Below are positions 1 through 38,712 of a DNA stretch of 38,712 nucleotides, piece by piece. The position numbers were made by a program, and so were the translations under genes. The notes beneath the pieces were generated by a model, which saw only the letters and a list, made by a program, of their open reading frames with translations, did not search any database and was not told the origin of the DNA. The stretch is from Chloroflexota bacterium. Lineage in GTDB: Bacteria; Chloroflexota; Dehalococcoidia; UBA2979. The stretch's first letter is position 1. Each line of letters starts with the position of its first letter. The stretch covers positions 1 to 38,712 of the forward strand of contig CANIRU010000009.1 of NCBI GenBank assembly GCA_947470025.1. Reading direction: 5' to 3'.

Positions 1-21
1 CCGAAGCGCGGTGTGTGGACG

Positions 22-867
22 CTAGTACGTGGCGTACTTGCTGAAGTCGGTGGTGCCGAGGATCGCCTTCAAGGTGTCCTCGTCGTTCTTCACCTGCCCG
101 GTGTAGATAGCGTGGTCCGTGCGGATGATCGCCGCGGCGGCGTCGCCCACGATCGTGCCGTCCTTGCGCTTCCCGGTGAGGTCGAGGCTGTCGAACCCCT
201 CCGGGTTGCGCTGCTGCTGCACGTAGATCGTGCCGCCGACCCAGATCTGCTTCGACGGCATGATCACATTCACGCCGATGTTGTCCGGCCACAGCTCCGC
301 CGCCATGCCCTGCGTGAGCCGCTCGAGGGCGATCTTCGTCAGCCCATAGATCGTGCGGTTCTGCACCACCTCGGTGTACGGCCCCGCGCCGGGGCCGCGG
401 CTGGCGCCGGACGAAACGTTGATGATCGAGCCGCCGCCGAGTTCGCGCATGTGCGTGGCGGCGAGGCGAGACAGCAGCGCCGGCGTCGCGACGTTGATCT
501 GGAAGGCGAGGTGGAAGTGCCGCCAGTTCATCTTCTCGATGGTGCCGTTGGGCGAGATGCCGGCGTTGTTGATCACGGCGTCCACGTGCCCGAACTCGGC
601 GACGGACCAGTCCCAGAGCGCCTGGACGTCGTCTTCCTTCGACATGTCCGCTCGTCGCGCCACGGCCTTGCCGCCCGACTCGACGATCGAGGCGACGGTG
701 TCGGTGAGCGTGCCAGGGATGTGCGACTCGCCCTCGTTCTCCGTGCGCGCGGCGCAGACGACGGTCATCCCCTCCCGTGCGAGGACGCGCGCCACGTCCG
801 CGCCAATGCCTCGGCTCGCGCCGGTGACGATCGCCACCTTGCCGTTCAGATCAGGGTTCGTCGCCAT
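22..867 (-). CDS. SDR family NAD(P)-dependent oxidoreductase
   Basis: A classical short-chain dehydrogenase/reductase of 281 residues, cytosolic, expected to oxidise or reduce an alcohol/carbonyl pair with NAD(P). The N-terminal Rossmann motif TGASRGIG is at residues 15-22, NNAG at about 100-103, a Ser pair after the beta-5 strand at about 152-153, and the catalytic YxxxK (Tyr174, Lys178). The length is slightly above the usual 250 because of a C-terminal extension of about 30 residues after the substrate loop. The ATG at 865-867 is preceded by GAGGAG seven bases upstream, which fixes the start. It stands alone, with a 387-bp repeat-bearing gap behind it, so context does not reveal the substrate. 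The family is certain; the specific reaction is unknown. Confidence 0.93.
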   Translation of the reverse strand: MATNPDLNGKVAIVTGASRGIGADVARVLAREGMTVVCAARTENEGESHIPGTLTDTVASIVESGGKAVARRADMSKEDDVQALWDWSVAEFGHVDAVINNAGISPNGTIEKMNWRHFHLAFQINVATPALLSRLAATHMRELGGGSIINVSSGASRGPGAGPYTEVVQNRTIYGLTKIALERLTQGMAAELWPDNIGVNVIMPSKQIWVGGTIYVQQQRNPEGFDSLDLTGKRKDGTIVGDAAAAIIRTDHAIYTGQVKNDEDTLKAILGTTDFSKYATY

Positions 868-1254
868 GCCGGTGCTCCTCGGTTGCGGGTCGGGGTGAGT
901 GCCGGGCGCACTCTACTCCACCCGCGAAGCCGCGTGGCGTCGAGGTGCGCGTGCACTGCGGCGGCGGAGCCGGACGCGAGGTACCCGACCTTCGGAGGAA
1001 GCGCACGGTCGGCAGTGGCTGTCCGGCGTCGGCCGTTCCATCTGCGGTTCGAATCACTCGCACGGACCTGACGCGGCCACATCGAGTTCCGCCGGGAGTG
1101 TGAGGGGCGCAGCTCCTCACACGTGGTTCTCTTCTTCTGAACCCCTCCCGCGCCGGGAGGGGCAGGGGTGGGCCGCCCCGCGCTGCCAACTCGACTGTCG
1201 AGGTGCGTCGAGTCCACGCCTGCGTCCCGTTCCGCCCTGCGGGCGGGGGCGTAC
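868..1254. repeat. Intergenic gap carrying a long-form dispersed hairpin repeat
   Basis: No credible gene lies in this 387-bp gap between two minus-strand genes. About 1047-1187 closely matches 31531-31670, sharing the segments CTGACGCGGCCACATCGAGT and GGGGCGCAGCTCCTCAC and a terminal hairpin core CCCCTCCCGCGCCGGGAGGGG followed by GGGCCGCCCC. Read on the minus strand it follows the stop of the SUI1 gene by about 65 nt, so the hairpin may act as a 3' end or terminator. Short open frames across it have translations typical of repeat DNA rather than protein. Confidence 0.8.
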
Positions 1255-1641
1255 CTACCCGCCCGCCAGTTTCACCTTGTGACCGAGGGCCTCGAGCTTC
1301 GTCTGGATGCGATCGCGGTGGTCGCCCTGGATGAGGAGCGAGGTGCCCTCGCGGGTGCCACCGGCGCCGCAGAGTTGCTTGAGGACTTTGAGCATCGCTT
1401 CGAGGTCAGTCTCGCCGCCCGGCAGACCGGTGATGGTCGTCACGGTCTTGCCGCCTCGACCGCCCTTCTCGCGGCGCAGGCGCACGTGCCCGTCGTCAGG
1501 GATCGGCGGGCCGGCCTGCTGCGACGGGGGCTTCGAGGGTGCGCGACGCGGCGGCTCCGGCGGCTTGATGCGTCCGGCGTTCGTGCCGTCCGTCGAGTAG
1601 ACGAGCCGCGATTTCTCGTTGCCCGGACCAGCAGGGGGCAT
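1255..1641 (-). CDS. SUI1/YciH-family translation initiation factor-like protein
   Basis: 128 residues. The first 50 or so are a basic, proline-rich disordered leader. The rest is an eIF1/SUI1 domain with the family pattern around RLRREKGGRGGKTVTTITGL (about 54-73), an alpha helix ending in a Cys-Gly-Ala-Gly-Gly turn (about 91-95), the G-D-H-R-D-R stretch, and a C-terminal LGHKVKLAGG. Bacterial YciH proteins bind the ribosome and are thought to influence initiation fidelity, perhaps under stress. The ATG at 1639-1641 sits two bases after the stop of the upstream pncC-like gene, so the two are probably cotranscribed. The open frame extends much further upstream, but that part is the out-of-frame shadow of the neighbour. 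Confidence 0.9.
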   Translation of the reverse strand: MPPAGPGNEKSRLVYSTDGTNAGRIKPPEPPRRAPSKPPSQQAGPPIPDDGHVRLRREKGGRGGKTVTTITGLPGGETDLEAMLKVLKQLCGAGGTREGTSLLIQGDHRDRIQTKLEALGHKVKLAGG

Positions 1642-1643
1642 CG

Positions 1644-2156
1644 CTACGCCTTCGCGGGGGCGTCGAGGATCGCGTCGCGCAGGTAGGTGAGCGCGATCGT
1701 CGTGAAGCGCGTCATGTTCTCGGCACGGTCGGTCGTGCCCGTCTCGACGACCTCTGCGCGGACGACCGGGCCGGCGACGGCGACCGTCGTGCGGCCGGGA
1801 GGCGCCCCGGAGCGCCCGCCCGTCGGGCCGGCGAGCCCGGATTCGCCGATGCACCACGTCGCGTCGAGCCGCGTGCGGACGGCCTCGGTCAGTTCGGCGA
1901 GCAGCTCTGGCGTGGTGCCTCGGTAGTTCTCGTACGAGGACGCCGGGACGCCCGCGAGCGCGATGCGCGAGGGCAGCGTGTAGAGCACGCCCCCGCCGTG
2001 GTAGTACTTCGACGCCCCCGCCACCCACAGCAGCGCCGCGGACACGAGGCCGCCCGAGGTGCCCTCGGACACCGCGACCGTCTCGCCGCGCTCGGTCAGC
2101 AGGGTCGCGATCTCGGAGGCCAGCGCCTCTTGCTCGTCGGTCAGGAATGAGGACAT
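1644..2156 (-). CDS. pncC: CinA C-terminal-domain amidase (PncC-type nicotinamide-nucleotide amidohydrolase)
   Basis: 170 residues, matching the stand-alone CinA C-terminal domain (about 160) without the N-terminal MoCF domain. Family marks include the SEGTSGGLVSAAL stretch near residues 30-42 (the catalytic Ser/Thr segment), the YYHGGGVLYT segment, and GESGLAGPTGG followed by GxxxVAVAGP. The family deamidates nicotinamide mononucleotide to nicotinate mononucleotide in pyridine nucleotide salvage. In the usual sequence the first motif reads AESxTGG, whereas here it is SEGTSGG, so substrate details may differ. It is the first gene of a two-gene unit with the SUI1-like gene and diverges from the aldo/keto reductase. 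Confidence 0.88.
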   Translation of the reverse strand: MSSFLTDEQEALASEIATLLTERGETVAVSEGTSGGLVSAALLWVAGASKYYHGGGVLYTLPSRIALAGVPASSYENYRGTTPELLAELTEAVRTRLDATWCIGESGLAGPTGGRSGAPPGRTTVAVAGPVVRAEVVETGTTDRAENMTRFTTIALTYLRDAILDAPAKA

Positions 2157-2220
2157 CGCGGTTCCATTCTGTGCGTCCCGAGACTACCGCACCGCGCAGG
2201 ACTCCGAGTAGGCGCGACTC

Positions 2221-2226
2221 TATACT
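2221..2226 (+). promoter_or_regulatory. Probable -10 element (TATACT) for the aldo/keto reductase gene
   Basis: TATACT lies 43 bp before the ATG, in otherwise very GC-rich DNA between divergent genes. The same hexamer stands 43 bp before the ABC ATPase start. No convincing -35 box is visible, so the assignment rests on composition and repetition of the motif. Confidence 0.45.
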
Positions 2227-2269
2227 CGGCGTCGCACACATCGCGCCCCCATGCGCAGAAGGAGCCATC

Positions 2270-3223
2270 ATGGAATACCGCTACCTCGGCAAGTCGGGCC
2301 TGCACGTCTCCATCGTGGGGCTGGGGACGAACAACTTCGGTCACCGCCTCGACGCGGGGATCGACGCCGAGGCGGCCGATGCGGTGGTGGGCGAGTGCCT
2401 CGCGCAGGGCATCAACTTCTTCGACACGGCGGACGTGTACGGCGGCAAGGGCCCGTCCGAGGAATACCTCGGCCGCGCGCTGAAGAGCCGCCGCCATGAG
2501 GCCGTGATCGCCACGAAGTGCGGCATCCCGATGGGCGACGGGCCGATGAAGAGCGGCGCTTCCCGCCGCTACCTCTTCGAGGCGGTCGAGGCCTCCCTGC
2601 GCCGCCTCGGCACCGACTACATCGACCTGTACCAGATCCACCGGCCCGACCCGACGACCCCCGCCGAGGAGACGATGCGTGCGCTCGATGACCTCGTGTC
2701 GTCGGGGAAGGTGCGCTACGTCGGCGTGTCGAACTACGCGGGGTGGCAGATCGCCGACAGCCAGTGGACCGCGCGCTCCGGTAGCTACGCGCCGCTGGTT
2801 TCGATCCAGAGCGAGTACAACCTGCTGAACCGCAGCCTCGACGCCGAGGTGGTGCCTGCGGCGCGCGAGTTCGGCCTCGGCCTGCTGCCGTTCTACCCGC
2901 TGGCAAGCGGCCTGCTCACCGGCAAGTACCGCCGAGGCGCCACCGCGGAGGCGGGTCGCCTCGCGCAGGGCTCCGATGCGATCAGCGGCTACACGCTGTC
3001 AGACGCGAACTTCGACAAGGTCGAGGCGTTGGAGAAGTTCGCGCAGGACCGGGGGCACACGATCCTCGAGCTGGCGTTCTCGTGGCTGGCGTCGCTCGAC
3101 TACGTCGGTTCGATCATCGCGGGCGCGACCAAGCCGGAGCAGGTGACGGCGAACGCCGCCGCTGCCGACGGCTGGCGCCTCTCCGCCGACGAGCTCGCTG
3201 AGGTCGACCGCCTCACGAAGTAG
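2270..3223 (+). CDS. Aldo/keto reductase
   Basis: 317 residues, a complete TIM-barrel aldo/keto reductase related to the YghZ / Kv-beta / tas group. The catalytic tetrad is visible: Asp52 and Tyr57 in FFDTADVYGG, Lys83 in VIATKCG, and His124 in YQIHRPD. The NADPH-binding C-terminal region includes GATKPEQV. It reduces aldehydes or ketones in the cytosol; the substrate cannot be told from sequence. The ATG at 2270 has AAGGAG five bases upstream. The frame opens 41 codons earlier, but those residues have no family match and would place the -10 element inside the gene. It diverges from the pncC gene and precedes the ABC exporter, from which it is separated by its own promoter-like element. Confidence 0.94.
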   Translation: MEYRYLGKSGLHVSIVGLGTNNFGHRLDAGIDAEAADAVVGECLAQGINFFDTADVYGGKGPSEEYLGRALKSRRHEAVIATKCGIPMGDGPMKSGASRRYLFEAVEASLRRLGTDYIDLYQIHRPDPTTPAEETMRALDDLVSSGKVRYVGVSNYAGWQIADSQWTARSGSYAPLVSIQSEYNLLNRSLDAEVVPAAREFGLGLLPFYPLASGLLTGKYRRGATAEAGRLAQGSDAISGYTLSDANFDKVEALEKFAQDRGHTILELAFSWLASLDYVGSIIAGATKPEQVTANAAAADGWRLSADELAEVDRLTK

Positions 3224-3259
3224 CGTCTCGAACGGTCGGTGCGTAGCTGGCGGCGTTCC

Positions 3260-3265
3260 TATACT
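3260..3265 (+). promoter_or_regulatory. Probable -10 element (TATACT) for the ABC exporter operon
   Basis: TATACT 43 bp before the ATPase start codon, followed by a small inverted repeat CCCGC-TCAGAT-GCGGG at 3278-3293 that would lie in the leader RNA. The -35 region is not recognisable. Confidence 0.45.
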
Positions 3266-3308
3266 GAGGGCGTCCATCCCGCTCAGATGCGGGTGAAATG
3301 CCGCCCGC

Positions 3309-4238
3309 ATGGTATCGATTCCGGCGATCCAGACCGCACACCTCGGCAAGCGATATAGCGGCAGTGTCCGCGCGCTCGCCGACGTGGACCTGACGGTCCC
3401 CGCCGGCACCGTGTTCGGGCTGCTCGGCCAGAACGGCGCGGGCAAGACCACCCTGATCCGCATCCTCCTCGACATGATCCGGCCGACCGAGGGACGCGCG
3501 TCCATCCTCGGCTTCGACTGCCAGGACGATGGTGTCGAGGCGCGCACGCACGTCGGCTACCTCCCGTCCAGCGCGCAGTACTACTCCTACATGACTGGTC
3601 AGGACATGTTCGAGTTCGCCGCGCGCACGCGAGGGATCACGCCGGACGCGGCGTTGCTGGATGACCTGACGCAGCGGCTCGATCTCAACCCGGACCGCCC
3701 GATCCGTACACTATCGCGCGGCAACCAGCAGAAGGTCGGGTTGATCGCCGCGCTCCTCGCGCAACCGGAGGTCGTGATCCTCGACGAGCCGACGTCGGGG
3801 CTCGACCCGCTGATGCAGGACGTGGTGCTCGACATCGTGCGCGAGGTCGCGGCGCAGGGGCGCACGGTGTTCTTCTCGTCGCACATCCTGAGTGAGGTGG
3901 AGCGGGTCTGCGATCACGTCGCGGTGCTGCGCGGGGGGCTCCTCGTCGGGTCGTTCGACCTCGCTGAGCAGCGCCGGCTGGCAGCGCGACGCGTCACCGT
4001 GCAGTTCGCCGAGATGCCACCCCCGAGCGCGTTCGCGGGCATGGCCGGATCGCGCTACCTCGGCGTTGAGGACGGGCGCGCGGTGTTCGAGGTCACGGAT
4101 GGCTTCGACACCCTGCTCAAGCACATCGCCGCGTTCACGGTCGTCGATGTCGAGGCGCACGAACCGACGCTGGAGGATTTCTTCCTGTCGCTGTACACGG
4201 ACGAGCCTGAGCAGCCGGTCGCGGGAGGAGCGGCATAG
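3309..4238 (+). CDS. ABC transporter ATP-binding protein (exporter type)
   Basis: 309 residues: the cytosolic ATPase that powers the permease encoded directly downstream. Walker A GQNGAGKTT is at residues 40-48, the ABC signature LSRGNQQ at 135-141, Walker B VVILDEP at 155-161 and the switch His192 in SSHILSEVE. The usual Q-loop Gln region reads YLPSSAQ, so the canonical Gln is replaced or shifted. The length and the C-terminal extension of about 90 residues (ending EDFFLSLY) are typical of DrrA/CcmA-like drug or lipid exporters. The stop codon abuts the ATG of the permease at 4239, so the two are translationally linked. The substrate is unknown; drug, lipid or peptide export are all possible. 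Confidence 0.94.
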   Translation: MVSIPAIQTAHLGKRYSGSVRALADVDLTVPAGTVFGLLGQNGAGKTTLIRILLDMIRPTEGRASILGFDCQDDGVEARTHVGYLPSSAQYYSYMTGQDMFEFAARTRGITPDAALLDDLTQRLDLNPDRPIRTLSRGNQQKVGLIAALLAQPEVVILDEPTSGLDPLMQDVVLDIVREVAAQGRTVFFSSHILSEVERVCDHVAVLRGGLLVGSFDLAEQRRLAARRVTVQFAEMPPPSAFAGMAGSRYLGVEDGRAVFEVTDGFDTLLKHIAAFTVVDVEAHEPTLEDFFLSLYTDEPEQPVAGGAA

Positions 4239-5750
4239 ATGGTGCTGCTCACGCAGATGCTCTATCGCCTGCGCGTCCAGGTGATCGCGTACGGCCTTGG
4301 CCTGGCGCTGTGGGCCGCGATCGAGGTCTTCCTGTATCCGTCGCTCGAATCGTCGCTCGGCGAGCTCGATTACCCCGAGGCCATCCTCGACGCGTTCGGG
4401 ATACAGGGCACCAGTTTGGCGGACCCGCGCGGGTTCCTCGGAGCGGAATTCTTCTCGCTCGGGCCGCTCGTGCTGGGGGCGTTTGTGGTCGCGGCCTCCA
4501 CCGCCGCGCTGGCGGGCGAAGAGTCGTCCGGGACTATGGAGATGCTCGCCGCGTTCCCGGTCGGTCGCACGCGGATGTTCATTCAGAAGGCCGCTGCGGT
4601 GCTGATCGCCACGCTGGGCGTCGCCGCGATCACCTCGATCGGGTGGGCGGTGAGCGTCCCGTTCGTCGACATGGGGCGTGAGCTGACGCTGCTTGACCTG
4701 GTGGGGGCCACGTTCCAGCAGGTGTCGTTCGCCTCGTTCGTGATCGCGCTCGGGCTGTTCTTCGGTGCGATCGCGCCATCGCGCGGGACGGCGGCCGCCT
4801 GTACGGGCGGGGTGCTGGTGGTGGCCTACCTCCTGGTCGCGATCGCCTCCAGCGTGGACTCGGTCGAGAACCTGAAGTACGCCAGCCCGTACTACTACTC
4901 TGACCTCTCGGGCGTGCTGATCGACGGGGTCGAACTGCGGCACCAGCTCGTGCTCTGGTCGGCGACGGCGACCCTCGGTCTCCTCGCACTCGTGGCCTTC
5001 GAGGGGCGCGAGTTCAACGCGGAGCGCTGGCAGTTCGGCGCGCTGATGCCTCGCGGAGGGACGGATATCGAGATGACAAGCACGAATGCTGAGCCCGGTC
5101 GTGTACCGCGGAGATCGCGGCGCGGCCTGAGCAGCGGCGTGCGCTGGCTGATCTTCCTCGTGCTGCTCGCCGGTCTCGCGGCGGGCGGTGTCTATGCGTA
5201 TCGCTATGCAGCGTCGCTGCCGCCAGTCGTGGCGATCAGCGGCCGCGTGGACGCACCCAGCGTCGTGATCCTCGCGCCCACGAGCGGCGTTGTCTCGACG
5301 CTCACGGCGGTCGAGGGACAGCAGGTGCGGCAGGGCGATCTCCTCGGCTGGATGGAGAACACGCTCGACAAGACGCAGGTGCCGGTCACCACGCCGCACA
5401 GCGGGCGCATCACCACGCTCTCGCTGCACCAGGGACAGTTCGCCACGGCGGGCACGCCCGTGGTCGTCATCCACGACCTCACGCAGCTCCACGTGCTGCT
5501 CGAGGTCGACGAGGACGACATCGGGCGGGTGGCAGTGGGGCAGCCGGTAGCGCTCTCGTTCAGCTCGCTCGGTCTGCGCATCACCGGCGCGGTTGGCTCG
5601 GTCGCCACGCTCCCCACGGCGAACCCCGCGGCCCGGCCGGGCCAGAGCCGTAAGTACGAGGTGAAGGTCCCGCTGGACGCGGTGGACCCGCGCGTGATCG
5701 TCGGGCTCCCGGTGGACGCGCGGATCGCTGTCGGCGTGGCCCGGCAGTAG
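4239..5750 (+). CDS. ABC-2 type permease continuing in frame into a HlyD-like membrane-fusion (lipoyl) domain
   Basis: 503 residues with two modules. Residues 1-260 form an ABC-2 permease with about six membrane spans (near 12-33, 74-95, 114-140, 155-178, 185-206, 236-255). A basic linker (RRSRRG at 291-296) leads to a seventh span at about 302-324. Residues 330-503 form an adaptor domain: two lipoyl half-motifs around APTSGVVSTLTAVEGQQVRQG and TTPHSGRITTLSLHQGQ, then a beta-barrel (VLLEVDEDDIGRVAVGQPV). There is no long coiled-coil hairpin between the lipoyl halves. The positive linker fits a cytosolic location, placing the adaptor outside the membrane. An internal ATG at 5073 (Met279) has GGAGGG 12 bases upstream, so a separate adaptor might also be made. 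The gene directly follows its ATPase. The fusion is seen directly; its transport role is inferred. Confidence 0.88.
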   Translation: MVLLTQMLYRLRVQVIAYGLGLALWAAIEVFLYPSLESSLGELDYPEAILDAFGIQGTSLADPRGFLGAEFFSLGPLVLGAFVVAASTAALAGEESSGTMEMLAAFPVGRTRMFIQKAAAVLIATLGVAAITSIGWAVSVPFVDMGRELTLLDLVGATFQQVSFASFVIALGLFFGAIAPSRGTAAACTGGVLVVAYLLVAIASSVDSVENLKYASPYYYSDLSGVLIDGVELRHQLVLWSATATLGLLALVAFEGREFNAERWQFGALMPRGGTDIEMTSTNAEPGRVPRRSRRGLSSGVRWLIFLVLLAGLAAGGVYAYRYAASLPPVVAISGRVDAPSVVILAPTSGVVSTLTAVEGQQVRQGDLLGWMENTLDKTQVPVTTPHSGRITTLSLHQGQFATAGTPVVVIHDLTQLHVLLEVDEDDIGRVAVGQPVALSFSSLGLRITGAVGSVATLPTANPAARPGQSRKYEVKVPLDAVDPRVIVGLPVDARIAVGVARQ

Positions 5751-5849
5751 GCGGGGGGCTTCGGCTCACGCGCACGGCCGTATTCATAACCCGCGCCCCG
5801 TGCGGGCGGCGTAGCATGGCGCCTGTGTCCCCGACCCGGAGGTAGCCCC

Positions 5850-7226
5850 ATGCCCGAATCCAACGTCTCCCCCACCACTCAGACCCTCGCCGAGTACATC
5901 GTCGGCGCGACGCAGCAGCCGCTGCCGCCGGAGGTCGAGGAGAAAACGAAGCACCACGTCCTCGACACGCTCGCCGCAATGGTGTCCGGCTCGAAGCTGC
6001 TGCCGGGCCGCATGGCGATCAAGTACGCGAGGAACCGCGGCGGCGAGGAGGAGGCGAGCGTCGTCGGCACGCGGTTCCGCACCACCGTCGAACAGGCCGC
6101 GCTCGCGAACGGCATGATGGCCCACGCCGACGAGACGGATGATTCCCACGCCGGCTCGGTCACTCACCCCGGCTGCGCCGTGGTCCCCGCCGCGATGGCC
6201 ATCGGCGAGCGCCAGCACCGCAAGGGTTCCGCGTTCCTGCGCGCGGTGGCGTTGGGCTACGACGTCGGTGCGCGGTTCAGCATGGCGCTCGACGCGCGCG
6301 GCTTCTTCTCCGAGGGGCACTCGACGCACTCCTTTACGCCGAGCCTCGGTGCGGCCGCGGCAGCGGCGGCGCTGTCGAAGCTTGACGCCACGCAGGTGCG
6401 GCACACGCTGTCGTACGCAGGCCAGCAGGCGTCCGGCGTTGGCGCGTGGATCCACGACCTGGAACACGTCGAGAAGGCGTTCGACTTCGGCGGGATGCCC
6501 GCGCGCAACGGCGTCCTCGCGGCGACGTTCGTGCGCCTCGGCTTCACGGCCGTCGACGACCTGTTCGTCGGCCCGCGCAACTTCTTCCAGGCGTACGGCA
6601 CGAAGGACCGCCCGACTAACCCCGCCGAGCTGGCGCGCGAACTGGGTTCGCGGTACGAGATCATGAACACGAACATCAAGCGCTGGACCGTCGGGTCGCC
6701 GATCCAGGCGCCGCTCGACTCGCTCTTCGAGTTGATCAAGGAACACCAGATCAAGGCGAGCGACGTCGAGAAGGTGACCGTGCGCGTGTCGCCGGGATCC
6801 GCCGAGACGGTCGACAACCGCCTGATGCCCGACATCAACATGCAGCACATGTGCGCCATCATGCTCCTGGATGGCACCGCCTCGTTCGAGGCGGCGCACG
6901 ACGAGGAACGGATGAGCGACAAGCGCGTCGTCGAGCTGCGGGAGCGCATCGAGCTCCTCGGCGTCGAGGGCTACGAGATCGAGTTCCCGGGCCGGCAGGG
7001 CACGGTGGACGTGCTGATGAAGGACGGGCGCACGCTGCACCACCACACCGCTACCGTGCGCGGCACCTCCGAGAACCCGATGACGCGCGAGGAGGTCGAG
7101 GCGAAGGCCTACTCGCTGCTCGAGCCCGTGCTCGGCAAGCGCCGTAGCCGTGCGCTGATCGAGGCGGTCTGGGGCCTCGAGGAGATGAAGGACGTCCGCG
7201 ACCTGACGCGCCTGCTGCGTGTGTAG
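5850..7226 (+). CDS. MmgE/PrpD family protein
   Basis: 458 residues, the standard length for the MmgE/PrpD family, which includes 2-methylcitrate dehydratase and cis-aconitate decarboxylase. Visible family features are the N-terminal helical segment LAEYIVGATQ, the HADETDDSHAGSVTHPG stretch at about 92-108 that contributes to the active site, the GYDVGAR helix, and the SPIQAPLDSL and VRVSPGS regions of the lid domain. Actual 2-methylcitrate cycle partners (prpB, prpC) are not nearby, so the substrate is probably another hydroxy acid. The ATG is preceded by CGGAGGTAG with suitable spacing, and TAGCAT at 5812-5817 could be its -10 element. The downstream unknown gene begins 18 bp after the stop and may share the transcript. 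Confidence 0.92.
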   Translation: MPESNVSPTTQTLAEYIVGATQQPLPPEVEEKTKHHVLDTLAAMVSGSKLLPGRMAIKYARNRGGEEEASVVGTRFRTTVEQAALANGMMAHADETDDSHAGSVTHPGCAVVPAAMAIGERQHRKGSAFLRAVALGYDVGARFSMALDARGFFSEGHSTHSFTPSLGAAAAAAALSKLDATQVRHTLSYAGQQASGVGAWIHDLEHVEKAFDFGGMPARNGVLAATFVRLGFTAVDDLFVGPRNFFQAYGTKDRPTNPAELARELGSRYEIMNTNIKRWTVGSPIQAPLDSLFELIKEHQIKASDVEKVTVRVSPGSAETVDNRLMPDINMQHMCAIMLLDGTASFEAAHDEERMSDKRVVELRERIELLGVEGYEIEFPGRQGTVDVLMKDGRTLHHHTATVRGTSENPMTREEVEAKAYSLLEPVLGKRRSRALIEAVWGLEEMKDVRDLTRLLRV

Positions 7227-7244
7227 GCTCAGTCCGCGATCGCG

Positions 7245-7844
7245 ATGACGGTGAATGACGCCGGCGACGAGAACCCGATGTGGGGCGCCCTCGCTACGCT
7301 CGCGCCCGACGCGGGGTGGAGCGACCTCGTCTGCCGCATCGCGATCCCCTTCGCGGCGATGCGCGCGCTGATCGGCGACGAGGTGCCGACCGGGGACGTC
7401 GCGCGCTTCCCCACGTGGGACGCCCCGCACACGCTCCTCGCGGACGACGAGGATCTCGCGCGGCGGTTGCGTGACCTCGACATCCCGGTGCCGCGCCCCG
7501 TCTCGCCGTACGCGGTGCGCCAGGACGACGAGCGCGAGGCGCTCAACGGCGCCCTGCACCGCTTCCACGACCATGACGAGCGCCCGTGGGGCATGACCGC
7601 CTTCGACCCGCGCGTGGGCATCGTGCTCGTGCGCGGCGCGTCGAGGTCACAGGCGCTGCTCGATCAGCTCCTGCGCGAGGTGGTGCAGTCCGGGATGGTG
7701 ATCGACGCGCGCGATCCCCACGACCTGCGCGTGTTCGCGCTCGACGTGCTGGAACGCGGCCGGTGCATCCTCGTGCAGCCCGAGGCCACACGTGACCTGC
7801 GCGGCGACGAGGCGATGCGCGCCGTCAGCGCGCTCTGCGCCTAG
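7245..7844 (+). CDS. Hypothetical protein downstream of MmgE/PrpD
   Basis: 199 residues, not recognised. It appears soluble: no signal peptide, no membrane span and only two Cys residues. It is acidic, with conserved-looking segments LIGDEVPTGDVARFPTWDAPHTLL and GMTAFDPRVGIVLVRGASRSQALLDQLLREV. The reading frame has the high third-position GC of its neighbours, so it is probably real. The ATG start is the first in frame after the MmgE/PrpD stop, but the ribosome-binding signal is weak. Its last 3 bases overlap the stop codon of the convergent DsbB-like gene. Cotranscription with the MmgE/PrpD gene is likely from the 18-bp spacing; no function can be assigned. Confidence 0.65.
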   Translation: MTVNDAGDENPMWGALATLAPDAGWSDLVCRIAIPFAAMRALIGDEVPTGDVARFPTWDAPHTLLADDEDLARRLRDLDIPVPRPVSPYAVRQDDEREALNGALHRFHDHDERPWGMTAFDPRVGIVLVRGASRSQALLDQLLREVVQSGMVIDARDPHDLRVFALDVLERGRCILVQPEATRDLRGDEAMRAVSALCA

Positions 7845-8380
7845 CGCGTCTCGTCCGCGCCGAAGCGGCGCGCGCGCGCCATAGCGAGCTGGAGTGCGAG
7901 GATCGCGACGAAGCCGCTGCCGGCCATGAACGCGATCGATACGAAGCCATAGATCTCGACAAACCGCACGCTGCACGGCACGGTCGTGGAGCACATGCTC
8001 GGCTGGTCCGGGAACAGTTCGAGCTGGTAGTGGTAAAGCGAGAACAGCAGCCCGATCACGGACAGCGGCACCGCGTACCGCCATACCTTCACGTCGCGCG
8101 TCATCGCGGCGACGAGGAGCACGACCGCCTGCGGGTACATCGCGATGCGCTGGAGCCAGCACATCTCGCACGGCGTGAAGTGCGCGACCTCCGAGTAGTA
8201 CAGCGATCCAAGGGTCGCGATCGCCGCGACGCCGAACGAGAGCCACGCCCCACGTTCGATCAGGAACGCCCGCAGCGCGTGCGCCCCCGGCGCGCCCGCC
8301 ATCACCGCGGCGATCACCGCCCCGACCACCGTCAGCAGCGCCCCCGGCGCGAGGATCGACGAAACCGTGCTCGCTTCCAC
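7841..8380 (-). CDS. DsbB-like disulfide bond formation protein (BdbC type)
   Basis: 179 residues with about four to five membrane spans. A redox-active CEMC motif sits in TPCEMCWLQRIAMYP at residues 69-83, and a second Cys pair in CSTTVPC lies in an external loop at about 130-136. This is the DsbB/BdbC arrangement, in which the enzyme passes electrons from a thiol oxidase to quinone and so drives disulfide formation outside the membrane. The start is taken as GTG at 8378-8380 because a GAGGAG lies nine bases upstream (complement of 8390-8395). The frame stays open far upstream, but that part is antisense to the RraA-like gene. No DsbA-like partner is encoded within the window. It converges on the unknown gene at 7245 with a 4-base overlap. 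Confidence 0.9.
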   Translation of the reverse strand: MEASTVSSILAPGALLTVVGAVIAAVMAGAPGAHALRAFLIERGAWLSFGVAAIATLGSLYYSEVAHFTPCEMCWLQRIAMYPQAVVLLVAAMTRDVKVWRYAVPLSVIGLLFSLYHYQLELFPDQPSMCSTTVPCSVRFVEIYGFVSIAFMAGSGFVAILALQLAMARARRFGADETR

Positions 8381-8494
8381 CCGATGTCGCTCCTCGATCC
8401 GCGCGCGTGTCCCCTCGACTGTACCGAACCCCGCGTCGATGCGCGCCGGTGCAGCGGATGGGAGAGGCACGACGTCGCCGCGGCGAGTGCGGTC

Positions 8495-8522
8495 GGGGTG
8501 GCAGAGCCCTGCTCTGCACCCC
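8495..8522. repeat. Short near-perfect inverted repeat between divergent genes
   Basis: GGGGTGGCAGAGC, loop CCT, then GCTCTGCACCCC: a hairpin with one bulged base. It lies in the 297-bp gap between the DsbB-like gene (minus) and the RraA-like gene (plus). The remainder of that gap shows no gene. The hairpin could be a dispersed repeat or a site in a 5' leader; I cannot decide which. Confidence 0.6.
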
Positions 8523-8677
8523 GGCCCATCGAGATGGAACCACTGCCCGCCTGGCTCAGCGCTCCGGCTCCTCGACCGGTCGGCGCTGCGAACACATCCG
8601 CGATGGGCGCCCCACGCAGGGCCGCGCCGCGCGATGATGGCGGCAAGCACTCTCACGTTCACTGCACTGGAGGCATC

Positions 8678-9379
8678 GTGCCGCTCGACCCCACCACCAT
8701 CACCACACTCTCGCGCATCTCCACGGCGACGCTGACGACCGTTCTGCTGAAGCACGGGCTCCGCAATGTCTGGATGCGCGGCACGAAGCCGCTCAAGCCC
8801 GGCCAGCCGCGTCTGGTCGGCGAGGCGTTCACCATGCGCTTTGTCCCGGCGCGAGAGGACCTGGCCACGCCCGAGTCCTGGGCGAACCCGCGTTCCACGC
8901 GCGGTGCGATCGAGGACATGCCCCCCGGCGTGATCGTCGTCGTGGACGCGATGGGCATCACGGACGCGGGCATCTTCGGTGACATCCTCTGCTCGCGGAT
9001 GCAGAAGCGCGGGGTCGCCGGCCTCGTCACAGACGGCGTTGTGCGAGACGGCGCAGGCGTGCTCGGCAGCGGGCTGCCGGTGTGGTGCGACGGCGTCGCC
9101 GCGCCGCCCTCGGTCGCCGGGCTGACGTTCGTGAACTGGCAGGAGCCGATCGGCTGCGGCGGGGTCGCCGTGTTCCCCGGCGACGCGATCGTGGTCGACG
9201 ACGACGGAGCCGTCGTGATCCCTGCCGCGCTCCTCGACACGATCGTGCCGGAGGCGGCCGAGCAGGAGCAGTTGGAGGAGTGGATCATGGGCGAGATCGG
9301 CAAGGGCGTCCCGCTGCCCGGCCTCTACCCCGCGAACGCCGAGACCATGGCGCGCTACCAGAAGGACATGGGCCGCTAG
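8678..9379 (+). CDS. RraA-like family protein (possible HMG/oxaloacetate aldolase-type enzyme)
   Basis: 233 residues, matching the RraA/HMG-aldolase-like fold. The mark of the family is a Gly-rich loop followed by VTDGVVRDGAG at about residues 114-124, where the Arg-Asp pair binds substrate and metal in characterised aldolases, and PGDAIVVDDDGAVVIP near residues 167-182. Members include 4-hydroxy-4-methyl-2-oxoglutarate aldolase and the RNase E regulator RraA; the latter role is unlikely outside proteobacteria. A GTG at 8678 with GGAGG five bases upstream is chosen as start; the longer upstream frame has no family similarity and crosses the divergent promoter region. The PhzF-like gene follows after 11 bases, suggesting an operon. 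Confidence 0.88.
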   Translation: MPLDPTTITTLSRISTATLTTVLLKHGLRNVWMRGTKPLKPGQPRLVGEAFTMRFVPAREDLATPESWANPRSTRGAIEDMPPGVIVVVDAMGITDAGIFGDILCSRMQKRGVAGLVTDGVVRDGAGVLGSGLPVWCDGVAAPPSVAGLTFVNWQEPIGCGGVAVFPGDAIVVDDDGAVVIPAALLDTIVPEAAEQEQLEEWIMGEIGKGVPLPGLYPANAETMARYQKDMGR

Positions 9380-9390
9380 CGCCCGCCGCG

Positions 9391-10230
9391 ATGGCCCAGT
9401 TCGGTTTCTCCGAGGTCGATGTGTTCGCGGACGGTCCGCTGAGCGGCAACCCGCTCGCGGTCGTCCACGATGCCGACGCGCTCGACGACGCGTCGATGCA
9501 GGCGTTCGCACGCTGGACGAACCTCTCCGAGACGACGTTCCTGTTGCGCCCGACGTCGGACGCTGCGGACTACCGCGTGCGTATCTTCACGCCGGGCGGC
9601 GAGCTGCCCTTCGCCGGCCACCCGACCCTGGGCACATGTCACGCCTGGCTCGGTGCGGGCGGCAGGCCACGCGATCGCTCGGCGGTCGTGCAGGAATGCG
9701 GCGTCGGCCTCGTGCGGATCAGGCGCGACGACGACGGCGCGGCGTTCGAGGCGCCCCCGCTCCGCATCGAGGAGGTCGATCCGGCCCTCCTCGATGGTGT
9801 GCTCCGCGCGATAGGCGTGGATCGCCAGCACGTGCGCGAGGGCCGGTTGCTCGACAACGGCCCGGTGTGGCTCGGGCTGCTGCTCGACAGCGCCGCGCGC
9901 GTGCTCGCGATCGAGCCAGACCACGCCGCCCTCAAACACCTCGCGAAGGTCGGCGTCATCGGCCCGCACGAGGCGGGTGCGCCCGCGCAGTTCGAGGTGC
10001 GCGCCTTCGCCGCGCCCATCGGCATCCCCGAGGATCCCGTGACGGGCAGCCTGAACGCCAGCCTCGCCCAGTGGCTGATCCCGCTCGGCCACGCGCCGTC
10101 GCGCTACCTCGTCTCGCAGGGCGCCCGCGTCGGTCGAGGCGGGCGGGTGCGCCTCGAGCGGACCGAGGACGGCGTGGTGTGGGTCGGCGGGCGGAGCGTC
10201 ACGCGCATCCGGGGCACCGTCGGGCTCTAG
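9391..10230 (+). CDS. PhzF family isomerase/epimerase-like protein
   Basis: 279 residues, the usual size of PhzF-family proteins with a diaminopimelate-epimerase-like double hot-dog fold. Motifs seen are SGNPLAVV at 18-25, the catalytic Glu47 in TNLSETTF, FTPGGELPFAGHPTLGT at about 69-85, EDPVTGSLNASLAQW near 215-229, and a terminal QGxRVGRGG. PhzF itself isomerises a phenazine precursor, but most homologues act on unknown substrates and no phenazine genes are present here. The ATG at 9391 comes 11 bases after the RraA-like stop, implying cotranscription, although the ribosome-binding site is poor. The family is certain; the reaction is unknown. Confidence 0.92.
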   Translation: MAQFGFSEVDVFADGPLSGNPLAVVHDADALDDASMQAFARWTNLSETTFLLRPTSDAADYRVRIFTPGGELPFAGHPTLGTCHAWLGAGGRPRDRSAVVQECGVGLVRIRRDDDGAAFEAPPLRIEEVDPALLDGVLRAIGVDRQHVREGRLLDNGPVWLGLLLDSAARVLAIEPDHAALKHLAKVGVIGPHEAGAPAQFEVRAFAAPIGIPEDPVTGSLNASLAQWLIPLGHAPSRYLVSQGARVGRGGRVRLERTEDGVVWVGGRSVTRIRGTVGL

Positions 10231-10265
10231 CCACCGAACAGGATCATCGAGGTGATCCTCTGTAC

Positions 10266-10406
10266 GTGGTGACCTCGAGCGACACCCTTTCCGGCATCGC
10301 GGCGCGCTTCGATGTGGACTGGATGCGCATCGCCGAGGCCAACGGGATCGCCGGGCCGGGCTACTTTGTGCGCACCGGCCAGACGCTGACGATCCCCGCG
10401 CGGTAG
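10266..10406 (+). CDS. Single-domain LysM micro-protein
   Basis: A short frame whose whole product is one LysM domain: SDTLSGIAARFDVDWMRIAEANGI then a Gly-Pro turn and VRTGQTLTIPAR. LysM domains bind N-acetylglucosamine-containing glycans such as peptidoglycan. The GTG at 10266 has GAGGTGAT nine bases upstream; a CTG at 10260 would restore the leading Tyr-Val of the usual LysM pattern. With the GTG it has 46 residues, no signal peptide and no membrane anchor, so export is unexplained. It begins 35 bases after the PhzF stop on the same strand. It may be a genuine micro-protein or the leftover end of a larger wall protein. Confidence 0.55.
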   Translation: MVTSSDTLSGIAARFDVDWMRIAEANGIAGPGYFVRTGQTLTIPAR

Positions 10407-10435
10407 CCCGCGCCGTCGAGGCCGGGTGTCGAGCG

Positions 10436-10882
10436 CTACGCGGAGCGGAAGTGCTCCTGCAGGTTCTCCGTGAACTCCTCCAGCATCGAGTCGGCCTTGC
10501 GCTTGATCAGCGGCTGACCCAGCTCGCCGAGGCGGCCCGAGAACTGCAGATCGGCGACCGCCTGCACCTCGGTGGTCTGTGGGGTCACCTCGCGCAGCTG
10601 CGCCTCCAGGCTCGCGCTGACGCCCGCGCCGATGCGCCCGTCCTTGCCCTCGCCCCGCATGCGCCACGTGCCGTCCGCGTCCTGCTCCACGGTCGCGCGT
10701 CCCGCGATCGTGAACGCGAGGGGGCCGACGCGGATGCGCAGCTTGCCCTCGTACGCGCCGCCGTCGACGGGCGTGGTGTCCTCGATGCCGGGGACGAGCG
10801 CAGCGACGGCGGGGACGTCCTGGAAGAACGTCCGCACTGCCTCGATCGACGCGTCCACGGTGATGGTGTGTTCGAACTTCAC
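10436..10882 (-). CDS. CoxG-like SRPBCC protein (CO dehydrogenase subunit G family)
   Basis: 148 residues of the SRPBCC/CoxG family. Features include the opening KFEHTITVDASIEAVRTFFQ, the DVPAVAALVPGIEDTTPVDG segment in the position where family members carry a PGxE motif, and a C-terminal amphipathic helix ending the lipid- or ligand-binding fold. CoxG homologues accompany molybdenum hydroxylases; in CO dehydrogenase systems they have been linked to membrane attachment and quinone delivery. A GTG start at 10882 is preceded by AGAGG five bases upstream. It is the last gene of a four-gene unit, starting 7 bases after the medium subunit stop. It converges with the LysM frame. Confidence 0.88.
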   Translation of the reverse strand: MKFEHTITVDASIEAVRTFFQDVPAVAALVPGIEDTTPVDGGAYEGKLRIRVGPLAFTIAGRATVEQDADGTWRMRGEGKDGRIGAGVSASLEAQLREVTPQTTEVQAVADLQFSGRLGELGQPLIKRKADSMLEEFTENLQEHFRSA

Positions 10883-10889
10883 AGAACCT

Positions 10890-11759
10890 CTATCCCTGCG
10901 CCAGCAGCACGCGCTCCAGCGCGCGCCGCGTGAACACCACGGCCATGTCGCGCTTGTAGTCCGGCGCGCCGCGGAAATCGTCCATCGGATCGACGGCATC
11001 CGCCACGAGGTCGGCCGCCGCGCGGATCGCCTCTGCGGTGGGCGACTGCCCTTCGAGGGCTGCCTCGACCGCCTCGGCTCGCACGGGCGTCGGGCCCGCC
11101 GCGATCAGCGTGACGCGCAGCTTCTGTACCGTGCCGTTCGCCACCTCGGCCAGTGCCGCTACGGCCACCGTCGCGTAGTCGTCCTCGTTGCGCGGGAGGA
11201 ACTTGAGGTACGCCGTGCGCGCGGTCGCCGAGGGGATCGGCACGATCACCTCGGCGATCAGCTCGTCGCTTCGCAGCACCGTCTCGTAGTAGTCGCGGAA
11301 CATCTCCGCCACGGCCACCTCGCGCTCGCCTCGCGGGGACACGAGGCGCACGCGCGCGTCGAGGACCATGAGCGCCGCGGGCGGGTCCTGCGACGGGTCG
11401 GCGTGCGCGAGGCCGCCGCCCACTGTCGCGGAGTTGCGGATGCGCACGGTCGCTACGCGTCCGTACACGTCCGAGAGGAACGGCAGGTGCTCACGCACGA
11501 TCGGCGAGGTCTCCACGTCGCGGTGGCGCGTCAGCGCGCCGATGTGGACCGCACCCTCGCGTACGTCGATGCCCACGAGCCCGGGGATCGAGGCGAGGCT
11601 GACGAGGTGGTCCACGACGACGAGCGACTGCTTCATCATCACGACCAGCGCCGTGCCGCCTGCGATCACGCGCGCGTCGTCGCCGTGCTCCTTCAGCAGC
11701 GCGAACGCCTCGTCGAGGGTGCTCGGGGTGTGAAACGTTACGGTCGTCTCGGGGCTCAT
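10890..11759 (-). CDS. Molybdenum hydroxylase FAD-binding (medium) subunit, CoxM/XdhB-like
   Basis: 289 residues. The FAD-binding signatures are VIAGGTALVVMMKQ at 31-44 (AGGT diphosphate loop) and RIRNSATVGGGLAHADPSQD at about 106-125. The rest forms the CO_deh_flav C-terminal domain. This subunit passes electrons from the iron-sulfur subunit to an acceptor. Its ATG overlaps the stop of the small subunit gene by four bases (ATGA type), so translation is coupled. The ALVVMMKQ segment places methionines where many homologues have a Leu/Pro-rich loop, which I regard as normal variation. Confidence 0.93.
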   Translation of the reverse strand: MSPETTVTFHTPSTLDEAFALLKEHGDDARVIAGGTALVVMMKQSLVVVDHLVSLASIPGLVGIDVREGAVHIGALTRHRDVETSPIVREHLPFLSDVYGRVATVRIRNSATVGGGLAHADPSQDPPAALMVLDARVRLVSPRGEREVAVAEMFRDYYETVLRSDELIAEVIVPIPSATARTAYLKFLPRNEDDYATVAVAALAEVANGTVQKLRVTLIAAGPTPVRAEAVEAALEGQSPTAEAIRAAADLVADAVDPMDDFRGAPDYKRDMAVVFTRRALERVLLAQG

Positions 11760-12220
11760 CGGTCGCCTCGTGCCGCGTTCGCCGCGTTCGCGACGGACTC
11801 GATGATCTGGTAGTACCCGGTGCAACGGCACAGGTTGCCCATCATCCAGTGCTTGATCTCGTCCTCGGTCGGCTGCGGGTTATGCTCCAGCAGCGCCTTC
11901 GCCGCCATCAGCTGGCCCGGCGTGCAGATGCCGCACTGGAAGCCGCCGTCCGTGATGAACGACTCCTGCAGCGGGTCGAGCAACTCCCGGTCGCCGAGGC
12001 CCTCGATCGTCTGGATCTGCGCGCCCTGCGCCTGCGCGGCGAGCGTGATGCAGGAGGCGACCATGCGCCCGTCGAGCAGCACGGTGCAGGCGCCGCACAC
12101 CCCCACGCCGCACGCCTCCTTCGTCCCCGTCAGGTCGAGCTCGTAGCGCAGCACATCGACGAGTGTGGCGAGGCCGGTGGCCTCCGCCTCGAGGGTGCGT
12201 CCGTTCACGTTGAGTTGCAT
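11756..12220 (-). CDS. Molybdenum hydroxylase [2Fe-2S] (small) subunit, CoxS-like
   Basis: 154 residues with all eight cluster cysteines: Cys37, 42, 45 and 57 in the plant-ferredoxin-like N-terminal domain (EACGVGVCGACTVLLDG), and Cys96, 99, 131 and 133 in the helical C-terminal domain (CGICTPG ... CRCTGY). This matches CoxS/XdhC-type subunits in length and order. It relays electrons from the molybdopterin site to the flavin. The ATG at 12220 is 7 bases downstream of the large subunit stop, and its own stop overlaps the medium subunit start. Confidence 0.95.
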   Translation of the reverse strand: MQLNVNGRTLEAEATGLATLVDVLRYELDLTGTKEACGVGVCGACTVLLDGRMVASCITLAAQAQGAQIQTIEGLGDRELLDPLQESFITDGGFQCGICTPGQLMAAKALLEHNPQPTEDEIKHWMMGNLCRCTGYYQIIESVANAANAARGDR

Positions 12221-12227
12221 GTTCGTC

Positions 12228-14450
12228 CTAGCCCTGTGACTTCAGCGTGCGGTACACGCGCTCGGAGGTGATCGGCAGGTTGCGCACGCGCGCGCCGATG
12301 GCGTCCGCGACGGCGTTCGCGATCGCGGCGGCGACCGGAGTGTTCGAGTTCTCCCCAATGCCTTTCACGACGTACGGCCCGACGCCGTCGTCCGAGGGCA
12401 GCAGCACCGTCTTCAACGGGGGAATGTCGCCCGCGGATGGGATCTTGTAGTCGCCGAAGGACAGCGTGGTCACACGTCCGTCCTCGACGCGCAGCTCCTC
12501 CATCATCGCGAAGCCGATGCCCTGCACAATGCCGCCGTTCACCTGTCCCTGGTGACCCACCGGGTTCAGCACCATCCCGACGTCATGCGCCGAGGTGAAC
12601 TGGAGCAGCTTTACCTCGCCCGTCTCGGGGTCCACGGACACCTCCGCGAACTGCGCCGCAAAGCCCGTCGCCGATGCGCGCCCCTCGATGTCGGCCTCGG
12701 CGTGACCGACGGCGGTCTGTCCGGTCGCCACGAGCAGATCGCCCCACGATCGCGGCGCGACGATGTTCGAGTTGTGGCGGATCACACCGTCGTTGCCGAA
12801 CGTGAACTCATCGACGTGGCGGTTCGCCGCCTCGGCGGCGATGCGCAGCAGGGCGCGCCGCGTCTCCTGCGCCACCTCGTGCCCCACGGTCGAGGCGACG
12901 CGCGTGCCGCGGCTGCCGCCGATGCCGGAGTCCGTGTCGACCGCGCCCGTGTCCCATGAGTCGAGGTGAACGCGCTCGGGATCGACGGCGAGCTCCTCGG
13001 CGACGATCTGCAGCAGCGTCGTGTGGGTGCCGGTGCCCTGCTCGAAGATCGGCGTGCCGACGGTGATGCCGCCATCCGGCGTCAGCGTCACGGTCGCGCT
13101 ACCGTGACCGCCGCCTGCCGCGTGGTCGCCGAGGGCCATGCCCCGGCCGATATGCAGGCCCTTGGGCTGCGCGTACCCGGCCGCCTCGGCGCCGGCCTGC
13201 AGCGTCTCCTTCGCGCGGACGCGCGCGAACGTCTCGCCGGCGGCGTTCTGCTCGCCATCCTCGGCGAGGTTCTGCATGCGGAAGTCGTACGGGTCGCGCC
13301 CCAGCGCGCGCGCGATCTCATCGATGTGGCTCTCAAGCGCGAAGACGGTCTGCGGGCCGCCCGGCGTGCGCATGTGCCCGCCCGGCACGGTGTTCGTGTA
13401 CACCTGCGTCGCCTCGACGCGCGTGTTCGGGATGCGGTACGGCCCGGCGGCGTGGTTCGCCCCACCGATGACCCCGGCTGGCTTGTACCCCGCGTACGCG
13501 CCGCAGTTCACGAAGAACTGCACGTGGTGCGCCGTCATCGTCCCGTCGCGCTTCACGCCCGTGCGCAGCTTGATCAGCGTCGCGTGTCGAGGGTTCCCCG
13601 CGAGGAACTCCTCGATGTAGTCGCTCACCATGCGGACGGGCCGTCCGCTCTCCCGCGCGAGGTAGTAGCAGATCGGCATGTTTAGCGGCGTGCCCTTCCC
13701 GCCGAAGTCGCCGCCGATGTACAGCGCGTGCACCGTGATCGTGTCCGCTGGGATGCCGATGGTGAACGCCAGCCCGTCGCGCGTGGCGTACGGCACCTTG
13801 CTGTTCGTCCACACGTTGGTGTGTCCACCCTCGATCGCCACCACCGTCGTGTGCGGCTCGAGGTACGCCTGGTGCTGTCGCTGCGTCGTGTAGATGTGCT
13901 CGATGATCTCGTCCGCCTCGGCGAACCCGGCGTCGAGGTCGCCGCGGTTCTGCACCGTGCGGTGGTACCCGTTGCTCGGCGCGTCGAGGGGCTTCGAGCC
14001 GGGATATGTCCCGTACGCCGGGTGGATGATCGGCGCGTCCGCGCCCAGTGCCTCCTCGATGTCGAAGACGGCCGGCAGGTCTTCGTACTCCACCTCGATC
14101 AGGTCGAGCGCGCGCTGCGCCGTCGCCTCGTCGTCTGCCGCGACCGCGGCGATGCGCTCGCCCACGTAGCGCACGACGTCCACCGCGAGGACGGGCATGT
14201 CCTTGATCGCGCGCCCGTACAGGTTGCCTCGGATGTCGTCGCCCGTGATCACGGCACGCACGCCCGGCAGCGCCGTCGCCTCGGTCGTATCGATGCGCAC
14301 GATGCGAGCGTGGGGCCGGCTGCTGTGCAGCACCTTGCCCCAGATGATCCCCGGCAGCGCGTGATCCGCCGCGTACTCCGCGCGCCCCGTCGTCTTGTCG
14401 ACGCCGTCGACGCGCGCCGTCGCGGTGCCAACTGTCTGGTATGCGGTCAC
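12228..14450 (-). CDS. Molybdopterin-binding large subunit of a xanthine dehydrogenase/CO dehydrogenase-family enzyme
   Basis: 740 residues from a GTG at 14448-14450, which has AAAGGA about ten bases upstream; the open frame allows an alternative start at 14519. Cofactor motifs are GGDFGGKG at 247-254, EQGTGTHT at 470-477, GIGGSRGT at 509-516, and the catalytic Glu700 in KGIGE. The active-site loop reads GGHMRTPGGPQ at 357-367. This is neither the AYxCSFR loop of form I CO dehydrogenase nor the AYRGAGR loop of form II, so CO oxidation is unlikely and an aromatic, heterocyclic or aldehyde substrate is more plausible. It is the first gene of the four-gene unit large-small-medium-CoxG. No maturation genes such as coxD, coxE or coxF are present in the window. 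Confidence 0.92.
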   Translation of the reverse strand: MTAYQTVGTATARVDGVDKTTGRAEYAADHALPGIIWGKVLHSSRPHARIVRIDTTEATALPGVRAVITGDDIRGNLYGRAIKDMPVLAVDVVRYVGERIAAVAADDEATAQRALDLIEVEYEDLPAVFDIEEALGADAPIIHPAYGTYPGSKPLDAPSNGYHRTVQNRGDLDAGFAEADEIIEHIYTTQRQHQAYLEPHTTVVAIEGGHTNVWTNSKVPYATRDGLAFTIGIPADTITVHALYIGGDFGGKGTPLNMPICYYLARESGRPVRMVSDYIEEFLAGNPRHATLIKLRTGVKRDGTMTAHHVQFFVNCGAYAGYKPAGVIGGANHAAGPYRIPNTRVEATQVYTNTVPGGHMRTPGGPQTVFALESHIDEIARALGRDPYDFRMQNLAEDGEQNAAGETFARVRAKETLQAGAEAAGYAQPKGLHIGRGMALGDHAAGGGHGSATVTLTPDGGITVGTPIFEQGTGTHTTLLQIVAEELAVDPERVHLDSWDTGAVDTDSGIGGSRGTRVASTVGHEVAQETRRALLRIAAEAANRHVDEFTFGNDGVIRHNSNIVAPRSWGDLLVATGQTAVGHAEADIEGRASATGFAAQFAEVSVDPETGEVKLLQFTSAHDVGMVLNPVGHQGQVNGGIVQGIGFAMMEELRVEDGRVTTLSFGDYKIPSAGDIPPLKTVLLPSDDGVGPYVVKGIGENSNTPVAAAIANAVADAIGARVRNLPITSERVYRTLKSQG

Positions 14451-14842
14451 GCAGTGACCGTCCTTTCCGATGCAGGCCTGTCGGTACCCCTCGCAGGGCC
14501 GTCCGAGGATACACCGCACGCCGAGGTTCCCTCGGGGCTCGGCACTCGGTGCGTTCGATCAATTCGATAGTGGGGCGTGGCGTGTGCGGCCCTCACCCCA
14601 ACCCTCTCCTCGAACGGGGAGAGGGGCCAGATCCGGCTCAGAACCCTCGCCCCCATTGAGGGGGAGAGGGCAGGGTGAGGGCTTCGGCTTCCCAGGACCG
14701 GGGAGTTTGAGGGGGCGAAGCCCCCTCTTGTTCATCCCCCTTCCCGCGCCGGGAAGGGGGCAGGGGGGGTGGGCCGCCCCACGCTGCCACCTCGACTGCA
14801 CTCGCACGGTCGAGGTCACACTCGATCCGACGTCCCGCGCAT
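14451..14842. repeat. Gap with two adjoining dispersed palindromic repeats
   Basis: No gene is supported here. At 14590-14682 there is a composite hairpin: outer arms CCCTCACCC and GGGTGAGGG enclose two smaller hairpins (CCTCTCC...GGGGAGAGG and CCCTCGCCCCC...GGGGGAGAGGG). At about 14735-14788 is a second element, CCCCCTTCCCGCGCCGGGAAGGGGG followed by GGGCCGCCCC. Both types recur around 34526-34826 in the same order. The location after the stop-distal side of a minus-strand gene suits a terminator or mRNA-end function, but only the structure is seen. Confidence 0.8.
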
Positions 14843-15787
14843 CTACTTCGTGCGGGTGAGCTTCGTCAGCGAGGGCAGTTCGCGCGGCGGCGTCATGTGC
14901 TGACCGCGGATCGTCCAGGACACCTCGCCCACGTACACATCGCCGCGCGAGTCCACCGCGATGCCGTGCGGCGCGATGAACTGTCCGGGTGCGCTGCCCT
15001 CCTCGGGCGCGCCGAAGCGCCCGAGGAGGCGCCCCCCTCGGTCGAACACGCTGACGCGGTGCCCGATGCCGAGCGCGCCGTCGAGGTTCGCCACGCCGTT
15101 CAGCTCACCGACGTAGATGTTGCCGTCCGGTCCGACCGTGAGCGCGCAGGGGCGGTGGATATTCGGCCACACGTCCAGCAGCGTGCCGTCGTAGTCGAAC
15201 ACCTGCACACGGTTCGCCTCGCGGTCCGCGACGTAGAGGCGGTCGTGGTAGATGCCGAGGTTATGCGGGATGAGGAACTGCGCGTGCTCGATGCCCGCCT
15301 CGCCCCAGGAGTGCAGCAGCTTGCCGTCCGCTGAGTAGTGGTGGATGCGCGCGTTGCCGTACCCGTCGCTGATGAACAGCGTCCCGTCCGAGGCGACTAC
15401 CACGTCCGTGCAGCGGTTGAACGGCTTGCCGCTGTACCTCGGCGAGGGCTTGCCCGGCGTGCCGATCGTCATCAGCAGTTTGCCGTCGGTCGTCCATTTC
15501 GTGATCGTGTGCGACCCGTCGTCGGCGGCGTAGATGAAGCCGTCTGCCGGCGCGTAGATCGCGTGCGTGCGGTTCGTGAACACGCCCTTGCCCCACGTGC
15601 GCAGGAACTTCCCCGCCTTCGAGAACACCACTACGGGCGCCTCGGTGTTGCGCGTGAGCAAGTACACCGTGTCGTCCGGCGCCACCGCGACGCCGGGAGT
15701 CTCGCGCAGCGTCATGCCCTTCGGCAGCTTGTGCCACGCCCGGTTCGCCGAGTAGTTGAACGTCTCGCTCTTCGTCTTCGTCGCCAT
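14843..15787 (-). CDS. NHL-repeat / six-bladed beta-propeller protein
   Basis: 314 residues built of NHL-type blades. Repeated units read like GVAVAPDDTVYLLTRN, HAIYAPADGFIYAADDG, DVVVASDGTLFISDGYGN, HNLGIYHDRLYVADREANRVQVFD, ALTVGPDGNIYVGELNG and HGIAVDSRGDVYVGEVS, i.e. about six blades. There is no signal peptide, so a cytosolic location is likely. Similar proteins are annotated as SMP-30/gluconolactonase-like or peptidyl-alpha-hydroxyglycine lyase-like, but I see no decisive active-site residues. The amidohydrolase gene ends 23 bases upstream of this start, so the two are probably an operon acting in one catabolic step series; this is inference from spacing. Confidence 0.88.
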   Translation of the reverse strand: MATKTKSETFNYSANRAWHKLPKGMTLRETPGVAVAPDDTVYLLTRNTEAPVVVFSKAGKFLRTWGKGVFTNRTHAIYAPADGFIYAADDGSHTITKWTTDGKLLMTIGTPGKPSPRYSGKPFNRCTDVVVASDGTLFISDGYGNARIHHYSADGKLLHSWGEAGIEHAQFLIPHNLGIYHDRLYVADREANRVQVFDYDGTLLDVWPNIHRPCALTVGPDGNIYVGELNGVANLDGALGIGHRVSVFDRGGRLLGRFGAPEEGSAPGQFIAPHGIAVDSRGDVYVGEVSWTIRGQHMTPPRELPSLTKLTRTK

Positions 15788-15810
15788 TGCGTGCTCCTCG
15801 AGTTATCGAG

Positions 15811-16818
15811 CTAGATGCGGTCCAGCCGGTACACGCGCATGGCGACGTCGTGGAACATGTCGGCGCGCTCGGAGGCCGAGTAGCCCTTCGTGAGCTTCTT
15901 GAACGTGTTCCAGATCACCGTGTACGAGCTGGACGCCTTGTCGGGCGGGAAGTTGCTCTCGAACATGCAGCGGTTCGGGCCGAACGATTCGATCGTGTGC
16001 TCGAACCAGCGGCGCGTGCCCTCGAGCATCTCGTCCGAGGTCGGCGGCTTCGCGCGCTTCTCCCAGCCGAAGCCGTTGAGGTACGACATGCCGATGCCGC
16101 CCACCTTCGCGTACACGTTCGGGCACTTGCCCAACTCCGCGATCGCCGGCTTCCACGCCTCGAAGACCTCGTCGTGCTTGCCCTCCCACGCGCCCACGCC
16201 CAGCGGGCCGGCGAGGTGGTTGAGGATGATCACGTTGTCCGGGAAGTCACGTGCGAACTGCGTCAGCTCTGCGATCTGCGGGAAGAACAGCCACGCCTCG
16301 TACGACAGGCCATAGCGGCGGAGGTGTGTGACTCCGCGGCGGTACTGGGGATCCTGCAGCATCCCCGGGCGCTGCCGCGCCTGGTCGCGGACGGGCGGCT
16401 CCGTCCACCACGTGCTGTCGCGGATGCCGCGGAACCGCGAGGGGCTCGCCGCGAGGTGCGCCTCGAGGATCGGCACCACGTCGTCGCCGAGTGACAGCGG
16501 CGCGTGCCCGACGATCCCGGTCGCGACGCGCGTCGGCCCCCAGAGTCCGCTCGCGCTCTGCGTGGCGATGCCCTCGACCCACCGGGTCTCGTTGACGAAG
16601 CGGAACGGCGAGGTCTCGTCCGGGTTCTGCATCCCGCTGGCCTGGATGAACACGGTCTGTCGGACGTTGTTGCCCTCGGTGTCGTCGAGGATGTCCTCCA
16701 GCACGTACTTCACCTGGCCGGGGCGGTGCATCAGGTGGTGGTGCGGATCGATGATCGGGATGTCTGTCTCGATCGGCGCTTCGTCAGTCAGCGACAGCCA
16801 GTTCGGGTCGTTGGTCAC
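15811..16818 (-). CDS. Amidohydrolase-2 family TIM-barrel hydrolase
   Basis: 335 residues of the amidohydrolase-2 family (COG3618-like). The metal-binding HxH is in IIDPHHHL (His26/His28) at residues 22-29. A later His is in VIILNHLAG, and the C-terminal active-site segment reads CMFESNFPPDK. In most relatives this last segment is GSDxP, with an Asp that binds metal or activates water; here an Asn stands at that position. From memory FESNFP occurs in a known subgroup, so the protein need not be inactive. It probably hydrolyses a lactone, ester or decarboxylates an aromatic acid in the cytosol. It lies just upstream of the beta-propeller gene on the same strand. Confidence 0.9.
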   Translation of the reverse strand: MTNDPNWLSLTDEAPIETDIPIIDPHHHLMHRPGQVKYVLEDILDDTEGNNVRQTVFIQASGMQNPDETSPFRFVNETRWVEGIATQSASGLWGPTRVATGIVGHAPLSLGDDVVPILEAHLAASPSRFRGIRDSTWWTEPPVRDQARQRPGMLQDPQYRRGVTHLRRYGLSYEAWLFFPQIAELTQFARDFPDNVIILNHLAGPLGVGAWEGKHDEVFEAWKPAIAELGKCPNVYAKVGGIGMSYLNGFGWEKRAKPPTSDEMLEGTRRWFEHTIESFGPNRCMFESNFPPDKASSSYTVIWNTFKKLTKGYSASERADMFHDVAMRVYRLDRI

Positions 16819-16920
16819 GCGGTCACCCTCTCCAGGATCCTGCCCTCGACGGGCACGTTGCTACGCGGGGACTATATGCGACCCCGCAATCGCGACGCGC
16901 ATCGCCCGAGCTGCGCGATT

Positions 16921-17035
16921 CAGAACCCTCTCCCGCGCAGTGGGAGAGGGCAGGGTGAGGGTCTGCGCTCGATCGGTCCCAGTAGGGGCCGCAACAGAAC
17001 CGCCCACGCGGTGGGAGAGGGCGAGGGTGCGGGCT
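16921..17035. repeat. Two dispersed GGGAGAGGG-type hairpins
   Basis: A hairpin CCCTCTCCC-GCGCAGT-GGGAGAGGG at 16926-16950, followed by CAGGGTGAGGG, and a decayed second unit near 17004-17035 (CCCACGCGGTGGGAGAGGGCGAGGGTGCGGG). They lie between the stop of the adaptor gene and the start of the amidohydrolase gene on the minus strand, so they may form an RNA 3' end. The rest of the 16819-17070 gap shows nothing else. Confidence 0.75.
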
Positions 17036-17070
17036 CTTCGGTTCCCCCCTCGGCGCGAGGACCTCGAGGG

Positions 17071-18657
17071 CTACTTGCCGGCGACTTTCACCGCTTGCCC
17101 GTCGCGGAGCGTGCTGTGGCCCTCGACGATGACCACGTCGCCCGCCGCGAGGCCCTTGGTGATCTCAGTGCTCGTGCGCCCGACGATGCCGAGCGTCACG
17201 TCGAGGGCGCGTGCCTTGCCGTCGCGCACCACGAACACGCGCGGGCCCTGGTCCGTCGGCACGATGGAATCGTTCGGCACGGCGAGCGCGTCCGACTTCT
17301 GTGAGGTGAGGATGCGCACCTGCGTGAAGGTGCCGGGTCGCAGCGCTGTCGCCGGGCTGTCTGCGCTGATGTGCACCTCGACAGTGTGCGCGCGTGGGTC
17401 GCCGATCGGGGCGATGGTCAGCACGCGGCCCGTCAATGGCTTGGTTGCCTCAGGCGTCGTCACCTCGACGGCGGCGCCGGGCTTGATGTTCGCCGCGTCG
17501 GTGTCGCGCAGCGTGACCTGCACCTGCGCGCCCTTCGCGACGAGGACGAACAGCGGCGTGCTCGTCGTTACGTTCGCGCCCGGCTCGACCAGACGCTGTG
17601 CGACCACCCCATCGAACGGCGCGGTGATCGAGGTGCGCGCCAGGCTCGCCTCCATCTGCGCGATCTGCGCGGCGGCGCGAGCGACGGTTGCGTTCGCGGC
17701 CTGGATATCGGCGTCGGTGTATGGGTTCGCCTTGTTCTCGAGCGAGTCTCGCGCGACCTGTACCTGCGCGCGCTGCGCCGCGATGTCCGACGCGGACGGG
17801 TTGAGGAGCGCATCGAGCTTAGCGCTGGCCGAGGCCACCGCCTGTTTCGCCGCCTCGGCCCCCGCAAGCGCGCCACGGTAGTTGCCGTTCGTCTGGAGCA
17901 CCGCGACCGCGCGCTGGCCGAGGTCACTCCGGGTGTCGCCGCTGCGTGACTGCAGGAAGCCGGCAATCGCATCGCTGGTCGCTGCGGGCAACGGGATGTC
18001 GGTGCCGTTGCACGGCACGGGGATGCCCTGGCCCGGCGGGAGGTTGCACGCGTTCCCGATCGCACCGAGGAGTAGCGCGCGACTCGTCTCGATCGCGACT
18101 TCGTTCGAGGCGAGCGAGGACTGCGCGGTTGCGAGGGCCGAGCGCGCGATGGCCACGTCCGTCGCTGAGGGCTGCAGCAACTGCGCGAGCTTCGCCTCGG
18201 CGGCGGTCAGCACGGCCCGCGCGCTGTCCACATCCGTGCTCCGCGCCCCCGCACCCAGCAGCGCGCGCCGCGACTCGGCGGCCACGAGGTCGGCCTGCGC
18301 CTGCCGCAGCTGCGCGGGGAGGGACTCGGTGGTGATGCTGGCGAGCCGGTCGCCGCTGCGGACGCTGTCGCCCACGTTCGCCGTCATGCTGGTGAGGGTC
18401 CCCGCGCTGAGCGAGGTGACCGTCGCCTGCTGCGGCGCCTGCACGACGCCCGCATAGACCAGCTCAGATCGGATCGCGCCGGGTGCCAGCGTCACCACAT
18501 CTACGGTGGGCTGGAACGCCGCCTCGGCCTGCTCCTGCGCCAGCTGGCGCACACCCAGCACCGCCGAGATCAGGAGTCCGACGCACGCCCCGATGGAGCC
18601 CGCGATGACGAAGGGCGAGCGAGCCAGCGACGGCGCACGAGCGGCGGATGCTTCCAA
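17071..18657 (-). CDS. HlyD/RND-type membrane-fusion (periplasmic adaptor) protein
   Basis: About 528 residues from a TTG at 18655-18657. One N-terminal membrane span (FVIAGSIGACVGLLISAVLGV) is followed by the first lipoyl half (SLSAGTLTSMTANVGDSVRSGDRL). A long Ala/Gln-rich coiled-coil hairpin comes next, with two similar PSATDVAIARSAL / PSASDIAAQRAQV segments and a Cys-containing insert (NACNLPPGQG...PVPCNG). The second lipoyl half (TSITAPFDGVVAQRLVEPGANV), a beta-barrel and a membrane-proximal domain complete it. It would link an inner-membrane exporter to the envelope, but no RND or ABC partner is adjacent on this strand. The frame opens further upstream to 18744, but a -10-like TATAGT lies within that stretch, so the downstream TTG is preferred. 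The start is uncertain. Confidence 0.85.
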   Translation of the reverse strand: MEASAARAPSLARSPFVIAGSIGACVGLLISAVLGVRQLAQEQAEAAFQPTVDVVTLAPGAIRSELVYAGVVQAPQQATVTSLSAGTLTSMTANVGDSVRSGDRLASITTESLPAQLRQAQADLVAAESRRALLGAGARSTDVDSARAVLTAAEAKLAQLLQPSATDVAIARSALATAQSSLASNEVAIETSRALLLGAIGNACNLPPGQGIPVPCNGTDIPLPAATSDAIAGFLQSRSGDTRSDLGQRAVAVLQTNGNYRGALAGAEAAKQAVASASAKLDALLNPSASDIAAQRAQVQVARDSLENKANPYTDADIQAANATVARAAAQIAQMEASLARTSITAPFDGVVAQRLVEPGANVTTSTPLFVLVAKGAQVQVTLRDTDAANIKPGAAVEVTTPEATKPLTGRVLTIAPIGDPRAHTVEVHISADSPATALRPGTFTQVRILTSQKSDALAVPNDSIVPTDQGPRVFVVRDGKARALDVTLGIVGRTSTEITKGLAAGDVVIVEGHSTLRDGQAVKVAGK

Positions 18658-18693
18658 GCGAGCGGCTTTCGATATCCCATACGGAATTGGGGG

Positions 18694-18699
18694 ACTATA
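18694..18699 (-). promoter_or_regulatory. Probable -10 element (TATAGT) for the large adaptor gene
   Basis: On the minus strand TATAGT lies 36 bp before the proposed TTG start, a spacing like that of the TATACT elements at 2221 and 3260. It sits in the 159-bp region between two divergent adaptor genes. No clear -35 box is seen. Confidence 0.4.
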
Positions 18700-18816
18700 C
18701 AACGTCTCGTCGAGAGCGCATCGGTCGCCGTCCCGCTGGCGCACCCGGTGTAGGCTACCCTCGCGCCCGAGCGCCAGACCTCTAGATCAGGCCCGGCCGC
18801 TCAACCAAGGAGTGCC

Positions 18817-19524
18817 ATGTACCGCAGGCTGCCCTGGTGGATCCTGGTGACCTGGGCGGTGCTTGTCGCCGCGGCGGTGCCGCTGCTGCTCTGGGGGCTC
18901 CAGACCGGTGTGCGCTACGCGTACGACCGCACGAACTACGTCTTCGCCAGCACCGCGTCCGTCTCGGGCGATCTCGTGACCGTGGCGTCCGTGAACGCCG
19001 GCCGCGTGGCGGCGATCCGCACGACCACCGGCGCGAAGGTGCGCGAAGGCGACTCGCTCGCCGAGATCGAGATGGCCGCGCCCGTCCGCACCACCTCGGG
19101 CGGCACGTCCGTGCTCGCATTCCTCGGGTCGACCGACCAGCAGGTGGCGACGACCGCTCCGGTCGATGGCGTGGTCGCATCGGTGATGGTGACGGAGGGC
19201 TCGGCCGTGACCGCGGGCCAGTCGATCGTGCGGCTCATCGATCCGAAGCATCTGCGCGTGACCGCGTACGTGTCCGAGGCAAACGTCGCCTACGTCCGCT
19301 CAGGGCAAGAGGCCGAGGTCTATCTCACCGCTCTCGACCGGACGCTGCGTGGCGTGGTGCAGGCCGTGGCGCCTGCGACCTCGGGAGCGTTTGCGACACC
19401 GGCCGCGTCCGGCGCTGACGCGAAGCCGCCGAGCCCTGTCTTTCCCGTGTTCGTCCGCATCGATCTGAGCGACTACCCGCAGTTGCTCGGGAGCACCGCC
19501 GAGGTGCGGATCCGCGTCCGATGA
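18817..19524 (+). CDS. Short membrane-anchored HlyD-like adaptor without coiled-coil hairpin
   Basis: 235 residues. One N-terminal membrane span at about 7-30 (WWILVTWAVLVAAAVPLLLWGL) precedes two lipoyl half-motifs (ASVNAGRVAAIRTTTGAKVREG and TAPVDGVVASVMVTEGSAVTAG) and a beta-barrel part (LRVTAYVSEANVAYVRSGQEAEV). Only a linker of about 40 residues stands between the lipoyl halves where standard adaptors carry a long helical hairpin. AAGGAG lies four bases before the ATG. The last four bases overlap the start of the MFS gene (ATGA), so the adaptor and exporter are made together. The arrangement is analogous to EmrA/EmrB, but the adaptor is reduced and the MFS is not a 14-span EmrB. The substrate is unknown. 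Confidence 0.87.
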   Translation: MYRRLPWWILVTWAVLVAAAVPLLLWGLQTGVRYAYDRTNYVFASTASVSGDLVTVASVNAGRVAAIRTTTGAKVREGDSLAEIEMAAPVRTTSGGTSVLAFLGSTDQQVATTAPVDGVVASVMVTEGSAVTAGQSIVRLIDPKHLRVTAYVSEANVAYVRSGQEAEVYLTALDRTLRGVVQAVAPATSGAFATPAASGADAKPPSPVFPVFVRIDLSDYPQLLGSTAEVRIRVR

Positions 19525-21005
19525 CCCCGCAGCCGCCCCCGGGATCGCGGCGCGAGCCGCTGATCACCCACGGGCGGCTGGCCACGATCGTCGCGGCGCT
19601 CTTCGGCATCATCGCCGTCCTGATCATCGAAGGCGTGCCGGCGCAGCACATCGTGCCGCTGGTGATCGGGCTCGCGCTGATCGTGGCGTTCATGGTCGTC
19701 ACCGGGCTGCGCGACGTGCGTGCCGCCTCGGCGGCGCTCCCGTCCATCGAGGAGACTGGCGAGTGGAATGCGCCGGTGAAGGGCTGGCTGCACACCACGT
19801 TCGGCGCTCTCGAGGACGTGAACTTCCGGCGCCTGTACCTCGGCAACCTCGCGCAGTTCGGCTCGATGCAAATGCAGCAGGTCGTACGCGGGTACCTGGT
19901 GTTCCACCTCACCGGGTCGTTCGCGCTGCTGGGGACGATGGCGCTGGCGAATGCCGTGCCATCGGTGCTCGTCTCGCCGATCGGCGGCGTCGTGGCCGAC
20001 CGCGCGACGAAGAAGACCGTGATCCAGATCGCGCAGGGCTACAATGCGATCAACGCCGCGCTGCTCGCGATCGTCGCCGCCGGGTGGTTCGGCCTCGAGC
20101 TCCAGTTCTGGCACCTGTTCCTGAGCTCGTTCCTGCAAGGCGTCGTGAACTCCATCATGCAGCCGTCGCGACAGGCGATGATCTCCGACCTCGTGCCCCG
20201 CGAGCGGCTGATGAACGCGATCGGCATCAACTCGTCGGGGCAGACGCTCATGCAGCTCGTCGGTCCTGGGATGGCGGGCTTCCTGATCGCCGTGCTCAGC
20301 CCGTCCGTCGTCTTCGCCGTCATGGGCGCGATGTACGCGATCGCGATGCTGTATACGATGGGCCTGCCGCGCGTCCCGCTGTACTCGTTCACGCGACGCG
20401 TCCGAGGCAATGGCCTCGCGGACCTCGTCGAGGGCTTCCGCTACCTCAGCCGCGACCGCACGATCCGAATGGTCCTGGGCGTGAACTTCCTCATCGTCAC
20501 GGTGTCGCTGCCGTACACGCAGCTCCTGCCGGGCTTCGTCGCCGCCGTGCTGCACGAGGGGCCGTTCCGCCTCGGCATCCTGCAGAGCATCCAGGGGGTG
20601 GGCGCGCTCATCGGCGCGGTGTTCGTCGCGTCGGCGCCGTCGAAGGGACGCGGGCGGCTGCTGCTGGGCACCGGCGCGCTGCTCGGCGTCGCGATCGTCG
20701 GGTTCTCCATCTCCACGATCTACTGGATCACGCTGCCGATCATGGTCGTCCTCGGCTTCGCGCAGGCTGGGCGCATGGCGATCGGGCAGGTGCTGATCCA
20801 GGAGTACTCCGAGGAGGAGTACCGCGGCCGCGTCGCCGCCGTCTGGTTCATGCAGTTCGGCCTGGTGCAGTTCGGCACGTTCGTCGTCGGGTTCCTCGCG
20901 AGCATCCTCGGCCCGCAGCTCGCGATCGGCGGGCTGGCGGCGCTGCTCATGCTCAGCATGGGCCTCACCGCGCTGCTCAGCCCGACGATGCGCAACCTCG
21001 AGTAG
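19521..21005 (+). CDS. MFS exporter (DHA3/EntS-like) with two extra N-terminal membrane spans
   Basis: 494 residues. Residues 20-65 form two additional spans (LATIVAALFGIIAVLIIEGV and IVPLVIGLALIVAFMVVTGL) before a standard 12-span MFS_3 core that starts near NFRRLYLGNLAQFGSMQMQQVV. The loop-2 motif GGVVADRATKK is at about 155-165, and the SRQAMISDLVPRERLMNAIGINS segment is typical of enterobactin-exporter-like DHA3 members. The ATG overlaps the adaptor stop by four bases, which strongly suggests a joint export complex. The extra spans could serve as a docking site for the adaptor; this is inference. It ends just before the convergent aquaporin gene. Confidence 0.92.
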   Translation: MTPQPPPGSRREPLITHGRLATIVAALFGIIAVLIIEGVPAQHIVPLVIGLALIVAFMVVTGLRDVRAASAALPSIEETGEWNAPVKGWLHTTFGALEDVNFRRLYLGNLAQFGSMQMQQVVRGYLVFHLTGSFALLGTMALANAVPSVLVSPIGGVVADRATKKTVIQIAQGYNAINAALLAIVAAGWFGLELQFWHLFLSSFLQGVVNSIMQPSRQAMISDLVPRERLMNAIGINSSGQTLMQLVGPGMAGFLIAVLSPSVVFAVMGAMYAIAMLYTMGLPRVPLYSFTRRVRGNGLADLVEGFRYLSRDRTIRMVLGVNFLIVTVSLPYTQLLPGFVAAVLHEGPFRLGILQSIQGVGALIGAVFVASAPSKGRGRLLLGTGALLGVAIVGFSISTIYWITLPIMVVLGFAQAGRMAIGQVLIQEYSEEEYRGRVAAVWFMQFGLVQFGTFVVGFLASILGPQLAIGGLAALLMLSMGLTALLSPTMRNLE

Positions 21006-21011
21006 CGCGCG

Positions 21012-21836
21012 CTATGCCTCCGTGCTTGCGGGCGCCGAAGGGCGCAGCACGACGTCGTAGAACGCCCCGCCCAGCGGCCCGCCGAACAGCGGCCCGACGA
21101 TGTACACCCAGAACCCCGCGCGCGGCCCGGGGATCGCGATCTCACCCCACCCCGCAAGGAACGCGATGACGCGTGGCCCGAAGTCGCGCGCCGGGTTCCA
21201 CCCGGCCTGCGTCAGCGGCGCGAACAGGCTGATCAGCACCGCCACCGTGAACCCGATCAGCAGGGGCGTCATCGCGCCGGGCGTGACCGTGTTGCGCGGG
21301 TCGGTCAGCGCAAAGATCACCAGCACGAGGACCGCCGTGCCGAATGCCTCGACGGCGACCGCGCGCAGCGGAGACACCAGCGCTGCCGCGTCTCCGCCCG
21401 TGCCGAAGATCGCCGGGTTGGGGAAGTACTCGCCGAACACCATCGCGGACGTCTCGCTGCCTGCGGCGCCGCGCGTGATCGTGTGCTCCGTCTCGAACCG
21501 GCCGATGAACGGCCCGAACGTCGCGAGGATCACCGCGCCGGCAAGCATCGCGCCGATCATCTGCGCGGCCCAGTAGGGCAGCACGCGCTCGCGGGGGAAC
21601 TCGGCGGGCCGGAGCAGCGCGAAGGCGAGCGTCACCGCGGGGTTGAGGTGCGCGCCGGATGCCGCCGAGCTCGCGTAGATCGCGATCGTGATGCCGAAAC
21701 CCCACACCACCGCGACCTGCCAGAGCCCCGTCAGCGCCCCCGTGAGCACCGCCGAGGCCACCGCCCCCGTCCCGAACAGCACGAGCAGGAACGTGCCGAT
21801 GACCTCACCGATGCAGCTCTTCGTCAGGGAATTCAA
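21012..21836 (-). CDS. Aquaglyceroporin (MIP family), probable arsenite/metalloid channel
   Basis: 274 residues, six spans plus the two half-helices. The first NPA box is in SGAHLNPAVTL (65-67) and the second in AGWNPARDFGPR (214-216). Asp218 directly after NPAR is the aquaglyceroporin mark, so it should pass glycerol-like solutes such as As(OH)3. As the last gene after arsenate reductase genes it resembles the Sinorhizobium arsR-aqpS-arsC arrangement, where arsenate is reduced inside the cell and arsenite leaves through the channel. The start is TTG at 21834-21836, sharing two bases with the TGA stop of the arsC gene and with GAAGG upstream. The frame opens further, but that is shadow of arsC. 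Confidence 0.9.
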   Translation of the reverse strand: MNSLTKSCIGEVIGTFLLVLFGTGAVASAVLTGALTGLWQVAVVWGFGITIAIYASSAASGAHLNPAVTLAFALLRPAEFPRERVLPYWAAQMIGAMLAGAVILATFGPFIGRFETEHTITRGAAGSETSAMVFGEYFPNPAIFGTGGDAAALVSPLRAVAVEAFGTAVLVLVIFALTDPRNTVTPGAMTPLLIGFTVAVLISLFAPLTQAGWNPARDFGPRVIAFLAGWGEIAIPGPRAGFWVYIVGPLFGGPLGGAFYDVVLRPSAPASTEA

Positions 21837-22501
21837 GCGTGTCCGCCTTCCGTGCTCGTCACATCCACCCCTAGCTCCGCCAGCAGCCCGCGCACGCGCT
21901 GCCCGATCTCGTCGCGGATCGGCCGTACCGCCTCGATGCCCAGCTCCGCCGGATCGTCGAGGTCCCAGTCCACCACGCGCACACCCGGGTACACGGGACA
22001 TTCGTCGCCGCAGCCCATCGTCACGATCACGTTGACCGCGCGCGCGACCTCGTCCGTCCACGGCTTCGGGAACTCATCGGCAATCGAGATGCCGACCTCG
22101 CGCATCGCCTCGACGGCGACCGGGTTGAGGTCGGACGTCGGGTCGGAGCCGCCGGAGTATACGGTCGCGCGACCTCCGGCGAGGCTACGGAACCACCCCG
22201 CCGCCATCTGCGATCGCCCGGCGTTGTGCACGCACAGGAACAGCACGCTGGGCAGCGCCCCGGTTCGGTCCGAGGTGCTCGCCAGCGCCTGCAGCCGCTC
22301 GCGCGTGAAGCGCTCCGCCAGCGTCGGCGTGAACGAGGTCACGCGCGCCGCACTCAGCGCCTGCAGCGAGTGCTCGTACAGCATCTCGATCGTGGCGCGG
22401 TCGATGGAACCCTTGAACTCCCCGAAGAGATGGTCCACCGCCGTGGTGGTCTGGAGACGCGCCGCCGCCTGCTCCAGACCCGCTGTCGATCGGTCGTTCA
22501 T
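21833..22501 (-). CDS. arsC: Arsenate reductase (LMW-phosphatase type) with N-terminal helical domain
   Basis: 222 residues. Residues 85-215 form a low-molecular-weight phosphatase-fold arsenate reductase. The P-loop CVHNAGRS has Cys90 and Arg96, a second Cys pair is at 164 and 168 (MGCGDECPV), and the acidic segment is VDWDLDDPA. This fits reduction of arsenate to arsenite through an intramolecular Cys relay, or with a thiol cofactor. The first 80 residues form a separate helical domain (DHLFGEFKGSIDRATIEMLY... and LAERFTRERLQALAS), as in some actinobacterial arsenate-reductase-like proteins. It lies between the regulator-phosphatase fusion (13 bases away) and the aquaglyceroporin (stop/start overlap), so all three are one operon. 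Confidence 0.9.
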   Translation of the reverse strand: MNDRSTAGLEQAAARLQTTTAVDHLFGEFKGSIDRATIEMLYEHSLQALSAARVTSFTPTLAERFTRERLQALASTSDRTGALPSVLFLCVHNAGRSQMAAGWFRSLAGGRATVYSGGSDPTSDLNPVAVEAMREVGISIADEFPKPWTDEVARAVNVIVTMGCGDECPVYPGVRVVDWDLDDPAELGIEAVRPIRDEIGQRVRGLLAELGVDVTSTEGGHA

Positions 22502-22514
22502 CGCGATGTGCCTT

Positions 22515-23198
22515 TCATGCGCTGATCGCCTCCGTGAGCATCGCGACGCGCGATGCGACCGCGTCCCACGCCAACTCGAACGACCGCGGCTCTCGCGTGC
22601 GTGCGGGGTCGGGGATCGACCAGTGGATCCGCTGCGTGCCTACGCCGTCTCGAAGCTCCTCGTTCGCCTCGTCGCACACCGTCACCACCAGGTCGGGCGA
22701 CGAGGCCGGGTCGATCGCGTGCGGGATCGCGCCCGACAGGTCGAGGCCATGGCGCCGTGCGGTGCGTCGTGCCTCGGCGTGCACGCGGTCGGCAGGGTGC
22801 GTCCCGGCCGAGTCCGCGGGCACCGTCGACGTGCGCCGCCACAGCGCGAGCGCGAATTGCGAGCGCGCGGAGTTCTGCGTGCAGACGAAGAGCACGGACG
22901 CCGGTCGCAGCGTCGAGGGCGCGACCACGGCTCGGGCTGCGTCGCGCAGCCGCACGTACCGCCGTCGCCGGTCGCCGTCTGACGCGACCGTCTCGATCAG
23001 TCCCGCCTCGCTGAGAACCAGCAGGTGGTGTGCGAGCAGGTTCGTCGCGATGTTGAGGAGCACCGCGAGTTCCGAGGGCGACCGATCGGACAGCGCCAGC
23101 GCGTCGCAGATCGCGAGCCGGTGCGGCTCCGCCAGCGCGGCGTGCAGCGCCACGCGCTCCTCGAACGTCGGGACAGGGGGGGTCGTGGCCACGTTCAC
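22515..23198 (-). CDS. ArsR-family regulator fused to a low-molecular-weight phosphatase / arsenate reductase domain
   Basis: 227 residues with two modules. Residues 12-90 are an ArsR winged helix (ALAEPHRLAICDALALSDRSPSELAVLL ... HHLLVLSEAGLIET). Residues 101-227 are a phosphatase-fold domain with the CX5R loop CTQNSARS (Cys106, Arg112) and the general-acid region IPDPA (Asp197). The classical ArsR ELCVCDL metalloid site is missing; only Cys31, Cys106 and Cys175 exist. The arsenic-sensing site may therefore involve the catalytic domain. GTG at 23198 is the first start; the GTG at 23192 has better spacing from GAGG. It heads the arsenic operon, directly downstream of an ArsR-type operator, and probably represses its own transcription. 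Confidence 0.88.
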   Translation of the reverse strand: MNVATTPPVPTFEERVALHAALAEPHRLAICDALALSDRSPSELAVLLNIATNLLAHHLLVLSEAGLIETVASDGDRRRRYVRLRDAARAVVAPSTLRPASVLFVCTQNSARSQFALALWRRTSTVPADSAGTHPADRVHAEARRTARRHGLDLSGAIPHAIDPASSPDLVVTVCDEANEELRDGVGTQRIHWSIPDPARTREPRSFELAWDAVASRVAMLTEAISA

Positions 23199-23199
23199 C

Positions 23200-23235
23200 T
23201 CGCCAGTCGCTCAATCGTGGTTGAGCGAATGGCGA
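23200..23235. promoter_or_regulatory. ArsR-type palindromic operator of the arsenic operon
   Basis: A 36-bp interrupted palindrome: TCGCCA-GT-CGCTCAA-TCGTGG-TTGAGCG-AA-TGGCGA. The core TCAA-N6-TTGA is the usual ArsR/SmtB operator form. It lies between the regulator start and a -10-like GATAGT (complement of 23237-23242), so it would cover the transcription start. It may be read as the site of autorepression. Confidence 0.8.
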
Positions 23236-23236
23236 G

Positions 23237-23242
23237 ACTATC
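23237..23242 (-). promoter_or_regulatory. Probable -10 element (GATAGT) of the arsenic operon
   Basis: On the minus strand GATAGT lies directly upstream of the palindromic operator and about 38 bp before the regulator start. The same hexamer stands upstream of the MFS gene at 37232. The -35 region is not obvious. Confidence 0.5.
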
Positions 23243-23264
23243 GCACAGGTGCGGCCTGCGCGCG

Positions 23265-23740
23265 TTAAGGCTGTCTTAGCTCCCCGCGCGGCCCGCGAGG
23301 GCGCTCGACGCGTTCGCGGCAGTCGTAGACCGCGCCCCGGTACTGCGCGGGCAGCGAGGCGTCCGTGACCGCCGTGCAGGCCTGCTGCACCGCGCTGATC
23401 ACGCCGCCCCCTCGACCGAACGTCCCGCCGCCGAATACCCCGCCGCCGGTCGGGGGCGCCGTCGAGGGCGCCTGCCGGGAGCCGCCTCCGGGAACGACCC
23501 CGCCGGGTCGAGTACGCCCGTCGCGCCCGAAGCCGCCCGGCGCGCCGCCGGGGAACGCCGGCGTGGTGCCTCCCGGAACGTGTACGTGTTGCCGAGTCCC
23601 TGCCGCGACACCTGCCACGCGTTCAGCGGGAACGAGGTGCCGACTACCGCCAGCAGCGCGATCCGCGGCCACCACGCCGCGAGTTGCGCGCGCCCGTCGG
23701 TGACGTCCTGCGTGGCCTCGGGCTGCTCGATTGTCGTCAT
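23265..23740 (-). pseudogene. Frameshifted Gly-rich membrane/envelope protein gene next to gtrA
   Basis: From the ATG at 23740 (TGATG overlap with the GtrA stop) the first frame reads a hydrophilic start, a membrane span (PRIALLAVVGTSFPLNAW) and QVSRQGLGNTYTF. It then changes to an Arg/Pro-rich tail typical of a wrong frame. At about 23570-23577 (CCCGGAA on plus) a shift of one base joins it to the neighbouring frame, giving PGGTTPAFPGGAPGGF, more Gly-rich sequence (GGGVFGGGTFGRGGG) and a conserved-looking end with two Cys (QQACTAVTDASLPAQYRGAVYDCRERVE). That second frame has strong third-position GC. The whole product would have about 157 residues. A missing C in a CCCGGG-like run, by mutation or assembly error, explains it. 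The WQVSRQGLGNTY part faintly resembles the start of ArnT/YkcB-type glycosyltransferases. Confidence 0.6.
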
Positions 23741-24207
23741 CAGTGGCTCCTGCTGCGCGCGGGCTCCATGCCCGTGACGGCCTCGGAGGCTGGTCGGCGG
23801 AAGACAGCGCGGTCGCCCACGACGAAGTTGAGGCACGAGCCCGCGAGGATGCCGAGCGCGGAGGCCACAAGCACCGGCGTCATGTCCCGCGCCACCTCGA
23901 ACACCGCGAAGTTCATGATCGCGCTCATCGTGACCGTGAGCATGAACGCCAGCCAGCGTCGCACGCTCGGATCGCCTCGATCGGCCCAGGTGAAGCGGCT
24001 GCTCAGCAGGAAGTTGGCCTGTGCCGACAGCGCGAACGCCGTGACCTCGGCGTTCCACGCCGGCACGTCGAGGGCGATCAGCGCGCTCATGAGCGCAAGC
24101 TGGATCGTGGCGGCGATGCCGCCGACCAGCGCGAACCGGCTGGTACGCGAGTGGAACACGAGGACTCCGGACGCAGCCTTGCCCTGCTGTATCGGTGCCG
24201 TGTTCAA
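23740..24207 (-). CDS. GtrA-like family membrane protein
   Basis: 155 residues, four membrane spans. It shows the GtrA pattern: RFALVGGIAATIQLALMSAL near the start, a middle helix ending AQANFLLSSRFTW (the typical NFxxxxxxTF motif), and a last span ending LNFVVGDRAVF. GtrA-type proteins are thought to help move polyprenyl-linked sugars across the membrane during cell-surface polysaccharide modification. The start is taken as TTG at 24205-24207 with AGGTGG seven bases upstream. It follows the DedA-like gene after 64 bases and touches the frameshifted Gly-rich gene, so the three may form an envelope-related operon. Confidence 0.87.
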   Translation of the reverse strand: MNTAPIQQGKAASGVLVFHSRTSRFALVGGIAATIQLALMSALIALDVPAWNAEVTAFALSAQANFLLSSRFTWADRGDPSVRRWLAFMLTVTMSAIMNFAVFEVARDMTPVLVASALGILAGSCLNFVVGDRAVFRRPASEAVTGMEPARSRSH

Positions 24208-24271
24208 CCGTAGGCCACCTGATGAGGCCGTTCGCTAACGATGTGTGAGCGACCGTCCACCGTTCGGTGAA

Positions 24272-25372
24272 TCAGCCGGCTGCGTCTCGCGCCTCGGGAG
24301 CACTGGCGCGTTCCGGGCGCACGGTAAACATCTGCTCGTGCATGTACTCCAACGCCACCGCGAAGGTGACGAAGCGCGCTGACTCGACTGCCGCCCAGGC
24401 GAGGGCGGTGCGGCTGCCCCAGCCTACGCCACCGCCCGACAGTGCGGGATCGACGATGAGCATCGCCAGCCCGAAGGGCAGCACCGCGTTCACGACGAAG
24501 CGCACGACACGCGCGCGGTGGCGCAGCCCGACCAGCGGTACGACCGCCGCGAGCGTGAGCGCCACGACCAGGAACCCGGGCCACGTCAGCAACTGGCCGA
24601 GGAGCTGCGTGCCGCGGAACGGCGTCGTCGCGATCGGCTGGCCGAAGCGCGACCAGACGACGATCGCGCCGTTCACGATGTTCGACGCCATGAGCCCCAC
24701 GACCGCCGCAACGATGCCGGCGCCCAGGTTGGTGAGCAGCGAGGGCGTCAGCGGCTGCGCCATGAACCTCGATCGCCGCGCGTGGCGCAGCCCGAGGGCA
24801 AGGAGGCCGAGCGCGAGCAGCGACAGCAGTGCCGAGGTAGGGATGGCAAGGCGCGTGATCAACCGGATCGCGGCATCGCCCGCGTACATGCCGACCACCG
24901 TGTAGAGCGCCAGGTAGAGGAACGAACCCAGCGCGAGCGCCGGCAGGAACCGGCGCGCCTCGAGGTTCGCGAGCCCCGCACCCATGACGATGAAGATGCG
25001 CAGTCCGGGCGTCAGTCGTCCGAGGACGACGGCGCGGAACTGGTACTGCCGCAGCCGCCCCTCGATCACCGCCAAACGCTCCGCGTCCATGCCGATGTAC
25101 CCGCCGTACTTCAACAGCACGGGCCGGCCGAGTCGCTTCGAGGCGTAGTAGAGGAGCGTCGCCCCCGCCATCGTCACGACCTGCTCGACGAGCAGCACCT
25201 GCCACAGCACAACGTTGCCCCGGGCGATCTCGATGCCCGCGACCATCATCAGGATGTCCCCGGGCACGAAGAGCGGCACGCCGAGCTCTTCAATGAAGAT
25301 CACGACCGCGACGGCGATCAGGATGTGTTCCGCGAGGAATTGCTGTGTCGCGTTGATGACCCAGTCGAGCAC
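24272..25372 (-). CDS. DedA/VTT-domain membrane protein with extra C-terminal membrane domain
   Basis: 366 residues. Residues 1-200 are a DedA/SNARE-associated (VTT) protein. Its marks are the EELGVPLFVPGDILMMVAG segment at about 28-46 with the family's glutamate and Pro-Gly-Asp, and GRLTPGLRIFIVMGAGLA at about 117-134 (the Arg-x-x-Pro motif region). DedA proteins move lipid carriers such as undecaprenyl phosphate or aminophospholipids between leaflets. Residues 205-366 add a second, unrecognised membrane region of about five spans, including GIVAAVVGLMASNIVNGAIVVW. Standard DedA proteins have about 200 residues, so this is a fusion. GTG at 25370-25372 follows GGGAGG by four bases. The GtrA-like neighbour also fits a lipid-carrier function. 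Confidence 0.88.
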   Translation of the reverse strand: MLDWVINATQQFLAEHILIAVAVVIFIEELGVPLFVPGDILMMVAGIEIARGNVVLWQVLLVEQVVTMAGATLLYYASKRLGRPVLLKYGGYIGMDAERLAVIEGRLRQYQFRAVVLGRLTPGLRIFIVMGAGLANLEARRFLPALALGSFLYLALYTVVGMYAGDAAIRLITRLAIPTSALLSLLALGLLALGLRHARRSRFMAQPLTPSLLTNLGAGIVAAVVGLMASNIVNGAIVVWSRFGQPIATTPFRGTQLLGQLLTWPGFLVVALTLAAVVPLVGLRHRARVVRFVVNAVLPFGLAMLIVDPALSGGGVGWGSRTALAWAAVESARFVTFAVALEYMHEQMFTVRPERASAPEARDAAG

Positions 25373-25496
25373 GTGACCTCCCGGTGGCGCCTCCGCGGCG
25401 CCCGTCCATCATCGGCGATCAGGTACTCAGGATGTGTCCAATCCCGGAAGCGATAGCGGTGACCATGCCGCGCCTACTTCGGGCCCCCGTCCAGTT

Positions 25497-25590
25497 ATGG
25501 GCGCAGCTCCCCACACCTGGTTCTTCTTCCTCCCCACTCCTCCCGCGCCGGGAGGGACGGGAGGGGGCCGCCCCATGCAAGCACCTCAAT
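25497..25590. repeat. Dispersed hairpin repeat, intermediate form
   Basis: Shares with the copies at 1047 and 31531 the order GGCGCAGCTCC-CACAC-TGGTTCTTCTT, then the hairpin CTCCCGCGCCGGGAG and GGGGCCGCCCC. It lies downstream of the stop of the minus-strand MFS gene. The remaining part of the 25373-25651 gap contains nothing else recognisable. Confidence 0.75.
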
Positions 25591-25651
25591 CGCTACTTGT
25601 GCTGCCCGAGGCTCCCGCGCCCGCGCGAGGAGGGCACGTCACTCCGCGCAC

Positions 25652-26974
25652 TCAGTGCCGTCGCATCGGGCGCGTCGAGGACGCCTCCAGCGTCCGCAGC
25701 GTCGGAGCCGCCCACCCCGCGGCAAGTGCGAGGACCACGAGTGCGCCCGCCATCAGCGCCATCGTGATCTGCACGCCGATCACCGTGGAGCCGAGCGCCG
25801 CCATCATCGTCCCCGCCGGGGCCAGACCACGGTCGAGGGTGAGCGTGCTCAGCACCCGGCCCCGGTAGGCCGGATCCACGTTCGTCTGGATCAGCACGTT
25901 GTTCGCCGCCTGGTACGTCTGACGCAGCAGCCCCAGCACAATCAGCGCCACGATCGACAGCACGAGGGACGTCGACAGCGCGAACAGCGTCAGCGCCAGC
26001 CCGAACCCCGCGAGCCCGACCAGCATCCACCACCCCAGCCGCGCCCCCGAGCGCAGCGAGGCGATCCCGAGCGATCCCGCCACCGCGCCGACGGCAGACG
26101 CCGTGTTCAGCGCGCCGAGTCCTCCGCCGCCGATGTGCAGCACGTCCGATGCGAAGATCGGCAGCATCGTCACGTACGGCTGGCCGAGGAGGATCGGCAC
26201 GAGCGCGAGCAGCACGAGCAGCCGTAGCTGCGGGTGATGCCGCAGGTACTGGAACCCGTCCACGAGGTCAGCGAGCACGCTCGTCCGCGCACGGGCCTCG
26301 GTGCGGTTCGGGAACGTCATCATCGCGAGGGCGCCGAGCAGCAGCACGAACGTCGCGGCGTTGATCCAGAACGCGCCGCTCATGCCGACGGTCGCGATCA
26401 GCAGGCCGCCGATCGCGGGGCCGATGACGCGCGTAGTGTTCATCGTCGCGGAGTTCAGCGCGATCGCGTTCGACAGGTCGTCCTCGGGCACCAGCTCGGA
26501 GATCAGCGACTGGCGCGCGGGCTGGTTGAACGAGTTCATGATCCCGCGCCCGGCCGCGATCGCGATCACCATCCACACCTGCGCGATGCCCGCCGTCACG
26601 ATGACGGCGAGCGCCACGGCGAGGACCATCGCGGCGCTCTGCGTGCCGAACAGCAGCTTGCGCCGTTCGACGCGGTCGGCGACCACGCCGCCGATCAGGG
26701 TGAAGACGAGGATTGGGAGGAACCGAGCGAAGTTGGCCCACGCGAGCCAGACGGGCGAGTGCGTCAGCTCCCAGACCAGCCAGTTGAACGCGATCTGGTC
26801 CATCCAGTCGCCCGAGCTGGACACCAGCGTCCCGAACCACAGCAGCCGGTAGTTCCGGTGCCGCAAGGACGCGAACGTCGAGGGCAGCCGCAGCCCTCGA
26901 CGCCGCCCTGGCGGGGGAGCGCCCTCGAGGTCGGGGGCGGGCGAGGTGCCGAGGCGGGAGCCAGGCTCGATCAT
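25652..26974 (-). CDS. MFS exporter, DHA3/EntS-like
   Basis: 440 residues with twelve spans after a 35-residue basic/proline-rich cytosolic leader. The core starts at ASLRHRNYRLLWFGTLVSSSGDWMDQ. The loop-2 motif is GGVVADRVERRK. QPARQSLISELVPEDDLSNAIALNS is the DHA3 signature region also seen in the MFS protein at 19521 and the one at 35976. It probably exports a small lipophilic compound by proton antiport. The ATG at 26974 is the first in frame, but the ribosome-binding site is weak, and an internal start nearer the core cannot be excluded. No adaptor gene accompanies it, in contrast to the exporter at 19521. Confidence 0.92.
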   Translation of the reverse strand: MIEPGSRLGTSPAPDLEGAPPPGRRRGLRLPSTFASLRHRNYRLLWFGTLVSSSGDWMDQIAFNWLVWELTHSPVWLAWANFARFLPILVFTLIGGVVADRVERRKLLFGTQSAAMVLAVALAVIVTAGIAQVWMVIAIAAGRGIMNSFNQPARQSLISELVPEDDLSNAIALNSATMNTTRVIGPAIGGLLIATVGMSGAFWINAATFVLLLGALAMMTFPNRTEARARTSVLADLVDGFQYLRHHPQLRLLVLLALVPILLGQPYVTMLPIFASDVLHIGGGGLGALNTASAVGAVAGSLGIASLRSGARLGWWMLVGLAGFGLALTLFALSTSLVLSIVALIVLGLLRQTYQAANNVLIQTNVDPAYRGRVLSTLTLDRGLAPAGTMMAALGSTVIGVQITMALMAGALVVLALAAGWAAPTLRTLEASSTRPMRRH

Positions 26975-27047
26975 CCGCGAACTCTAACGCGCACGTGAGA
27001 GTTGGTACAGATGCTCCCAATGTTTGTCGCGAGACACCCCGATGGTG

Positions 27048-27965
27048 CTACGCCCCGCCGGCCGCCAGCCGCGCCTGCGGGCGGTCGAGGACACGTTGCA
27101 GGGCCGCGGCCAGTTCGGCGTCCTCAAACGCGAATCCGGCCCGCTGGAGCGCCGTGGGGACCGCGCGCGTGCTCGACAGCAGCAGCTCGTCCGCCGCCTC
27201 GCCGAGGAGCACGCGGAGCGCCAACGGAGGCACGGGGAACAGCGTCGGGCGGTGGAGTACGCGTCCGAGTGCGCTCGTGAACGTGCGGTTCGTCGCTGGC
27301 ACCGGCGCGGCGATGTTCACCGGCCCGCTCACCGCCTCGTGTGTCAGCGCGAACTCCAGCGCGCGCACCTCGTCGTTCAGGGTCACCCAGGGCATCCACT
27401 GCCGGCCGCTGCCGAGGCGGCCCCCGACGCCGAAACGGATCGGCATCACCATCTTCGGCAGTGCGCCCTCGTCCTCGTCCAGAATGATCCCCGACCGCGC
27501 GCTCACCACACGGATGCCGAGCGCCTCCGCTTTGCGCGCCTCGGCCTCCCACTCGACGACGAGATCCGCGAGGAACCCGGCGCCGCGCTCTGCCGTCTCG
27601 TCCAGCACCTCATCGCCGCGGTCGCCGTAGAACCCGACGGCGGAGGCGCACAGGAAGACGCGCGGCCGCCGGCTCATCGTCGCGAAGTGCTCGACGAGCA
27701 GTCGCGTGGAGTCGAGGCGGCTCGATCGCAATACTTCCTTGCGCGCGCTCGTCCAGCGCCCGTCCCCAATCGACGCACCGGAGAGGTGAACCACTGCCTC
27801 GACGCCTTCGAGGGCGCCCGGTGCGATCCAGCTCTTGGCGTCCCACATCCCGCCTTCGGTGGCCGCCCCTCGCGTGACTTCGATGACCTCGTGGCCCCCG
27901 GCGCGGAGACGCTCGGAGAGGGCCGTGCCGACCATGCCGGTGGCTCCCGTGATGGCGATACGCAT
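27048..27965 (-). CDS. TIGR01777 family NAD-dependent epimerase-like protein (YfcH/SulA-like)
   Basis: 305 residues. Rossmann motif GATGMVG is at residues 7-13, followed by VVHLSGASIGDGRWT (the Asn/Gly region where this family has LAG), an FLCASAVGFYGDRGDE segment containing the Tyr-Gly of the active site, and the C-terminal DUF1731 domain (PPLALRVLLGEAADELLLSSTRAVP). The family is widespread, NAD(P)-binding and without a well-established substrate; in plants and cyanobacteria relatives affect cell division. ATG at 27965 has a perfect GAGGAGG five bases upstream, which rejects the nine-codon longer frame. It lies alone between an exporter and a regulator gene. Confidence 0.92.
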   Translation of the reverse strand: MRIAITGATGMVGTALSERLRAGGHEVIEVTRGAATEGGMWDAKSWIAPGALEGVEAVVHLSGASIGDGRWTSARKEVLRSSRLDSTRLLVEHFATMSRRPRVFLCASAVGFYGDRGDEVLDETAERGAGFLADLVVEWEAEARKAEALGIRVVSARSGIILDEDEGALPKMVMPIRFGVGGRLGSGRQWMPWVTLNDEVRALEFALTHEAVSGPVNIAAPVPATNRTFTSALGRVLHRPTLFPVPPLALRVLLGEAADELLLSSTRAVPTALQRAGFAFEDAELAAALQRVLDRPQARLAAGGA

Positions 27966-28094
27966 AGCAGCCTCCTCGTCACCCTCGACCATGCGCCGCG
28001 GGTGATGCGTTGAGCATCGCGCATCCCGCGCACGCGCGCGTCACGGCAACCGTGCATCGAGGATGGCGGAAACCTCGTAGCTCGTCCGTGGAGG

Positions 28095-29144
28095 TCAGGC
28101 GAAGCCGTGCGTGAGCGCGAAGGCAGTCGCCTCCGTGCGGCTGCGGCAGCCGATCTTCGGGTAGAGGTTCGTCAGGTGGCGCTCGACCGTGTGGACGCTC
28201 AGGCCGAGGTCGTGCGCAATTTCCTTGTTCGCACGTCCGCGCGCGACCAGCCGGAGCACCTCCTGCTCGCGCGGCGTCAGCGACTCGGGCGCCAGTGCCT
28301 CGGGGGGCGAGGCACTCGTGGGCGCTTCCGCCTCCTCATCGCCGAGGCCGAGGAAGTGCTCGATCGCTGCGACGCCGGCATCCACGTCCCCGGAGAACGG
28401 CGAGGCGGCGTCCCCGGCCAGCACGAGGAGTTCGGCGCGCGGGATCCCCGTGGCCAGCTCGCGCGCCAGGTCGATCCGTTGCACGGTCGCGTCGCGCCGT
28501 TGCAGCACCAGCGTCCGCGCGCCGACGTGGGGGAGGAGTGTGCGCACGTCGTACTCGCGCGCGGCGGCGAAGGCGCGCAGCGCCGCCATCGGCCCCACAC
28601 TCGCGCGGAAGTAGGCGGCCGTCGCCTGCGTCTCGACGCGGTCGCCCGCCGTCCACACGCGCGCCGCGGTGTCGATGAGCATCGCCCAGTTCGCGTCCGC
28701 GATCTGCTCGTTCACGGCGAAGGGCAGCGGGAACATGTCCGTCCCGCGCGCGTACGCGCCCCACAGCACCAGGTCCGTCACGGCATCCTCGTGCGTCGCG
28801 GCGTACGCGATCGCGACCGGGCCGGCGTTGAAGAACCCGCATAGCACGAACTGCGTCCAGCCGAGGCTCTGCACGACGGCGTCGAGGTCACGTCCGAGCG
28901 CCTCGACGCCGAAGTCCGTGACGTCGCGGTCGGAAAGTCCCGTGCCGCGGCTGTCGTAGATCGCCACCTGCGCATGCCGCGCGAGACGCTCGAACCAGTG
29001 CGCCGTGCCCGGCAGCTCCCACATCGCCTCGAGGTGGCTGAACGGCGCCGCGGGGACGAAGAGGATCGGGACGCCCTCACCGATCGTCGCGAACGCGATC
29101 GAGACGCCGTCCCGTGTCTTCGCGTAGCGGATCGAGGGGGTCAT
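28095..29144 (-). CDS. Alpha/beta-hydrolase-like sensor fused to LuxR-type DNA-binding domain
   Basis: 349 residues. Residues 1-265 follow the alpha/beta-hydrolase fold (IRYAKTRDGVSIAFATIGEG, YDSRGTGLSDR). Residues 289-345 are a GerE/LuxR helix-turn-helix (LTPREQEVLRLVARGRANKEIAHDLGLSVHTVERHL). The nucleophile elbow that normally reads GxSxG is GFFNAG at 103-108, with Phe where Ser should be. The usual C-terminal His segment (GxxHxPFxGD) reads GDAASPFSGD, with no His. The catalytic triad is thus missing, and the domain probably senses a small ligand rather than hydrolysing it. Its target genes are unknown; the IPT protein and the epimerase are neighbours. ATG at 29144 is preceded by only weak signals. 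Confidence 0.9.
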   Translation of the reverse strand: MTPSIRYAKTRDGVSIAFATIGEGVPILFVPAAPFSHLEAMWELPGTAHWFERLARHAQVAIYDSRGTGLSDRDVTDFGVEALGRDLDAVVQSLGWTQFVLCGFFNAGPVAIAYAATHEDAVTDLVLWGAYARGTDMFPLPFAVNEQIADANWAMLIDTAARVWTAGDRVETQATAAYFRASVGPMAALRAFAAAREYDVRTLLPHVGARTLVLQRRDATVQRIDLARELATGIPRAELLVLAGDAASPFSGDVDAGVAAIEHFLGLGDEEAEAPTSASPPEALAPESLTPREQEVLRLVARGRANKEIAHDLGLSVHTVERHLTNLYPKIGCRSRTEATAFALTHGFA

Positions 29145-29204
29145 GCGCTCATGGTACGACGAGGTGCGGTCGAAGGCCCTCGACAGGCTCGCCTCGACGG
29201 CCCG

Positions 29205-31358
29205 CTACCGGCGCAGCACCACGATGTCCGTGGACTTGATCGTCATGAGCGAGTTGGTCGGCGCGCCGACCACGTGCGCCTTCCAGACCTGCGTCGCCGT
29301 GTCCATCCAGAACACCGCGAGCACCTTGAACGACTGCGCCGCCATCAGCGCCTGCAGATCGCTCGTGCCGGACTGGACGAACACCACGCCACCCACCGGA
29401 GGCGCCTCGGCGATGTTCGGCGTGCCGCCGCCGTCGTAGCCGAAGCCGCTCGTCAGCATCGCGATCTGGCCGTCGGGGTTGGTCACGATCACCGGCACCG
29501 TTCCCCCGACGTTCGAGGGCACCGTGATGAGGATCGAGGTCGTGTTCACGACGGGGTTCGGTGCGGTGAACGCGCCGAACATCACCGTCGCACCGGTGAC
29601 AAAGCCCGTTCCGGTGATCGTCGCGACCATCCCGGCGGTGCCCTTCGTCGGCGAGATCGCGGTGATCGTCGGCGCGGGGTTCGCGCTGTAGGTGAAGCCC
29701 GTCGCGAAGACCGCGGACTGCCCGTCCGGGTTCGTCACGACGATCGGCGCAACGCCCGCCAGCCCGGCCGGCGTGGTGGCGAGGATCGCCGTGGTGCCCG
29801 CCACCGTGCTGCTGACGGCGTAGTTGTTGCCGAAGCGCACGAGGGCGCCCGATGCGAATCCTGTGCCGGTGATCGTGACGCTCGTACCGCCGGTGAGCGG
29901 CCCGGCGGCGGGCGCGGCGGCGGTGACCGTCGGCGCGGCGTTCGCCTTGTAGGTGTAGCCGGTCGCGTTGGTGCCGCTCAGTCCGTCGTAGTTCGTGACC
30001 GTGACTGACACCGCGCCTGCCTCATGCGCTGGTGCCGTGGCGGTGATCGTCGTCGCATTGACCACGCTGACCTGCGTCGCCGGGGTGCCGCCGATCAGGA
30101 CGACCGCGCTCGGCAGGAACCCCGTGCCAGCGATCGAGATCGAGGTGCCACCAGACGTCGTGCCGGTGTTCGGCGTGACCGAGGACACCGCCGGTGCGGT
30201 GTTCGCGGCGGCCGTGAAGCCGGCGAGCAGCGTGCCCGTCTGTGTGTCGCTGTTCGTGACGCTGACCGCGAGCGATCCTGCGGCGCGCTGCGGCGTGATC
30301 GCCGTGATCGAGGTGGACGTGACGACGACCACGCTGGTCGCGGACACGCCGCCGATGCTGACGCTCGCGCCCGTGACGAACCCGGTGCCCGTGATCGTGA
30401 TTGATGTACCACCCGCCGCTGGGCCGGTCGCGGGAGAGACACTGCTTACCGTCGGTGCCGCGAGCGGGTTGTACGTGTAGCCGCTAGCGAGCGAGCCGCT
30501 CTGCGTGTCGGGGTTCGCGACGCCGACGGTGACCGCGCCCGACGAGGTCTGCGCGGGCGTCGTTGCCGTGATCGTTGTGCTGTTCACCACGGTGACACTC
30601 GTCGCCGCGAGCCCGCCGAGGCTGACCGTTGCGCCGGAGACGAAGCCGGTGCCGGTGATCGTAATCACCGTTCCGCCCGCGACGCTGCCCGCTCCGGGGG
30701 CGACGCTGGTGATCGTCGGCGCTGCCGCTGCCGTGTAGGTGAAGCCGCCCGCGAGCGTCGCCGACTGCGCATCGGTGTTCGTGACGGTGACCGCGTTCGC
30801 GCCAACCAGGCCCGCCGGGGTGACCGCCGTGATCGTCGTCGCGTTCACGATGACGACCGAGGTCGCCTGCGCGATCCCGCCGACCCGCACTGTCGCGCCC
30901 GCGCGGAAGCCCGCCCCGGTGACCGTGATCGCCGTGCCGCCAGCGGACGTGCCGGTGCCCGGCGCGACCGCGCTGACCGTGGGCGCTGGGTGCTGGTACG
31001 TGAATCCGCCACCGACGTTGGCCGCCTGCAGATCCGCGTTGCGCACCGTCACCGTCGCCGCTCCCGGCGTGCCGGCCGGCGTCGTCGCTGTGATCGAGGT
31101 CGCGCTCACCGCCGTCACGCTCGTCGCCGCCGCGCCTCCAACGGACACCGTCGCCCCCGCCACGAATCCCGTCCCCGTGATCGTGATCGATGTGCCGCCC
31201 ACCGACGCGCCGCTGCTCGGCGTGATGCTGCTGATCGTCGGCGCGGGCGCCGCCTCGGCAACCCGGCTCGTGACGAGCGTCAGTGCGACGACCCCCACGA
31301 AGGCGATCGACAGAAGCGAGGCGAGGCGAACGAGTGTGAGCGACTTCATGCGAGTCAT
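29205..31358 (-). CDS. Secreted protein with seven IPT/TIG repeats
   Basis: About 717 residues from the ATG at 31358. A signal peptide (LVRLASLLSIAFVGVVALTLVTSRVAEAA) precedes seven tandem IPT/TIG immunoglobulin-like domains of about 85 residues. Each starts with a PTIxSIxPxxG-type strand, then GGTxITITGTGFxxGAxVxxGG, and ends VTNxDxQSxxxxxGFTY. The last 70 residues differ: they include FKVLAVFWMDTATQVWKAHVVGAPTN and resemble a beta-rich module with paired Trp that often ends Chloroflexota surface proteins. The signal and repeats imply an extracellular or surface role, such as adhesion or carbohydrate contact. There is no sortase motif or C-terminal span. The frame is open to 31463, but the extra N-terminal part would bury the signal peptide. 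Confidence 0.9.
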   Translation of the reverse strand: MTRMKSLTLVRLASLLSIAFVGVVALTLVTSRVAEAAPAPTISSITPSSGASVGGTSITITGTGFVAGATVSVGGAAATSVTAVSATSITATTPAGTPGAATVTVRNADLQAANVGGGFTYQHPAPTVSAVAPGTGTSAGGTAITVTGAGFRAGATVRVGGIAQATSVVIVNATTITAVTPAGLVGANAVTVTNTDAQSATLAGGFTYTAAAAPTITSVAPGAGSVAGGTVITITGTGFVSGATVSLGGLAATSVTVVNSTTITATTPAQTSSGAVTVGVANPDTQSGSLASGYTYNPLAAPTVSSVSPATGPAAGGTSITITGTGFVTGASVSIGGVSATSVVVVTSTSITAITPQRAAGSLAVSVTNSDTQTGTLLAGFTAAANTAPAVSSVTPNTGTTSGGTSISIAGTGFLPSAVVLIGGTPATQVSVVNATTITATAPAHEAGAVSVTVTNYDGLSGTNATGYTYKANAAPTVTAAAPAAGPLTGGTSVTITGTGFASGALVRFGNNYAVSSTVAGTTAILATTPAGLAGVAPIVVTNPDGQSAVFATGFTYSANPAPTITAISPTKGTAGMVATITGTGFVTGATVMFGAFTAPNPVVNTTSILITVPSNVGGTVPVIVTNPDGQIAMLTSGFGYDGGGTPNIAEAPPVGGVVFVQSGTSDLQALMAAQSFKVLAVFWMDTATQVWKAHVVGAPTNSLMTIKSTDIVVLRR

Positions 31359-31734
31359 CGTGTCGCCCGCGCCCCTCCCCTCCCATGAGGGAACCCGAGC
31401 AACCCGCCTCGGCCATCCCCCTACACACGCGCGATCGACAGATTCGCGCGCACGATGCTTCACGGAGGGACTAGTGCCTCGACGGTGCGAGTGCCGTCGG
31501 TGTCAGCGTGAGGTGGCATCCGCTGCCGCGGTGCGAATCACTCGCACGAACCTGACGCGGCCACATCGAGTTACGCCGGGAGTGCGAGGGGCGCAGCTCC
31601 TCACGGTTGGTTCTCTGCTTCTGAACCCCTCCCGCGCCGAGAGGGGCAAGGGTGGCCGCCCCACGCTGCCTCATCGACGCGACTCAGCGACGAGGTGACC
31701 ACGCCCGGTCGGGTGTCCGCCGCCCGTCCCGCGA
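31359..31734. repeat. Gap with second long-form copy of the dispersed repeat
   Basis: The 376-bp gap has no convincing gene. At 31531-31670 it carries the counterpart of the repeat at 1047-1187: ACCTGACGCGGCCACATCGA, GGCGCAGCTCCTCAC, TCTGAACCCCTCCCGCGCC and GGCCGCCCC in the same order and orientation, differing by scattered substitutions and small gaps. The repeat follows the stop of the LLM gene on the minus strand. Confidence 0.8.
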
Positions 31735-32739
31735 TCACGCGAAGCGGGGCGCGACCTCTGCTGCGAACAGGTCGAGGGAGTCGATGATCTGCTGGTGCTT
31801 CAACCCGCCGATGTGGTCGAAGAAGCTCACGTACTCCACGCCGATCGACTCCAGCCGCCGGAGCATCGCCTCGCATGTGTCGGGGGAGCCGAACATCGCC
31901 GTGTCGCGCAGGTCCGTCGTGTCGAACGGTGTCGGCGCTGCCACCAGCGCCTCGGGCGACGAGGTAAGCCGTGACACGTTCTCGCGGAACCGGCGGTACA
32001 GCGGGTCCACGAGGTCCCACGCCGTCTGGTCGTCCTTCGCGCAGTAGATCGCGCGCGCCAGCACCACCTTCATCGGGTCGTAGGTCTTGCCCGCCTCGGC
32101 CAGCGCCGCCTTGTAGTTCTGCACGATCGCGTCGACCGACGCGAACGAGGTGCCCTGCGGCAGCATCACGCCCCAGTCGTTGGCGACGCAGCGCCGCAGC
32201 CCCTCAGGGCTACCGGTCGCGAACCAGATCGGCGGGTGCGGCTGCTGCAGCGGTCGAGGAAACACCTGCACGTCGTCGAACTGCCAGTGCTTGCCGCGGT
32301 GGTTAAACGGCTCCTTCGCCGTCCACGTGCGCGTGATCAGATCGAGCGACTCGTCGAAGATCTGCGCCCCCTCGGCCAGGTCCACGCCGAAGCCGTGGTA
32401 CTCGGTCCACTGGTATCCGCGCCCGACGCCGAAGTCGAAGCGGCCGTTGGACAGGATGTCCACCGTCGCCACGGACTCCGCGAGCCGCAGCGGGTTGTGG
32501 AACGGCAGCACCGACACCGCCGTGCCCAGCCGGATGCGCTCCGTGGACGCCGCGAGGTGCGCGAGCAGCCCCAGGTTGTCCCCGGTGATGCCGTGCCGCG
32601 CGAAGTGGTGCTCGGTCAGCCACACAGAGTCGAAGCCGATGCGCTCAGCGTGGACCGCCTGCGCCAGCGACTCGTGGATGCGGTCGCGGGCCTCGGTGCC
32701 CTCGGGCCACTGGACGGTGTGGAAGAGGCCGAACTTCAT
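31735..32739 (-). CDS. LLM class flavin-dependent oxidoreductase (luciferase-like)
   Basis: 334 residues, a bacterial luciferase-like TIM barrel that uses FMN or F420. Typical segments are MKFGLFHTVQWPEG, AERIGFDSVWLTEHHF at about 30-45, RIRLGTAVSVLPFHNPLRLAESVATVDILSNGRFDFGVGRGY at about 68-110, and the later PIWFATGSPEG. These enzymes oxygenate or oxidise aliphatic, terpene or sulfur compounds; the exact substrate is not visible. The ATG at 32739 begins the family domain; the frame is open much further upstream but enters the divergent AlkZ-like gene. It is separated from that gene by 85 bp, which must hold both promoters. Confidence 0.92.
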   Translation of the reverse strand: MKFGLFHTVQWPEGTEARDRIHESLAQAVHAERIGFDSVWLTEHHFARHGITGDNLGLLAHLAASTERIRLGTAVSVLPFHNPLRLAESVATVDILSNGRFDFGVGRGYQWTEYHGFGVDLAEGAQIFDESLDLITRTWTAKEPFNHRGKHWQFDDVQVFPRPLQQPHPPIWFATGSPEGLRRCVANDWGVMLPQGTSFASVDAIVQNYKAALAEAGKTYDPMKVVLARAIYCAKDDQTAWDLVDPLYRRFRENVSRLTSSPEALVAAPTPFDTTDLRDTAMFGSPDTCEAMLRRLESIGVEYVSFFDHIGGLKHQQIIDSLDLFAAEVAPRFA

Positions 32740-32824
32740 AGGGAGTCCCGTCGCTGCGTCTGTTTCGGCGAATATTCGTATCACAGGACTCGGCAACGCG
32801 ACGTGCGGGTGGGACGATCGCGGC

Positions 32825-33958
32825 ATGGCACGTCCGAGTACCCAGACATCCGCGCGAGGTGGCCGATTCCCCGCCGAGCGCCTCCGCGCCCAGCGGCTCC
32901 TCGACCCGCCCGACGCGACGCCTGCCGAGGTCGTCGCCGACCTCCTCGCCGTGCAGGCGCAGGACGGCCTCGCGACGAAATGGGCCGTCGGCGTGCGCAC
33001 CCCACGAGGTGCCTCGACCGAGGCAAGCATCGACGAGGCGCTCGCCGCCGGGACGATCCTGCGCACGCACGTCATGCGCTGGACGTGGCAGCTGATCACA
33101 CCCGCCGATGTCCGCTGGATGCTCGCGCTCGTCGCGCCTCGACTGATCGCGAGCGCCGCCGGGCGCGACCGTCAGCTCGAGCTGGACGCGCAGACCTACC
33201 GCGAGGCGAACGCCGCGCTGGATCGCGCCACGCGCGATGGCGCACACCTCACGCGCGCCGAGATCGTCGAGGTCCTCGAGCGCGCGAAGGTGTCCTCGGC
33301 GGGCCAGCGCCTGTCGCACATCCTCGGCCACGCCGAGCTAGCCGGCGTGATCACCAGCGGCTTCACGCGCGGCAGGCAGACCACGCACGCGCACCTCGAC
33401 CTGCGTGCCCCCAACGCCCGCCCGCCGATGCCGCGCGATGAGGCGCTCGCGGAGGCCGCGCTGCGCTACTCCCGCAGCCGCGGCCCCGCGACCGACGTCG
33501 ACTTCGCGTGGTGGATCGGCCTGTCGCTCACCGACGCGCGCGCCGGCCTCGCCGCGGTGCGGGACCACCTCGTCACCGAGGAGGTCGAGGTGGACGGCAA
33601 GCGCGTGACGATGTGGCGTGGCCGCACGTCCACCGCACCGATGAAGGCGCCCGACGCTTACCTGCTTCCGGCGTTCGATGAGTACCTCGTGGCGTACAAG
33701 GACCGCGCGGACATGCTCGACCCGGAGCACGTCCGTCACCACAACGCGGGCGGTGGCCTCCTCGCCCCCACCGTCGTCCTCGATGGCCGCGTCGTCGGCA
33801 CGTGGCGTCGCGCGCTCGCCCGCGACGCGGTCGAGGTCGTTGCCACGCTCTTCGCTCCCGTCACGAAGACACGGCAGGCCGCCATCGAGCGCGCCGCGAA
33901 GCGGTACGCCGCCTTCCTCGACCGCCCGCTCGCGCTCACGGTCGACGTGTTGCCGTAG
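32825..33958 (+). CDS. Winged-helix DNA-binding protein of the AlkZ/HTH_42 family (possible DNA glycosylase)
   Basis: 377 residues of the HTH_42 family, whose studied members AlkZ and YcaQ/AlkX are DNA glycosylases for bulky or cross-linked alkylated bases. The characteristic QxQ motif is present as VQAQD at residues 43-47. Other family parts are THVMRWTWQLITPADVRWML at about 80-99, SSAGQRLSHILGHAELAGV in the wing region, and LLPAFDEYLVAYKDR near the C-terminus. It would act on DNA in the cytosol. Streptomyces AlkZ gives self-resistance to azinomycin, but no such biosynthesis is nearby, so general alkylation repair is more likely. ATG 32825 is the first start compatible with the family; the longer frame upstream is antisense to the LLM gene. 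Confidence 0.87.
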   Translation: MARPSTQTSARGGRFPAERLRAQRLLDPPDATPAEVVADLLAVQAQDGLATKWAVGVRTPRGASTEASIDEALAAGTILRTHVMRWTWQLITPADVRWMLALVAPRLIASAAGRDRQLELDAQTYREANAALDRATRDGAHLTRAEIVEVLERAKVSSAGQRLSHILGHAELAGVITSGFTRGRQTTHAHLDLRAPNARPPMPRDEALAEAALRYSRSRGPATDVDFAWWIGLSLTDARAGLAAVRDHLVTEEVEVDGKRVTMWRGRTSTAPMKAPDAYLLPAFDEYLVAYKDRADMLDPEHVRHHNAGGGLLAPTVVLDGRVVGTWRRALARDAVEVVATLFAPVTKTRQAAIERAAKRYAAFLDRPLALTVDVLP

Positions 33959-34025
33959 GCTCGCCGAGGCACCAGCGCGCGGCTATGCTCGCGGGCAAAT
34001 CGACGACACCACGAGGGGGACGAAC

Positions 34026-34514
34026 ATGAACATCGGAGACATCGCGGCAGCTCTGCGCCGCACGCTGCTCGGCAGCACCGTCGCACACGCGACTTCGGAC
34101 GACGGGGCAGCCGAGGGATTCGTGCGCATCATGAACGAGAACGTGCAGTGGACCACCGATGCCGACGGCAGCGGCATGCAGCGCGCCGTCATCGCCGGCG
34201 ACCCCTCGCAGCCCGGCCTCTACGTGATCCGCGTGAAGTTCCCCGCCGGCACGATGAGCCGCAACCACTGGCACCGCGAGGATCGCCACGCCACCGTCAT
34301 CTCTGGCACGTGGTGGACCGGCACCGGCGACGACTTCGAGCCCGACAAGACCATCGGCCTGAAGCCCGGCTCCTACATGAAGCACCCCGGCGGCGCCCAC
34401 CACTTCGACGGCGCAAAGGACGAGGACGCTGTCGTCCAGATCGTCGGTATCGGCCCCAGCGAGACCACCCGCCTCCACCCCGAGCTCGGCAACTACGGCC
34501 CCTCGACCAAGTAG
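34026..34514 (+). CDS. Cupin-domain protein
   Basis: 162 residues. The cupin motif 1 is represented by GTMSRNHWHREDRHATVISGTWWTG (His81, His83, with His88 in place of a later ligand) and motif 2 by PGSYMKHPGGAHHFDGAKDED (His125/126). The cupin barrel therefore has a probable metal site. There is no signal peptide. The family includes dioxygenases, isomerases and ligand sensors; the sequence does not separate these. ATG 34026 has GAGGGGG six bases upstream, and TATGCT at 33984-33989 could be its -10. It is a single gene followed by a repeat cluster. Confidence 0.87.
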   Translation: MNIGDIAAALRRTLLGSTVAHATSDDGAAEGFVRIMNENVQWTTDADGSGMQRAVIAGDPSQPGLYVIRVKFPAGTMSRNHWHREDRHATVISGTWWTGTGDDFEPDKTIGLKPGSYMKHPGGAHHFDGAKDEDAVVQIVGIGPSETTRLHPELGNYGPSTK

Positions 34515-34859
34515 CGCCGAGGCGGGAGGGCCCTCACCCCAACCCGCTCCCCAAACGGGGAGAGGGGGCCGAGCCGCAGAACCCTCACCCGCGCCCTCTC
34601 CCGTAAACGGGCGAGGGCGGCCAGAAACCGTGTGGAGCGTGGCGCTCGTTCAGGACCCTCTCCTGCGAAGCGGGAGAGGCAGGGTGAGGGCCCTCGTCGC
34701 CTCGCCCTCCGACGCGAGGTCCGAAGCATCCTCGGTCCCGGCGGGAGTGCGCGGGCGAAGCCCTCGCCATTCATCCCCCTTCCCGCGCAGCGAAGGGGGC
34801 AGGGGGATGGGGCGCCCCCGGGGCCACCTCGACCTCACTCCTCACACCGGGCAGATGCG
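34515..34859. repeat. Cluster of dispersed palindromic repeats
   Basis: No gene is supported. 34526-34539 (GAGGGCCCTCACCC) and 34682-34695 (GGGTGAGGGCCCTC) are perfect 14-bp outer arms enclosing three GGGAGAGGG-type hairpins (near 34545-34568, 34590-34618 and 34654-34679). At about 34773-34826 follows the second repeat type, CATCCCCCTTCCCGCGCAGCGAAGGGGGCAG, then GGGGCGCCCC. The order of the two types is the same as at 14590-14788. Confidence 0.8.
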
Positions 34860-34887
34860 AGAAGGCCCGCCGTGAGGCGGGCCTTCT
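34860..34887. terminator. Intrinsic terminator-like hairpin between convergent genes
   Basis: A perfect 12-bp stem AGAAGGCCCGCC, loop GTGA, then GGCGGGCCTTCT, with T-rich bases at its 3' side on the plus strand. It lies between the cupin gene (plus) and the FAH-family gene (minus), 43 bases past the latter's stop, so it could end transcription from both sides. It is different in sequence from the dispersed repeats. Confidence 0.8.
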
Positions 34888-34929
34888 TCGTGCATTCGAC
34901 GCCACCAGGCGCCTTCAAGGCGTCGACGG

Positions 34930-35844
34930 CTACGCGTCCGGCGCGTACTTGCCAGTCAGCTGCTTCGTGAAGCCCTCGAGGCCCGCCTTCAGGCGCTCGC
35001 CGCGCGTCTCGCGCTTCCACGTGCGCTTCAGGTCGTCCTTCACGGTCACCGTCAGCTTGCCGAGGCCCTCGGTCTCCAGCGTTACCACGTCGCCGTCGTG
35101 GAACGGGTTCAGCCCGCTGTGGTTCGTGCCGGTGGCCAGGATGTCGCCCGGCTCCAGCGTGTGGATCGAGCTGATGAACTCGATGCAGCGCGGCAGCTTG
35201 TAGCCCATGTCGTTGGTGTTGAAGTCCTGCATCACCTGGCCGTTCACGGTCAGCTTGATCTGCAGGTTCTGCGGGTCGGCCACCTCGTCAGCGGTGACGA
35301 TGAACGGGCCGATCGGCGCGAAGGTCTCGCGCGACTTCACCTGGTAGAACTGCGGCGCCAGCGCACGCGCCGAGCCGTCGATGAAGTTGATGTAGCCGAA
35401 GACGTAGCTCATCGCCTCGGCGGCGGGCACGTTGCGCGCGCGCTTGCCGATGACCATCGCCATCTCCGCCTCGCCCTCGAAGATCTGGGCGGGGGCGTCC
35501 GGCAGGACCATCGTGTCGCCATCGCCGATGATCGCGCCCGGCGACTTGTTGAACGCGTTGATCGGGTTCATCTCGGGCCGGCCCTCGAGGTAGTTGACCG
35601 CCATGCAGGCGATGTTCGCGGGGCGCGGCAGCGGCGGGCGCACGCGCACGCTCGACAGCGGCACGCCGGCAGCCTTCGCAGCCGCCTCGAGCTTCGGGCG
35701 GTACTCGTCGAACCGCTCGATCAGGCCCTTCATGATGTCGTGCGGCTCCAGGTGCGGGATGTCCGCGACCACGGCCGAGACGTCGACGACGTTGTCGCCG
35801 TTCATCACGCCCAGCTTGAAGTCATCAAAGAACAGCAGCTTCAT
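34930..35844 (-). CDS. Fumarylacetoacetate hydrolase (FAH) family protein
   Basis: 304 residues. A short N-terminal domain (MKLLFFDDFKLGVMNGD) is followed by the FAH catalytic domain. The metal ligands are probably Glu125 and Glu127 in FEGEAEMAMVIGK and Asp156 in FIDGSARA. Further family marks are PIGPFIVTADEV, the VNGQVMQDFNTNDM segment, and EPGDILATGTNHSG near the C-terminus. The superfamily covers fumarylpyruvate and acylpyruvate hydrolases and oxaloacetate decarboxylases of aromatic catabolism. ATG 35844 has GGGGAG upstream; sixteen extra upstream codons in frame lack similarity and are rejected. It is a single gene bounded by a terminator and a hairpin repeat. Confidence 0.92.
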   Translation of the reverse strand: MKLLFFDDFKLGVMNGDNVVDVSAVVADIPHLEPHDIMKGLIERFDEYRPKLEAAAKAAGVPLSSVRVRPPLPRPANIACMAVNYLEGRPEMNPINAFNKSPGAIIGDGDTMVLPDAPAQIFEGEAEMAMVIGKRARNVPAAEAMSYVFGYINFIDGSARALAPQFYQVKSRETFAPIGPFIVTADEVADPQNLQIKLTVNGQVMQDFNTNDMGYKLPRCIEFISSIHTLEPGDILATGTNHSGLNPFHDGDVVTLETEGLGKLTVTVKDDLKRTWKRETRGERLKAGLEGFTKQLTGKYAPDA

Positions 35845-35930
35845 CTCACGCTCCCCACGCCGTCCGTAATTCAGTGGCAACCGAGGCAGCATACGGGCGA
35901 ACCGCCGGAGAGCAACCCGCGCCTCCGGAA

Positions 35931-35969
35931 CCCTCTCCCCCTCTGAGGGGAGAGGGCAGGGTGAGGGTT
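35931..35969. repeat. Dispersed GGGAGAGGG hairpin
   Basis: CCCTCTCCCC-CTCTGA-GGGGAGAGGG (35931-35956), followed by CAGGGTGAGGG, the same core as at 16926. It sits 7 bp beyond the stop of the minus-strand MFS gene, a position that suits a transcription terminator or RNA-stabilising hairpin. Confidence 0.8.
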
Positions 35970-35975
35970 CCCCGC

Positions 35976-37232
35976 CTACCGCCGGCCCGGCGGCGCGACC
36001 GGCTCGTTGAGGGCATGGATCGCCGCCGTCAGGTCGAAGCGTCGCACCTCCGGCACCAGCGCGATCAGCGCCACCAGCACCAGCACGCCCACGCCCCCCG
36101 ACAGCGCCGAGGCCATCGCTCCGAACGCCTCGGCGACCAGGCCGCCCTCGAACTGGCCGAGCTGCGGGCCGCCGCCCGTGAACACGCTGTTCACCGCCGC
36201 GACGCGCCCGCGCAGGTCATCGGGGGTCAGCAGGTTGTTGCTCGTGCTGCGCAGGACGGCGCTCACGCCGTTCCCGACGCCCGTGCCTGCGAGCAGCAGC
36301 AGCGACAGCGGGAACCATGAGGACAGCGCGAACCCGCAGATGCACGCGCCGTAGAACCCCACGCCGAGCAGCACCCACTTCCCCGCACGGCGGATGCGGT
36401 TCGTCGACCCCATGATCACGCCCGTGATCACCTGCCCGACCGAGGGCGCGGCGTTCAGCAAGCCGAAGCCCACCGGCCCCACGTGCAGGATGTCGCTCGC
36501 ATAGATCGGCAGCAGCGAGGTGGCGGTCCCGAAGAACGTCGCTCCGAAGTCCAGCACCATGAACGACAGGATGACGCGCTGGCCTCGGACGAAGCGGATG
36601 CCGTCTGCCAACGCTGCGAAGGTGACGTTCGATCGGCGTTCGCTTTGCAGCGTGCTGCGGAGCGACAGCAGCACGGCAATCATCGCGAACCACGACAGTC
36701 CGTCGACGAGGTAACACCACGAGGGCCCCGCTGCCGCGAACAGTGCGCCCGCCAGCGACGAACCGACAGCGGGCGAGGCGTTGCGCCCGACGTTGTTCAA
36801 CGCCACAGCCGATGCGAAGTCTGTCCTCGGTACGAGGTTTGCAACGACCGCCTGTCGCGCGGGCGTCTCCAGCGCCGACCCGACGGCGAACACGAGGTTG
36901 CCGAGCATCAACGCCCATGGCGAGATCAGGCCGCCGAGCGCGAGCGCGAACAGCGCGAGTGACGCGACGGCTTGCAGCAGTTGCATCGCGACCATGAACC
37001 GCCGCCGGTCGAGCGAGTCCGCCAGCAGCCCGCCGACCAACGCCAGCCCGATCTGCGCAATCGCCCGGCTCAGGCCAAGGGCCGCGAGCCAGAGCGCCGA
37101 CCCGGTGATCTCCCACATCTGCCAGTACAGGACGACCGTCGTGAACTGGCTGCCCGCCGTGGTGACGATCGAGCCGAGGAAGTAGTTCCGGAAGTCGCGG
37201 TGCCGCAGCGAGGGCGGGAGGTGCAGGGCCAT
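35976..37232 (-). CDS. MFS exporter, DHA3/EntS-like (third in window)
   Basis: 418 residues with twelve spans. The core begins at residue 8 (SLRHRDFRNYFLGSIVTTAGSQFTT). The loop-2 motif is GGLLADSLDRRRF, and TPARQAVVANLVPRTDFASAVALNN is the DHA3 signature. The closing cytosolic tail is short and proline-rich. It probably exports a drug-like or siderophore-like compound. The ATG at 37232 has GAAAGG six bases upstream, and the longer frame is rejected. GATAGT (complement of 37251-37256) lies about 18 bp before the start and would serve as a -10 with a very short leader. Confidence 0.93.
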   Translation of the reverse strand: MALHLPPSLRHRDFRNYFLGSIVTTAGSQFTTVVLYWQMWEITGSALWLAALGLSRAIAQIGLALVGGLLADSLDRRRFMVAMQLLQAVASLALFALALGGLISPWALMLGNLVFAVGSALETPARQAVVANLVPRTDFASAVALNNVGRNASPAVGSSLAGALFAAAGPSWCYLVDGLSWFAMIAVLLSLRSTLQSERRSNVTFAALADGIRFVRGQRVILSFMVLDFGATFFGTATSLLPIYASDILHVGPVGFGLLNAAPSVGQVITGVIMGSTNRIRRAGKWVLLGVGFYGACICGFALSSWFPLSLLLLAGTGVGNGVSAVLRSTSNNLLTPDDLRGRVAAVNSVFTGGGPQLGQFEGGLVAEAFGAMASALSGGVGVLVLVALIALVPEVRRFDLTAAIHALNEPVAPPGRR

Positions 37233-37374
37233 CGCGTGCCTTTCGTCCGGACTATCGCGCGACTCTAGACCTCGGGCGGTCGGTCGCGCGACCACCATCA
37301 AATCGCCGTGGCGCGCTCACCGGTTCTCCACATTTCAGCGCGAGGATGGACATGCGCCCGACGGGGAGCCGTCG

Positions 37375-37890
37375 GTGAGAAAGGTCTTGAGTATGGGCGG
37401 TCACTGGTGGGGACGCGCACTCGCGTTCGTCGGGCTGCTGGTGGTGGTTGGCCTCGTCGCCGGGCTCGCGTACAACGCGGGCACGATGCACGCGGTCGAT
37501 GGCGCGGCGATGGCCGCGCGGCACGCGGGTGAGGCCGCACCGATGTACGGGTACGGGCAGGGCCATGGGGGCTGGGGCCACGGCCCGTTCTTTGGCGGGT
37601 TCATCATCTTCCGCCTGCTGTTCGGCCTGCTGTTCTTCTTCCTGCTGTTCCGGCTGCTGGGCTTTGTTATCTTCGGCAGACGGCACTGGGGCGGCGGCCC
37701 GGGCGGCTTCGGTGGTCCCGGCGGCTACGGGGGCCCGCCCTGGGAGCGCCCGCAGGCGATGTTCGAGGACTGGCACCGCTCCGTGCACGCCTCGGAGGCC
37801 GCGGGGGCGACTCCGCCTCCCGCGCCCGCTGGCTCGACCGCATCAACCGCGGCGACGGAACCGCAGGAGCCTGACGAGCCGCGTCCGTAA
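37375..37890 (+). CDS. Small Gly/His-rich two-span membrane protein upstream of a two-component system
   Basis: 171 residues, not a family I recognise. It has an N-terminal span at about 14-34 (RALAFVGLLVVVGLVAGLAYNAG), an external segment of about 40 residues rich in Gly, His and Tyr (YGYGQGHGGWGHG), a second span at about 74-100 (FIIFRLLFGLLFFFLLFRLLGFVIFG), then a cytosolic Gly-rich part and a proline/alanine tail. GTG at 37375 has GGGGAG seven bases upstream; ATG 37393 is an alternative. It starts 36 bases before the response regulator gene and is probably cotranscribed. The His/Gly loop could bind a metal or act as a stress sensor for the kinase; both are inference. Confidence 0.75.
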   Translation: MRKVLSMGGHWWGRALAFVGLLVVVGLVAGLAYNAGTMHAVDGAAMAARHAGEAAPMYGYGQGHGGWGHGPFFGGFIIFRLLFGLLFFFLLFRLLGFVIFGRRHWGGGPGGFGGPGGYGGPPWERPQAMFEDWHRSVHASEAAGATPPPAPAGSTASTAATEPQEPDEPRP

Positions 37891-37926
37891 CGACGCGGTG
37901 CGCATCGACGAGAGGACGGGTGGCAC

Positions 37927-38613
37927 ATGACATCAGTCCTCATCGTCGATGACGAGCCGCGCATTCTCGAGCTGGCGCGGGACTACCTCGAGCGGGGCGG
38001 ATTCACCGTCTTCGCCGCGGAGGACGGGCGGGCGGCGCTGGAGACGGCGCGCGCCCGCCACCCGGATCTCGTCGTGCTGGACCTCGGCCTGCCGGGGATG
38101 GACGGCCTCGATGTCGCCCGCGAACTGCGGCGCGACTCGGACGTGCCGATCGTCATGCTGACGGCGCGCGACGATGAGATGGACCGCATTCTCGGCCTCG
38201 AGCTCGGCGCGGACGACTACATCACGAAACCCTTCAGCCCCCGCGAGCTCGTCGCGCGCGTCCGCGCCGTGCTCCGCCGCTCGGAACGCGCGACGGCAGA
38301 GCCTGCCGGCGCGCAGATCGTCGTCGGCGACCTGACGATCGATGAGCCATCGATGCACGTCGAGGTGGCCGGGACGGTGGTCGACCTCACGGTCACCGAG
38401 TTCCAGCTGCTGGTCACGCTGGCCCGGCAGCCCGGCCGCATCTTCACCCGCTCGCAGCTCCTCGACGCCGTGCATGGCGTGGCGTTCGAGTCCTACGAGC
38501 GCGCCATCGACACGCACATCAAGAACCTGCGCCGCAAGATCGAGCCGGAGCCGCGGCGTCCGCGATACATCCTGACTGTGTACGGAGTGGGGTACCGCTG
38601 TGCCGCGGACTGA
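37927..38613 (+). CDS. OmpR/PhoB-family response regulator
   Basis: 228 residues. The receiver domain (1-120) has the acidic pocket DDEP at 8-11, phospho-acceptor Asp in VVLDLGLPGMDG at about 52, the Thr of MLTAR, and Lys in YITKPFSPREL. The C-terminal winged helix (about 130-228) has the family TEFQLLVTLARQPGRIFTRSQLL and YILTVYGVGYRC. It is a DNA-binding transcription factor controlled by the kinase gene that overlaps its end. The start ATG has GAGAGGACGGG upstream. The neighbouring small membrane protein is a likely cotranscribed partner or target. Confidence 0.96.
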   Translation: MTSVLIVDDEPRILELARDYLERGGFTVFAAEDGRAALETARARHPDLVVLDLGLPGMDGLDVARELRRDSDVPIVMLTARDDEMDRILGLELGADDYITKPFSPRELVARVRAVLRRSERATAEPAGAQIVVGDLTIDEPSMHVEVAGTVVDLTVTEFQLLVTLARQPGRIFTRSQLLDAVHGVAFESYERAIDTHIKNLRRKIEPEPRRPRYILTVYGVGYRCAAD

Positions 38614-38712
38614 CGCCGAGCGCGACCTGCGTCGCACCCGCCGTCACTTCCGCGGCGGTCCGCCGCGAACGCGGCCGCCGTGGTGGCCGGATGACGAGCC
38701 GTGGCCGCCTCG
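38600..38712 (+). CDS. Histidine kinase, N-terminal fragment (cut by window end)
   Basis: A GTG at 38600-38602 opens a frame that runs off the window, overlapping the response regulator by 14 bases. The 37 visible residues are Arg-rich and end in PPWWPDDEPWPP. A WWPxxEPWPP motif just before the first membrane span is, from memory, common at the start of sensor kinases paired with such regulators. No catalytic part is visible, so the call rests on this motif and position. Confidence 0.55.
   Translation, partial: MPRTDAERDLRRTRRHFRGGPPRTRPPWWPDDEPWPP

Follow-up and report, generated by a model that had tools for sequence, protein, structure and literature searches.

A Recurrent Fusion of an ABC-2 Permease to a Hairpin-Less HlyD-Family Adaptor in Dehalococcoidia

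One gene in a Dehalococcoidia contig (CANIRU010000009.1; the window, that is, the whole stretch analysed, is 38,712 nucleotides long) joins an ABC-2 permease to an HlyD-family adaptor (4239-5750, +). The locus raises the question of whether these two modules are really made as one protein and, if so, what a permease-bound adaptor would do in bacteria whose fusion carriers appear to lack an outer membrane.

Architecture of the Fused Gene

The fused gene begins with an ATG and stays open over all of its 503 codons, with both Pfam families on the single chain, in agreement with the one uninterrupted frame reported by the first-pass annotation; the gene recurs at four further loci (L002-L005). Directly upstream lies a gene (3309-4238, +) for an ABC ATPase of 309 aa (Pfam ABC_tran, E 2.8e-26), the stop codon of which (4236-4238) abuts the ATG of the fusion at 4239. 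This ATPase carries Walker A (GQNGAGKTT), signature (LSRGNQ), and Walker B (VVILDEP) motifs, as is proper to the linked ATPase of an ABC transporter, and its best NCBIfam match is the drrA subfamily, with a score under the cut-off of that model. On the strand opposite the operon, an open frame of 593 aa (3711-5492, -) is probably a by-product of high G+C.

Residues 1-255 (4239-5003, +) form a NosY-like ABC-2 permease domain (PF12679) with six membrane helices and an above-cut-off match to ABC2_membrane_2 (residues 49-220, E 3.2e-12, 46.7 bits against a cut-off of 27.2). The sole PDB match in the permease profile search was NosY (7o0y, E 1.6e-6), and Pfam gave no MacB/FtsX match in the fused permease, which is thus not of the MacAB-TolC type. 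The permease is followed by a basic, fast-evolving linker (RVPRRSRRG; residues 256-298, 5004-5132, +), which has the lowest identity of all regions, and by a seventh membrane span predicted to run from inside to outside (residues 299-326, 5133-5216, +; by hydropathy, 300-318). The adaptor half consists of a lipoyl, or barrel-sandwich, domain (residues 330-412, 5226-5474, +) and a beta-barrel domain (residues 418-497, 5490-5729, +), and it matches the family profiles HlyD_3 (E 9.9e-17; residues 383-480), HlyD_D23, and Biotin_lipoyl within residues 346-480.

The AlphaFold2 model (mean pLDDT 90.5, pTM 0.73), which was built from a 40-row alignment as a monomer and is silent on assembly, predicts six long helices for the permease, then a linker of low confidence (about 271-300) and a helix at 299-326, followed by lipoyl strands at 330-412 with no coiled-coil insert and by the barrel at 418-497. 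Foldseek with this model placed BesA (4kkt, E 2.5e-10) at the top, and MacA and ZneB next. Both the alignment and the model place only a short turn between the lipoyl halves, so the adaptor does lack a coiled-coil hairpin, as had been noticed from the sequence; the "two lipoyl halves" described at the same time are both present, but they form one barrel-sandwich domain. We also considered a biotin/lipoyl carrier domain and rejected it, because the position of the modifiable lysine at the turn is not conserved (only P0001 and P0002 have Lys there, whereas P0003-P0005 have D or G).

Recurrence and Selection

The 503-residue protein, the search of which had been proposed by the first-pass annotation as a check on recurrence, was found as a full-length fusion in four further MAGs at 46-69% identity among 60 relatives, namely G001 (CANKAU01), G004 (CAIXBH01), G021 (CADEHD01), and G006 (JADLFF01). 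When 84,980 species were scanned by pattern, the same four full-length matches came back, all of them Chloroflexi/Dehalococcoidia MAGs from four projects; every fusion sequence is MAG-derived. Each of the four nearest homologues is a fusion, so the splitting of all close homologues into two genes, which was named beforehand as fatal to the fusion, is not what is seen, and an adjacent split version of permease and adaptor was found neither in the 60 relatives, nor in ~393 genomes of the class, nor, within the limits of its pattern, in the scan of 84,980 species. The ATPase gene also lies 5' of the fusion in G001, G004, and G006 (partial there), while the contig of G021 stops at the fusion. Since the other neighboring genes vary between genera, the context holds no clue to the substrate.

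The copies in the five MAGs share the same junction, and no stop or frameshift is present in their linkers. In two close pairs, dN/dS was 0.19-0.30 for the permease and 0.27-0.32 for the adaptor, and among distant members the adaptor half has changed more quickly than the permease half. The fused permeases are monophyletic in the permease tree (support 100/100). The fusion is therefore real, conserved, and under purifying selection on both halves, and, because it recurs in four separate MAGs under such selection, it is not a chance product or an assembly accident. About 20 other relatives encode the ATPase and the permease alone with no fused adaptor, indicating that the adaptor is dispensable for the permease as such. 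A plasmid search gave partial matches only, and no described ABC-2-HlyD fusion was found in a limited search of the open-access literature. The fusion is built from known families and is in that respect only modestly surprising; its stability is the unusual part.

Two other open frames in the phylum were considered as further stable fusions and rejected. G631 (L106 1169-3655, +) joins an MFS transporter to a hairpin-less adaptor in one frame of 829 aa, and G451 (L107 1666-3363, -) joins an ABC ATPase, a membrane span, and an adaptor in one frame beside a MacB/FtsX-like permease. Nearly all of their close relatives have separate adaptors of 220-290 aa, so these two are recent or erroneous singletons, which illustrate by contrast a fusion that has not been conserved.

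The adaptor profile search yielded three more fused proteins (G057, G106, and G120) from other families of the class, in which the adaptor is C-terminal to a second type of permease adjoining an ABC ATPase. The two permease types have no detectable sequence similarity (hhalign probability 0.1), the second matches no Pfam permease family, and relatives of the second are found as pairs of permeases in tandem. Its model was of moderate quality (pLDDT 84), and Foldseek gave no support for an ABC-2 fold, the best 50 matches all being to the adaptor. In the adaptor tree, all eight fused adaptors group together and apart from the free ones (98/95), which puts one adaptor lineage on two different permeases; these may have arisen by two fusions or by a permease swap. 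That the same lineage occurs on two permeases without detectable similarity suggests a benefit of tethering as such. The second-type fusion of G057 (L065 8848-10846, +) contains a frame change, and stops interrupt the accompanying ATPase, reflecting either a pseudogene or sequencing error.

A Candidate Internal Start at the Junction

Within the linker, a candidate internal ribosome-binding site, GGAGGG (5055-5060, +; duplex energy -9.8 kcal/mol), precedes an in-frame ATG (Met279; 5073-5075, +), the candidate start of a free adaptor of 225 aa. Both elements had been pointed out as raising the option of two products from one gene, and both are present; the option is strengthened by an equivalent in-frame ATG behind a strong SD sequence in G001, G021, and G006, that is, in 4/5 of the first-type fusions. 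The duplex energies in the four members are -9.8 (window), -9.5, -11.0, and -10.6 kcal/mol. Of 624 internal ATGs, 0.2-1.1% have a site of such strength (window, 1.0%), and three of the four members have a stronger SD at the internal site than at the start of the gene itself. The in-frame ATG follows at 3-12 nt; in the window the gap is 12 nt, longer than ideal. When the preceding residues were recoded synonymously with the codon usage of each genome, equally strong sites arose with P values of 0.02 (window), 0.05, 0.017, and 0.038. The window case, which prompted this test, is itself counted among the four, and the four members make up two related pairs and are thus not independent. No strong ATG site was found near the junction in G004 or in the three second-type fusions.

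These features of the nucleotide sequence are suggestive of a second, free adaptor product in some copies. Internal initiation giving a short C-terminal product is described elsewhere, for instance for SpaO (PMC13059759).

Proposed Mechanism and Relation to Known Systems

Dehalococcoidia are described as monoderm (PMC10284905), and neither OEP/TolC (PF02321) nor Omp85 was matched in the source genome, which is 80% complete, in keeping with the envelope without TolC assumed by the first-pass annotation. The OEP family is absent at the curated cut-off from 43/44 genomes of the family, so that the usual work of an HlyD-family protein with an outer-membrane channel finds no counterpart here, and these data fit an adaptor that does not need to reach an outer channel. 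The one OEP match in this otherwise OEP-free family (G029:C125 3381-4553, +) is either contamination or an acquisition.

We consider it probable that the fusion and its ATPase form an exporter or envelope machine driven by ATP, in which an extracytoplasmic collar is tethered to the permease. The genes at 3309-5750 would give an ABC-2 transporter built from two copies each of ATPase and permease, a predicted dimer, and the seventh span of each permease would hold its hairpin-less adaptor on the outer face, with the basic linker facing in and the adaptor facing out in the predicted topology. ATP-driven movements of the permease could then be passed to the lipoyl/barrel collar, which would guide or gate the released substrate, or else hold an extracytoplasmic partner; gating or guiding is inferred by analogy with the MacA and BesA families. 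Tethering would fix a 1:1 ratio and make assembly obligatory where no outer-membrane channel need be reached.

MacA, YknX, and Spr0693 form hexameric rings (PMC8277102), which makes it puzzling that each dimer should have two tethered adaptors. The product of the internal start, which is likely to add free adaptor in most members, could hypothetically solve this puzzle by completing a ring of more than two around the two tethered copies. In its full form, with one gene giving two products by conserved internal initiation and with tethered and free adaptors building a mixed ring on an ABC-2 dimer in a single-membrane cell, so that a two-fold transporter is reconciled with an adaptor ring of higher order, we put this idea forward only tentatively.

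Other readings of the locus deserve weighing against the tethered-collar exporter. The same parts might transmit force as in NosDFY or FtsEX, ATP hydrolysis moving the tethered domain onto a partner at the surface or wall while nothing crosses the membrane. NosY is the closest solved relative of the permease by profile, no substrate gene is linked to the locus, and the adaptor is covalently attached, all of which would suit such a machine; we nevertheless regard it as rather unlikely, because the studied members of the adaptor's family serve exporters and no gene for an extracytoplasmic partner such as NosD adjoins the fusion. An artefact joining two neighboring genes during assembly or sequencing is barely credible: single-genome fusions such as G631 and G451, with split close relatives, do exist in the phylum, but the shared, unbroken junction of five MAGs, the selection on both sides of it, and the failure to find an adjacent split pair all speak against it.

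The junction itself can be read in two further ways. SD-like codons there might only slow the ribosome and so aid membrane insertion between spans 6 and 7, with no second product. The position just after the sixth span is a plausible pausing point, but pausing needs no ATG, and yet an in-frame ATG lies within 3-12 nt in four members, so we give this reading about the same small chance as force transmission. More doubtful still is a locus that works in effect as two overlapping genes, the permease and the free Met279 adaptor being the main products and the continuous frame a minor read-on. It would account for the strong SD and ATG in 4/5 members and for the internal SD that surpasses the gene's own start in three of those four, but no member has a stop after the permease, so every ribosome starting from Met1 makes the fusion, and G004 and all three second-type fusions are without a strong internal ATG site.

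Why bacteria believed to be without an outer membrane have adaptors has been discussed but is unsettled (PMC4446572). In the tethered-collar exporter, a covalent tether fixes the hairpin-less adaptor to its transporter, so that a role on the outer face becomes testable by cutting one gene, and through the possible internal start the adaptor-to-transporter ratio could be tested simply.

The hairpin-less adaptor noted at the outset is present in the fusion but is not peculiar to it, since both the class and the phylum Chloroflexota commonly have free adaptors of ~220-290 aa without a hairpin, and BesA is a published example (PMC4446572). The window itself holds a split pair (18817-21005, +) in which a free hairpin-less HlyD adaptor of 235 aa overlaps the beginning of a gene for an MFS_3 transporter. 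The top Foldseek match, BesA of Borrelia burgdorferi (PDB 4KKS-4KKU), is a separate protein that serves an RND pump with the outer-membrane partner BesC (PMC4446572). With HlyD/MacA-type adaptors in general the fusion shares the membrane anchor, the lipoyl and beta-barrel domains, the PF13437 and PF16576 matches, and MacA, ZneB, and BesA as profile and fold matches, but it differs from them in having no alpha-hairpin, in its attachment to the C-terminus of a permease, and in a genome where no TolC-type channel was found. Like NosFY and other ABC-2 systems (PF12679), it has a six-span permease adjoining a separate ATPase gene, whereas NosY has no adaptor domain and the fusion adds a seventh span and an outer module. 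Operons like YbhG-YbhFSR likewise pair an ABC-2 exporter with an HlyD-family adaptor, but as a separate gene; in the same genome, contig C1 has one such operon (L068 6805-8633, -), where a free hairpin-less adaptor with a lipoprotein-like LMSTGC signal accompanies an ABC-2 permease and the upstream gene looks like a TetR regulator. YknX and Spr0693, of Gram-positive MacB-type pumps, are adaptors that also work without an outer membrane, but their partners are FtsX/MacB-type permeases, they assemble as hexamers (PMC8277102), and YknX, unlike the fused adaptor, has a prominent hairpin (PMC4446572).
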